From NCBI GenBank assembly GCA_012517285.1, contig JAAYVG010000024.1, positions 1 to 49,269 on the forward strand: DNA of 49,269 bases. The letters are read 5' to 3'. Below the pieces are notes generated by a model that was not told the DNA's origin, searched no databases, and worked only from the letters and a program-made list of their open reading frames with translations. Origin of the DNA: Elusimicrobiota bacterium. Its GTDB lineage: Bacteria > Elusimicrobiota > Elusimicrobia > Elusimicrobiales > UBA9959. Positions within the stretch are counted from its first letter, which is position 1, and every line of letters starts with the position of its first letter. The translations under genes were made by a program, and so were the position numbers. Of this stretch, positions 1 to 49,269 are shown in pieces.

Positions 1-135
1 CGTTTACAGACCTTATTCAGGTATGCTCACTCCTCGTTCCTCGTCTCGCCCGCCTGCCTGCCGAAGCTGTTTCAGCGTAGGCAGGCTTAAAAAATTGGCT
101 AATTTATAGCTCAAATAGACTTTTTCAGTGACCCC
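1..135. mobile_element. Partial MITE-like element, right end only
   Basis: The stretch ends in TTTTTCAGTGACCCC followed by TA. This is the same terminal inverted repeat and TA flank seen at complete copies 17010-17194 and 25818-26181. The left end would lie outside the window. The interior carries a GC-rich palindrome (52-86). No transposase reading frame is present, so it would be non-autonomous. Confidence 0.6.
52..86. repeat. GC-rich palindromic repeat
   Basis: Arms GCCTGCCTGC and GTAGGCAGGC flank a CGAAGCTGTTTCAG centre, giving a strong hairpin. Related palindromes occur at about 13478-13508, 15613-15648 and 18708-18783, so this is a dispersed family of extragenic palindromes in otherwise AT-rich DNA. 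Confidence 0.75.
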
Positions 136-137
136 TA

Positions 138-268
138 AATAACTAGACAACGAGATAACAAAATAACTAATTAGTTCGTCTTCATCTGATGTCTTATCCG
201 TTTTCATCAGTGTATTTAGTCTGTTTACATCTTGATGATTTTTCTTCCCAAATAACTAAATAACTAAT
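138..268. repeat. AT-rich dispersed repeat (AATAACTA type)
   Basis: This gene-free stretch contains repeated AATAACTA, ACGAGATAAC and TTCATCTGATGTC-like segments. They are the reverse complements of TTAGTTATTTGG and GATGAAGACAG segments found around 17025-17150, 25845-25990 and 36880-36950. I see no gene in it. Confidence 0.6.
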
Positions 269-1105
269 TTATTTGAGACTATCTTTGATACTGTCTGTGA
301 TATGTTTAACAGCAAAAAGATTTTTTATATCGTCCTTTAAATCTTTTTTAGGGGTTTCAAGTATTAGCGGAATATTATCAAAGTCTTTAAATGAGAAAAA
401 GTTTTTAAATCCATCAAAACCTATATGTCCTTTGCCTATATGATCATGTCTGTCCGTGTGTGATGATAGTTCTGTTTTAGAATCATTTAGATGTATCAGC
501 TTTATTATACTGATATCATTTATTTCATCCAGAATTTTTATAACACCAGATTTTTTTCTTATATCATATCCTGACTCAAAGGCATGAGCAGTGTCAAGAC
601 AGAGGCCACCAAAAACATTTATATTTTTAAGTGTATTATAAAATTTCATAATATTTCTAAAGTCAGAACCTATACCTGAGGCTGAGTTTTCAATTATTAT
701 CTTTGTTTTTTTGGTTCTTATAACTTTTTTAAAAAAATCTGATAATTCATATATGTTCTCTTCCATAGGTTTTTCACTGTTGCCTTTTATATGAAGAACA
801 TAATAATCAGCGTATATCATATCAGCATTTTTTAATTCTTTGTTTATAAGCTCTCTTGACCTGATGACGGTTTCAGCATTTTTTGAAAGTGGTGTTATAA
901 GATATGATGAGTGAACGATGACCTTTTTTATAGTTGTTTGAGCAATTTCTTTTCTGAATTGATATGCTTCATCTGTTATATCTTTAAAATCCCACATCCT
1001 CGGTGAGTGAAGAAATATCTGGGTTGCAGTTGTGTTTAAAAAAATACATTCTTTTAATGCATTTGATATCCCACCTGATATTGAATTGTGCACTCCTATG
1101 ATCAT
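269..1105 (-). CDS. nfo: Endonuclease IV (AP endonuclease)
   Basis: This is a base-excision-repair endonuclease that cuts the backbone 5' of abasic sites using a three-zinc centre in a TIM barrel. All nine expected metal ligands can be placed: H65, H105, E139, D171, H174, H205, D218, H220 and E250. They lie in recognisable family segments such as GGLCLDTAHAFESGYD, IHLNDSK and DRHDHIGKGHIG. The length (278 aa) is normal. The start codon overlaps the end of pgeF by 4 nt, so the two genes are probably translationally coupled in a minus-strand operon with amrB. Confidence 0.95.
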   Translation of the reverse strand: MIIGVHNSISGGISNALKECIFLNTTATQIFLHSPRMWDFKDITDEAYQFRKEIAQTTIKKVIVHSSYLITPLSKNAETVIRSRELINKELKNADMIYADYYVLHIKGNSEKPMEENIYELSDFFKKVIRTKKTKIIIENSASGIGSDFRNIMKFYNTLKNINVFGGLCLDTAHAFESGYDIRKKSGVIKILDEINDISIIKLIHLNDSKTELSSHTDRHDHIGKGHIGFDGFKNFFSFKDFDNIPLILETPKKDLKDDIKNLFAVKHITDSIKDSLK

Positions 1106-1758
1106 AATCTTATATAGCTTATCTGAAAAGATCTCGTATTTTTATGATATCTGTATGACTGATACTCTTCATTTTTACAGTATGTGCAGTCAGAAGTTAT
1201 ATATATATGATCCTTTGATAAACCAGCTTTGATAAGAAGCTTCCTGTTTATATCTTTGAGGTCAATAAAAAATTTATCATTGATTTTTTTCGGAACAAAA
1301 TCAATCACATTTTTTAGCTCATCAACAACATCCTTACCGACAGTATAACAGTTGCCACATATTGATGGCCCTATAGCTGCAAGGATATCAGCCGAACTGG
1401 ATTTAAAATCAGATTTCATCCTATGAACAGTCTTGTCCACAATATTTTTTGATGTTCCTCTCCATCCTGAGTGAACAGCTGCTACCACATTTCTTTTTTT
1501 ATCATACAGGAGTATTGGGACACAGTCTGCTGTTTTTACTCCAACAGCGATATCTCTTAAATCAGTTATGACAGCATCACCAACAATTTTTTCATCAATC
1601 ATTTCTCTTTCTTTTATAACTATTATATTATCTGTGTGTTTCTGGACTGGAAGAAATAATTTTTTTAGACCAAGCTCATCTGTGCTGTTAATCCTTTTTG
1701 AAAATCCGGCGGATATGTCATATCCTTTGAATATAGGTGGACGAATTATTTTATCCAT
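1102..1758 (-). CDS. pgeF: PgeF/YfiH-family purine nucleoside phosphorylase
   Basis: This belongs to the family once called multicopper polyphenol oxidase or laccase-domain (YfiH), now known to include zinc-dependent purine nucleoside phosphorylases and a peptidoglycan-editing factor. Family signatures are present: H41 in QKHTD, C79 in KTADCVPIL, H96 in AVHSGWRGT, and GPSICGNCYTVG at about 130-141. The length (218 aa) is slightly short but complete. It overlaps nfo by 4 nt and starts 1 nt after amrB ends. The in vivo substrate cannot be told from sequence. Confidence 0.9.
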   Translation of the reverse strand: MDKIIRPPIFKGYDISAGFSKRINSTDELGLKKLFLPVQKHTDNIIVIKEREMIDEKIVGDAVITDLRDIAVGVKTADCVPILLYDKKRNVVAAVHSGWRGTSKNIVDKTVHRMKSDFKSSSADILAAIGPSICGNCYTVGKDVVDELKNVIDFVPKKINDKFFIDLKDINRKLLIKAGLSKDHIYITSDCTYCKNEEYQSYRYHKNTRSFQISYIRL

Positions 1759-1759
1759 A

Positions 1760-2998
1760 TTAAAACACTATTGATGCAAATGAAACAAATCCGCCAAACG
1801 GGTCATCGGCCTGAGCATAATCTAATAGCTCAGGTTTTGACTCAGGTTTTATTGCCTTTACCAATCTTAGAGAGGAATATATTGGCGAGAGTCCACATAT
1901 TCTTGTTGAGTTTTTATCCTTCATAACAGCAGAATAAAAACCATCATAATCAAGCTTTAATATGTATTCAATCTTTTCCCTGTCCTTTTTTTCTATATCT
2001 GATTTGAGCTGTGGTGTTATATTTATGTCATCGCCAAATCTCGGTCCAACATGTGATAGATCTGCACCGGCAATTATCAAGATCTTTTTATCTTTTGATA
2101 TTTCACTGACGAGCCTTTCAATGCTTTTAAACATCTTTTCTATTGAGTCTATCTTTGAAGGGGTTATGTCAGTTGCAAATCTTTCAAACCTTGATGTAAG
2201 TACTGGCAACCATTTTGGTGTGTTTTCGCGCCATATATATTTGATCCATATTGCCTGAAATTCAAGGGAATGTTCATTCTTATGATAATACTCCTCCTCA
2301 TCAGGCTCATACCACAGAATATCCTTAAACTTCTGATAGAGGTCTTTATCTGTTTCAATCTCACCATATGGAGTCTCATAGTTTTTTCGGGTCATTATAA
2401 ACGGACTGTTTCCTCCTCTGTGGGATGTCCCCAATGCTATTATTGTGTCTGGCTTTGATAGCTGATGAAGTTTTGAATATGTTGATGAATAAACCCTTCC
2501 ACCTCTTCTAAAATCTATATGTGGGGATATTGCACCTGATAATGTGTTGGGGGTGATGGATATATCTTTCTCTATTTTATACAATCCTGAGATAAAGGAT
2601 GTGAGTTCTAATGTATCATCAGGATATGATATTCCGCAGTGGCATGGCTTTCTTGTTGTAGCTTTCTTAAAATCATCAATCAGGCTGATTCTCACAGCAG
2701 CTGTTTTTTCATTTTCTAAAAATAGTGCGTTATCAAGCTCTTCTGCAAGATGGATCAATTCTGATTCTGGTAAAAGAACATTTGTTTGCTTCATTATGTT
2801 GCTCTGTATTTCCTTTATTGAATTTGAACCATCAAACATCTGAAGTATCAGCAAAAGCTCAGCTGGCATTGCTAAGTTTTTATTGGTAATTCCCTCTTTG
2901 TCTCTTAGCACTATAAGGCTCATCTGCTTTTTTTCATCCATAGCAGGAAGGATTTCTGTTTCTCGCTTTAAAACAGGTTTGTAGTTTATATCTATCAT
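1760..2998 (-). CDS. amrB: AmmeMemoRadiSam system protein B (MEMO1-like)
   Basis: Residues from about 150 onward match the MEMO1 family, a fold related to class III extradiol dioxygenases. Segments include AISPHIDFRRGG, IIALGTSHRGGNSPF, NEHSLEFQ, IIAGADLSH and DDPFGGFVSFASI. About 110 N-terminal residues precede it and resemble a small PqqD-like winged-helix domain (PAELLLILQMFDGSNSIKEI). The usual partners AmmeA and the radical SAM component are not in the window. It is the first gene of the minus-strand operon. Its ATG lies 6 nt after a TAAAAT box on the minus strand, so the mRNA may be leaderless. The biochemical role of the family is still unclear. Confidence 0.85.
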   Translation of the reverse strand: MIDINYKPVLKRETEILPAMDEKKQMSLIVLRDKEGITNKNLAMPAELLLILQMFDGSNSIKEIQSNIMKQTNVLLPESELIHLAEELDNALFLENEKTAAVRISLIDDFKKATTRKPCHCGISYPDDTLELTSFISGLYKIEKDISITPNTLSGAISPHIDFRRGGRVYSSTYSKLHQLSKPDTIIALGTSHRGGNSPFIMTRKNYETPYGEIETDKDLYQKFKDILWYEPDEEEYYHKNEHSLEFQAIWIKYIWRENTPKWLPVLTSRFERFATDITPSKIDSIEKMFKSIERLVSEISKDKKILIIAGADLSHVGPRFGDDINITPQLKSDIEKKDREKIEYILKLDYDGFYSAVMKDKNSTRICGLSPIYSSLRLVKAIKPESKPELLDYAQADDPFGGFVSFASIVF

Positions 2999-3017
2999 AA
3001 ATATATTTTATATTTTT

Positions 3018-3046
3018 TTGTAAGAAGTAAATTAATTTTGTATAAT
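3018..3046 (+). promoter_or_regulatory. Sigma70-type promoter of rpmB, nearly leaderless
   Basis: TTGTAA (3018-3023), a 17-nt spacer and TATAAT (3041-3046). The ATG of rpmB is only 9 nt downstream of the -10 box, with no Shine-Dalgarno sequence between, so the mRNA leader would be about 3 nt. Confidence 0.6.
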
Positions 3047-3055
3047 TTAATTATT

Positions 3056-3247
3056 ATGGCATACAAATGTAAAATATGTGGAAAATCCGCAAGAAGCGGC
3101 AAAAGTTACAGTCACTCCAATAGATCTTCTTTAAGGAAGTTCAAGCCAAATTTACAGAGGCAGAAGATTGTATTGGATGGAAAGGTTACAACCTGTTATG
3201 TTTGCACAACCTGTATAAAGAGCAACAGAATAACCAAATCCGTATAA
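3056..3247 (+). CDS. rpmB: 50S ribosomal protein L28, zinc-binding type
   Basis: The 63-aa protein has the L28 signature MAYKCKICGKSARSG and a second cysteine cluster CYVCTTC, so it is the four-Cys zinc-ribbon form. A further ATG 18 nt upstream would add MYNLII, but family alignment and the position of the -10 box favour 3056. The gene is divergent from amrB and stands alone. Its start lacks a Shine-Dalgarno motif. Confidence 0.92.
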   Translation: MAYKCKICGKSARSGKSYSHSNRSSLRKFKPNLQRQKIVLDGKVTTCYVCTTCIKSNRITKSV

Positions 3248-3287
3248 CTGTGGCAGACCTGCTTTTGAAAAAAATCAAAAAAAGTTA

Positions 3288-3316
3288 TTGACAAAGGGAT
3301 AGTAAATTAATATTAT
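3288..3316 (+). promoter_or_regulatory. Sigma70-type promoter of the SWIB gene
   Basis: Perfect TTGACA (3288-3293), a 17-nt spacer and TATTAT (3311-3316). A second TATAAT lies at 3324-3329. The start codon at 3351 has a good AGGAGG ribosome binding site, so this transcript has a conventional leader. Confidence 0.6.
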
Positions 3317-3350
3317 TGTATTATATAATTAGTTTTTAGCAGGAGGAAAA

Positions 3351-3620
3351 ATGGCAGCAAAAACGAAAAAGACAGCGAATGCGAAGTTTATGGCACCTGT
3401 TACACCGGATGAAATTCTTGGAGAGATAGTTGGCGCAAAACCACTTCCAAGAACTCAGATAACAAAAAAGATATGGGACTATATAAAGAAAAACGGTTTA
3501 CAGGACAAAAAAAATAAGAGAATGATAAACACTGATGAAAAATTAGCAAAGGTGTTTGGAAATAAGAAACAGATAAGTATGTTTGAAATAGCTGTTTATG
3601 TTAAAAAACATGTAAAATAA
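3351..3620 (+). CDS. SWIB/MDM2-domain protein
   Basis: This is a stand-alone 89-aa SWIB domain with a short basic N-terminal tail (MAAKTKKTANAK). Typical features are LPRTQITKKIWDYIKKNGLQDKKNKRMINTDEKL (about residues 33-66) and FEIAVYVKKHVK at the end. Eukaryotic SWIB domains act in chromatin complexes. Small bacterial versions (known from chlamydiae and others) are suspected DNA-binding proteins, with no confirmed role here. An AGGAGG ribosome binding site precedes the ATG and a strong terminator follows, so it is monocistronic. It is probably well expressed. Confidence 0.88.
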   Translation: MAAKTKKTANAKFMAPVTPDEILGEIVGAKPLPRTQITKKIWDYIKKNGLQDKKNKRMINTDEKLAKVFGNKKQISMFEIAVYVKKHVK

Positions 3621-3640
3621 AACAGGCTTGTGCTTTAGAT

Positions 3641-3680
3641 AAAGGGCAGTTTTTTTAAAAAAACTGCCCTTTTTATTTTT
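3641..3680. terminator. Rho-independent terminator after the SWIB gene
   Basis: AAAGGGCAGTTTTTTT is followed directly by its perfect inverted copy AAAAAAACTGCCCTTT, then TTATTTTT. The long A/T flanks would let it work in both directions. Confidence 0.9.
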
Positions 3681-3744
3681 ACAATAAATTAATATAATAT
3701 ATAGAGATTGTTAGATGTTGTTTAAATTTAAGGAGCAAAATATT

Positions 3745-5097
3745 ATGAAAAATGATATAGGCGAAGCAAAAGGAAAATTAGCGGTTTTAATTCCCGGTAT
3801 GGGAGCTGTTACAAGTACACTCATAGCTGGAGTTGAGATGTATAAGAAAGGGATTGGTAAGCCATTTGGTTCTGTTACCCAGATGCAAAGAATAAGGCTT
3901 GGCAAGAGATATGAGAACAGAAATCCTCTTATAAAAGATTTTATTCCGCTTTCGGATTTAAATGACCTTGTCTTTGGTGGATGGGATATATATGATGATA
4001 CAATTTACCAAGCAGCATTGAAGTGCGAGGTTTTTGCTGAGGAGCAGTTAAGGCCTGTTAAAGAAGAGCTTTCAAGGATAAAGCCAATGCCTGCTGTGTT
4101 TGATAAAAAATTTGTTAAAAACTTAAATCCTATAATTATGAAAAAAGCCAAGACCAAGATGGACTTGGCAGAGCTTTTGATGAAGGATATAAAGGATTTT
4201 TGTGAGAAAAATAAAGCAGCGAGGGCTGTTGGTGTATGGGCAGCATCTACTGAGGTTTTTATTGAGGAGAGCGATGTTCATACCTCTTTAAAGAAGTTTG
4301 AGGAAGGACTTAAGAAAAATTCTCCATACATATCACCATCCATGATCTATGCTTATGCAATGCTCAAGATGAATGTGCCTTTTGCAATGGGTGCACCAAA
4401 TCTAAGCGTTGACATCCCTGCTATGATGGAGCTTGCTGAGTTAAATCATACGCCTATAGCTGGAAAGGATTTTAAAACAGGCCAAACTCTGATGAAGACA
4501 ATAATTGCGCCGGGGCTTAAAGCAAGGATGCTTGGGATAAAGGGATGGTATTCTACAAATATTTTAGGTAATCGTGATGGCCTTGTCCTTGATGATGCCG
4601 GTTCTTTTAAGACTAAGGAAAAGAGCAAAAAATCAGTGCTTGCTAGCATACTTGAGCCAGAGCTTTATCCAGAACTTTATTCTGATCTCTATCACAAGGT
4701 TAGAATAGATTACTATCCTCCAAGGGGTGATGCTAAAGAGGGATGGGATAATATAGATATTTTTGGCTGGATGAATATGCCAATGCAGATAAAAATAAAC
4801 TTTTTATGCAGGGACTCAATACTTGCAGCCCCTGTGATGTTGGATATACTGCTCTGTATGGATTTGGCAAAAAGAGCAGGGCTCAAGGGAATTCAGGAGT
4901 GGCTTAGCTTTTTCTTTAAGTCGCCAATCCACAGGCCAGATCTGATACCTGAGAACAATCTTTTTATTCAGCATGTAAAATTCAAAAACACGCTCAGGCT
5001 TATTATGCACGAAGAAGTTTTAGATCACAGCGGATTGGATTACTATGAGAATAGGTTCAAGCCTATTCAGGCAAAGCCTCCTAAAAAAACTAAATGA
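3745..5097 (+). CDS. ino1: Inositol-3-phosphate synthase
   Basis: The enzyme converts glucose 6-phosphate to 1L-myo-inositol 3-phosphate with NAD. It supplies inositol for phospholipids or solutes. The N-terminal Rossmann segment KLAVLIPGMGAVTSTLIAG, PNLSVDIPAM, AGKDFKTGQT and the middle segment GWYSTNILGNRDGLVL are characteristic. I chose 3745 because AGGAG lies 9 nt upstream; the longer frame from 3715 has no ribosome binding site. The length (450 aa) is normal. Its stop overlaps the bamA start (ATGA), which is an unusual pairing of inositol and outer-membrane assembly genes. A TATAAT at 3693-3698 may be the -10 box. Confidence 0.9.
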   Translation: MKNDIGEAKGKLAVLIPGMGAVTSTLIAGVEMYKKGIGKPFGSVTQMQRIRLGKRYENRNPLIKDFIPLSDLNDLVFGGWDIYDDTIYQAALKCEVFAEEQLRPVKEELSRIKPMPAVFDKKFVKNLNPIIMKKAKTKMDLAELLMKDIKDFCEKNKAARAVGVWAASTEVFIEESDVHTSLKKFEEGLKKNSPYISPSMIYAYAMLKMNVPFAMGAPNLSVDIPAMMELAELNHTPIAGKDFKTGQTLMKTIIAPGLKARMLGIKGWYSTNILGNRDGLVLDDAGSFKTKEKSKKSVLASILEPELYPELYSDLYHKVRIDYYPPRGDAKEGWDNIDIFGWMNMPMQIKINFLCRDSILAAPVMLDILLCMDLAKRAGLKGIQEWLSFFFKSPIHRPDLIPENNLFIQHVKFKNTLRLIMHEEVLDHSGLDYYENRFKPIQAKPPKKTK

Positions 5098-7409
5098 GAT
5101 TTATCCTTTTCCTCTTGATGCTTATTCCTGCCTCAGGCTTTAGTGATGAGTTATTACCCTCATCAAAGGGGCCATGGCAGGTTAATGAGATTGAAATTGT
5201 TGGACTAAAAAATATAAAGCCAAAGTTGATCCTTAAAACCGTTAAGGCAAAGAAGGGTAAGCTTTATTACGAGGAAGATAAAAGGGTTGATGTAGAAAAC
5301 CTAATGAATCTTGGTAATCTGGAAAGAGCAGGGGTTGAGTTGATCTATTCAGAGGATAAATCAATAAATAAAAAAAATTATGACCTTTTAGGAGATACAA
5401 ATCCAGTGAAGGTTGTATATACCATTCAGGAAAAACCATACATAGAAAAAATAAACATCATCGGCTCAAAAAAAATATCAAAATCAAGCATTAAGTCTGA
5501 GATGAGTTTGAGTGAGGATGATTTTTATGATGAGCTTAAAATCAGGGATGATATAAAAAAAATATATGATAAGTACAAGGAGAAGGGTTTTATAACCGCA
5601 AAAATTGACTATTCTGTTGATATAGATACCCCAACAAGCAAAGTTGTTATAGATATAAAAATAAATGAGGGAGAGAAGGTAACCATAAGAAATGTTTCAA
5701 TAAGTGGAATTAAATCATTCAAAGAAAAAAAGATAATAAAGCTTATGAAAAATAGGCCTAAAAAAACATACTCTGAGACCGACTGGAACAATGATATCAA
5801 GGCTGTTGAGAGTTTTTATAAAAACAATGGTTTTATGAACTTTAAAGTACTCAATGCCACGATGACTTTTGTGGAAAATAAATATATGGATGTTAAAATA
5901 GATATTGATGAGGGAAACAGATATAAGTTTGGTGATGCAATATTCTCAGGCAATAGCCTTTACACATCAGAGGAGCTTTCTCAGCTTGTTGATTACAAAA
6001 AGGGAGTTATGTATGACGAGGAAAAGCTTTTAACAACTATATCAAATATTCAGGAGAAGTATGCTGATAAGGGATATTTGAGGGTTGCAATTTCAACATA
6101 TGCCGTTTATGAAAACAATGTTGCTAATATTGATTTTATAATTGAGGAAAACTATCCAATATATGTGAGATATATTGACGTGGAGGGCAATAAATCAACA
6201 AAAACAAAGGTCTTTAAAAGAGAGATAGTTCAGAAGGAAGGAGATGTTTTTTCAATGTCCAAGATAAGAAGAAGCCAGGAAAAGATCTTTAATTTAGGTT
6301 TTATAGATAATGTTGAGCCGATGATAAATCCAACAAACTCGCCTGACACTGTGGATATAGTTTTTGATGTAACTGAGGGCAAGCCTGGTATGCTTACAGC
6401 AGGTGCAGGATTGTCATCACGCGATGGCCTTGTTGGAATGCTTTCAATATCTCATATGAATCTCTTTGGACTTGCTCAGAGACTATCACTTTCATGGAAC
6501 TTTGGTAAAAAGGTTAATGATTATTCTGTGTCATGGACTGATCCGTGGTTTATGGATAAACCAACATCGCTTGGTTTGAGTCTTTTCAATAACAGAACAT
6601 ACAACTCATATTCTACAACATCATCAGCATATACTGAAAAGAAAACTGGTGGTAGTGTTCTTGTAGGACCAAGGTTTGAGGATGATAAATATGCTCTGAG
6701 TTTTAAATATACCTATGAGAGAGTAAAAATTACTGATGTGGATGATATATACAAAGATAGAATAGCTGAGGGAACGAGTGTTCAGTCATCTATATCAATA
6801 GATTTTACAAGGGATACGAGGGACTATATATGGGATCCAACGAGAGGAACAAAGCTAAGTCTTGGAGTCGAATTATATGGAGGACTTCTTGGTGGGGATA
6901 TGGATCTTTACAAACCAAACATCTCCTACTCATATAATAAAAAATTGTTTTCGCTCGGTGACTGGCCGTTTGTTTTCTCATTTGCTTCAAGATTCGGTTT
7001 TGTATCACGGTTTGGTTCTACAAAATCGGTCCCTGTCTATGAAAAATATTTTTTAGGTGGGGCTGATAGCATAAGGGGATATGAAAATACCGGTCAGATA
7101 GGTCCTGATGATGGTGGGAAAATTTATTCAGTAACAAATTTTGAGTTTAAATTTCCGCTTGCACGAGAAAAGAAGCGAACCATAGTCCAGTGGGCATTTT
7201 TCTTTGATATTGGAAATAGCTGGAACAGGTTTGATGATATAACAACAAAGATAGGTTCTGAGACTAACTATCTAAAAACTGGAGCAGGGTTTGGAATAAG
7301 ATTTACAACTCCGGCATTTCCTATAAGACTTGACTGGGGATATGGTTTCAACCATAAGACTGGCGAACAGCTTTCTGATATATACTTCACTCTCGGAAAT
7401 CTGTTTTAA
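5094..7409 (+). CDS. bamA: Outer membrane assembly factor BamA (Omp85)
   Basis: This is the central outer-membrane protein-insertion machine. It has a signal peptide (MRFILFLLMLIPASGFS), then a series of POTRA domains to about residue 430 (for example VNEIEIVGLKNIKPKLI, VRYIDVEGNKSTKTKVFKREI). A C-terminal beta-barrel of the bacterial surface antigen family follows, with the diagnostic LGGADSIRGYENTG loop (about 653-666). The protein ends in Phe as expected for an outer-membrane beta-signal. It overlaps ino1 by 4 nt. Its presence is strong evidence for a diderm cell. No other Bam gene is in the window. Confidence 0.92.
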   Translation: MRFILFLLMLIPASGFSDELLPSSKGPWQVNEIEIVGLKNIKPKLILKTVKAKKGKLYYEEDKRVDVENLMNLGNLERAGVELIYSEDKSINKKNYDLLGDTNPVKVVYTIQEKPYIEKINIIGSKKISKSSIKSEMSLSEDDFYDELKIRDDIKKIYDKYKEKGFITAKIDYSVDIDTPTSKVVIDIKINEGEKVTIRNVSISGIKSFKEKKIIKLMKNRPKKTYSETDWNNDIKAVESFYKNNGFMNFKVLNATMTFVENKYMDVKIDIDEGNRYKFGDAIFSGNSLYTSEELSQLVDYKKGVMYDEEKLLTTISNIQEKYADKGYLRVAISTYAVYENNVANIDFIIEENYPIYVRYIDVEGNKSTKTKVFKREIVQKEGDVFSMSKIRRSQEKIFNLGFIDNVEPMINPTNSPDTVDIVFDVTEGKPGMLTAGAGLSSRDGLVGMLSISHMNLFGLAQRLSLSWNFGKKVNDYSVSWTDPWFMDKPTSLGLSLFNNRTYNSYSTTSSAYTEKKTGGSVLVGPRFEDDKYALSFKYTYERVKITDVDDIYKDRIAEGTSVQSSISIDFTRDTRDYIWDPTRGTKLSLGVELYGGLLGGDMDLYKPNISYSYNKKLFSLGDWPFVFSFASRFGFVSRFGSTKSVPVYEKYFLGGADSIRGYENTGQIGPDDGGKIYSVTNFEFKFPLAREKKRTIVQWAFFFDIGNSWNRFDDITTKIGSETNYLKTGAGFGIRFTTPAFPIRLDWGYGFNHKTGEQLSDIYFTLGNLF

Positions 7410-7440
7410 TAGAATTCAATATACAATTTAAAAAAATACA

Positions 7441-7465
7441 ACCTGATATAAAAATAAAATCAGGT
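7441..7465. other. Small hairpin between bamA and nfeD
   Basis: ACCTGAT and ATCAGGT form a 7-bp stem around an A/T loop. There is no following T-run, so it is not a convincing terminator. A TATAAT at 7482-7487 may be the -10 box for the downstream gene. The leader of the gene at 37785 carries a similar ACCTGAA/TTCAGGT stem. Confidence 0.35.
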
Positions 7466-7546
7466 AACTGTCAAAAAAATGTATAATTTAAAGTAGATAA
7501 TGCCTCAATGTTAAGTTGAAGGTGTGATAAATATCTGTGAGGATTT

Positions 7547-8911
7547 ATGATGAAAAAAGTTTTTGTTGCTTTGTTTTTATTTCTTGTCTCTAACCTGACT
7601 TCTTTTTCGATTGATACATCATATTTAAAGTCAAAGGAGACAAAGGATTATAATATCAAGAATGTTCTTGTAGCAACGTATTCCGGGGTTATAATACCGG
7701 TTGCTGCAGAGTACATCGGTTCTGCAGTGGACAAACTTAATAGTGAAGATTTTGATCTTATGGTTCTGCAGCTTGATACCCCAGGTGGGCTTGATGCATC
7801 AATGAGGGAAATAATAAAAAAGATGTTAGCCTCTAAAAAACCTGTGGTGGTTTATGTCTATCCTGATGGTGCAAGAGCAGCTTCAGCCGGTGTTTTTATA
7901 ACCATGGCATCAAATATTGCAGCAATGAGTCCATCCACAAACATTGGAGCAGCGCATCCTGTTATGCTCGGTGGTGGAATAGACCTTGATCCTCAGAAGG
8001 ATAAGAATAAGGATAAAAAAGAAAGTTCAACTATGGAAGAAAAGGTATTAAATGATGCAAAGGCTTATATAAGATCAATATGTCAACACAAGAACAGGAA
8101 TGTTGACTGGGCAGTGAATGCTGTTACAAAGAGCGATTCCATAACCGCTAAGGAAGCACTTGATCGCAATGTTATAGAGTTTGTTGCAAAGGATCTGAAT
8201 GATCTCCTCAGTCAGCTGAATGGGTTTAGGTTGGATAATTTTGGTGTTTTTAGGAGTGATAAGATCGATAAAATAATATACTTTGATCAGACAAAGAGGC
8301 AGAAATTTTTATCCACGATAACCGATCCAAACATAGCGATGCTGCTTATGAGTGTGGGTGCAATAGGTATTTTTATTGAGCTTTATAACCCAGGTTTAAT
8401 ACTGCCTGGAGTTGTTGGAGCTGTTTCGCTTGTGATAGGGCTTTATTCATTTCAAACATTAACTGCAAATTTTGCCGGAGTTTTGCTCATACTGCTCGGT
8501 TTTGTATTCTTTATTGCTGAGATTAAGTTTATGAGTTATGGACTTTTGACATTTGCCGGGGTTGCCTCTGTGGTACTGGGTGCAACGATGTTGTTCAAAG
8601 GAACACCTGATGTCAGTGGCATAGGAGTTGATATGGGATTTTTAACAACAAACCTTATAGGAATTATAATAATTGTTTTTGTTCTGGCGTATATTGTTGT
8701 AAAGGCACATATGAGAAAGGTGGAAACAGGAAAAGAGGCTATGATTGGCAAAAAAGTTATGACAAAAACAAAACTTTCACCAAATGGAAAAGTGATTGTG
8801 GATGGTGAGTGGTGGGATGCAGAGAGTTTGGATGGAGATATTGATGAAGGCTCTCTGGTTGAGATTATTTCTATTGACGGATTTAAGGTTAATGTAAAAA
8901 AAGTAGTATAA
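7547..8911 (+). CDS. nfeD: NfeD-family membrane-bound serine protease
   Basis: This is a ClpP/SppA-like serine protease fused to membrane helices and a C-terminal OB-fold NfeD domain (full-length NfeD1b type). After a signal peptide, the protease domain shows LDTPGGLDASMREI, ARAASAGVFITMAS (nucleophile Ser in AASAG) and MSPSTNIGAAHPV. Several hydrophobic segments (about 275-385) precede the soluble tail ending in VEIISIDGFKVNVKKVV. Members are linked to membrane protein quality control, often with a stomatin partner, which I do not see here. It starts at MMKK with a weak GGA upstream. A large repeat tract follows it. Confidence 0.88.
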   Translation: MMKKVFVALFLFLVSNLTSFSIDTSYLKSKETKDYNIKNVLVATYSGVIIPVAAEYIGSAVDKLNSEDFDLMVLQLDTPGGLDASMREIIKKMLASKKPVVVYVYPDGARAASAGVFITMASNIAAMSPSTNIGAAHPVMLGGGIDLDPQKDKNKDKKESSTMEEKVLNDAKAYIRSICQHKNRNVDWAVNAVTKSDSITAKEALDRNVIEFVAKDLNDLLSQLNGFRLDNFGVFRSDKIDKIIYFDQTKRQKFLSTITDPNIAMLLMSVGAIGIFIELYNPGLILPGVVGAVSLVIGLYSFQTLTANFAGVLLILLGFVFFIAEIKFMSYGLLTFAGVASVVLGATMLFKGTPDVSGIGVDMGFLTTNLIGIIIIVFVLAYIVVKAHMRKVETGKEAMIGKKVMTKTKLSPNGKVIVDGEWWDAESLDGDIDEGSLVEIISIDGFKVNVKKVV

Positions 8912-8913
8912 CA

Positions 8914-9042
8914 GAGATCAGAAGTCAGATGTCGGAAGTCAGAACTCAGAGGACAGAATACAGAATTTAAGGAAATTCCTTATTTGTCTGTCTTCTGATT
9001 TCTGTTTTCTGACCTCTGTTTTCTGTCTTCTGATAACTGTTT
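8914..9042. repeat. CAGAAGT/ACTTCTG repeat tract with 30-bp core (inverted copy)
   Basis: Degenerate CAGAAGT-like units on the left and TCTTCTGAT/TCTGT-like units on the right surround a 30-bp core at 8961-8990. The core is the exact reverse complement of 17321-17350. The whole tract could fold into a long imperfect hairpin. It stops just before the AGGAGG of clpC. Confidence 0.8.
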
Positions 9043-9054
9043 ATAGGAGGAATT

Positions 9055-11574
9055 ATGCAGGGAAGATTTAGTCCACATTTTCAGAGAATATTTATGATAG
9101 CTCAAGAGCATGCAAAGAGGCTTAACCATGAGTATCTTGGCAGTGAGCACATATTGCTTGCAATAACTGATGTTGAGGATTCCATAGCTGCTGTTGCACT
9201 TAAAAACCTGAGCGTTGATTTAAAAAAATTAAGGATAGAGATAGAGGATGCGATAGGAGTTGGTCAGTCTATGATGCTTCTTGGTGAGATTCCTTTAAGC
9301 AGTCAGGCAAAAAAAATAATTGAGTATGCTGTTGAGGAGGCTCAGAGACTTGGTCATAATTATATAGGTAGTGAACATATAATACTTGCTCTTGTTAAGG
9401 ATGAGGAAGGAATTGGCGCAAGAATACTGGGACATATGGGTGTTAAGTATCAGAACCTAAGGCAGGAGATATTAAAACTTTTGGGAGAGACGCAGGGAAA
9501 TATTAAGAAAGAGGATGAGGAGGGTGAGGAAAGTTTTGATGAGGAAAGTACTGATGAAAAACCTCAGCGTCAGTACAGAGAGAGCTATAAGCATTCATAT
9601 AAACCTATGAGGGTTAAGACTCAAACGCTTGATGAGTTTGGAAGGGATCTAACCGAACTAGCTAAGAATGATCAGTTAGATCCTGTTATAGGAAGAACAT
9701 CTGAGATGGACAGAGTGATACAGGTTTTAGGAAGAAGGACAAAAAACAATCCTGTGCTTGTTGGTGAGCCAGGTGTTGGTAAAACCGCAATAGTTGAGGG
9801 ACTTGCCCAGCGAATTGTGAGTGGTGATATTCCTGAAACCCTAAGTGGTAAAAGACTTGTAAGTCTTGATCTTGCTTCAATAGTTGCAGGTACAAAGTAT
9901 CGCGGCGAGTTTGAGCAGAGGCTTAAGACAATAATAGATGAAATAAGAAAAGCGAAGAATTCAATAATTATTTTTATTGATGAACTTCATACTGTTATAG
10001 GTGCAGGTGCTGCTGAGGGTGCCATAGATGCTGCAAATATTTTAAAACCAGCCCTTGCACGTGGCGAGCTGCAGTGTATAGGAGCCACAACATTTGATGA
10101 ATACAGAAAGCATATAGAGCATGACCCTGCTCTTGAAAGAAGGTTCCAGCCTGTGGTTGTTGAGCCTCCAAGTGTTGAGGAAACAATAACCATACTCAAA
10201 GGGCTCAAGGAAAAGTACGAGTCTCATCATATGTGTATATATGATGATAAGGCTATAGAGTCTGCTGTTGTGCTTTCAGACAGATATATCACAGACAGAG
10301 CCCTTCCTGATAAGGCTATAGATCTTATGGATGAGGCTGGGTCAAGTGCAAGGCTTAAGATGTCAGTTTATCCACCTGAGTTTAAAGAAAAAGAGAAAGA
10401 AATAGAGGAATTAATAAAAAAAGAGAAAGAGGCTGATGAGTCAAATGATGTTGAAAAAAAGGCCGAACTGGTTGAGAAAAGAAAACAGCTGAAGAAGGAT
10501 TTTGAGGAGATGAAAAGAAAATGGAGGGAGGAAAGAGAGAAAAAAAGGCCTGTTGTTAGCGAAGAAGATATTGCTATTATTGCATCAAAATGGACAGGGA
10601 TCCCTGTAACAAGGATGACACAGTCTGAGGCTGATAAACTGCTCCATATGGAAGAGGAAATACACAAAAGAATTATTGGTCAGGATGAGGCTGTAAAAAT
10701 TATTTCAAGGTCTATAAAGCGATCAAGAACAGGTATGAAGGATCCTAAAAAGCCAATAGGCAATTTTTTGTTTCTTGGCCCGACAGGTGTTGGTAAAACC
10801 GAGCTTGCAAGGGCAGTGGCTGAGTATCTGTTTGGTAATGAAGATGCTATGATAAGGATAGACATGTCTGAGTATATGGAAAAATTTGCTGTTTCAAGGC
10901 TTATAGGTGCACCTCCTGGATATGTTGGCTATGAGGAGGGTGGAAAGCTTACAGAAGCAGTTAGAAGAAAACCGTACTCTGTTGTGGTCCTTGATGAAAT
11001 GGAAAAAGCTCACCCTGATGTTTATAACATATTGTTGCAGGTTATGGATGATGGAATTTTAACAGACAGCTTGGGACACAAAGTAAGCTTTAAAAATACA
11101 ATACTGATTATGACATCCAACATTGGTGCAAGGCTTATTTCAAAAGGAAAAACCTTAGGATTTGTTGCAACAGAGGATAAGGAAAGGGATTACAAAGAGA
11201 TGAAAGATACAGTGATGGATGAGGTGAAAAGAGTATTCAATCCTGAGTTTGTAAACAGAATTGATGAGATAGTAGTATTTAGACCTCTTACTCAGGATGA
11301 TATATACAGGATACTTGATATCAATTTTGCAAAAGTTCAAAAAAAGGTTGCTGATAGGAATATAATCCTTGAGCTTACAGATAAGGCAAGAGATTTCGTT
11401 TCCAAAAAAGGGTTTGATCCAAACTATGGCGCAAGACCTCTTTTGAGAACAATACAGAAATATATTGAGGATCCACTTTCTGAGTTTATGCTTATGAACA
11501 AGGTAAAGGATGGGTCATGCATAATTATTGATTACTCGGATGGTGATAAGCTTGATATTAATTTAAAAAAATAA
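9055..11574 (+). CDS. clpC: ATP-dependent Clp protease ATPase ClpC
   Basis: This is a Hsp100 unfoldase that feeds ClpP. The order is two N-terminal Clp repeats (about 1-150), first AAA+ with GEPGVGKTA (about 237) and DELHT, then a charged coiled middle region (about 440-510, including the UVR-like [13 protein letters not shown]). A second AAA+ follows with GPTGVGKTE (about 575) and a C-terminal D2-small domain. The length (839 aa) is slightly longer than typical ClpC. An AGGAGG ribosome binding site lies 5 nt before the ATG. No clpP, mcsA or ctsR lies nearby, so it is transcribed away from its usual stress operon. Confidence 0.95.
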
Positions 11575-11614
11575 GGTTTGCATTCTTTAACAGTGTAAGG
11601 TAAAACACAATAAA

Positions 11615-12571
11615 ATGCGAAGGAACAGCAAAAAAAAATATGTTTATGTCTATTTATTTTTATTGCTGGTCTTAGCTTATTTTACCTACGATATGGTCTT
11701 TGCTAATGTTGATAAACAAATATCAAAAGTTGTTAATCTTGAAGAAAAGAAGGAAGCCAACATTGAGATAAAAATGGACAGTGGAATGTGGGTTGCTCTT
11801 ACTGAAAGGTTAAAGAGTTTGTCCGATAGTTATAAGGCTGATGTTGGGATATATGTCAAGGATCTAAGGACAAACAGGGTGTGGGAGTACAATTCTGATA
11901 GGTTGTTTCGCTCTGCAAGCCTTATAAAGTTTCCAATAATGATTGCTGTTATGAATAAGGTTGAAAAGAAAGAAATTTCTTTTGACGATAAGCTTGAAAT
12001 AAGGGATAAAAATAGAGTTGCCGGTGGTTCTTTGATGTGGGCAAAGAATGGGACGAAGCTTAGCCTTTTAGAGGTTATATACAGGATGATAACAGAAAGC
12101 GATAATACAGCAACCAAGCTTTTAATAGATCACTTTGGGATAGAATATTTTGAGAGCTCGTTCAGGCAGATGGGTCTTGCCTATACAAACATAACACCTG
12201 AGGGAATGTCTTTGACATCTGGAAGGGTTGGCAGAGAGAACTATACAACCCCAAGGGAGATGGCCTATCTCTTAGAAAAGATATACAGGAAAGAGATGGT
12301 TTCAAAAAGTATGAGTGAGATGATGATGGATATACTTAAAAGGAACAAGAGTTCGTCAAGGCTGAGAAAGGGTATCCCCCTATCATGGGAGGTTGGTCAT
12401 AAAACAGGGCTTTTAAGAAAAAGTTGTAGTGATGTTGGTATAGTCTTTTCACCGAACGGAGATTATATACTTGCAGTTTTAATTGATAATGTCCCAACTT
12501 ATAGAAGTGGGAAAAATTTTATATCAAATATTGCAAAGATTACAAGCGAGTATTATAAAAACACCAATTAG
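11615..12571 (+). CDS. Membrane-anchored serine hydrolase, beta-lactamase/PBP fold
   Basis: After a signal anchor (about residues 8-28) the protein has the penicillin-interacting triad of motifs: SLIK at 102-105, SDN at 162-164 and KTG at 263-265. TTPREMA (211-217) matches class A-type enzymes. I cannot find the omega-loop ExxxN of true class A beta-lactamases, so a cell-wall carboxypeptidase or another serine hydrolase is as likely as a resistance enzyme. It starts 40 nt after clpC, with AAGGTAAAA upstream as a poor ribosome binding site. Confidence 0.75.
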   Translation: MRRNSKKKYVYVYLFLLLVLAYFTYDMVFANVDKQISKVVNLEEKKEANIEIKMDSGMWVALTERLKSLSDSYKADVGIYVKDLRTNRVWEYNSDRLFRSASLIKFPIMIAVMNKVEKKEISFDDKLEIRDKNRVAGGSLMWAKNGTKLSLLEVIYRMITESDNTATKLLIDHFGIEYFESSFRQMGLAYTNITPEGMSLTSGRVGRENYTTPREMAYLLEKIYRKEMVSKSMSEMMMDILKRNKSSSRLRKGIPLSWEVGHKTGLLRKSCSDVGIVFSPNGDYILAVLIDNVPTYRSGKNFISNIAKITSEYYKNTN

Positions 12572-12718
12572 TTATCTGGTAAAAAACTTTTGAGTGTGAA
12601 AAAATAGTAAACTTAATAAAATAGAATTAAAAGATAAAAATGGAAAAAATTAGAGAAGATCAAAAAAAATGAAACATTATAAGTTTAATTATTATTTATG
12701 TTATATTTTTGAGGTTTT

Positions 12719-13390
12719 ATGAATATAGTTTTAAATGGTGGACAGGGAAAGATGGGCAGAACGATTATAGAGCTGTGTAAGAAAAAGCACGGTGATATAA
12801 ATTTTTTTGTGGTTGATAGAGAAAAAACAGATGAGTCATACAACCTGAGTGAACTTGAGGATAAAAATATTGACGGGATAATAGATTTTTCATCCCCCTC
12901 TGGAACACTTCAAATCATAGAATTTGCTCTTAAAATAAATAGACCTATCCTTATAGGAACAACAGGAATAAGTGAAAATGATTTTAAAAAAATAGAGTTA
13001 GCATCTCAAAAAATACCTGTTTTTTATTCACCTAATATGAGCATAGGTGTTAATATATGTTTTCATATTGCAGACATTCTTTCCAAAAAGCTTGACTGTG
13101 ATATCCACATACATGAAACACATCACAAGGCTAAAAAGGACATCCCGAGCGGAACAGCTCTAAGATTTAAAGGTATAATGGAAAAAAATGGGAAAAAGGT
13201 ATTGATTACAAGTTCAAGAATAGGTGATATAACTGGTGAGCATCAGTTAGACTTTGCTATGGATGGTGAAAAGATAACTCTTCAACATGTAGCATACAGA
13301 AGGGAGATATTTGCATCTGGTGCAGTTACTGCGTTTATATGGCTGTGCAAAAAACAAGCAGGGCTTTATAACTTTGATGATATGTTTTAA
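12719..13390 (+). CDS. dapB: 4-hydroxy-tetrahydrodipicolinate reductase
   Basis: This NAD(P)H-dependent enzyme reduces the dipicolinate precursor in lysine and diaminopimelate synthesis. It has an N-terminal Rossmann motif NGGQGKMGRTI and the GTTG segment (LIGTTGISE). The catalytic segment is HETHHKAKKDIPSGTA (about 140-155). At 223 aa it is the short form seen in some lineages. GAGGT precedes the ATG. A DapL-like aminotransferase follows after a repeat tract, so the two may give the direct aminotransferase route to LL-diaminopimelate. Confidence 0.93.
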   Translation: MNIVLNGGQGKMGRTIIELCKKKHGDINFFVVDREKTDESYNLSELEDKNIDGIIDFSSPSGTLQIIEFALKINRPILIGTTGISENDFKKIELASQKIPVFYSPNMSIGVNICFHIADILSKKLDCDIHIHETHHKAKKDIPSGTALRFKGIMEKNGKKVLITSSRIGDITGEHQLDFAMDGEKITLQHVAYRREIFASGAVTAFIWLCKKQAGLYNFDDMF

Positions 13391-13400
13391 ATACTAAAAA

Positions 13401-13545
13401 AGCAGAAGACAGAAGTCAGAAAACAGAGGTCAGATAAATAAAGTATTCTTTTAAATTCTGCTTTCTGTCATCTATCCCTGCCTGCGCCGAAGCGGCTTCG
13501 GCAGGCAAGTTCTATTTTCTGACCACTGTATTTTGATAACTGATT
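13401..13545. repeat. CAGAAGT/ACTTCTG repeat tract with core and GC palindrome
   Basis: The core at 13431-13460 is a variant of the 17321-17350 core. GC-rich palindrome sequence (about 13478-13508, CCTGCCTGCGCCGAAGC and GGCTTCGGCAGGC) is inserted in the right-hand ACTTCTG side. The tract ends just before the GAGGTAAT ribosome binding site of the next gene. Confidence 0.75.
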
Positions 13546-13560
13546 TTATTATGAGGTAAT

Positions 13561-14730
13561 ATGGCAAAACTTTCAAATTTTATGAAACTCTTCAAACCAT
13601 ATCTTTTTGAGGAGCTTTACAGAAAAGCTGCAATGTGCAGAAAGAATGGTATGAATGTCATCAATTTAGCAATAGGAGACCCTGATATACCAACTGATAG
13701 GAGAATAGTTGATGTAGCAGTGGCTGAGACAAAAAATCCTAAAAATCACAGGTATCCAAACACAAAAGGAAATGAACAGCTAAGAAAATCAATTTCAAAT
13801 TGGCATAAAAGAAGGCATGGAATTTTGCTCGATTACAATGATAACATATCAGTGCTAATAGGTTCAAAGGAGGGTATAGCACATCTTCCTCTTGTGCTGA
13901 TGAACAGGGGAGATTACTGCCTGATATGTGACCCAACATATCCTACATATCAGACAGGTGTCTGGATGGTTGGGGGAAGGATATACAGTGTCCCACTCCT
14001 TGAAAAAAATAATTTTTTGCCAGATTTAGGAAGAATACCTAAAAAAGTTCTTGATAAAACAAAACTTTTTTTTCTGAACTATCCCAACAACCCGACAGGT
14101 GCTGTTATGGATAAGTCTTATATGAAAGAGCTTGTGAAATGGGCTAAAAAAAATGATATATTTATAGCTCTTGACTCGGCATATTCTGAGATCTATTTTG
14201 ACAAACCAACCCATTCAATATTTGAAATACCCGGTGCAATGGACACGGCTGTGGAATTTTATTCCGTTTCAAAAACATATTCTATGGCTGGGTGGAGAAT
14301 AGGCTGGATATGTGGAAATAAGGATGTTGTTTGTGGACTTAATACTGTAAAGGAAAATATGGATTCAGGGCAGTTCAATGCTATCCAAAACGCCTGCGCT
14401 TTTGCACTTGATAATCACGAGGATATAGTCCCTGAGATAAGAAAAAAATTTAACTCAAGGGCATCAAAATTTTCTGATGTATTAGAAAAAAGTGGTTGGA
14501 AGTTCAAGAGGCCTTCGGGAAGCTGCTTTTTGTGGGCAAAGCCACCTATTAAAAGAGAATCTGTTGAAATATGTGATTTTATTTTGAATGAAACAGGGGT
14601 TTTACTTGCCCCGGGTGATGGTTTTGGAAAATATGGCAAAGGATATGTAAGAATTTCAACTACAGAAGATGATGATATCCTTGACATAGCAATAAAAAAA
14701 ATTGGCAGCATAGATTGGAGGAAGATATGA
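13561..14730 (+). CDS. dapL: DapL-like class I/II aminotransferase
   Basis: This is a fold-type I PLP enzyme. Seen are NLAIGDPDIPTD, the DapL-type segment LIGSKEGIAHLPL (about 101-113), NYPNNPTGA, ALDSAYSEI and the PLP lysine in SVSKTYSMAGWRIGW. LL-diaminopimelate aminotransferase makes LL-DAP directly from tetrahydrodipicolinate, and dapB upstream supports that reading. Other aspartate-type aminotransferases share much of this pattern, so the substrate is inferred. The length (389 aa) is normal. The stop overlaps the next ATG (ATGA). Confidence 0.72.
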   Translation: MAKLSNFMKLFKPYLFEELYRKAAMCRKNGMNVINLAIGDPDIPTDRRIVDVAVAETKNPKNHRYPNTKGNEQLRKSISNWHKRRHGILLDYNDNISVLIGSKEGIAHLPLVLMNRGDYCLICDPTYPTYQTGVWMVGGRIYSVPLLEKNNFLPDLGRIPKKVLDKTKLFFLNYPNNPTGAVMDKSYMKELVKWAKKNDIFIALDSAYSEIYFDKPTHSIFEIPGAMDTAVEFYSVSKTYSMAGWRIGWICGNKDVVCGLNTVKENMDSGQFNAIQNACAFALDNHEDIVPEIRKKFNSRASKFSDVLEKSGWKFKRPSGSCFLWAKPPIKRESVEICDFILNETGVLLAPGDGFGKYGKGYVRISTTEDDDILDIAIKKIGSIDWRKI

Positions 14731-15572
14731 TTCTTATATATATTCTTATAATTATTGCTATAGTGGTATTCTTTTATTATAGGAATATTAATTCAAAGAT
14801 TAAACAGTTTTTTTCATCTGGTGTTAAGGGAGTTTCAACGACCCCTGAGGATTTTAAAATAGTTTATGAACCAGTTTTTTTTAGATCATCAGACGGACTT
14901 GATTTAGCTGGCTGGTTTGTTCCTAAAATTGATGGTGAAAGTGATACAACAGTTGTAGTATGTCCGAACCCTAAAGGAAATAAATCTGATGCTTTAAAAG
15001 AAACATATTTTTTAGCCAACCATTTCAATGTCTTTTATTTTGATTTCAGAGCTTCTGGTGAGAGCAAGGGTGGAAGTTTTTATTACGGTTTATATGAGTG
15101 GAAGGATATTTCAGCTGTTATGGATTTTCTTAAGAGTTTCAGAGCGGATGAGTCTAAAAATATTATCCTTTATTCTCTCGGTGAGGCGTCATTTGCATCA
15201 CTCCTTTTTGCAAACAGGTCAGATATCTTACCGGACGCAGTTATATTAAAATCACCATGTCTTGACTATGCTGGTTTCATAAAGGTTTATATCAAATCAA
15301 AACTAAAGATGCACTTTGTTCCTGATTTTATATTAAGGAAGTATATAAAACCTATTAACACCATTGATCTGAAAAATATTGCAGAAAGGACTAAGTCATT
15401 GCTATTATTTGTATATACTAAAAAAGAAAAGGAAATAAATGATTTGTACAATGCTCTGAACTCTTCCAAAAAGGATAGAATTATTATAGAATCTGATAAG
15501 GAGATAAATATTTGTAATGATGAAATAGTTAGAAAGATATCAAAGATAGTCTCAAATAAATTAGTTATTTAG
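14727..15572 (+). CDS. Membrane-anchored alpha/beta-hydrolase-like protein
   Basis: The start at 14727 is chosen because it forms an ATGA overlap with dapL and has GGAGGA upstream. An N-terminal membrane helix (ILIYILIIIAIVVFFYY) is followed by an alpha/beta hydrolase core: FRSSDGLDLAGWFVP, YFDFRASGESKG and DISAVMDFL. The expected nucleophile elbow reads LYSLGEAS instead of G-x-S-x-G, so the first Gly is Leu. The C-terminal catalytic His is not obvious. The substrate is unknown. Confidence 0.65.
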   Translation: MILIYILIIIAIVVFFYYRNINSKIKQFFSSGVKGVSTTPEDFKIVYEPVFFRSSDGLDLAGWFVPKIDGESDTTVVVCPNPKGNKSDALKETYFLANHFNVFYFDFRASGESKGGSFYYGLYEWKDISAVMDFLKSFRADESKNIILYSLGEASFASLLFANRSDILPDAVILKSPCLDYAGFIKVYIKSKLKMHFVPDFILRKYIKPINTIDLKNIAERTKSLLLFVYTKKEKEINDLYNALNSSKKDRIIIESDKEINICNDEIVRKISKIVSNKLVI

Positions 15573-15757
15573 TTATTTGGTTGTTTAATGGAAACAGGAG
15601 TTAGAAGAGAAAGCCTGCCTGCCGAAGCCGTTTCGGCGTAGGCAGGGACAGAAAACAGAAGACAGATGTCAGAAAGCAGATAAATAAAGAATTCCTTTAA
15701 ATTCTGACTTCTGCTATCTGACTTCTGACCTCCGACCTCTGACTTCTGTCCTCTGTT
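15573..15757. repeat. Composite repeat: AT-rich unit, GC palindrome and ACTTCTG tract
   Basis: In order: TTAGTTATTTGGTTGTTTAA, then the CCTGCCTGCCGAAGCCG / CGGCGTAGGCAGG palindrome (15613-15648), then CAGAAG units, a core (15677-15706) and ACTTCTG units. The tract runs to the ribosome binding site of the M20 gene. Nothing coding is seen. Confidence 0.75.
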
Positions 15758-15771
15758 TTAATGGAGGTTTT

Positions 15772-17010
15772 ATGAAAATAGATGAAAAAGTAATTAATGA
15801 TATATCAAACACAAGGGATTATATCATTTATCTTCAGAAAGAGCTTACAAAGCGACCTGCTATTTCCCCTTCAAGCGGTGGTGAGGGGGAGTATGATAAA
15901 GCATTGTGGCTCAGCGAGGAGTTAAAAAAATATAAGTTTGATAAAATTGAGTGGATAAATTCAAAGGATGAAAAAGCAAAGATGCAGATAAGACCTAACA
16001 TCATTGCTATTTATAATGGAGAAAAAACTGATAGAACTATATGGTTTATGTCACACTTAGATATTGTTCCACCTGGAGAGATGAGTCTTTGGAAGAGTAA
16101 TCCTTATGAAGTTATTGTTGATGGTGATAAACTCATAGGAAGAGGAGTGGAGGATAATCAGCAGGCTATAGTTTCATCACTTCTTGTTGTAAAGGCACTT
16201 ATGGATAACAATATAAGACTTAATTTTAATATAGGATTGCTATTTTGTGCTGATGAGGAAACTGGGAGTGGATTTGGTGCTGATTATTTAGCAGAGAAAA
16301 GGCAGGATATATTTTCTAAAAATGATATGTTTTTTGTGCCGGACAGTGGTGTTGAGGATGGGTCAATGATAGAAATAGCTGAGAAATCAATACTATGGAT
16401 GAAGATTAAAACTGTTGGGAAACAGTGTCACGCATCAAGACCGAATTTAGGAATAAATGCTTTTAAGGCTGCAAGTGAACTTGTATATAATACAAAGAAG
16501 CTTTACAGAATTTTTAATCACAGGGATAAACTTTATGATACTCCTTTCTCAACATTTGAGCCAACAAAAAAAGATCCTAATGTTCCCAATGTTAATACAA
16601 TCCCTGGAGATGATGTGTTTTATATGGATATGAGAGTTATGCCTGAGTATAACTTAGATGATGTGGAAAAGGAACTCAAGGCTCTGGCTGATGATGTGGA
16701 AAAAAAATATGGAGTAAAGATAAGCTTTGAGTATCTCCAGAAATCACAAGCTGCTCCCAAGACCGATCCTGAGAGTGAGATAGTTTTAAGTTTGAAGAAG
16801 TCAATAAAAGAAGTTCTTGGTGTTAAACCAAGGGTTTATGGAATAGGCGGAGGAACTGTTGCGGCCTTTTTTAGAAGGTTAAAACTCCCAACTGTTGTTT
16901 ACTCAAAATTAAACGAAACAGCTCATCAGCCTAATGAATACTGTTATATATCAAATGTGATGAGTGATGCTAAGGTTTTTTTAAAAACCCTTGATGGACT
17001 TAATAAATAG
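15772..17010 (+). CDS. M20-family zinc metallohydrolase (DapE/ArgE/ACY1 type)
   Basis: This is a di-zinc amidohydrolase or peptidase. The expected metal ligands are in place: His in WFMSHLDIVP, Asp in GRGVEDNQQA, the Glu pair in ADEETGSG, Asp in FVPDSGVEDG and His in NETAHQPNEY. The length (412 aa) suits the family. Nearby dapB and dapL make a link to amino-acid or peptide metabolism attractive, but DapE would be redundant with DapL. The substrate is open. GGAGG precedes the ATG. The TAG stop is formed by a TA dinucleotide and the first G of an inserted MITE. Confidence 0.85.
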   Translation: MKIDEKVINDISNTRDYIIYLQKELTKRPAISPSSGGEGEYDKALWLSEELKKYKFDKIEWINSKDEKAKMQIRPNIIAIYNGEKTDRTIWFMSHLDIVPPGEMSLWKSNPYEVIVDGDKLIGRGVEDNQQAIVSSLLVVKALMDNNIRLNFNIGLLFCADEETGSGFGADYLAEKRQDIFSKNDMFFVPDSGVEDGSMIEIAEKSILWMKIKTVGKQCHASRPNLGINAFKAASELVYNTKKLYRIFNHRDKLYDTPFSTFEPTKKDPNVPNVNTIPGDDVFYMDMRVMPEYNLDDVEKELKALADDVEKKYGVKISFEYLQKSQAAPKTDPESEIVLSLKKSIKEVLGVKPRVYGIGGGTVAAFFRRLKLPTVVYSKLNETAHQPNEYCYISNVMSDAKVFLKTLDGLNK

Positions 17011-17194
17011 GGATCACTGAAAAAGTTATTTAGTTATCTGGTTGTTTAATCATCGAGATGAAGACAGATTAAATACGCTGATGTAAACGGATAAGGCATC
17101 AGATAAAGACGGACAGATTAGTTGTTTAGTTATTTGGTTATCTGGCAGTCCTTCATTTATGAACCCTACACCGTTAGATTTTTTCAGTGACCAC
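17010..17194. mobile_element. MITE-like element inserted in the M20 stop codon
   Basis: The left end is GGGATCACTGAAAAAG and the right end TTTTTTCAGTGACCAC. The termini match at 13 of the first 15 positions. TA lies on both sides (17008-17009 and 17195-17196), as in IS630/Tc1-mariner target duplications. The interior carries AT-rich repeat units and GATGAAGACAG segments but no reading frame. Confidence 0.7.
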
Positions 17195-17290
17195 TAAAGC
17201 TCAAATACAGCTGAAATATATTCTTTATATTTTTAGTGTGTATTTAGAGCTTATTATTTTATAAAATATTTATTTAGGTAAAAAATAGTG

Positions 17291-17380
17291 GTAAGGAGAC
17301 AGACGACAGAAAGCAGAAGGCAGACAAATAAGGAATTTCCTTAAATTCTGACTTCTGACCTCTGTCTTCTGACATCTCTC
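17291..17380. repeat. CAGAAGT/ACTTCTG repeat tract, best-preserved core
   Basis: CAGACGACAGAAAGCAGAAGG units lead to a core at 17321-17350 whose centre is the palindrome AAGGAATTTCCTT. ACTTCTGACCTCTGTCTTCTG follows. The tract is directly followed by TTAATGGAGGTTTTATGAAA, which carries the mtnP ribosome binding site and start. The same 20 nt occur at 15758-15777. Positions 17197-17290 are plain AT-rich DNA with nothing recognised. Confidence 0.8.
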
Positions 17381-17394
17381 TTAATGGAGGTTTT

Positions 17395-18249
17395 ATGAAA
17401 TTAAGTGCGTCAGTTGGAGTGATAGGTGGTAGTGGTTTATATGATATAGAGGAAATAAAGGATAAAAAGGAAATAAGTGTAAAAACACCATTTGGAAAAA
17501 CATCTGATAAACTTGTGTATGGAAAAATTTCTGGCACACCCGTTATCTTTGTCCCGAGGCATGGCAGAAAACACAGCATACTTCCAACTGATATTCCCCA
17601 CCAAGCAAATATGTGGGCATTAAAATCCTTAGGGGTTAAGGTAGTTATATCTGTCAGTGCTGTTGGATCTTTAAAACAAGAGTTAGCTCCATCCCATTTT
17701 GTTTTTCCTGATCAATTTGTTGATGAATCAAAGCTCAGAAAATCAACATTTTTTGGCAATGGAGTTGTTGCACATATAACTATGTCTCATCCATTCTGTA
17801 TGGATTATTCAAAGGTTATGTATGAACATTCTAAAAAATTAGGAATAAAATCTCATATGGGCGGGGTCTATGTTTGTATGGAAGGACCTCAGTTTTCTAC
17901 AAAGGCTGAGAGCAAGTATCACCAAAGACAAGGATATTCAGTAATAGGTATGACAGTTGCAACTGAGTGCAAGGTTGCAAAAGAAGCTGGGCTTCATTAT
18001 GTTCCTGTATCTTTGGTAACAGATTATGACTGCTGGAAGGAAGAGGATGAGGTTTCACAGAGCAAGGTTATAGAAACTCTTAACAAAAATATTCAAAACA
18101 TAAAAAAGCTTCTTGTGATTGTGATCCCTAAGTTTTCGAAGGTAAAGCCTCAGTGTTCCTGCGAGACCATTATGAATGGTTCACTTGTAACGGCAAAAAA
18201 TCATATATCAAAAGAACAGATTGCTAAACTCAAGCTTATCATAGGGTAG
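17395..18249 (+). CDS. mtnP: S-methyl-5'-thioadenosine phosphorylase
   Basis: The enzyme cleaves methylthioadenosine to adenine and methylthioribose 1-phosphate in methionine salvage. It has the trimeric PNP/MTAP signatures VGVIGGSGLYDI, FVPRHGRKHSILPTDI (phosphate and substrate loop), VCMEGPQFSTKAES, IGMTVATECKVAKE and LVTDYDCWKEE. The last of these favours MTA over inosine. The length (284 aa) is normal. GGAGG lies 5 nt before the ATG. cdd follows after 10 nt, forming a two-gene nucleoside-salvage unit. Confidence 0.93.
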   Translation: MKLSASVGVIGGSGLYDIEEIKDKKEISVKTPFGKTSDKLVYGKISGTPVIFVPRHGRKHSILPTDIPHQANMWALKSLGVKVVISVSAVGSLKQELAPSHFVFPDQFVDESKLRKSTFFGNGVVAHITMSHPFCMDYSKVMYEHSKKLGIKSHMGGVYVCMEGPQFSTKAESKYHQRQGYSVIGMTVATECKVAKEAGLHYVPVSLVTDYDCWKEEDEVSQSKVIETLNKNIQNIKKLLVIVIPKFSKVKPQCSCETIMNGSLVTAKNHISKEQIAKLKLIIG

Positions 18250-18259
18250 CTCTGATTTT

Positions 18260-18673
18260 ATGGATAAAATATTAATGAATAAGATGATAAAGCTTGCAAA
18301 GCTTGCTCAGAAGCATTCTTATTCACCGTATTCTAAATATCCAGTTGGAGCAAGCGTTGTGGGTTTGAGCGGTAAGATTTATACAGGGACAAACATTGAA
18401 AATGCATCATTTGGACTATCTATATGTGCTGAAAGGGTTGCAATATTTAAGGCTATTTCAAGCGGTGAAAAGGGAATAAGAGATGTTTGTGTTGTTGCCA
18501 GATCTGTATCACCATGTGGGGCTTGCAGGCAGGTTATAATAGAGTTTGCTCGAGATGATTCCAAGATAATATTTGTTGACTGGCAATCATCAAAGCACAG
18601 CGAAAAAATTACGGTGGTTGATGTTAATAAGCTTCTTTATAAGCCGTTTAAGCCGGAAAAGGCAGGGCTCTAA
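18260..18673 (+). CDS. cdd: Cytidine deaminase
   Basis: This zinc enzyme deaminates cytidine and deoxycytidine. It has the core SYSPYSKYPVGA, the zinc and catalytic motif SICAERVAIF (Cys-Ala-Glu) and SPCGACRQ (PCxxC). At 137 aa it is the small homotetrameric type. It sits 10 nt behind mtnP and is likely cotranscribed. No strong ribosome binding site is visible (TAGCTCTGATTTT), so coupling to mtnP may matter. Confidence 0.93.
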   Translation: MDKILMNKMIKLAKLAQKHSYSPYSKYPVGASVVGLSGKIYTGTNIENASFGLSICAERVAIFKAISSGEKGIRDVCVVARSVSPCGACRQVIIEFARDDSKIIFVDWQSSKHSEKITVVDVNKLLYKPFKPEKAGL

Positions 18674-18965
18674 AGAGTTGTCAGTGGTCAGTGGTCAGTG
18701 ATCAGTGCCTGCCTGCCGAAGATATATCAGCAAAGTGGCGAATAGCCATAGTCGTTTTGCTGATATGTTTATCGTAGGCAGGGTCAGCAAAACTGGTTAT
18801 CTGGTTGTTTAATGGAAATGGGAGTCGGAGATCAGGAATCAGAAAGCAGAGCCAGTATGGCGAAGCCGCTTCGTCGCAGGTAGGGACAGAGAGCAGACGA
18901 ATAAGGAATTTTCCTTAAATTCTGCCTTCTGAGATTTGTTTTCTATCCTCTGATCGCTGATTCTT
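18674..18965. repeat. Composite repeat region with nested palindromes
   Basis: This holds GTCAGTGGTCAGTG repeats, a nested palindrome (18708-18783), an AT-rich unit (18793-18813), a degenerate GC palindrome (about 18855-18885) and a core-plus-ACTTCTG tract (core 18894-18924). No reading frame or RNA gene is recognised. A TAAAAT at 18991-18996 may serve as the -10 box for the next gene. Confidence 0.7.
18708..18783. repeat. Palindrome inside a palindrome
   Basis: The outer arms CCTGCCTGCCGAA (18708-18720) and ATCGTAGGCAGGG (about 18771-18783) belong to the GC-rich palindrome family. Their usual short loop is replaced by an inner hairpin with arms ATATCAGCAAA (18724-18734) and TTTGCTGATAT (18756-18766). 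Confidence 0.75.
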
Positions 18966-19012
18966 AATTACTAAAATTTTATTTTTTTGATAAAATTTGC
19001 ACTGGAGGTAGT

Positions 19013-19384
19013 ATGAGATTAAATGAGATCAATGATATAAATAAATGGTTTAATGAGTCAGATCTGATTGAATTGGGTTTTAAAAAGGGTGATTTTAAGT
19101 TTAATTTTGTAAAGGCTGGTGAGAACAGTGGTGGGGTTAAGATAAGTTCTAATCTGATAAGTGTTAATTCTCCCGGTGTTGGGATTTTTAACTTTTCTAA
19201 GAAAGGTAAGTCTGTTGTTATAAAAGAGGGTTCGGCTGTAAAAAAGGGTGATGTGTTGGGTTATGTTAGAGTTCTAAACAAGGATGTTGAGGTCACCTCG
19301 CCTGTATCTGGGAAGATAAAGGTTATCTCAGTTGATGATGGATCTGTAGTTGAGTATGCTCAGTTGCTTTTTATAATAGAGTAA
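19013..19384 (+). CDS. AccB-like biotin/lipoyl-domain protein without the MKM motif
   Basis: The 123-aa protein has the layout of the acetyl-CoA carboxylase biotin carrier. It has a short helical N-terminus with a GDFKFNFVK strand, a linker, then a biotinyl domain (about 45-123) with SPGVGIF, VKKGDVLGYV and SPVSGKI. The biotinylated lysine normally sits in AMKM; here the hairpin reads RVLNKDVEV, so Asn aligns with the lysine and a Lys lies one place later. Either the site has shifted or the protein is not biotinylated. GGAGG precedes the ATG. accC lies two genes downstream. Confidence 0.72.
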   Translation: MRLNEINDINKWFNESDLIELGFKKGDFKFNFVKAGENSGGVKISSNLISVNSPGVGIFNFSKKGKSVVIKEGSAVKKGDVLGYVRVLNKDVEVTSPVSGKIKVISVDDGSVVEYAQLLFIIE

Positions 19385-19542
19385 TAGAACGAAGAGGGAT
19401 GAAAAGCAAGATAATATGAATTAAGGTAAAAGGCATCAAGGAAAGAGGTAATGAGTAGTCACTTTAAATTCTGTCTTTTGGTAATAAGGCTCTGTCGGAT
19501 AAGCTGACTTCTGATTCCTTTCTTTTGTTAACTGTTTTAATT
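19385..19542. repeat. Degraded ACTTCTG repeat remnant
   Basis: TTTAAATTCTGTCTTTTGG and GCTGACTTCTGATTCC are recognisable remnants of the right-hand side of the repeat tracts, but the left side is scrambled. No gene is seen. Confidence 0.5.
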
Positions 19543-21165
19543 ATGAGTGATATAAAACCAAGCAGAATAAGATGTAAAAAATGTGGTTATGAACCAAATG
19601 TAATAACTGATGTTTGTTTTAAATGTGGTGGTGAAATTGTAAAGGTATGCGGAAGCTGTGGCTATGAAAACTCAGTTGAGAAGATGTATTGTGATAGTTG
19701 CGGTTCACTCTTAGCCCTTACACCAGAAAAAAAGATTGAGGTTTCAGATAGAGTTTCTGAAAAAACAAAAAATGATTCATCAAAAATTAAAGAGAGAAAT
19801 CTTGAGTTCGAGTCAATAGGAGAAACTGTTTCAAACAGGGAGGATTCATATAGGGTTAAGTTAAATAAAGAAGAAATCCAAAACCCATCAGCCCAAGCTT
19901 CCTTGATAGATGAAAAAAAATTGAAGGATGCTGTTGATACCAATAAATCATCATCTGATGATACTCCATCCGAGCGAATTAATACAAATTATGCTCCTCA
20001 AAAAAAGAGCAAAAAGAAAATTTATATAATTATTTCATCCGTGGTTGTTATTTGTCTTTTGATTTTTCACCTTTTATTTATAAACAATGGTTTTTCTAAA
20101 TATAAATTGATTTTTACTACAAAAAAATATTTAACAGCATTAAAAAATGAGGATTATACCAGAGCGTATGATTATCTTTCAAGCAATTCCAAGTCTTTGA
20201 TAACTCTTAAAGATTATTTAAAAACAAGCAATGATTACTACTCAAAGATTGGAAAATGGGATTTTAAGGATATAAAAATATATTATTTTGATGAGAATCA
20301 AAGTATAATCACATATAAATTGAAGGAGGGGAATGAAGACTGGAAGGATGATTATCTCAACTTTATCAAGGAGTATGGTGTGTGGAGAAGGCCTTATGTC
20401 TGGAATCTTTTTGAGCAGATTGATGATGCATTCTCGCAGAGGGATTTTTCAACAGCGCTCTTTTTTTCTCAAAAGCTTTATCTTATAGATCCTCTTGATC
20501 CGAGGGCATCAGGATATCTTTGCTGGAGTGAGTATTTTATGAGGCTTTATGATAAATCTGCTGAGGATTGTAAAAAGGTGCTGGATCTTTCCGCTATACA
20601 CCCTGTAAAATATTATACTGAGGAGGAGTTGTTCTGGAACAAGTTTAATTATGCAGACAGCCTCAGGTTTCTTGGAAAGACTGATGAGTCAATCAAGGTG
20701 TATGATTCACTTATATCAGCATCAGGCATACAGTCAGAGAGCAAGTGCAGTGTGTTCTTGGCGAGATCTGATGCTTATGTCTCTTTAAAAGACTATGATA
20801 TGGCTATAAGCGATCTTTCATCTGCCAGTTCAGTGTGTAAGGATAATATAAGCAAGAAGGAGGCAGATGACAGGATGAGGATTATCGAGGGGCTTGCCTG
20901 TGATGATGCAGTTAAATTTGTTAAGAACTATAATTTTAATGGAATAAGATTTGAAGATTTTTTGGAACAGAGACTTAAAAAGATAATATCTAGAAATAAT
21001 AATCTTAGAGCTGATTTAAAATTTGAGTGTGAGCATAAAATTGGTCCTAAGTATCAGGTAAGATCTTTTATTTCAGGTATGTATAATAGAGATATTTTAA
21101 GCTATCAAGGAGAGGTAGATCTATGGGAAAAAACAGTTCAGATCAGGAAAATCAAGGAGGAATAG
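19543..21165 (+). CDS. Zinc-ribbon, single-span membrane protein with TPR-like tail
   Basis: I prefer the ATG at 19543 (MSDIKPSRIRCKKCG). Two zinc ribbons occupy about residues 8-55 (CKKCG..CFKCGG and CGSCG..CDSCG). A polar linker follows, then a membrane helix (about 162-184, IYIIISSVVVICLLIFHLLF). Next come an NTF2-like segment (TKKYLTALKNEDYTRAYDYL) and TPR-like helices (FSTALFFSQKLYLIDPLDPRASGYL). The topology is probably cytoplasmic ribbons and an extracytoplasmic tail. The function is unknown. Its stop overlaps the accC GTG, so it is coupled to fatty-acid synthesis genes by position only. Confidence 0.7.
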   Translation: MSDIKPSRIRCKKCGYEPNVITDVCFKCGGEIVKVCGSCGYENSVEKMYCDSCGSLLALTPEKKIEVSDRVSEKTKNDSSKIKERNLEFESIGETVSNREDSYRVKLNKEEIQNPSAQASLIDEKKLKDAVDTNKSSSDDTPSERINTNYAPQKKSKKKIYIIISSVVVICLLIFHLLFINNGFSKYKLIFTTKKYLTALKNEDYTRAYDYLSSNSKSLITLKDYLKTSNDYYSKIGKWDFKDIKIYYFDENQSIITYKLKEGNEDWKDDYLNFIKEYGVWRRPYVWNLFEQIDDAFSQRDFSTALFFSQKLYLIDPLDPRASGYLCWSEYFMRLYDKSAEDCKKVLDLSAIHPVKYYTEEELFWNKFNYADSLRFLGKTDESIKVYDSLISASGIQSESKCSVFLARSDAYVSLKDYDMAISDLSSASSVCKDNISKKEADDRMRIIEGLACDDAVKFVKNYNFNGIRFEDFLEQRLKKIISRNNNLRADLKFECEHKIGPKYQVRSFISGMYNRDILSYQGEVDLWEKTVQIRKIKEE

Positions 21166-22541
21166 TGAAAAAGGAATTTAAAAAGGTGTTGATAGCAAAC
21201 AGGGGTGAAATAGCGGTCAGGGTTATAAGGACTTTAAAGGAGATGGGAATAAAATCTATTGCAGTTTACTCAAAGGCTGATAAAAACTCTCTTCATATTT
21301 CAATGGCTGATGAGTCCATATGTGTTGGAGATTCACCATCAAAGATGAGCTATTTATCTATGGAAAGCATTATATCAGCAGCGTTGGCCACAGGGGCTGA
21401 TGCTATACATCCCGGCTATGGATTTCTTTCGGAAAATTCAGAGTTTTCAAAGCTTTGTTCAAAAAACGGTATAGTTTTTATTGGACCTAATCCCGATTCC
21501 ATAAGATTACTTGGTAACAAATCTGTTGCAAGAAATCTTGCAAAAAAATCAGGGGTTCCAATAACACCCGGTAGCGATGATAGCGTAAAAAAGGATTTTT
21601 TAGGTATTGCTAAAAAAATAGGGTATCCTATTATGATAAAAGCAGCAAACGGTGGTGGTGGAAAGGGTATGAGGATAGTAACTGAGCCTGAAAATTTATT
21701 GAAAGAGGTTGAGATGGCACAGAGGGAGGCTAAAGAGGCATTTGGTAGCGATGAGATATTTTTTGAAAGATATATAGAAAAGCCGAGGCATATTGAGATA
21801 CAGTTTGCAAGGGATTACAATGGAAATATTATAACATTTCCTGAAAGGGATTGCAGTTTGCAGAGGAAGCATCAAAAGCTTGTTGAAGAAACTCCATCCC
21901 CTTATGTCAACAGCGATATAAGGAAAAAGCTTCATACGGTTGTTAAAAAATTAGCAGAAAGTGCAAACTATCATGGAGTCGGAACGGTAGAGTTTCTTAT
22001 GGATAAGGATAAAAACTTTTATTTTATGGAGGTTAACACAAGGCTTCAGGTGGAGCATCCTGTTACGGAGTCGGTATGTGGTGTTGATCTGGTAAAGGAA
22101 CAGATCCTTATAGCTCAGGGTGAATCTATGGATATATCTCAGGATTATGTTGATGATTTCAGAGGCCATTCCATAGAGCACAGAATAAATGCTGAGGATT
22201 GGGAAAAAAATTTTATGCCAAATCCAGGAACTGTTGAAGAAATAGTTTTTCCACAGGGGCTTGGTGTGAGAATAGATACCCACGTCTATTCCGGTTATAA
22301 TATACCACCATTTTATGATAGTATGATAGCAAAGCTAATAGTATGGGCACCTACAAGGCAGGAGGCCATAAGAAGATCAAAGAGAGCGCTTGATGAACTT
22401 ATCATAAAGGGAGTTAAAAGTACTGCAGGTCTTCACAGGGAAATAGTAAGGGATATAAACTTTCAGAGAGGAGATTTTTATACAAAATATTTAGAGGAGT
22501 TTATTCCTATGATACTTGCAGAAAGAGAAGAGAAGAAATGA
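21165..22541 (+). CDS. accC: Acetyl-CoA carboxylase, biotin carboxylase subunit
   Basis: This ATP-grasp enzyme carboxylates biotin for malonyl-CoA synthesis. Signatures include KKVLIANRGEIAVRVIR, HPGYGFLSEN, KAANGGGGKGMR, FPERDCSLQRKHQK and EVNTRLQVEHPVTE. I choose the GTG at 21165 because AGGAGG lies just upstream and the protein then begins MKKEFKKVLIANRG. An ATG at 21123 would add 14 unconserved residues. The length is then 458 aa. The last codons overlap rfaE2 (ATGA). Its carrier partner would be the unusual AccB-like protein at 19013. Confidence 0.93.
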   Translation: MKKEFKKVLIANRGEIAVRVIRTLKEMGIKSIAVYSKADKNSLHISMADESICVGDSPSKMSYLSMESIISAALATGADAIHPGYGFLSENSEFSKLCSKNGIVFIGPNPDSIRLLGNKSVARNLAKKSGVPITPGSDDSVKKDFLGIAKKIGYPIMIKAANGGGGKGMRIVTEPENLLKEVEMAQREAKEAFGSDEIFFERYIEKPRHIEIQFARDYNGNIITFPERDCSLQRKHQKLVEETPSPYVNSDIRKKLHTVVKKLAESANYHGVGTVEFLMDKDKNFYFMEVNTRLQVEHPVTESVCGVDLVKEQILIAQGESMDISQDYVDDFRGHSIEHRINAEDWEKNFMPNPGTVEEIVFPQGLGVRIDTHVYSGYNIPPFYDSMIAKLIVWAPTRQEAIRRSKRALDELIIKGVKSTAGLHREIVRDINFQRGDFYTKYLEEFIPMILAEREEKK

Positions 22542-22993
22542 AGCTTATCACACTTAACACTGCTAAAAAAAAGGTTGAGGCTTTAAGGAAAAGTGGTAAG
22601 AAGATAGTCTTTACAAATGGATGCTTCGATATAATTCATAGTGGACATATAAAGGTACTAAGGAAATGCAGAGAGCTAGGCGATGTTGTTATTGTAGGTT
22701 TAAACTCTGATTCATCCATAAGACAGCTTAAAGGGGAGAAAAGGCCAGTAAACAGCCTTCGAGATAGAGTGGAGGTGCTTTCAGCCATAAGCTATGTTGA
22801 TTACATAATTGTATTCAATGAGCTTACCCCTTACAATGTTGTAAAGGTGATAAAACCTGATTTCCTTGTTAAGGGTGGTGATTACAAGGCTGCTGATGTT
22901 GTTGGAAGGGAATTTGCTAAAAAAGTTGTTATAATAAGTCTTTTAAAAGATCGTTCCACAACAAACATAATTGAAAAAATTTTAAATAAATAA
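22538..22993 (+). CDS. rfaE2: D-glycero-beta-D-manno-heptose 1-phosphate adenylyltransferase
   Basis: This nucleotidyltransferase makes ADP-heptose for the LPS inner core. It corresponds to the C-terminal half of HldE as a separate protein (151 aa). Motifs are TNGCFDIIHSGHI (HxGH nucleotide site), GLNSDSSIRQLKG, KGGDY and the RSTTNII ending typical of this subfamily. It is translationally coupled to accC. The kinase half is not in the window. Confidence 0.9.
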   Translation: MKLITLNTAKKKVEALRKSGKKIVFTNGCFDIIHSGHIKVLRKCRELGDVVIVGLNSDSSIRQLKGEKRPVNSLRDRVEVLSAISYVDYIIVFNELTPYNVVKVIKPDFLVKGGDYKAADVVGREFAKKVVIISLLKDRSTTNIIEKILNK

Positions 22994-22999
22994 TATAAT
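22971..22999 (+). promoter_or_regulatory. Promoter inside rfaE2 end for the SPT-like gene, nearly leaderless
   Basis: TTGAAA (22971-22976), a 17-nt spacer and TATAAT (22994-22999). The ATG at 23009 follows after 9 nt, and no Shine-Dalgarno motif is present. The spacing is identical to the rpmB promoter. Confidence 0.55.
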
Positions 23000-23008
23000 T
23001 AAAATGAT

Positions 23009-24211
23009 ATGTATAAAGATTTATTTCAAAAGATAAGAGAATTTGATACTGTAAAAGAACTTAAAGAAAAGGGGATATATCCTTATTTTAAGGCTCTTGA
23101 AACGGAACAGGCACCTGAGGTAACTATTGGTGGCAAAAGATTTATTATGTTTGGCTCTAACAACTATTTAGGGCTTGCTAATGATCCGAGGATGAAGGAT
23201 GCTGCAAAAAAGGCAATAGACAGGTTTGGAACAGGGGTTGCTGGCTCAAGGTTTTTGAATGGTAACACTGTTCTGCATGAAGAACTTGAAAAAAAGCTGG
23301 CTAAGTTTAAAAGAAGGCAGAGGGCACTGGTATATGCAACAGGCTATCAGATGAATGTTGGTGTTGTTTCTGCACTTGCAACGCAGGGTGATGTCGTTAT
23401 CGTTGATAAGCTTGATCATGCAAGTATAATAGATGGTTGCAGAATGAGTGGAGCTGAAATAAAACGCTTTAAGCACAACGATATGGCGGACCTTGAAAAG
23501 GTTTTGAAGTCAATTGATAAAAAAAAGGGAAAGCTTATTATGGTGGACGGTGTATTTTCTATGGAGGGGGATATCGCTCCATTGCCTGATATACTTGAGG
23601 TGGCAAAAAAATATAATGCGAGGGTTATCGTTGATGATGCCCATGCAACAGGTGTTATAGGTAAGGATGGGCGTGGGACATCAGAGTACTTTGGGCTTGA
23701 AAATGGTGAGGTTGATCTCGTTGTTGGAACATGTTCCAAGAGCTTTGCTACCATAGGTGGATTTGTTGTAGGCGATAGCGATGTCATAGATTATATACAG
23801 CACATATCAAGATCAATGATATTTTCAGCTGCTCTACCGCCAGGATGCGTTGCGTCCATATCAAAGGCTATAGATATAATAGAAAATGAGCCTGAAAGAA
23901 GAAAAAATCTTTGGGATAACTCAAAGTATCTTCTTGAAAGATTTAAGAAAATGGGTTGTAATATAGGACCGACTCAAACGCCTATAATACCTATACTTAT
24001 AGGTGATAACGAGAAGACATTTAGATTATGGAGAATGCTTTTTGATAATGGCGTGTTTTCCAACCCTGTGATAAGCCCTGCAGTTCCTCCAAAGAGAACA
24101 CTGCTCAGGGTTGTGGTTACTGCAACGCATACAAGGGAGCAGCTTGACAGAGCTCTTGAAGTCTTTGAAAAGTGTTACAGAGCAGCGATGGGAACAAAAA
24201 GCAGAATATGA
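23009..24211 (+). CDS. Alpha-oxoamine synthase, serine palmitoyltransferase-like
   Basis: This PLP enzyme condenses an amino acid with an acyl-CoA or acyl-ACP. Seen are GSNNYLGL, GTGVAGSRFLNGNTVLHEELE, DHAS (His136), VDGVFSMEGDIAPLP, VDDAHATG (209-216) and the PLP lysine K244 in TCSKSFATIGGF. GIYPYF near the start and PIIPI...KTFRLWRMLFDNGVFSNPVISPA near the end resemble, from memory, Bacteroides-type serine palmitoyltransferases more than BioF or Kbl. The adjacent GNAT gene fits a ceramide-type pathway. BioF and Kbl remain possible. Confidence 0.75.
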   Translation: MYKDLFQKIREFDTVKELKEKGIYPYFKALETEQAPEVTIGGKRFIMFGSNNYLGLANDPRMKDAAKKAIDRFGTGVAGSRFLNGNTVLHEELEKKLAKFKRRQRALVYATGYQMNVGVVSALATQGDVVIVDKLDHASIIDGCRMSGAEIKRFKHNDMADLEKVLKSIDKKKGKLIMVDGVFSMEGDIAPLPDILEVAKKYNARVIVDDAHATGVIGKDGRGTSEYFGLENGEVDLVVGTCSKSFATIGGFVVGDSDVIDYIQHISRSMIFSAALPPGCVASISKAIDIIENEPERRKNLWDNSKYLLERFKKMGCNIGPTQTPIIPILIGDNEKTFRLWRMLFDNGVFSNPVISPAVPPKRTLLRVVVTATHTREQLDRALEVFEKCYRAAMGTKSRI

Positions 24212-25315
24212 ATGTATATAAAAGAAACCTCAGATATAAAGGAATTTGTTGATTTCCAATACCGGTTGCTTAAAAAAAATCCTAATTTTATAGGCGATTT
24301 AAAGAGTGCAGCTGAGTTTTTGCTTTCAGATGCTCATCCATTCTGGGAAACAGCAGAAAAAAAACTTTTTTTAGCCATTTCAAATGATCAGATTGTTGGA
24401 AGAATAGCCGGGATATTAAATCATAAATATAATGAGTTTCAAAGGGAAAACACTGCTTTTTTTGGATTTTTTGATTGTATAAATGATACTGAGGTTGCGA
24501 GTCTTTTATTTGCTGCGGCTGAGAAGTGGGCTGTTGAGAAAAAATGTAACAAAATAGTTGGACCTGCAAACCCATCAAGCAACTATAGCTTTGGGCTTCT
24601 CGTTGAGAACTTTGATGAGCCTAATGTTATTATGATGCCATATAATCCTCCGTATTATATAGAACTTATAGAAGGAAATGGATATGTAAAAGAAAAGGAT
24701 CTTTATGCATTTAAATGGGTTTATGATAAGGAGCTATTTCGAAGGCTGGCTCCTGTTGTTGAGAGGATTAATAAAAGCAATAAAAGCATAAGAATAGAGA
24801 CTGTGGATATAAAAAATTTATCAAAGGCATTTGAGGATGTAAAGGCTGTTTATAACAAAGCATGGGAGAACAACTGGGGCTTTGTGCCTATGACTGATGG
24901 CGAGATAGAGCAGATGGCTCGTGAGATAAAGCCCATATTAAAAAAAGAATATGTTTTTTTTGCAAGGGATGGTGAAAAGCCAGTTGCATTCTGTCTTATG
25001 CTTGGCGATATGAATATTGCGCTGAAAAAGTTAACTGGAAGGATAACTCCGTTTAATGTATTGCCATTTCTTTATAATTATTTTTTTAAGATTAAATCAG
25101 GAAGGCTTCTTGCTCTCGGTGTTAACAAAGAATACAGGGGAAGGGGGATAGAGGTTATGATGATATTAGAGGCAATAAAAAATGCCAAAAAGCTTGGTTG
25201 GGATTGGGGTGAGCTTTCATGGACGCTTGAGGATAATTTTAAAATAAATAAAACAATTGAAAAATTTGGGGGTAAGGTATATAAAAAATATAGACTTTAT
25301 TCAAAGGTTATATAA
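24212..25315 (+). CDS. GNAT-superfamily acyltransferase, candidate ceramide-synthase-like
   Basis: The 367-aa protein has a C-terminal GNAT-type acyl-CoA fold (about 225-345; LLALGVNKEYRGRGIEVMMILEAI is the pyrophosphate-loop region). The N-terminal half is also GNAT-like, with HPFWETAEKKLFLAISNDQIVGRIAGILN and GPANPSSNYSFGLLVE. Its ATG directly follows the stop of the SPT-like gene. Bacterial ceramide synthases reported from Caulobacter belong to the GNAT superfamily and act after serine palmitoyltransferase, so N-acylation of a sphingoid base is a reasonable hypothesis. The sequence alone does not prove it. Confidence 0.7.
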   Translation: MYIKETSDIKEFVDFQYRLLKKNPNFIGDLKSAAEFLLSDAHPFWETAEKKLFLAISNDQIVGRIAGILNHKYNEFQRENTAFFGFFDCINDTEVASLLFAAAEKWAVEKKCNKIVGPANPSSNYSFGLLVENFDEPNVIMMPYNPPYYIELIEGNGYVKEKDLYAFKWVYDKELFRRLAPVVERINKSNKSIRIETVDIKNLSKAFEDVKAVYNKAWENNWGFVPMTDGEIEQMAREIKPILKKEYVFFARDGEKPVAFCLMLGDMNIALKKLTGRITPFNVLPFLYNYFFKIKSGRLLALGVNKEYRGRGIEVMMILEAIKNAKKLGWDWGELSWTLEDNFKINKTIEKFGGKVYKKYRLYSKVI

Positions 25316-25320
25316 AATTT

Positions 25321-25806
25321 ATGAATGAAGAGGTTTCAGTTTTAGCTGGTGGATGTTTCTGGGGTCTTGAATATTTACTATCTGAGTTAAGTGGTGTTAT
25401 GAAAACAGAGGTTGGATACTTGAGTGGTGAGCTTGAAAACCCAAAATATGAGGATGTGAAAACAGGCAGAAGTGGTCATGTGGAATCTGTGAGAGCCAGA
25501 TTCAATGTTGATATCCTTTCTTATTCTGAGCTTCTTGATTATTTTTTTTCAATCCATGATCCTACAACATATATGAGACAGATGAACGATATTGGTTCGC
25601 AGTATCGTTCTGTAATATTTTATATGGATGATAGGCAGAGGATGGATGCATTAAAAGCAGTCGATAGAGCATATAAAAACTGGGGTAAAAAAATAGTTAC
25701 AGAGATTGCTCCATTTAAAATATTCTGGCTTGCAGAAGAGTATCATCAGAAATATCTTATAAAAAACCCTGGCGGATATAACTGTCATTACATAAGAAAA
25801 TTTTGA
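25321..25806 (+). CDS. msrA: Peptide methionine sulfoxide reductase A
   Basis: The enzyme reduces the S epimer of methionine sulfoxide in damaged proteins. The catalytic Cys12 lies in GGCFWGLE. GYLSGELENPKYEDVKTGRSGHVE, HDPTTYMRQMNDIGSQYRS and AEEYHQKYLIKNPGGYNCHY are family segments. At 161 aa it is a typical short MsrA. The Cys in the C-terminal YNCHY may act as resolving residue. It starts 5 nt after the GNAT gene and probably ends that operon. A MITE lies 11 nt after its stop. Confidence 0.93.
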   Translation: MNEEVSVLAGGCFWGLEYLLSELSGVMKTEVGYLSGELENPKYEDVKTGRSGHVESVRARFNVDILSYSELLDYFFSIHDPTTYMRQMNDIGSQYRSVIFYMDDRQRMDALKAVDRAYKNWGKKIVTEIAPFKIFWLAEEYHQKYLIKNPGGYNCHYIRKF

Positions 25807-25817
25807 TTTATTTCATA

Positions 25818-26181
25818 GGGTTCACTGAAAAAAAGTTATATAGTTATCTGGTTATTTAATCATCAGGATGAATACAGATGTAATCAAGATTTATACAGAT
25901 AATCATCAAGATGTAAACAGACAGATTAGTTATCTAGTCATCTCGTTGTTTAGTTATTTAATCATCGAGATGAAGACAGATTAAGTCGGGATGAAAACAG
26001 ATGTCAGAAGACAGATGACAGGAAACAGAAGGCAGATGTCAGAAGGAACTCCTTATTTATCTGATTTCTGACTTCTGATCACTGTTTTGATGAGGATTTG
26101 TCGTTTTCTTCTTAACCTCAATCTTAATCTTAACCTTTTTTTGTCCTAAACCTCCATCGTTAGGCTTTTTTCAGTGAACCC
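25818..26181. mobile_element. Complete MITE-like element with perfect 16-bp inverted ends
   Basis: Both ends read GGGTTCACTGAAAAAA (the right end as reverse complement), flanked by TA at 25816-25817 and 26182-26183. The 364-bp interior holds TTAGTTATCTGG units, GATGAAGACAG units, a CAGAAGT/ACTTCTG tract and a 58-bp segment (26080-26137) repeated at 43841-43898 with two mismatches. No open reading frame is convincing. It fills most of the msrA-ftsX gap. Confidence 0.75.
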
Positions 26182-26229
26182 TAAATAATCACTGTTAAAA
26201 ATTAGTAAAATATAGTTTTAAAGAATATT

Positions 26230-26979
26230 ATGAGCTTATTAAATAAAAAAGGATACAGAATAGTTTTTTTAGCTACTTTTATATTTGGGATATATATTGA
26301 AACAATAATATTTTTTTATTTTCAGACGAGGGAAATAAATGAGCTTCTCATCAATGATTTCAAGGTAGTTGTTGCCTTGAAAAAAAATATTGATAAAACT
26401 AAAATAATTGATAGCCTATCAGTTATAAAAGGTGTGGGTAAAGTAGATTACTTTACAAGCGATGATATGCTAAAAAAACTGGATTCTGAGGACAAAGAGC
26501 TATCCCTTTCCATAAGATCAATGCCGGTAAATCCAGTGCCTGATATAGTTGAGATATCTCCTACACAAACTGTACTTGGAAACATAGATGGTATAGTGGA
26601 AGAGATATCAAAGCTTGATGGAATTATGGATATAAGATACAAGCCTGATGAACTCGTGGCTATAATGCATACACTCTTTTACTCAAAGTTTTTATTTCTT
26701 ATAATAGGGCTGTCTCTCCTAACCATGGTAGTGATATTCTTTTCAGGTATTTATCATGTGGGCGTTAATAATTTTTTCTCATCGCTTAAAGAATCTTTAA
26801 AATGGTTTATAAACGGAATACTTGGCGTCCTTACTGCAATGCTGTGTGTCTATCTGATAATTTATCCTATTAAGTATATAAGTGCTGTGTGGTACTGGCC
26901 TTCTGTTGTATGGCACCTTTTTGCTTTGATATCTGGTGGAGTTATGGGATGGGTTTTATATCAATGGAAAAAAAATTGA
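26230..26979 (+). CDS. ftsX: FtsX-like cell-division permease
   Basis: The protein has four predicted membrane helices (about 11-30, 150-172, 190-213 and 222-243). An extracytoplasmic loop between the first two begins NDFKVVVALKKNIDKTKIIDSL and contains IVEEISKLDGIMDIRY, as in FtsX. At 249 aa it is short for FtsX. FtsX with FtsE relays a signal to a periplasmic amidase activator. The next gene encodes an EnvC-like protein, but no ftsE is in the window. There is no clear ribosome binding site. Confidence 0.68.
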   Translation: MSLLNKKGYRIVFLATFIFGIYIETIIFFYFQTREINELLINDFKVVVALKKNIDKTKIIDSLSVIKGVGKVDYFTSDDMLKKLDSEDKELSLSIRSMPVNPVPDIVEISPTQTVLGNIDGIVEEISKLDGIMDIRYKPDELVAIMHTLFYSKFLFLIIGLSLLTMVVIFFSGIYHVGVNNFFSSLKESLKWFINGILGVLTAMLCVYLIIYPIKYISAVWYWPSVVWHLFALISGGVMGWVLYQWKKN

Positions 26980-28100
26980 TTTTTTTAATGACTGTCTTTC
27001 TTCTACAGACTGTTTCGCTTTATCCTCAGAAGATGTATAATGAGAATAAAACCAAGCTTGATAATATAAAAGCTCAGATAGAAAAGAAGAATAAAGAGCT
27101 TGAAAACTATGTTGAGAAGTATGAGAAGATATTGATAGATATAAATAAAATAAAGACCAGTAATAAAAATATTGATGAAAAGAAAAAGGTTTTAAACAAT
27201 ACCCTTATCAAGCTTCAGGAACAGATAAAGGAAACCAAGTTGAAATATGATCTTTTAAAACAGGATTATAATGAACTGTTAAAGGAAATAAACAGTGATA
27301 TGACATCACTTTATCTTTCAAGATTTCAGAACTCTTATTTCTATGATACAAATCAGATTGTTATGGATATTATTAAGAGAAATATTATAATTGAAAAATC
27401 AAACTTTGCCAAAGCAATTGATTACAAAACAAAGATTTTTTCAAACAGCTTGACGGAGCTATCAGAAAATAAAAACAAGTATTCTAAAGCTATAAGCCGG
27501 GCAGAAAATGAATTGAAAAAAAATCAGAAACAGCTGAAGCTCAGTCAGAAGGAACTTCTATCAACAAACAAGCGTTTGACAAAACTAAGGGCAGAGATAG
27601 ATGAGCTGAACAAGAGTGCAAATGAACTTAACAATCTCATGAAAAAGATAGAGAAGAGCTCACCATATAAAAAAAATATGTCTGAGAAAATTCCTATACC
27701 TAAAAACTCACTCCCATGGCCTGTTAAGGGAGAGATCGTAAAAAAATTTGGAAGAGAGTATGTTGAAGACTTAAAAACATGGCTTATAAATGATGGGATA
27801 AGAATAAAGTCATCTGTTGTATCGGATGTAAGGCCTGTTATGAATGGTAAGGTTGTCTACAGTGGAAAGTTTCGAGGTTTTGGCAATGTTGTTATCGTTG
27901 ACCATGGGAACAACATCTATTCAACATATGGATTTATGGAGAGCATATATGTTTCAAACGGTGTTGCTGTTAATGAGACTACGGTCATAGGCAGGACAGG
28001 CAGTGATCTTAGAAATATAGATGGAAAGATTGATAATGTTCTTTATTTTGAGATAAGAAATGGCGAGGATGCATTGAATCCAGTTGATTATTTAAAATGA
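26964..28100 (+). CDS. EnvC-like murein hydrolase activator
   Basis: The start at 26964 (MEKKLIFLMTVFLLQTVSLYP, a signal peptide) overlaps ftsX by 16 nt. A long coiled coil (about 25-225) leads to a C-terminal LytM/M23 domain (about 255-378). The usual zinc ligands are absent: the HxxxD site reads LINDGIRIK and the HxH site reads STYGFM. That matches EnvC-type non-catalytic LytM domains that activate amidases, not true endopeptidases. The ftsX context agrees. Confidence 0.82.
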   Translation: MEKKLIFLMTVFLLQTVSLYPQKMYNENKTKLDNIKAQIEKKNKELENYVEKYEKILIDINKIKTSNKNIDEKKKVLNNTLIKLQEQIKETKLKYDLLKQDYNELLKEINSDMTSLYLSRFQNSYFYDTNQIVMDIIKRNIIIEKSNFAKAIDYKTKIFSNSLTELSENKNKYSKAISRAENELKKNQKQLKLSQKELLSTNKRLTKLRAEIDELNKSANELNNLMKKIEKSSPYKKNMSEKIPIPKNSLPWPVKGEIVKKFGREYVEDLKTWLINDGIRIKSSVVSDVRPVMNGKVVYSGKFRGFGNVVIVDHGNNIYSTYGFMESIYVSNGVAVNETTVIGRTGSDLRNIDGKIDNVLYFEIRNGEDALNPVDYLK

Positions 28101-28143
28101 ATTTTTATTGTAAATTTTAAAAAAGTTGTTAACAGGAGTGTAT

Positions 28144-29391
28144 ATGAAAATAAAAAAGGTATTTTTTGTTTCTCTGATAGTTGCTGGCATAGGTTTTTCA
28201 ATACCGTATGTTGATTATGCTGTGGATTCTACATATCAAAAGATAAAGGTATTTATTGAAGCGTTTGAAATTGTAAAGGATAATTATGTTGATGATGATA
28301 AAGCAAAGGATACAGATCTGATATACTCAGGGATAGCCGGTATGGTGGGCAATCTTGACCCGTATTCTCAGTTTCTTACGCCTAAGGCTTATGATATGCT
28401 TATGAGTGAGACTGAGGGAGAGTTTGGCGGTGTCGGAATCCAGTTTGAGATGAAGGATGGATTTCCAATTGTGATAACCCCTATTCCAAACACACCTGCT
28501 TTTAAGGCAAAGATTTATCCGGGTGATAGAATAATAAAAATAGAGGGGAAGACTACAGAAAATATGCTTCGTGACGAGATAATGGATAGCCTGAGAGGAA
28601 AGCCCGGAACAAAGGTTAAAATTACGATAGCAAGGGAACCTGAGAAAAAGGGTGATGACTGGAATACTTTTGATGTAGAGTTAACAAGGGCTATCATTAA
28701 AGTAGAGTCGGTAAAGTATAAGATGATGGATGATAATATTGGTCTCATAAGGGTTATTGATTTCAATGCCCATGTGGCTGATGATTTTTCGAAAGCATTG
28801 AAGGAGTTGAGCTCAAAGGATATGAAAAAGCTTGTGATAGACTTAAGATATAATCCTGGTGGACTTCTTGTTGCAAGCATTGATATGGCAAAGATGTTTC
28901 TTGATAACAATAAGATGATAGTCTATACCAAGGGAAGAACCTCAAAGGATTATAATGAGTACAGGGCTGATGCAAAAGCACCTTATCCGTCAATACCTGT
29001 TGCTATTGTTGTAAACAAATATTCAGCATCAGCAAGTGAGATCTTTTCAGGTGCTTTAAAGGATAATAAGAGGGCAACAATAGTTGGAGAAAATACCTAT
29101 GGCAAGGCAAGCGTCCAGACTGTTATTCCATTGAGCGATAAGTCTGCTGTGAGGCTTACCATAGCAAAGTATTATACCCCGTCCGGTACTATAATACAGA
29201 GGGACCCTGAGACAGGTAAGGGTGGAATAACCCCTGATGTTGAGGTTAGTATATCAAAGGATGAGGAGCTAAATATTTATAACAGTATGCAGGAGATATA
29301 TTATCCTGATGACAAATCAAAAAAAGAAGATAAAAAGATAGAGGATAAGGTTTTAAATAAGGCTATAGAAATACTTAAAAATGTAAATTGA
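28144..29391 (+). CDS. ctpA: Carboxy-terminal processing protease (S41)
   Basis: The start at 28144 has AGGAG upstream and gives a signal peptide (MKIKKVFFVSLIVAGIGFSIP). The order is an N-terminal helical part, a PDZ domain (GGVGIQFEMKDGFPIVITPI, about 95-175) and the S41 core. The core has the Ser nucleophile in YSASASEIFSG and the Lys in TYGKASVQ. Such proteases trim or degrade periplasmic proteins and often act on division or cell-wall hydrolases, which suits the ftsX-envC neighbours. The length (415 aa) is normal. Confidence 0.93.
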   Translation: MKIKKVFFVSLIVAGIGFSIPYVDYAVDSTYQKIKVFIEAFEIVKDNYVDDDKAKDTDLIYSGIAGMVGNLDPYSQFLTPKAYDMLMSETEGEFGGVGIQFEMKDGFPIVITPIPNTPAFKAKIYPGDRIIKIEGKTTENMLRDEIMDSLRGKPGTKVKITIAREPEKKGDDWNTFDVELTRAIIKVESVKYKMMDDNIGLIRVIDFNAHVADDFSKALKELSSKDMKKLVIDLRYNPGGLLVASIDMAKMFLDNNKMIVYTKGRTSKDYNEYRADAKAPYPSIPVAIVVNKYSASASEIFSGALKDNKRATIVGENTYGKASVQTVIPLSDKSAVRLTIAKYYTPSGTIIQRDPETGKGGITPDVEVSISKDEELNIYNSMQEIYYPDDKSKKEDKKIEDKVLNKAIEILKNVN

Positions 29392-29394
29392 TAT

Positions 29395-30390
29395 ATGAAC
29401 TTTGTTGCAATTGAGACGAGCTGTGATGAAACTTCCATAGCTCTCTTCTCTGATAATCATTTGAAGTATCATACTGTATATTCTCAGATACCATTTCATA
29501 CGAGATATGGTGGGGTAGTGCCAGAGATAGCCAGCAGGAAGCACAGTGAGGAGATATCTAAAATTATCAGTGATGCTAAGGTAAAAGACATATCTGCTGT
29601 TGGTTTTACAAGGGGGCCAGGGTTGAAGGGTTCTCTGCTTATAGGAAAGATAGCTGCTCATACCATATCAAATTATTTTAACGCTAAGCTTATAGGTATA
29701 AATCATCTTGAAGGTCATCTTCTTTCCACCGAAATAGATAACGATAAAATTGTAAAAAAGCTTAGATTTCCACTCATAAGCCTTATAGCATCAGGTGGTC
29801 ACAGCGAGCTCTGGTATGTTAGTGGATATGGAAGATACAAGCTTATTGGTGAAACTCGTGATGATGCTTGCGGTGAGGCTTTTGATAAGGTTGCAAAGGT
29901 GATGAAATTAGGATATCCTGGTGGCCCTATAATAGATAAACTTTCACGTCAGTCTGTTAAAACGGAGTTAAAGTTCACTGTGCCTGATGTGATGGATTCA
30001 TATGATTATTCTTTTAGCGGTATAAAAACTCAGGTTGCATATTATGTGAGAAATTTAAAAAAGATCAGCAAGAAGAAAAAGATTGAGATTGCCTCTGCTT
30101 TTGAAGAAGCAATATGTTTGAGCCTTATAAAAAAACTGGAGCTTGCTGCTATAAAATATAAGGTCAATGATGTTGTTGTTTGCGGTGGGGTTTCTGCCAA
30201 TAGCAGATTGAGAGAATTATTGCTTGATAAATTTAATAAAATAGGTATAAGGGTCTCGTTACCTGATAAGAGGTATACTTCTGATAATGCTGCTATGATT
30301 GGGGCGTGTATGCTAAGAAGGTTTGAGTTGGGAAAATTTAAAAACAGTGTAAAACTTGATCCTGATCTTAAGATTGGCAGCTGGATTTGA
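29395..30390 (+). CDS. tsaD: tRNA threonylcarbamoyladenosine transferase TsaD
   Basis: This universal enzyme transfers the threonylcarbamoyl group to A37 of ANN-decoding tRNAs. It has the ASKHA fold. Seen are FVAIETSCDETSIAL, PFHTRYGGVVPEIASRKHSE, GFTRGPGLKGSLLIG, the metal site INHLEGHLLS, SGGHSELW and CGGVSANSRLRELL. The length (331 aa) is normal. It starts 4 nt after ctpA. Correct decoding of the heavily used AUA codons would depend on this modification. Confidence 0.95.
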   Translation: MNFVAIETSCDETSIALFSDNHLKYHTVYSQIPFHTRYGGVVPEIASRKHSEEISKIISDAKVKDISAVGFTRGPGLKGSLLIGKIAAHTISNYFNAKLIGINHLEGHLLSTEIDNDKIVKKLRFPLISLIASGGHSELWYVSGYGRYKLIGETRDDACGEAFDKVAKVMKLGYPGGPIIDKLSRQSVKTELKFTVPDVMDSYDYSFSGIKTQVAYYVRNLKKISKKKKIEIASAFEEAICLSLIKKLELAAIKYKVNDVVVCGGVSANSRLRELLLDKFNKIGIRVSLPDKRYTSDNAAMIGACMLRRFELGKFKNSVKLDPDLKIGSWI

Positions 30391-30391
30391 T

Positions 30392-31558
30392 ATGAAAATC
30401 TGGATATTAAATGATTATAACTATAAAAAATATTTGTTTTTTAAGGATATTGCTGAAAAGTTTTCAAGGGAAAGCGGAATAGTGGTTGAAATAGAGATAA
30501 AGAACAGAGAAAATCTCTGGAGCAGTTTTTTTGATTTTTTCGAAAAGCCTGACCAAAGGCTTGCCGATATTATTGAAATACCACACCAGTGGACATCACT
30601 TGTTACCAAGCTCGGATTATCATTGCCTATGGATGTTGTTGTCGATGATATTACTAATAAAATCTACCCATTTTTAAAAAAGACAATGAGTTATGAAAAC
30701 TCAAATAAGTATTTTTCTATTCCATTATATTTTGAAATCATATCACTCTTTTACAAGCGGGATATGCTTTCAAAGATTGTAGATCAAAAGGATATGGAGC
30801 ATCTAAAATGGAATGATTTTTTATGTATATGTGATAAGCTTAGAAAGAGATACAAGAACAGAGATTACTATCCTCTCGATAATACAAATATAGCAGGTTA
30901 TATAAATTCAGATGAAGTGCTTATATCTGTTATGAACAGAACCAATGGATATTTTTCTGATGACTATGCTGGAGTTAATCTTCACAAGGATGAGGTCTTC
31001 TCCTCAATAGCAGATTTTATGGAATTAGCAAACAAAAAATATCTTCCACTCTTTGAGGAGAACTTTTTTGATATCAATTTTATAAAAAGAAATCTGAGCT
31101 CTATGGCGTTCAGCTTCAGAAGGGATTTAATGGATATAAATGATATGGAGGTAACAAGATTTCCTGATATAATGAGGCAGAATGAACTTGGAAGAAGCTT
31201 TAATCTTATGTGTTTTTCTGGGGCAAAGGATATGGATGATATAAAAAAATTTATGAGCTGGTTCTACACACCAGAAAATCTTTCTGAACTTGCCAAAGCT
31301 ATTAATGTTTTTTCACCATTTGTTTCTGATTCTGAAAAATATCTTTCTAAAAAAGAGTACAGCTTTTATTCCGAGTTGTTTGATAAGCTTTCTATGATAC
31401 CAAATGCTGTTGTATACCCAAGTTTTGAAATTATGCTTAATGATGTCCTTATGGATACAGCAAATCAAATAGTTAATAACAGCTATGATCCTGATGTCTT
31501 AAAGGACAGGCTTATTGAGGTCAAAGGCTTTACGGAGTATTTAATATATTCATACTGA
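30392..31558 (+). CDS. Solute-binding-protein homologue lacking a signal peptide
   Basis: The ATG at 30392 immediately follows tsaD. The 388-aa protein resembles type 1 extracellular solute-binding proteins: KDIAEKFSRESGIVVEIEI, DIIEIPHQWTSLVTKLGLSLPMD, KYFSIPLYFEIISLFYKRDML and MSWFYTPENLSELAKAINVFSPF. It begins MKIWILNDYNYKKYLFF with no signal sequence or lipobox, so it is probably cytoplasmic or uses a missed start. A GGDEF gene starts right after its stop, which suggests ligand sensing rather than transport. The ligand is unknown. Confidence 0.6.
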   Translation: MKIWILNDYNYKKYLFFKDIAEKFSRESGIVVEIEIKNRENLWSSFFDFFEKPDQRLADIIEIPHQWTSLVTKLGLSLPMDVVVDDITNKIYPFLKKTMSYENSNKYFSIPLYFEIISLFYKRDMLSKIVDQKDMEHLKWNDFLCICDKLRKRYKNRDYYPLDNTNIAGYINSDEVLISVMNRTNGYFSDDYAGVNLHKDEVFSSIADFMELANKKYLPLFEENFFDINFIKRNLSSMAFSFRRDLMDINDMEVTRFPDIMRQNELGRSFNLMCFSGAKDMDDIKKFMSWFYTPENLSELAKAINVFSPFVSDSEKYLSKKEYSFYSELFDKLSMIPNAVVYPSFEIMLNDVLMDTANQIVNNSYDPDVLKDRLIEVKGFTEYLIYSY

Positions 31559-31559
31559 T

Positions 31560-33008
31560 ATGTCAAACTTAAACGAAATAAATTTTATTAAAGCTTTGCT
31601 TGATGATATAGTGGATAAAACATCCGTTAAGAACATCACAGTCTTTGAACACATAAATGATCTGAATATTTTAAAGGCAATCTTCAGGTACAGATTCGGT
31701 ATTGTATCAGAGCATACTGAGTACGTTTCATTGAAGAATCAGAAAGAGCTATATAGTTCAATTGTTTCTGAGGTAGTCATAAATATAAAAAAGGGTAAGT
31801 GTGTTTTCAGCTACATCCCTTACATATATAAGAGTGTTATAGAGAATAATGCTGAGAAACAATTCATATTCAGGATAGAAAGGTTTGATGGCAAAAAGTA
31901 TTCTATGAGGGATATAACAAGGGTTAAAAAAATTATAGATCTGAGGATGTCTGATTATTACAAATTAGATTTTGAAAATTTAAAGGATACTTATTCAAGA
32001 AATTTAAACATATCAGCTTCACTTGGAAAAATATTTGCTAAGAGTATAAGGGAGAAAGAAGGATTCAAGTTTATGATGAGGGGGCTTGAAAATTTTTTTA
32101 GTTTTGACAGAATAAGGCTTTATAAGATAGATGAGTCAAGAAACAGCCTCTGCGGGGTTTACAGTATAGACAGGACAAATAGAATAAATGATATATCACA
32201 CGATGTAATAATTATGAAAAGTGGGGTCTCAACACTGGTTGATATAATGCTTGGTGAGGATGATATTGTCGTAAAGAATTACATGGTATATGTCCCATTG
32301 AAGATTGATTACAGAAAGGTTGGAATTGTGGTGGTGGACAATCTGTTAAGCAGAATTAAAATAAAAACACATTATATAGACCTTTTAAAGTCATTCTCAT
32401 CACTTGTAGCTCTTGCTATGGAAAACATAATACTCTTTGAAAAAATCCAAGAGATGTCAATGTATGATGAGTTGACCAAGCTACCACTCAGAAGATATTT
32501 TAACCAGAGATTTCAGGAGGAGTTTTACAGGGCAAGCAGATTTAACCAAAACCTTTCCATTATATGGATAGATGTGGATTATTTTAAAGAGATAAACGAT
32601 AGCTTTGGTCATCAGGTCGGTGATGTGGTTTTGAGAGAGATATCTCAGACAATAATGAAAACCCTTAGAAAGATAGATTTTCCATGCAGATACGGGGGAG
32701 ATGAGATAATTATACTCCTGCCTCAGAGCTCTAATGATGACGCATATGGCCTTGCAAAAAGACTTTCTGAGGAGATAAAGAAGATAAAAATAGACCTGAG
32801 TGGTTTTGATTTCACAAAGGACAAGAACGTTGAGCTTACCACAAGTATGGGGATAGCCTCGTATCCTACGGATGCAAAGAATATGGATGATCTACTGCTA
32901 AAGGCAGATGAGGCGCTTTACTCTGTAAAATCAGCTGGCAGGAACGGAATAAAAAGATACTCAGAGTTAGCTAAGGAAAAAGGCAACATAAATCAGGGGA
33001 AGATCTAA
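31560..33008 (+). CDS. GAF-like plus GGDEF diguanylate cyclase
   Basis: The N-terminal region (about 1-150) has no domain I recognise. A GAF-like domain follows (about 165-295, SREKEGFKFMMRGLENFFSFDRIRLYKID in part). The C-terminal GGDEF domain (about 300-470) shows DELTKLPLRRYF, IDVDYFKEINDSFGHQVGD and the active-site loop CRYGGDEIIILL. The signature reads GGDEI, a mild variant that is usually active. No membrane helix is seen, so it would be a soluble cyclic-di-GMP enzyme. It starts 1 nt after the solute-binding homologue and is surely coupled to it. Confidence 0.85.
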   Translation: MSNLNEINFIKALLDDIVDKTSVKNITVFEHINDLNILKAIFRYRFGIVSEHTEYVSLKNQKELYSSIVSEVVINIKKGKCVFSYIPYIYKSVIENNAEKQFIFRIERFDGKKYSMRDITRVKKIIDLRMSDYYKLDFENLKDTYSRNLNISASLGKIFAKSIREKEGFKFMMRGLENFFSFDRIRLYKIDESRNSLCGVYSIDRTNRINDISHDVIIMKSGVSTLVDIMLGEDDIVVKNYMVYVPLKIDYRKVGIVVVDNLLSRIKIKTHYIDLLKSFSSLVALAMENIILFEKIQEMSMYDELTKLPLRRYFNQRFQEEFYRASRFNQNLSIIWIDVDYFKEINDSFGHQVGDVVLREISQTIMKTLRKIDFPCRYGGDEIIILLPQSSNDDAYGLAKRLSEEIKKIKIDLSGFDFTKDKNVELTTSMGIASYPTDAKNMDDLLLKADEALYSVKSAGRNGIKRYSELAKEKGNINQGKI

Positions 33009-33018
33009 TCGGTATTTT

Positions 33019-33246
33019 CTAATCAAATATCTTTATTATTTTTGATGTTGCTGTGTGGCCTTTTATTATATGAAATTTTTGCACAGGTATGTTCAGATGT
33101 TTGGAAAGAATATTTAAAACACTTTTGTTAGCATTTCCATTCTCCCGCTCGGCTTTAGTTTCTATTATATATTCATCATCCTTTATTTTCCTTATCTCAT
33201 TTTTTTTAGAACCTGCTTTTACCTTTATCTTTATGAGCCTATCCAT
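33019..33246 (-). CDS. DUF167 (YggU/UPF0235) protein
   Basis: The 75-aa protein shows the family pattern IKIKVKAGSKKNEI and AERENGNANKSVLNILSKHLNIP, followed by KGHTATSKIIKI. The family is widespread and structurally known, with no settled function. Its start shares one base with the stop of gpmI (TGATG), so the two genes are translationally coupled. Confidence 0.88.
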   Translation of the reverse strand: MDRLIKIKVKAGSKKNEIRKIKDDEYIIETKAERENGNANKSVLNILSKHLNIPVQKFHIIKGHTATSKIIKIFD

Positions 33247-34796
33247 CAGAGAATGAGATCCTTTGCTGTCATATCTGATGGCTGGTTCAGTTCAAGGCAG
33301 TGAAGAACAGTTGGTGCTATATCAGCCAGTATTCCTTTTTCTCTTAATCTGATGTTTTTAACATCATTCCCAACAACTATAAACTCAACAGGATTTGTGG
33401 TATGAGATGTTTTTGGCATATTTATTTCATAGTTCCACATCTCCTCGCTATTGCCGTGATCAGCAGTTATCATAATTATGTAATCTTTTTTCAGTGCAGA
33501 GTTTACTAACCTTCCTACGCATTCATCAACAATCTCAACTGCTTTCTTTACAGAATCAAAGTTTCCTGTGTGTCCAACCATGTCCCCATTTGCAAAGTTA
33601 ACAAGTATGAACTGATACCTATCGGAGATTATCTCCTTTTCACATCTTTCTGTAACAATGTATGCTTCCATCTCAGGATGCTCTGCAAAGCTTGATGGAT
33701 CAAATCTTCCCTTTATCTCAATCCTTTCCTCGTTTTTATAAGGTTCAATCCTTTTACCATTAAAAAAGGATGTCACATGCTTGAATTTCTGTGTTTCTGC
33801 AATCCTTAGCTGTGAGTATCCGTTATCTGAAATAACCTCACCTAAAAGATTGTTCATATTTCCGCTCTCACTCATTGGTGGAAGTGCTGAAAACTTGAAG
33901 CTGTCGTAGTACTGTGTTAACCCACAGTATGCTATATTAAATTTTTTCCATCTTTTTCCCGGATAGTTATCCTCAACAAATGCCTTTGTAAGTTGTATTG
34001 CTCTATCCTGTCTAAAGTTAAAATGGATAACACTATCACCATCCTTTAAACCAGTGTAATCACCTATTATTGAGGGTTTTATATACTCATCTACCATTTC
34101 CTTACCATTAGGTTGTTTTTGATTTTTATATGCATAATCTATTGCAGCCTCAGCTGTTTCATATCTTTCACCACAGGCTCTCGTTATTGCGTCATAAGCC
34201 ATATCAGTTAAATCCCAGTCCTCGCCCCTGTCCATAGCATAGTATCTTCCCATAACAGTCGCAACACTTACCTGAGGTTTATCCTTTATAAAATTGTTGA
34301 GCATTTTGATGTATTGCATAGCACTTCTTGGTGGTGTATCCCTGCCATCTGCAAAAAAGTGAATATAGATCCTGCCTATTCCTATAGATATTGCCTTTTC
34401 TATGATTGCATACATATGATCCTCGTGTGCATGAACACCCTCATCCTGAACAAGTCCCATAAGATGAAGTGCGGTTTTGTTATACCTTGCATTTAAAAGT
34501 GCTCTTTTTAAATTCTCTGTTTCAAAAAAGCTTCCATCCTCTATCATATCCCTTATTCTTTTGAGTTCTTGGATAACAATTCTACCCGCGCCCATATTAA
34601 GATGTCCAACCTCGCTTGAACCCTGATATCCCCGAGGAAGTCCAACAGCTTCTCCTGATGCATCAAGAACTGTGTTTGGATAATTATTGAGATAAAAATT
34701 GATATTAGGAGTTTTTGCTGCAGCAACAGCATTGTATTTATCATCCTTTTTTCCTATACCCCATCCATCCCTTACTATAAGCAGTACTTTTTTCAT
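33246..34796 (-). CDS. gpmI: 2,3-bisphosphoglycerate-independent phosphoglycerate mutase
   Basis: This glycolytic enzyme has two manganese ions in an alkaline-phosphatase fold. The start MKKVLLIVRDGWGIG at 34796 has AGGAGG upstream; an 8-residue longer frame lacks one. The phosphoserine site is in GYQGSSEVGHLNMGAGR. Other signatures are HFFADGRDTPPRS, NFRQDRAIQLT, VNFANGDMVGHTG and ITADHGNSEEMW. The length (516 aa) is normal. It is divergent from the DsbA-like gene. Confidence 0.95.
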   Translation of the reverse strand: MKKVLLIVRDGWGIGKKDDKYNAVAAAKTPNINFYLNNYPNTVLDASGEAVGLPRGYQGSSEVGHLNMGAGRIVIQELKRIRDMIEDGSFFETENLKRALLNARYNKTALHLMGLVQDEGVHAHEDHMYAIIEKAISIGIGRIYIHFFADGRDTPPRSAMQYIKMLNNFIKDKPQVSVATVMGRYYAMDRGEDWDLTDMAYDAITRACGERYETAEAAIDYAYKNQKQPNGKEMVDEYIKPSIIGDYTGLKDGDSVIHFNFRQDRAIQLTKAFVEDNYPGKRWKKFNIAYCGLTQYYDSFKFSALPPMSESGNMNNLLGEVISDNGYSQLRIAETQKFKHVTSFFNGKRIEPYKNEERIEIKGRFDPSSFAEHPEMEAYIVTERCEKEIISDRYQFILVNFANGDMVGHTGNFDSVKKAVEIVDECVGRLVNSALKKDYIIMITADHGNSEEMWNYEINMPKTSHTTNPVEFIVVGNDVKNIRLREKGILADIAPTVLHCLELNQPSDMTAKDLIL

Positions 34797-34874
34797 TATA
34801 TCCTCCTGTGTTATAAACACGACTATACAACGGCAGTGTTTTATAATTATATTTTAGCAATTTGAAAAAATAAC

Positions 34875-34903
34875 TTAAACAATTTAATTAAAATATGTAA
34901 AAT
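34875..34903 (+). promoter_or_regulatory. Promoter of the DsbA-like gene, apparently leaderless
   Basis: TTAAAC (34875-34880), a 17-nt spacer and TAAAAT (34898-34903). The ATG at 34911 begins 7 nt after the -10 box and there is no Shine-Dalgarno sequence (ATCTAAT precedes the ATG). Confidence 0.5.
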
Positions 34904-34910
34904 ATCTAAT

Positions 34911-35546
34911 ATGAAGAAGATTACAGGAATAAAGATTATTGCTGGTTTCTTTTTGTTGCTTGCAGCAACTGTAATAATATTGATAACAACAGAGGAACCA
35001 AAAGAAGTTCTATATGATACAGAAAAAACACCATCATACAGACAGAAGGGAAATAGCGAAGCGAAAATTGTAATAATAGAATATACTGATTTCGCATGCC
35101 CGGCTTGTGCTGCTGCCAATACCTATGTCAGCAATCTTATAAAATACTTTGGTGATGATTTTAATGTGAATTTTAAGCATTATCCTCTGACATCAATTCA
35201 TCCCTATTCATTCAACGCTGCTGTCTGGAGTGAGTGTGTGGGTAAGGAGTATAATAAGTTTTGGGAATTTTCAGATATGCTTTTTAATAGAAGGCTTGAA
35301 TGGTGGGATAAAAAAGATTATTCAAAGCTTTTTAAAGCTTATGCCGCTGAACTCGGTATTGATGATAAGAGAATAGCAAAATGTCTCGGAAGTTCTGATG
35401 CAATAGATCTGGTAAAAAAGGATATGGAAAGTGGTGATAAATTCAAGGTGGATTCAACTCCAACATTTTTTGTAAATGGAAGGAAGGCAGTTGGTGTGAT
35501 GGAGTTGATAGAGGAGATCAAGAAGGAGAAACAAGGTGGACTTTAA
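34911..35546 (+). CDS. Membrane-anchored DsbA-like thiol oxidoreductase
   Basis: An N-terminal signal anchor (about 6-26) is followed by a DsbA-type thioredoxin domain. The active site is CPAC in DFACPACAAANTY (about 62-65). FKHYPLTSIHPYSFNAA and the cis-Pro segment VDSTPTFFVNG (about 180-190) are typical. It would catalyse disulfide formation or exchange in the periplasm. The next gene, starting inside its 3' end, encodes a MauE/DoxX-like membrane protein that could be its electron partner. Confidence 0.85.
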   Translation: MKKITGIKIIAGFFLLLAATVIILITTEEPKEVLYDTEKTPSYRQKGNSEAKIVIIEYTDFACPACAAANTYVSNLIKYFGDDFNVNFKHYPLTSIHPYSFNAAVWSECVGKEYNKFWEFSDMLFNRRLEWWDKKDYSKLFKAYAAELGIDDKRIAKCLGSSDAIDLVKKDMESGDKFKVDSTPTFFVNGRKAVGVMELIEEIKKEKQGGL

Positions 35547-36000
35547 AAACAGAAGAGAATTAGTTTCGGCTATTATGAGAGTTGTGGTTGGTTGTATCCT
35601 AATATATTCTGGCTTTATTAAAATTTCAGAGCCTTTAGAAAATTTCTATAATGCCATACTCGGCTATAAGATTGTAAGTGGAGATCTTGCATTAATATCA
35701 GCACAAGTCGTTCCATGGATTGAGGTTTATCTTGGAGTTCTGCTTGTGTTTGGTCTGTTTAACAAGCTGGTATCAATTTTTTCAATTCTCCTTTTTTTAG
35801 GCTTTGAGCTGCTGCTCGCTCAGGCCATGATAAGAGGGCTTGAGGTGGAGAACTGTGGATGTTTTGGTGCAACACATTCCAATCCAATAGGGGTGGAGTT
35901 TACTTTAAACCTTGTATGGCTTTCATTCCTTTTCTTGGGCTATAAATTTTCATACAGATTTTCGCTTGATAGATTGATAGAAAGCAAATTTTCAAAATGA
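35536..36000 (+). CDS. MauE/DoxX-like membrane protein
   Basis: The GTG start at 35536 has AAGGAG upstream and overlaps the DsbA-like gene. The 154-aa protein has four predicted helices (about 10-28, 45-75, 75-97 and 118-140). NCGCFG (about 113-118) lies after the third, a pattern typical of MauE-like proteins linked to disulfide chemistry. It may reoxidise or reduce the DsbA-like partner; that is inferred from the neighbour and the Cys pair. It overlaps the next gene by 4 nt. Confidence 0.75.
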   Translation: MDFKNRRELVSAIMRVVVGCILIYSGFIKISEPLENFYNAILGYKIVSGDLALISAQVVPWIEVYLGVLLVFGLFNKLVSIFSILLFLGFELLLAQAMIRGLEVENCGCFGATHSNPIGVEFTLNLVWLSFLFLGYKFSYRFSLDRLIESKFSK

Positions 36001-36758
36001 AGTTTATAAGTAAAAATATTTTATTTGTTTTATCTTTGACAGCGATTGCTTTGCTATCGTCTTTTACTCTTAAGGGATATATTAAGGAAGAGAACAAGGA
36101 TACCATATGGCTTTATGTAACATATCCCGATAAAAAAATTGATTATTATCTTGAGGTGAGCATAGATGGCAGTGTGCTTATGAGAGAGAAGAATGCCAAA
36201 AGTGTTGTTGTAAGGGAGGGAACAATAAAGAAGATGTATGCCAAGGATTTTTTCAGAGAAACAAAAAATTCTGATATCATGGCATATTCCAAAAACATAG
36301 ATATCTCAAAGATGCTTTTCTTTAAGGGAGAGTTGGTAAAGATTTCAGCAAATATAAAGGGTGAGATCATAAGAGTTGTATCTCCTTTGAATATGTTTTC
36401 AAACACATTTATATATGCTTTTAGGCAGGTTTATGATGAGGCCATAAAGCTTCCCGAAACAAAAAAATATGTCTCCTTTATATATGCTGCACCTATGAAC
36501 ACCGATCTCTATAATGATTTTTTTAAAAAAGTTCCAGCGAATTATGAGATTCCTGTTGTTGAGACAAAGGAGCTCAAATTAAACAAATACATATTCAGGG
36601 CTGTTAATTATCCATGGCGACTTATCCCAATACCATCCGATGATGAGGAGAATACCATATCAGATTTTATGTCGTCTTATAACCTTTATGGTTTGAAGTC
36701 ATCTTTTTATCTCGGAACAACGAGAGGAAAGTTTCAGCTTTCTATAGTAGAAAATTAG
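35997..36758 (+). CDS. Unknown signal-anchored protein in the DsbA/MauE operon
   Basis: I do not recognise this 253-aa protein. It has an N-terminal hydrophobic segment (about 6-25) and then a soluble mixed-charge region, so it is probably periplasmic and anchored or secreted. No Cys is seen after the N-terminus. The C-terminal half has SFIYAAPMNTDLYNDFFKKVP and FRAVNYPWRLIPIPSDDEEN. An ATGA overlap with the MauE-like gene makes it part of the same operon, so a role in thiol chemistry or envelope assembly is possible only by association. Confidence 0.6.
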   Translation: MKFISKNILFVLSLTAIALLSSFTLKGYIKEENKDTIWLYVTYPDKKIDYYLEVSIDGSVLMREKNAKSVVVREGTIKKMYAKDFFRETKNSDIMAYSKNIDISKMLFFKGELVKISANIKGEIIRVVSPLNMFSNTFIYAFRQVYDEAIKLPETKKYVSFIYAAPMNTDLYNDFFKKVPANYEIPVVETKELKLNKYIFRAVNYPWRLIPIPSDDEENTISDFMSSYNLYGLKSSFYLGTTRGKFQLSIVEN

Positions 36759-36833
36759 AATTTTAAGAGTTTGCAAAATAATTATATACATTCATAATAA
36801 CTATTGCCCACAATTTTATACACTACCATTCAA

Positions 36834-36956
36834 AACATGAAGTACCCTACGCGGTTACTTTTGGTTCTTCTTCCTAAACAACCAAATAACCAAACAACTA
36901 ATTTGTTCTTCCCAAATAACTAAATAACCAGATAACTAAATAACTTTTTTGATGGT
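36834..36956. repeat. Degraded MITE-like repeat, reverse orientation
   Basis: Read on the minus strand it begins CAAAAAAGTTATTTAGTTATCTGG and ends with GTAACCGCGTAGGGTA. This resembles the left and right parts of the elements at 17010 and 25818, without the conserved CACTGAAAAA terminus. The region between the unknown gene and the heat-shock-like gene holds nothing else. Confidence 0.55.
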
Positions 36957-36969
36957 ATTAAAATTTTAT

Positions 36970-36998
36970 TTGATTAATATTGAAATTAAAAATATAAT
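36970..36998 (+). promoter_or_regulatory. Promoter of the small-heat-shock-like gene, exactly leaderless spacing
   Basis: TTGATT (36970-36975), a 17-nt spacer and TATAAT (36993-36998). Six nt separate the -10 box from the ATG at 37005, so transcription is expected to start at or next to the A of ATG. No ribosome binding site exists. Confidence 0.6.
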
Positions 36999-37004
36999 TT
37001 AATT

Positions 37005-37580
37005 ATGGCGGGATTATTTAAAATTATTATGTGTTTAATGCTTTCTTATCTGTTTTGTAATGAGAACATCTCATATAATAATACCGAGCAGATAAAAAAA
37101 AAGACGCTTGATACCACAACTGATGCCTTTAAAAAACTTAATTCTGATACTCATATATTTTCAAAAGAATTTTTTAAGGATGATCCATTCAAAGAGATAG
37201 AGAATGCAGAGCTTGATATAACAAAATATCTTTATGATAAGACAAAATCTGTGAAAAAGAATGATGATGAGAGCAGTTATATCACAGAGGATTTAAAGAT
37301 AACAGAAAGTTACGATGATAGTAATATAATAAAAGAGGTAGAAATCCCCGGCATAAATAAAAAATCTTTATCCGTTGATATAAGGGATGGCAGCATAATT
37401 ATAAAGTATAATAAAAACAAAAACATATCTTTGAAGAATGATCTCAATGGTCCTGTAACAGAAAAAAAGTTTTTTAAAAAAATAAATCTTCCTTCCAATG
37501 CAAATACATCGGAATTTAGATACAGAGTAAATAATAACAAGGTAATAATTATGTTAAGAAAAAATAATAGTTTGAAGTAA
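37005..37580 (+). CDS. Exported small-heat-shock (alpha-crystallin-like) protein
   Basis: The 191-aa protein starts with a hydrophobic signal-like segment (AGLFKIIMCLMLSYLFC). A charged linker follows, then an alpha-crystallin-like domain (about 105-187): VEIPGINKKSLSVDIRDGSIIIKY and KKINLPSNANTSEFRYRVNNNKVIIMLRK. Cytosolic Hsp20 proteins lack signal peptides, so an envelope location is unusual. The Cys near residue 18 could be a lipid site, but the lipobox is poor. It stands alone, about 200 nt upstream of the five-gene array. Confidence 0.65.
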   Translation: MAGLFKIIMCLMLSYLFCNENISYNNTEQIKKKTLDTTTDAFKKLNSDTHIFSKEFFKDDPFKEIENAELDITKYLYDKTKSVKKNDDESSYITEDLKITESYDDSNIIKEVEIPGINKKSLSVDIRDGSIIIKYNKNKNISLKNDLNGPVTEKKFFKKINLPSNANTSEFRYRVNNNKVIIMLRKNNSLK

Positions 37581-37691
37581 ATTGTCGTATAATTGTTCTA
37601 CAAGCTTTGTTTGTATTATTGCATGTTTTAAAACTGCGGAATTTTAGAGACATTCAGACTTTCTGGCTATGAAGCAAAAACAATTTTGGGC

Positions 37692-37720
37692 TTGACAACC
37701 ACTCTATTTTCTGCTATAAC
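37692..37720 (+). promoter_or_regulatory. Strong sigma70 promoter of the four-gene array operon
   Basis: Perfect TTGACA (37692-37697), a 17-nt spacer and TATAAC (37715-37720). It is the closest to consensus in the window, suggesting high expression of the genes from 37785. Confidence 0.75.
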
Positions 37721-37733
37721 ATAGATAACTTCT

Positions 37734-37756
37734 ACCTGAACAGTTGTGTTTCAGGT
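37734..37756 (+). promoter_or_regulatory. Leader hairpin before the array operon
   Basis: ACCTGAA (37734-37740) pairs with TTCAGGT (37750-37756) around a 9-nt loop, just after the predicted transcription start. It is followed by a GAAGGAG without a nearby start codon and then AGGTGG, 6 nt before the ATG at 37785. It might stabilise the 5' end or affect translation. Confidence 0.4.
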
Positions 37757-37784
37757 GAAGGAGTAAGTTTTTTAGGTGGAAAAT

Positions 37785-38771
37785 ATGAAGATTTTAAATG
37801 CTCATGATAAAAAGAAAAAGACTCAGTATATCATAGCTTCTATTATTGCCATATTGATTCTCTGCCTGTGGGTAACGCTTCCTGTGCTTGATTCAGGCAT
37901 GGGTAAGGGTGGGTCTTCATCGTATGGTATGCAAAAAAAATCTGCTGATCTTGCTCTTCTTGACTCAGCAGGTGTGGATGCTCCTGGACAACCATTGAAT
38001 GGTTCTATGATTGATAATCCTGCAACTTCGCTCGACCTCACGGCTTCCTCGTTGTTCAAGATGCCAGGTCAGGATGGAGAGGCTGCGAGTGATATCGCTT
38101 CTTCTGAAAGCTCATCTGTTGATTCGGATTCAGAAAAGATAGATTCAGACGTATCCGCACCAAACGTTCCTGTTCCATCAGCAGATAAGGGTTTTACCAA
38201 AGGAAAGCTTTCAAGACTACCTTCTTTAAGCTCAGGTGGTGGCAGCTCTCTTACTGTTGGAGGGAATCACAGCAAATTTTTTGGTCAGGAGAATGTTAAG
38301 GCGGATCTTGTTCCGCTGAATACTAACTCAAATGATATAAAATCAACAAAAAACAATGTGGCTTTATCAGCTTTAAAGCATGCTGAACAGGGAAGTTTTA
38401 TGGCAGCCAATGCTAAGAATGCTGATGCTGCTAAATCATCAGCTACAAGCGCTTTTGAGAAAACCAAAAAAACTGATGAGTCTTTTTTGAACTCAAAGGA
38501 AGAGAAGGAATATTCAAAGAGTGGAGTGGAGTTTTCTAATGCTGTCAGTGATCTTAAAAAAAGTGATCCGAGTCTGAGCAAAAAAAAGATAGCGCTTCCG
38601 CAACCAGTAAAGGATGAGGATGAGAGCAAACAGATGGAAGAGCAGATAAAACAAATGCTTTTACAGATGATTATACAAGCTACTGTTGGTCAGGTGTTTG
38701 GGGCTATAGGTCAGATGATGTCTATGCAGATGTGTCCTCAGTGTTATAAACCTCAAACCACCACTAAATAA
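37785..38771 (+). CDS. Array protein 1: membrane-anchored low-complexity protein
   Basis: I do not recognise this 328-aa protein. The ATG at 37785 with AGGTGG upstream is preferred over an in-frame GTG at 37776. It has a basic tail (NAHDKKKKTQ), one membrane helix (about 13-33) and a Ser/Asp-rich region with LSSGGGSSLTVGG. A helical Ala/Lys-rich part (QGSFMAANAKNADAAKSSATSAF) weakly resembles the module in its neighbours. The C-terminus is an amphipathic, Met/Gln-rich helix ending in CPQC (MQMCPQCYKP). The N-in, C-out topology is inferred. It is first in a four-gene operon. Confidence 0.75.
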   Translation: MKILNAHDKKKKTQYIIASIIAILILCLWVTLPVLDSGMGKGGSSSYGMQKKSADLALLDSAGVDAPGQPLNGSMIDNPATSLDLTASSLFKMPGQDGEAASDIASSESSSVDSDSEKIDSDVSAPNVPVPSADKGFTKGKLSRLPSLSSGGGSSLTVGGNHSKFFGQENVKADLVPLNTNSNDIKSTKNNVALSALKHAEQGSFMAANAKNADAAKSSATSAFEKTKKTDESFLNSKEEKEYSKSGVEFSNAVSDLKKSDPSLSKKKIALPQPVKDEDESKQMEEQIKQMLLQMIIQATVGQVFGAIGQMMSMQMCPQCYKPQTTTK

Positions 38772-38783
38772 AAGGGAGGGTTT

Positions 38784-40391
38784 ATGAACAGTTATGATCA
38801 GAATAAAAAAGATAAGAAGAAGGGCTTCCTGCCATTCTTTTCAAGGCTTTTTGATACCTCTTCTAAGGCCGCAACCGGTTTGGCCGGTGGGGCTGGAAGA
38901 GCGGCTCTTGGTGGTGCAGCAAAGGGTGGTTTTTTTGCATCACTTTTTGCTACAAAGGCAGGTGTTGTAGGGCTTGTTCTTGGAGCTGCTACAATTGCTG
39001 CTGGTATAGGGTTGGTATATAACTATATGGAGCCATCGTCATCAGGAAAGGTTTACACACCTAACCTTTTTTCAAATGCTTATTATGATGAAGCCCAGAG
39101 GCAGGCCAATGCTGAAAGAGCAAGATATTCGAGCGAAGTTCCTGCTCAATCCTCCCTTGATGTTTTTAAAAAGGTGGCCAAAGAAGAGTTGAAGAGTGAG
39201 GAACCTATTGATGAAAATGCAACTGATGAAGCATCAAATGGCAGCGAGGATATTAATGGAGCCAATGCCTCATCTGAAAATGCTGATGTAAATGCATCTG
39301 GCGGTGGTTACGGTCAGGTGAATCCGGGCATTGGTGGCGATAGAAAGCTGCAGTCAAATTTAGGTTTTGATGCAAAGGGAGCAGCCGGTGGTGGTTCATC
39401 GCAGAATAGGTTGCAGACATCAGGTGGTATGTGGGGTGGGATAGGAAAACAGTTTGCTCCTATAAGCAGAAATGCATCCACTGCAAATGCAGCAAAGGCT
39501 TCACAGATGAACAAGGCTCTCGCATCAAGGGTTGTGGCTTCTCCAAAATATGCGGTTCCTAATGTTAATAAAAAGGGTGCGTTCGGTCAGGCAAAGTTTG
39601 CAGCCAAGACTGGGAAAAGTGCTGCTTATGATGCATCCGATGCTGGTGCAAGAACGACTGCTGAACAGGCATTCTCTGGGGAGACTGCAGGTTCTGGTGA
39701 TGTAGCCACCCCTATAGGTGGAACCGGATTGGGTGGAAGTGGGTTATCTCAGGGTGATAAGCTTAAAGCAAATGATCCAACACTTAATACTGATGAATAC
39801 ACACCTCCAACTCCTGAAAAAACTGATGATTCTCCATGGAAAAAATTAACTGATTATGCTTTATATGCAATGCTTGCTGCTGCAGGTTTTATTGCAATAT
39901 CATCGTTGCTTGCTAACAAAGCTAAGGCATTGCTTGCAAATCCAATAACAGCAGCAGGGGCAGTAGGGCTTTTTAATGCTGCCAAGGTTTTTGCTTATTT
40001 GGCTATGGCAGCAGCGGCTGCTGTGATAGGGATAGCTGTTATGTTAGCTTCTAAGTATGGCCAGAAAATGATGGGTATTATGTATGGTATGGTTGGTGCT
40101 GCCCTTATATATCAAGCTTATAAAGCACTTTCAGGTATAAATGAAGGGCTTGATAAGGCTCAATCAGCTGCTAACTTTCAGCAAAATGCTTTGCAGGGTA
40201 TGAGTGAAGGTCAGCAGGCTCAGTTTAAGAGTCTGACACCTGAACAGCAGTGGGGTGAGGTAACTAAATATACCAATGCTCCTGATGCCTATACATTTAA
40301 CCCACCTACTGCTGAAGTTCCCGCTGCTCAAGTCCCTGCTGCAGAAATTCCTGTTCCAGAGGATTTGCCACCTGGTACGATGTTCACCTAA
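38784..40391 (+). CDS. Array protein 2: anchored Ala/Gly-rich multispan protein
   Basis: I do not recognise this 535-aa protein. It has the order KKDKKKGFLPFF basic tail (9-19), a Gly/Ala-rich stretch, a membrane helix (about 59-81), SSLDVFKKVAKEEL (123-136) and a long Gly/Ser/Asn region with KLQSN and RLQTS. The shared module follows (264-320: KKGAFGQAKFAAK, AGARTTAEQAF, PIGGTGLGGSG). Three to four C-terminal membrane helices come next (about 357-448), then a soluble tail with repeated VPAA/EIP units. It starts 12 nt after protein 1 with GGAGGG upstream and is paralogous to protein 3. Confidence 0.78.
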   Translation: MNSYDQNKKDKKKGFLPFFSRLFDTSSKAATGLAGGAGRAALGGAAKGGFFASLFATKAGVVGLVLGAATIAAGIGLVYNYMEPSSSGKVYTPNLFSNAYYDEAQRQANAERARYSSEVPAQSSLDVFKKVAKEELKSEEPIDENATDEASNGSEDINGANASSENADVNASGGGYGQVNPGIGGDRKLQSNLGFDAKGAAGGGSSQNRLQTSGGMWGGIGKQFAPISRNASTANAAKASQMNKALASRVVASPKYAVPNVNKKGAFGQAKFAAKTGKSAAYDASDAGARTTAEQAFSGETAGSGDVATPIGGTGLGGSGLSQGDKLKANDPTLNTDEYTPPTPEKTDDSPWKKLTDYALYAMLAAAGFIAISSLLANKAKALLANPITAAGAVGLFNAAKVFAYLAMAAAAAVIGIAVMLASKYGQKMMGIMYGMVGAALIYQAYKALSGINEGLDKAQSAANFQQNALQGMSEGQQAQFKSLTPEQQWGEVTKYTNAPDAYTFNPPTAEVPAAQVPAAEIPVPEDLPPGTMFT

Positions 40392-40435
40392 TTTGCATTG
40401 TGGAAGATGTTTTTGTTGTGTGATATGGAGGGTTT

Positions 40436-42022
40436 ATGAACGAATTTGAAGACCTTAAGAGAAAGAAGGAAAAAAAGGATAAAAAGAAGGGTTTTATAAC
40501 TTGGTTTAAGGAAAAACTAGGATTCAGCCCTCGTGGAATGGGAAATGTTTCCGAGGGTGCAAGAGGAATTAATCTTGCTGGATTGAAGGGTTCGGCTGCA
40601 AATATCGGTGCAGGAAGGTTTGGCAGTGCTGGAATTTTTTCAAAGCTGTTTGGAGCCGGCGGAATATTCTCATTCATTGGTGGAAAGGCTGGCCTTATTA
40701 CACTTGGTCTTATTGCCCTTGCGGTTGGAACCACCCTCTATATGAGAAACTCTGGCAGCATGGGTGATGCAAATATAGATGGCAGCATGGGTTCAAACTC
40801 AAACATTGCTTCATATGTGCCAAAGATAATGAGAGAGCGTCAGAGTGCTTCTTCCCTTGATCTCTTTAAAGCAGCGGTGAATGAAGGTGGGCTTAAGGAT
40901 GAGGATTCAGTTTCAAGCGATGAGGAGATTGGTGAGGGTGCTGACGATAAAAGCTCGAAGGATGTAAATAGTGGCAATGATACGAGCAATGCTTTAAAGG
41001 GTGCTCTCGGGTTTGAGAATAAGTCAAGGTTGCAGACCAATATGAATTTTGGCCTTACAAGCGAGATAGCTGGTGGTGATAACAAGTTCAGTGCTCTCGG
41101 TGGTTTTGGTAATCAGATGGGCAAGTTTGGTACCCCTGCAAAGGCTAATTTTTCTAATGGAGATTTGCTTAAATCAGCTAATAGTAAAGGTGCAAATGCT
41201 GGAAAGCTTAGCTCTATGAAAGCTCAGAAGAGGCCTGTTATTTCCCAGGGGCCTAAGTTTAACTCTACCGCTGGTGGCAAAAGGGCATTCTCTCAGGCGA
41301 AGGCTGTTAAAAGTGGTTTGACCCAACCTAATTATGGCTCGGCTGACTCTGCAAGATCAAATATGGATAAGGCATGGGAAGGAACTACATCAGGTGGCGG
41401 AGATATTGGATTGCCTCAAGGAGGCACTGGTATATCATCAGGTGGCGGCAATGGAATAGTTCAGACACCTTCAACCCTTGATAACATAGGCGATGTAACA
41501 CCGGCAACGCTTACTGATGAAAACATTCCTACCAATATAAGCTCCTCATTCAATACACCATGGGCAGGAATGCTTCAACAGGCGATGATGTTCCTTATGA
41601 TATCAGCCCTTCTTGCCGGAATAGCATCGATGGTTTCTAAGATTCCTGTAGTAGGTAAGATACTTGCTACCATACTTGCTGTTGTGGCTATAGGGCTTGC
41701 CGTTATGGCTATAATGATTGGTATGAAGATTATGAACCAGTTTGGTCAGAATAAATTGGGAATGATCTATGTCATAGGTGGTGGCCTTGCAATAGCTGGA
41801 GCAATTGCGGCTATAGGTGGGGTATGGTTTGGCTGGAGTATGCTTTTTTCACAGATACTTGCAGGTGCGGCTGGAATTATGGCATTGTTTGCCTCTATGG
41901 CTGCAGGCCCTGCTGCAACAGATTATGCAAAAAAACAGATGGAACAGCAAACTCAGCAGACAGAGAGTTCTAACTCCTCCTCAGATAAAACGGCCACAGT
42001 AGCTGATACTGTGACGAATTAG
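40436..42022 (+). CDS. Array protein 3: paralogue of array protein 2
   Basis: I do not recognise this 528-aa protein, but it follows protein 2 step by step: KKDKKKGFITWF (13-24), a membrane helix (about 82-103), SSLDLFKAAVNE (139-150), SRLQTNMNF (197-205) and the module at 281-337 (GKRAFSQAKAVKSG, DSARSNMDKAWEG, PQGGTGISSGG). Four or five C-terminal membrane helices follow (about 378-490). The tail is Gln/Ser/Thr-rich instead of Pro-rich. GGAGGG precedes the ATG. The pair looks like an old tandem duplication. Confidence 0.78.
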   Translation: MNEFEDLKRKKEKKDKKKGFITWFKEKLGFSPRGMGNVSEGARGINLAGLKGSAANIGAGRFGSAGIFSKLFGAGGIFSFIGGKAGLITLGLIALAVGTTLYMRNSGSMGDANIDGSMGSNSNIASYVPKIMRERQSASSLDLFKAAVNEGGLKDEDSVSSDEEIGEGADDKSSKDVNSGNDTSNALKGALGFENKSRLQTNMNFGLTSEIAGGDNKFSALGGFGNQMGKFGTPAKANFSNGDLLKSANSKGANAGKLSSMKAQKRPVISQGPKFNSTAGGKRAFSQAKAVKSGLTQPNYGSADSARSNMDKAWEGTTSGGGDIGLPQGGTGISSGGGNGIVQTPSTLDNIGDVTPATLTDENIPTNISSSFNTPWAGMLQQAMMFLMISALLAGIASMVSKIPVVGKILATILAVVAIGLAVMAIMIGMKIMNQFGQNKLGMIYVIGGGLAIAGAIAAIGGVWFGWSMLFSQILAGAAGIMALFASMAAGPAATDYAKKQMEQQTQQTESSNSSSDKTATVADTVTN

Positions 42023-42041
42023 GCTAAGGGAGGGAGGCTTT

Positions 42042-43691
42042 ATGGCTAATAAGTTTATAGAGAAGCATAAAAAGAAGTCATTATGGGCATTGTTGCTTCT
42101 TCTTTTTCGTGGAAGGAATAAGTATATTGCTCTGCTTGTGGTTGTTATGCTTTTATCCATACCTTTTGTAGCCACATCTGATATGATGGAGAGGTTTCTT
42201 AATCTTTCATCTGTGAGGTCAATGTTGAGCTCATTAGGGCTTGAAAGAGTAGTTGCATCACTAACGCATAATAATAAGTATTCGGGTGATTTTCTGAAAT
42301 CAACATTCTCTGATCTCAAAGCTGAGTATGAGGCAAACAATCTATGGAATAAGGTGACAGGTGGTATGGATTCTAGGGGTGGAGAGGATGGAACAATAGC
42401 GTTTGTTCGCTTTGGTGAAGATTTTCTTAACTACGGTAAGAATAAAAAATCAAAAAATGGGAAAAATAGTGAGATATCAGATTATATATCAAAGGATGAT
42501 AGTGAAAACGGTATGGGTGCTGATGGTGTGGACTTAAATAATCCGGGTCCAGATTCATATGGAAATGGTATGGGTGTGGATGGAATTGGTGGTATGGGCT
42601 CAGCCAATGGAAGATTGAAATCTTCATTGTTTGCTAATGGGATTGGTAGTGGGATGTTTGGAAGTAATATGATGAATGGGGGAAGTCATAATGCTGGTGG
42701 TTCTGGTGGCTATGGACCTTATATCAATAGAAAGGATTTCAATGGTAAGGGAGGCAGTGGATATGGTGGGAAGAGTATTGCATCATCAGCTCTTGACGAT
42801 ATAAAAAAGACCGTTCCTGATGCTAAGGATCCGAAGGGAGGCAGCAAGGTTAAGAAGATGGGCAAGCTTACTGCGTTTGGATGGAAGAATGTTGGTTATA
42901 CAAAAAAGGGTGCAAACATTGATGTTAGTGTAACAGGTAACAGAAGAGCACTCTTTCAGATGGGGGAGACTTTAGCAACTACTTCTATGGCCTACAAGCA
43001 GAATCCAGCATATGAGTATCAGGCTGCATATACCGGTGCAACATATGATGGCAATACAATGAATGGAGATATCGTTGTAACTGATCCTGAAATCAACACC
43101 ACTGTTCCTGATACTGCTTATGTATCAGATGTCGTTGATTCTGCTCAGCACTGGGAGGAGATAGCAAAAGAATGTAGCGATGCTCAGGCTACAAATGGAA
43201 CAAGGATATCAGAGTTACAGAAGGAGATGGATGATATATCCAAAACTATGGGAAAACCTCCAAAGTGCTGTAAGAATGTTGGACCTTGGAACTCAAAGGT
43301 AAGTCGGTTAGTGAGTTTATGTAATGAGTTGAACAGTAATTCAGTAGCATTATCTCAGAAGTGTGGTGGAAGCACTCCTCAAACCATAAACTGTCAGCAG
43401 AGCTATGGGAAACTTCATATAAAGCCATGCAGTAAATGGAAGTGTTGGCTTGGCATAATACTTGCTATTGTTGGCTTGCTTGTTGGTTTCCTTATGGGTG
43501 GTTTCTTGGGTGCCATAATCGGGGCCGTGGTTGGCTTTGCTGTTGGTAGTATCGGTTCCATGTATCTACAGATGATGGCTATGGCCTCTGCATTTGCTGG
43601 TGCTGGAGCTTACTTTGCTGATAAAGGATCAGAAAAGGCTATAAATGTTACTGAAGAAGTTAATAAAGATGTGGCGGATGAGAATAAGTAA
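42042..43691 (+). CDS. Array protein 4: Cys-rich anchored protein with C-terminal helices
   Basis: I do not recognise this 549-aa protein. A basic tail (EKHKKKS) and a membrane helix (about 27-44) lead to a Gly/Met/Asn-rich region. GRLKSSLFANG (189-199) recalls the RLQT motif of proteins 2 and 3. A loose version of the shared module lies at 299-342 (NRRALFQMGE, MNGDIV). Next is a cluster of eight Cys (377, 408, 409, 426, 440, 450, 462, 467), then Gly-rich membrane helices (about 468-525). It is last in the operon, with a terminator 23 nt after the stop. Confidence 0.75.
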   Translation: MANKFIEKHKKKSLWALLLLLFRGRNKYIALLVVVMLLSIPFVATSDMMERFLNLSSVRSMLSSLGLERVVASLTHNNKYSGDFLKSTFSDLKAEYEANNLWNKVTGGMDSRGGEDGTIAFVRFGEDFLNYGKNKKSKNGKNSEISDYISKDDSENGMGADGVDLNNPGPDSYGNGMGVDGIGGMGSANGRLKSSLFANGIGSGMFGSNMMNGGSHNAGGSGGYGPYINRKDFNGKGGSGYGGKSIASSALDDIKKTVPDAKDPKGGSKVKKMGKLTAFGWKNVGYTKKGANIDVSVTGNRRALFQMGETLATTSMAYKQNPAYEYQAAYTGATYDGNTMNGDIVVTDPEINTTVPDTAYVSDVVDSAQHWEEIAKECSDAQATNGTRISELQKEMDDISKTMGKPPKCCKNVGPWNSKVSRLVSLCNELNSNSVALSQKCGGSTPQTINCQQSYGKLHIKPCSKWKCWLGIILAIVGLLVGFLMGGFLGAIIGAVVGFAVGSIGSMYLQMMAMASAFAGAGAYFADKGSEKAINVTEEVNKDVADENK

Positions 43692-43713
43692 TAGTGTATA
43701 GTTAAAGTTTAAT

Positions 43714-43760
43714 AAAAGCCCAGGTATTATAAAGCGTCTATCGTTTGTACCTGGGCTTTT
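43714..43760 (+). terminator. Rho-independent terminator of the array operon
   Basis: AAAAGCCCAGGTA (43714-43726) pairs perfectly with TACCTGGGCTTTT (43748-43760), giving a 13-bp stem ending in the T-run. The loop is about 21 nt. Confidence 0.9.
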
Positions 43761-43763
43761 ATA

Positions 43764-43987
43764 ATGTTCTCTTAAAAAAAGTTATTTAGTTATCTCGTTG
43801 TCTGTTATTTGGGAAGAAGGGGCAGGCACTGACCACTGGTCACTGTTTTGATGAGGATTTGTCGTTTTCTTCTTATCCTCAATCTTAATCTTAGCCTTAA
43901 CCTGTAGTTACAATATGAGCTTTAAGTGTCTTAAAGAACAATTTTCATTGTTCTAAACTTCAACGGTTAGAGTTTTTCAGTGCCACC
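43764..43987. mobile_element. MITE-like element between terminator and array gene 5
   Basis: The left end ATGTTCTCTTAAAAAAAGTTAT is a degraded copy of GGGTTCACTGAAAAAAAGTTAT. The right end TTTTTCAGTGCCACC is better kept. TA flanks both sides (43762-43763 and 43988-43989). The interior segment 43841-43898 repeats 26080-26137. The rest of the gap to 44143 is AT-rich and may hold the gene 5 promoter, but I see no clear pair of boxes. Confidence 0.62.
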
Positions 43988-44143
43988 TATATAGGTCTAA
44001 TAGTCCCATAGATTAAAGGGAATAAAGACTCTTTTAAGTTTTTAAAATTTATGCTAAATTATAGAAGGAAATAATTATTGATTTTAAGTTTTTATTGTTA
44101 ATGTTTATGTATAAATTAGCTGTTTAAGAAGAATGGAGGATGT

Positions 44144-46960
44144 ATGAGCTTTAGAATAAATCATAAGAAGGATCAGAATGATAATAAATCTAATATGGAT
44201 TTAAATATTCCTTCTTCTAAGGAAGAAAAGAAAACGAAGAAGGGATTTGGTATTACAAAAATAAATGGTTCTACTTCTTTTATTAACAGACTCAGAACAA
44301 TATCAAAAAGGGATTTATCTTTTTTGATAGTTGGTATTGCTGTACTCGTTTGTGCTCCTATGGCTGAGTATTTTTTTTCAAAGCCTGATACATCAACAGC
44401 TTTGACACCAGGCTTTGGTGAAAGAAGAGATTCTGATAGCAACTTTTCTTATGATCCCGGTATAAACGGTATGAGTGCTGGCTCTCCTGATGGTATGGAA
44501 GAGGTTATAGCTCCTCTTACAGCGAGGGATCCTGCCTCCCTTATACTTAGTGGTCAAAAACAGGAGCCTGTTTTATCGGCACCCCCTCCACCATCTGATA
44601 CAAAGAGAGATTCTATAGGTGATATAGCGAAAAAATCATATGTTCAGGCTGTCAAATCATCTCCTGCACCCTTCATCCCACCAAAGATGAGTGCAGCATT
44701 GAGAGGGCTATCATCGGTGGGTGATAGTGGTTCAAGGATAGTTGCTGATGCAAATGGTAATAAGATAATGGCTGAGGCAAAGAGTGCTCCTAATAAGGCT
44801 CAGAAAAAGTCAATGTTAGGGCCTCAGGCAATACCGGGTTATGGTGGAGTTGCGACTCAGAGTGATTCTGTCAATAAAGGTGCCTTTGAAAAATTGAGAA
44901 CTCAGGCTGATGCTGCTGCGGGATACTTTTCTGGAGCCAATGCAAGGGAATCGCTTGAGGATGCTGCGGCTGCTATCAATGCTAAGGGCTCAGCTGATGG
45001 CGGGTTCGGTGCTTTAAACGATGGTGATAAAAACACAAATCCATCAAATTCAAGCTTGCAAGGCACATTCTCGTTCAGCGTTGGAGACCCTTGTAGCGGT
45101 TCAGTTGAAAATCAGATAGCCTGTGAAAATGCTAAAAAAGCGAATGAGTTTAAGAATTTTTTGAAGTATGATCTTCCGAAAAGCATATTGCAGTCTGCTG
45201 TCGATAATATACTTGTGAATGGAGTTCTTAAGCCTGTTGGTGATAAGGTTGCAAAGGCGACCAAGAGTATGGTTGATCCATCAGGGCCTCCGCCTCCAAC
45301 AAGGTATTGCTGGAAGAATAAGTCTAAAAAGGTTGCAGTTGAGACAGCTGAGGATAAGGATGGTCATATTCAGCTAATTCCTCCTGTTTCTTTATCAGAT
45401 TGTCCATGTGGGTTTTTAACCACTGAGCCTGATCCTGATTGCAGTGGTCCAACAACATCTACCGCAACTCCTAATGGGACAGATCCTGTTGTCGAACCGA
45501 GCACAGGACCAACTGGTGGTAATGGTGGCGGAGCCGGTGGCAATGGTGGAGGTAGTGGTGGTGGAACTGCTGGTGGTGATTCTGGTGGCGTAAATCCCGC
45601 AAAGAGTGATATTGAAAGTTATGATACATACTTAAAAGAAGCTATAGCTGCTGCAAAAACAGGTGAGCTTGCTACTGATGTCCCTACACTTAAACAGCAG
45701 TCAGATAAGGCCTCTAAAAATATTGAGTCTGCTTTGGGTGTTGCTCAGAACATTACAAAGGCCAATGTATCAAAGGTTGATGCAAATGGTTTCAAAAAAG
45801 CTATGGATTATAAAATGGCAATATCTGAGGTGAATTCTAAGGTAAAGACATTGAAGGATGACTATAATAGCTTTAACCAAGAGCTGAACAAGTTTGACGA
45901 GACACTCACAAAGGCTATAAATGACTATAAATCTGGAAAGATAAAACCAAAGCTTCAAAAGGGTGTTAGTGCAGAGACTCTTGGAGGTCAGGATATAATT
46001 TCAAAGCTTCAGGAAGCCAAGACTAAGCTATCAAAGATAAAGCAGGATGCTGCTGGTGTTAAGGATGAGTATCTGACAAAGTTTGAAAAGAGGCTTAATT
46101 CTCATGCTATGGCATCAAACTGGTACATCGCTCAGATTCAGAATATAAAAAAGATGAACAATGAGATATATTCTTTCACTGTGCCTGAGGCAAATGAAGT
46201 TCAGAGTATATCCTCTCAGCTTGCATCCATACCTCCGACAACTGCTGATCCAAATGATATAAATGGTTTAAAACAGTTGTTCTCAAGTCTTACAGGATTG
46301 ACTCCTAAAAATATTAGCAACAATACAACACCGGCTTCTCCCTTGCCTGCTGCTTCTGATGTTCAGTTTGCTAATGCAAAAAAGGCTTCTGTCTTCAGGA
46401 TGGCTCCTCAGGGGTCAGGTGGTAAGATTACAAAATTGATAAGTTGGAGAGGTGCTGATGAAAAGGCTGCTTGGGGTGGTGAGATAACAGACAAGTCAAA
46501 GCTTGAAGAGGATAAAAAGAACTTTGATTCTGTAAAGCCTTCGCTTACATTAACAAAGGGAGAGTATTCATCGTCATTTGCTGAACTTGCTGTAAAGGAG
46601 AGTTTTGTTGTAAGCATGTCAAGGCTTGATCTGGTAAACAAGGATATTGAAGCGTCAAAAAAACTTGTTTCCAATATACTTGAGGGAGTTGATGGCTTTA
46701 ACCTCCTTTTAGGTCGTGACAAAACTGATCTCGCAAAGTTACAGGAAGAGTTAAAGCCATTGCTTGATCAATTGAAACCTACTCCAAAGCCTACTCCTGC
46801 TCCGAAACCTACTACTCCAAAGCCTACTAAACCGACTAACAATCAGACAACGACGGTGATAATAAATAATATAATAAGCAATACCAATAACAACAATAAC
46901 AGCAACACGAATAATAATACAAACAACAGCAATTCCGGTATCCAAATAAAAAAGAAATGA
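44144..46960 (+). CDS. Array protein 5: long anchored protein with coiled coil and Asn-rich tail
   Basis: I do not recognise this 938-aa protein. The order is a charged cytoplasmic tail with KKTKKGFG (29-36), a membrane helix (about 58-78), and a Pro/Ser/Gly region. The shared module follows (245-288: NKGAFEKLRTQADAAAG, GANARESLEDAA). Then come a Cys-containing segment (DPCSGSVENQIACEN and later RYCW, DCPCG), a pure Gly-rich linker (about 462-488) and a long helical, probably coiled-coil region (about 495-690). The end has PKPTPAPKP repeats and a poly-Asn/Thr tail ending KKK. GGAGG precedes the ATG. It has its own terminator. Confidence 0.78.
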   Translation: MSFRINHKKDQNDNKSNMDLNIPSSKEEKKTKKGFGITKINGSTSFINRLRTISKRDLSFLIVGIAVLVCAPMAEYFFSKPDTSTALTPGFGERRDSDSNFSYDPGINGMSAGSPDGMEEVIAPLTARDPASLILSGQKQEPVLSAPPPPSDTKRDSIGDIAKKSYVQAVKSSPAPFIPPKMSAALRGLSSVGDSGSRIVADANGNKIMAEAKSAPNKAQKKSMLGPQAIPGYGGVATQSDSVNKGAFEKLRTQADAAAGYFSGANARESLEDAAAAINAKGSADGGFGALNDGDKNTNPSNSSLQGTFSFSVGDPCSGSVENQIACENAKKANEFKNFLKYDLPKSILQSAVDNILVNGVLKPVGDKVAKATKSMVDPSGPPPPTRYCWKNKSKKVAVETAEDKDGHIQLIPPVSLSDCPCGFLTTEPDPDCSGPTTSTATPNGTDPVVEPSTGPTGGNGGGAGGNGGGSGGGTAGGDSGGVNPAKSDIESYDTYLKEAIAAAKTGELATDVPTLKQQSDKASKNIESALGVAQNITKANVSKVDANGFKKAMDYKMAISEVNSKVKTLKDDYNSFNQELNKFDETLTKAINDYKSGKIKPKLQKGVSAETLGGQDIISKLQEAKTKLSKIKQDAAGVKDEYLTKFEKRLNSHAMASNWYIAQIQNIKKMNNEIYSFTVPEANEVQSISSQLASIPPTTADPNDINGLKQLFSSLTGLTPKNISNNTTPASPLPAASDVQFANAKKASVFRMAPQGSGGKITKLISWRGADEKAAWGGEITDKSKLEEDKKNFDSVKPSLTLTKGEYSSSFAELAVKESFVVSMSRLDLVNKDIEASKKLVSNILEGVDGFNLLLGRDKTDLAKLQEELKPLLDQLKPTPKPTPAPKPTTPKPTKPTNNQTTTVIINNIISNTNNNNNSNTNNNTNNSNSGIQIKKK

Positions 46961-46986
46961 GGTTGTTGTTGTGTTAGTTATATAAT

Positions 46987-47019
46987 AAAATGCCCCGATT
47001 CTTAATCGGGGCATTTTTT
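46987..47019. terminator. Rho-independent terminator after array gene 5
   Basis: TGCCCCGATT and AATCGGGGCA form a 10-bp GC-rich stem with a short loop, flanked by AAAA on the left and TTTTTT on the right. It could serve genes from both directions, including the minus-strand ORF that ends at 47018. Confidence 0.92.
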
Positions 47020-47278
47020 AATTTCCGGTTTTAATATTTTTACCTACTAATACTGTGGGTGAATTTATTAGTATTGCATTAAAGTATTTGGCAAGTATTG
47101 ATTCTGGATGTGGTATTATTGATACAACCCCCAATGACCAACTTACATATCTTATCTCTGATGATTCTAAATATACAAAACAATCACTTTCCTTCCACAC
47201 AACACAATCATCCCATTTTATCTCATCAGTGTTTTGAGTCGTTTTAAACTCACTGAATTTCTTTATGTAATAGTTCAT
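47018..47278 (-). CDS. Small hypothetical protein
   Basis: The 86-aa frame lies between the rnpB 3' end and the shared terminator, on the same strand as rnpB. Its composition is protein-like (DEIKWDDCVVWKESDCFVYLE and VVSIIPHPESILAKYFNAILI), with no signal or membrane helix. I recognise no family. No clear ribosome binding site precedes the ATG, so it may be a small real gene or a chance frame. Confidence 0.4.
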   Translation of the reverse strand: MNYYIKKFSEFKTTQNTDEIKWDDCVVWKESDCFVYLESSEIRYVSWSLGVVSIIPHPESILAKYFNAILINSPTVLVGKNIKTGN

Positions 47279-47297
47279 ATAAAAAAAATTAAAAATT

Positions 47298-47631
47298 CTT
47301 TGCCAGATGATACCCCGGATTCTGTTTTAAGCAATCATTTCTCTAAGCGGACTACCCTGCCTGCAGCATTGCTGCGTCCGGGAAAGACATAAGGCATGCT
47401 TGTCCTTGCTCCCTGTGTGGTTTGCCATAACATATGTTGCCATATGTCAGGTGAGCTCTTACCTCGCCTTTTCACCCTTACCCCGATCTTATCGGGGCGG
47501 TATGTTTTCTGTTGCACTTTCAGTTATGCAAAGTTTTCACAATGCATACCCATCCTTGCGGATGGCACAGCTCCCTATGGAGTCCGGAGGTTCCTCTCCG
47601 CTATGCGGAGCGATTGCATATCTGGCAAAGT
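47298..47631 (-). ncRNA. rnpB: RNase P RNA with altered P4 helix
   Basis: This is the catalytic RNA that matures tRNA 5' ends. On the minus strand it starts with P1 CTTTGCCAGAT (pairing ATCTGGCAAAG at the 3' end), P2 GCAATC/GATTGC and P3 CTCCGC/GCGGAG. The conserved region GAGGAACCTCCGGACTCC follows. Later come GGTAAGGGTGAAAAGG, GGTAAGAGCTCACC, GGAGCAAGGACAAGC, GTAGTCCGCTTAGAG and ACAGAATCCGGGGTA. The P4 strands differ from the near-universal AAGUCC and CCGGCUU but still pair. A T-rich run after P1 can terminate it. Minus-strand genes rnhA and the zinc-ribbon gene lie upstream. Confidence 0.92.
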
Positions 47632-47652
47632 GTAAAATTTAGAGTTTAAAGA

Positions 47653-48153
47653 TCAAAACAACTTTTTTTGATGGAACTTATAATTTCTTTCTTCGCTCAA
47701 CATCTTTTGGTCAGTTTTTTTTAACTTTTTTGCTTTGAGCAATTTGTTCACAAAAGCATCAGCGACCTTGTTCTTTTCCCTTGGTATGTGTGTAACCTCC
47801 ACACTTTCAAAACCTTTTATCTCATTTTTTATTATGGACATAAGCTTTTTCAGCTTTTCATCTTTTATATTATATTCTCCGTTGTACTGTTTAACAAGCA
47901 ACTCGGAATCAGAAAATATTTTGATCCTTTTTGCATTATACTTTTTTAATACCTTAAGGGCTAAATAAAAAGATGCATATTCAGCAAAATTATTGGTACA
48001 TATTCCTAAAACTCTTCCCTCCTCTGCTATTATCTCATTGTTGTTGTCATAGAATATTGCAGCACATGCACCTTCTCCTGGGTTTCCTTTTGATGCACCA
48101 TCTATATAAACCGTAATATCTTCAATTGTGTTTCTATTTTTTTGTTCTGTCAT
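47653..48153 (-). CDS. rnhA: Ribonuclease HI family protein
   Basis: The RNase H fold carries the four-acid active site in DGASKGNPG (Asp19), NNFAEY (Glu58), FSDSELLVKQ (Asp81) and REKNKVADAF (Asp near 130). It degrades RNA in RNA-DNA hybrids. About 25 basic residues extend past the usual end (KKLKKTDQKMLSEERNYKFHQKKLF). The pattern NxAEY and the lack of a basic protrusion place it with archaeal-type or YpdQ-like RNase HI. It overlaps the zinc-ribbon gene by 20 nt. Confidence 0.88.
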   Translation of the reverse strand: MTEQKNRNTIEDITVYIDGASKGNPGEGACAAIFYDNNNEIIAEEGRVLGICTNNFAEYASFYLALKVLKKYNAKRIKIFSDSELLVKQYNGEYNIKDEKLKKLMSIIKNEIKGFESVEVTHIPREKNKVADAFVNKLLKAKKLKKTDQKMLSEERNYKFHQKKLF

Positions 48154-48910
48154 ACTCTATCCCCTCTAAGTAAAGAAGTCTTGAACAGTTCTGGCATATA
48201 ATAAAGGTTTTTGCCTTTCTTACTGATGATGCTTCTTCTGATGTAAGCTTCATATTACAGGCCGAACAGAAATAATCCTCATTTTTTGCTTTATGAGCCT
48301 CATTTATTTTTGCTTTTACCTTAGCTATGGCAAGCCTGTCCTTTTTCACCATTATATTATCAACCTTTATCTTTGTAGCTTGATCCTTGATATTATTTAA
48401 AACGTCATTCTGTTTGTCTAAGATCTCTTTAATATTTAGTTCTATAGCAGTTTTTTTCATATCTATGCTGTCCTCTTCTGCTTTTTTAACTCTTTCATAC
48501 TCAGATATATTGTTTTTTATATCATTAATCTCCTTTGAAAGATTATCAACCATATCTATTATTTCAATTATTCTGTTTTCAATATCATCCTTTTTAAGTT
48601 TAAGTGTTTCTATCTGGGATAGCATTGCTTTAAATTCATCATTCTTTTTAACCTGATTGAGCTGTATCTGATATTTTGATATCTCAGCTTCTACCGTCAT
48701 AAGTTCGTTTTCAATCTCTTTTTTTTCAATCATCTTTTTTTTTAATGCTTCATTTTTAATATTAAGCTCTTCAACTTTACTTTTATAAATCTCATTAAGA
48801 TTTAATTTTTTTAGTTCAAGCTCTGCTAATTTTTTTCTATTATCAATTAAAATATTTTCTAATTCCTGAAAAAGTATAAAACTTTCGAATTCCTCTGTAA
48901 ATATTTCCAT
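48134..48910 (-). CDS. Coiled-coil protein with C4 zinc ribbon
   Basis: The 258-aa protein is mostly a long charged coiled coil (about 15-200; it includes VEAEISKYQIQLNQVKKNDEFKAM). It ends with a four-Cys ribbon: FCSACNMKLTSEE and ICQNCSRLLYLE (about 217-250). This is the common C4-type zinc-ribbon family found beside RNase HI or in similar positions in many bacteria; its exact function is not settled. Its end overlaps rnhA, and rnpB follows on the same strand. Confidence 0.85.
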   Translation of the reverse strand: MEIFTEEFESFILFQELENILIDNRKKLAELELKKLNLNEIYKSKVEELNIKNEALKKKMIEKKEIENELMTVEAEISKYQIQLNQVKKNDEFKAMLSQIETLKLKKDDIENRIIEIIDMVDNLSKEINDIKNNISEYERVKKAEEDSIDMKKTAIELNIKEILDKQNDVLNNIKDQATKIKVDNIMVKKDRLAIAKVKAKINEAHKAKNEDYFCSACNMKLTSEEASSVRKAKTFIICQNCSRLLYLEGIEYDRTKK

Positions 48911-48929
48911 AACAAATATTATAACATAA

Positions 48930-48959
48930 TTGATTTCTCATTCTTAAATATTGTAAAAT
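48930..48959 (+). promoter_or_regulatory. Sigma70-type promoter upstream of tuf
   Basis: TTGATT (48930-48935), an 18-nt spacer and TAAAAT (48954-48959). It drives the small frame at 48979 and the EF-Tu gene, with a leader of about 105 nt. Confidence 0.55.
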
Positions 48960-48978
48960 AGATAGACGGCGGTAAAAA

Positions 48979-49056
48979 ATGAAGAGAGCCGATGTAATAG
49001 GTTATATAAGAGAAGCGAGCAGTAGAAGAGGTATAGTAAAAAAAGGTTTAGAATAG
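48979..49056 (+). CDS. Possible 25-residue leader peptide before tuf
   Basis: An ATG with GGCGG upstream opens a 25-codon frame (MKRADVIGYIREASSRRGIV..) ending TAG, 15 nt before the EF-Tu ATG. It uses AGA/AGG and AUA codons like its neighbour. It may be a true small peptide, a translational leader, or chance. No family is recognised. Confidence 0.35.
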   Translation: MKRADVIGYIREASSRRGIVKKGLE

Positions 49057-49071
49057 GAACAGGAGGAAGAT

Positions 49072-49269
49072 ATGGCGAAGGCAAAATTTGAGAGGACTAA
49101 ATCACACGTGAACGTAGGCACGATAGGGCACGTGGACCATGGTAAGACAACACTTACAGCAGCGATAACTAAGGTATTAGCGAAGAAAGGGCGAGCGAAG
49201 GAGATGCAGTATGCAGACATAGCGAAGGGAGGAGTAGTAAGGGATGCATCAAAGATATTAACAGTAGCA
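49072..49269 (+). CDS. tuf: Elongation factor Tu, 5' part only
   Basis: Translation from 49072 (AGGAGGAAGAT upstream) gives 66 residues: [20 protein letters not shown], then the P-loop [16 protein letters not shown]. It continues to the window edge. EF-Tu delivers aminoacyl-tRNA to the ribosome. In the switch-I region the usual APEEKARGITI is replaced by [14 protein letters not shown], so the canonical RGIT motif is absent in this alignment. The gene is cut by the window end. Codon use favours AUA, AGG and GTA. Confidence 0.93.

What the first reader, a model, noticed from the sequence alone, without database searches (positions are those of the whole stretch)
37785..46960. Five-gene array of unrecognised, membrane-anchored low-complexity proteins
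Five consecutive plus-strand genes encode proteins of 328-938 aa with the same plan: a short Lys-rich cytoplasmic tail, one N-terminal membrane helix, then a long Gly/Ser/Ala/Asn-rich region that should be periplasmic. Proteins 2, 3 and 4 add C-terminal membrane helices. I recognise no known secretion, pilus or S-layer component. The best-matching promoter in the window drives the first four. The set may form an envelope-spanning or surface structure of a new type.
Basis: partly seen in the sequence, partly recalled or inferred. Interest (0 to 1): 0.85.

Follow-up and report, generated by a model that had tools for sequence, protein, structure and literature searches.

The report
Pilus-linked membrane protein array
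Five neighbouring genes in an uncultured Elusimicrobiota bacterium encode unrecognised, membrane-anchored, largely unstructured proteins that, in related lineages, sit at the end of the gene cluster for a Tad-type pilus, so they are most likely an undescribed add-on of that surface fibre machine rather than a free-standing new structure.

Summary
In detail: five plus-strand genes (37785-46960; 328, 535, 528, 549, 938 aa) encode N-terminally anchored proteins with long Gly/Ser/Ala/Asn-rich regions; P2, P3 and P4 have extra C-terminal membrane helices. None has a convincing match in Pfam, NCBIfam, PHROGs or the PDB, and P2 and P4 match no solved fold. The genome is Elusimicrobiota. The array is conserved in strict order across the window's family, usually with a sixth member (P0); P5 occurs in 187 of 341 genomes of the phylum.

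The context changes the interpretation. In the sister family P5 lies downstream of TadG/TadE-like minor-pilin genes, at the end of a full Tad (type IVc, Flp) pilus locus, in 39 of 41 same-contig genomes, same strand, usually 8-9 kb. Two further families agree (10 of 10 same-contig cases). In the window's family the array has moved away (0 of 48 linked), but the genome keeps a Tad core. P5 is rarely found without TadG, while TadG without P5 exists: an accessory module. The proteins look like distant paralogues.

Best reading: a lineage-specific, inner-membrane-anchored periplasmic accessory complex of the Tad machine, working with its minor pilins. Membership is well supported by gene order; the biochemical role is inferred. 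New variant of a known kind.

The parts
37692..37720 (+). Promoter-like site TTGACA-N17-TATAAC (11 of 12, TGn before the -10)
   Evidence: pattern search, one of five one-mismatch sites of this spacing in the window; suggestive only
37785..38771 (+). P1, 328 aa, one N-terminal TM, Gly/Ser-rich periplasmic part; alternative start GTG 37776
   Evidence: same order in family f1
38784..40391 (+). P2, 535 aa, N-terminal TM, disordered middle, confident C-terminal helical bundle (residues 351-496)
   Evidence: paralogue of P3
40436..42022 (+). P3, 528 aa, N-terminal TM plus several C-terminal TMs; paralogue of P2
   Evidence: hhalign 100% with P2
42042..43691 (+). P4, 549 aa, N-terminal TM, disordered middle, conserved Cys-rich helical hairpin (about 358-460), C-terminal TMs
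   Evidence: invariant cysteines; found in 53 of 101 relatives
44144..46960 (+). P5, 938 aa, one TM at residues 53-71, conserved N-terminal 290 residues with invariant RDPxSLI, long variable C-terminal arm
   Evidence: profile found in 187 of 341 genomes of the phylum
46987..47017 (+). Terminator-like hairpin (14 pairs) followed by a short T-run, after P5
   Evidence: consensus match only

Best explanation
The array is an accessory module of the Elusimicrobia Tad (type IVc/Flp) pilus machine. SHOWN: in the sister family and in two other families of the class it follows the genes of TadG/TadE-like minor pilins at the end of the Tad locus, on the same strand; the window's own genome carries a Tad core; the array proteins are predicted N-in, membrane-anchored and not pilin-like, and are probably distant paralogues. 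INFERRED: they assemble into one heteromeric inner-membrane complex. P2-P4 would supply multi-pass membrane anchors, and the flexible periplasmic arms, above all the ~870-residue arm of P5, would reach across the periplasm and act on the pilus as it is assembled, most likely holding, loading or guiding the TadG/TadE tip pilins. It is not needed for the basic Tad machine, because some relatives have TadG without a detectable P5. In the window's family the block moved to another chromosomal place but stayed together as a unit.
For: Conserved order P1-P2-P3-P4-P5 in the family, with P0 in front in most. Linkage: P5 lies 8.1-15.3 kb downstream of TadG on the same strand in 39 of 41 same-contig genomes of family f2, and 11-26 kb downstream on the same strand in 10 of 10 same-contig cases of f14/f15 (G184, G186, G189, G190, G192, G195, G218, G219, G230, G233). 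Full Tad locus in f2: Flp pilin, TadE, RcpC, secretin, TadZ-TadA, TadB, TadC, TPR, regulators, TadG, TadE2, array. Window genome: TadE, RcpC, secretin, TadA, TadB, TadC and a TPR protein on contig 6, TadG/TadE2 on contig 35. Distribution: of 341 genomes 177 have both P5 and TadG, 10 P5 only, 24 TadG only, 130 neither (counted; Fisher). A P0-like paralogue lies next to TadE2 in one f1 genome (G036, HMM E=1e-11). Paralogy: P2-P3 100%, P1-P2 96%, P3-P4 90%, P0-P5 86%, P0-P1 80%, against at most 18.5% with reversed sequences.
Against: In the window's own family linkage to Tad is lost (0 of 48). No array protein resembles a known Tad component by sequence, and P2 and P4 match no solved fold. Co-occurrence partly reflects shared ancestry, since both sets mark the same clades. 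An E. minutum-like genome keeps Tad but has only a lone, divergent P5. Nothing here tests assembly into a complex or contact with pilins.
Confidence: 0.58

Rival explanations
1. Stand-alone envelope structure: the array works on its own (or in this family became independent of Tad) as an envelope-spanning or surface complex, and the old linkage reflects shared regulation of surface genes only.
For: The array is moved away from Tad in all 48 f1 genomes that could be compared, yet stays together as a unit. A few genomes have P5 without a detected TadG (10 of 187).
Against: Linkage to TadG in three families; P5 without TadG is seen mostly in incomplete genomes; the f1 genomes with the array keep TadG.
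Confidence: 0.2
2. Cargo or tip material: the proteins are themselves carried or displayed by the pilus (adhesive or tip-associated low-complexity proteins) rather than being fixed machine parts.
For: They are encoded behind the minor-pilin (tip) genes; low-complexity, disordered middle parts; the P5 C-terminal arm varies strongly between relatives; array-like genes are multiplied in f14.
Against: P2, P3 and P4 are multi-pass membrane proteins; there is no class III (prepilin) signal match; the most conserved part of P5 is next to its membrane anchor.
Confidence: 0.12
3. Periplasmic bridge that replaces the missing N-domains of the unusually short (244 aa) Tad secretin, linking the inner-membrane platform to the outer-membrane pore.
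For: The secretin of this genome aligns only with residues 207-369 of RcpA; in Pseudomonas the RcpA N-domain contacts RcpC (PMC12307814).
Against: The short secretin is equally present in genomes without a detected P5 (G173, G174, G175, G172, G092, G061) and in the E. minutum-like genome without detected P2/P3.
Confidence: 0.06

Closest known systems
Tad / Flp (type IVc) pilus machine with TadE/TadF/TadG minor pilins (Caulobacter Cpa, Pseudomonas Rcp-Tad, Myxococcus Kil)
   Same: Gene neighbourhood: full Tad core plus TadG/TadE-like minor pilins upstream of the array in f2, linked also in f14/f15; the window's genome has the same core. Denise et al. 2019 (PMC6668835) already report Tad systems in Elusimicrobia.
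   Different: No array protein is detectably homologous to a known Tad component; five or six extra membrane-anchored proteins are not in the Tad descriptions read here; the array has moved away in the window's family.
RcpC/CpaB periplasmic alignment complex of Tad pili
   Same: Works-like comparison only (hypothesis): N-terminal inner-membrane anchor plus a periplasmic part that accompanies the pilus across the periplasm (PMC12307814).
   Different: RcpC is a folded, conserved protein and is present separately in this genome; the array proteins are largely disordered in the models and have no sequence match to it.
Myxococcus Kil 'Tip' gene clusters (KilL/M/N, TadE/F/G-like; PMC12075869)
   Same: Accessory genes associated with Tad minor pilins; multiplied in some genomes (11 P2/P3-like matches in G189).
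   Different: Kil tip proteins have pilin folds; array proteins show no pilin signal match and have multi-pass C-termini in three of five cases.

Membership tests
Tad (type IVc) pilus system, as accessory member | encoded in or next to a Tad locus | tested here: inconclusive
   Met in f2 (39 of 41 same-contig genomes) and f14/f15 (10 of 10); not met in the window's own family (0 of 48), where the array has moved
Tad (type IVc) pilus system, as accessory member | genome encodes a Tad core (TadE, RcpC, secretin, TadA, TadB, TadC) | tested here: met
   Own genome contig 6: PF07811, PF16976, PF00263, PF00437 and two PF00482 proteins
Tad (type IVc) pilus system, as accessory member | sequence or fold homology to a known Tad component | tested here: not met
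   No Pfam, NCBIfam or PDB sequence match to one; no Foldseek match at E<=0.001 for P2 and P4. So it is not filed as a known Tad component, only as a linked accessory
Tad (type IVc) pilus system, as accessory member | needed for pilus assembly or function | not testable with these tools
   needs genetics or biochemistry
Type IVc pilin / minor pilin | class III signal or TadE-type N-terminal helix | tested here: not met
   No PF04021 or PF07811 match in P1-P5 at E<=1, while a Flp pilin and TadE of the system match
One paralogous family (P0-P5) | significant profile-profile similarity between members | tested here: inconclusive
   Chain P5-P0-P1-P2-P3-P4 at 80-100% against reversed controls at most 18.5%; P2-P3 beyond doubt; local-motif HMM test negative for the other pairs
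Substitute for secretin N-domains | array presence tracks the truncated secretin | tested here: not met
   short secretin also in genomes without a detected P5

The most novel reading that the evidence does not exclude
A previously undescribed multi-protein envelope complex of the class Elusimicrobia, made of diverged paralogues, that plugs into the Tad pilus, spans the periplasm with disordered Gly/Ser-rich arms and decides what the pilus tip carries or does; in one family its genes have become physically independent of the Tad locus.
Probability: 0.3. Interest if true: 0.7.

Novelty: new variant of a known kind. Interest (0 to 1): 0.52.

Why it matters
Tad pili are widespread surface fibres used for attachment and, in predatory Myxococcus, for contact killing, and structural work on them treats the parts list as nearly complete. 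A conserved block of five to six unrecognised membrane proteins behind the minor-pilin genes in several families of one class would add a missing layer to the machine, and it gives a testable function to genes that library searches cannot name in about 190 of 341 Elusimicrobiota genomes.

Tried and rejected
1) A shared ~40-residue module read by eye in all proteins: HMMs of each module found only P2/P3 in each other, the others not reliably above window-shuffled decoys; only the full-profile paralogy chain is kept. 2) Array as substitute for missing secretin N-domains: the short secretin also occurs in genomes without a detected P5. 3) DsbA/MauE-like genes upstream (34911-36000) as conserved partners: guessed from gene sizes in the same-genus locus and disproved by blastp. 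4) Sixth member P0 in this genome: no match to the same-genus P0; lost, diverged or in an assembly gap. 5) Fold searches with P2 and P4: only unspecific helical bundles. 6) The consensus promoter scan missed the site at 37692 because it demands T at the last -10 position; found by reading and pattern search. 8) Literature on Elusimicrobia Tad or pili: only a mention that Tad systems exist there. 10) PHROG 'attachment protein' hit of P5 (E=0.0044, residues 440-538, a Gly-rich stretch): treated as chance. 11) G022 gene after TadE2 looked P0-like by eye but did not score against the P0 profile; the G036 one did.

Full report
WHAT IS THERE. Five consecutive plus-strand genes at 37785-46960 encode proteins of 328, 535, 528, 549 and 938 aa, called P1-P5 here. 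All have a Lys/Arg-rich N-terminal tail, one N-terminal membrane helix and a long region of 36-46% Gly+Ser+Ala+Asn; P2, P3 and P4 have further membrane helices near the C-terminus, P1 and P5 do not. Codon-position mismatches against the same-genus relative (about 0.29/0.20/0.60) show real, constrained genes. P1-P4 are packed with gaps of 12-44 bp; P5 follows after 452 bp, and a 14-pair terminator-like hairpin comes after it. A TTGACA-N17-TATAAC site lies at 37692-37720; it is one of five one-mismatch sites of that spacing in the window, so 'best promoter' is a tie.

NO KNOWN FAMILY. Pfam and NCBIfam give nothing above curated cut-offs; PHROGs gives one marginal hit in a Gly-rich stretch of P5; PDB sequence searches with profiles of P2, P4 and the P5 N-terminus give nothing convincing. 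AlphaFold2 models of P2 and P4 are mostly low-confidence, with a confident C-terminal helical bundle in P2 (351-496) and a Cys-rich helical region followed by a membrane helix in P4 (from about 358); neither matches a solved fold.

WHO HAS IT. The genome belongs to Elusimicrobiota: forty relatives were found in public records, nearly all labelled Elusimicrobia/Elusimicrobiota, and the contig length of the closest (DYIF01000016.1, a MAG labelled Elusimicrobium minutum, 50208 bp) is that of genome G001, the same-genus relative. One sister-family genome, G067, has 1,643,562 bp, which from memory is the size of E. minutum Pei191; I call it E. minutum-like. P4 and P5 are found in 53 and 59 of 101 relatives, almost all in the window's own family f1. 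In that family the order P1-P2-P3-P4-P5 is kept; most genomes have a sixth gene, P0 (~400 aa), in front, and the block lies between murC-like/flavodiiron genes on the left and a 285-aa gene, dnaX, recR and comEC on the right. The window's genome lacks this setting, and P0 was not found in it. A P5 profile finds 187 of 341 genomes of the phylum, in both families of the order and several others of the class.

THE LINK TO THE TAD PILUS. In genome G068 of the sister family f2 the array directly follows TadG- and TadE-like genes. Extending the locus showed a complete Tad system upstream: Flp pilin with a class III signal, TadE, RcpC/CpaB, secretin, a TadZ-TadA fusion, TadB, TadC, a TPR protein, regulators, TadG, TadE2 and then the array. 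A TadG profile across the same 341 genomes finds 201. Both P5 and TadG occur in 177 genomes, P5 alone in 10 (mostly incomplete), TadG alone in 24, neither in 130 (Fisher P about 1e-55; inflated by shared ancestry). Where coordinates of both were listed on one contig, P5 is 8.1-15.3 kb downstream of TadG on the same strand in 39 of 41 f2 genomes and 11-26 kb downstream in 10 of 10 f14/f15 genomes. In f1 it is 0 of 48. The simplest reading is that Tad linkage is ancestral in this part of the class and that the array was relocated as a block in f1. The window's genome keeps its Tad core on contig 6 and TadG/TadE2 on contig 35, and in one f1 genome (G036) a P0-like gene lies near TadE2. A paper reports Tad systems in Elusimicrobia (PMC6668835); I found no description of this array.

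PARALOGY. P2 and P3 are clear paralogues. Profile-profile comparison links the rest in a chain (P1-P2 96%, P3-P4 90%, P0-P5 86%, P0-P1 80%), with reversed-sequence controls at most 18.5%. A local-motif test did not support a shared small module beyond P2/P3, so common descent of all six is likely but not proven.

HOW IT MOST LIKELY WORKS. The proteins show no pilin signal, have predicted N-in topology and, in three of five, multi-pass C-termini; this fits a fixed inner-membrane complex with long flexible periplasmic arms. Three things point to an accessory that serves the pilus tip or its passage across the periplasm: position behind the minor-pilin genes, P5 rarely occurring without TadG while TadG occurs without P5, and multiplication of array-like genes in f14 (11 P2/P3-like matches in G189). 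Work on other Tad machines shows that tip pilins decide function (PMC12075869) and that RcpC and the secretin N-domain form the conduit (PMC12307814); in Caulobacter further envelope parts were recently placed around the secretin (PMC13170226). The Tad secretins here are only about 245 aa and match just residues 207-369 of RcpA, but so short are also those of class members without a detected P5, so the array is not simply a replacement for secretin N-domains. The exact role (holding, loading or guiding the tip) is inference.

VERDICT. Observation confirmed; interpretation partly supported. On present evidence not a free-standing structure of a new type, but an undescribed, conserved protein module tied to a known machine.

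Noticed in passing
L101:9278-10009 (own genome, contig 6) and the places listed: The Tad secretin in this class is only about 245 aa: the secretin core without the N-domains that RcpA uses to bind RcpC, with or without the array. A puzzle of its own.
   Followed up: partly
L101:10333-12525: TadZ-like (ParA/MinD) and TadA (T2SSE) parts are fused in one 731-aa protein, here and in the E. minutum-like genome.
   Followed up: partly
L128:10294-14355 (genome G067, C1 about 646300): The E. minutum-like genome has a lone, divergent P5 (1353 aa) far from its Tad locus and no detectable P2/P3.
   Followed up: partly
genome G189 (family f14), places: Eleven P2/P3-like matches on six contigs, some in tandem: the array family is multiplied in this lineage.
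   Followed up: partly
L102:9841-11466 and G022 C35 about 219800: In family f1 an FtsH-like membrane AAA protease gene directly follows TadE2, where f2 genomes have the array.
   Followed up: no
window 37005-37580: Hsp20/alpha-crystallin-like protein (PF00011, E=7e-5) with a hydrophobic, signal-like N-terminus: possibly a periplasmic small heat-shock protein.
   Followed up: no
window 34911-36000: DsbA-like thioredoxin and MauE/DoxX-like genes side by side, possibly a disulfide-forming pair; not found beside the array in the same-genus relative.
   Followed up: partly
L060:13826-14875 and cluster 11 genes in other f1 loci: Deoxyhypusine synthase family gene (PF01916, E=7e-95), better known from archaea and eukaryotes, right downstream of the array in several relatives.
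   Followed up: no
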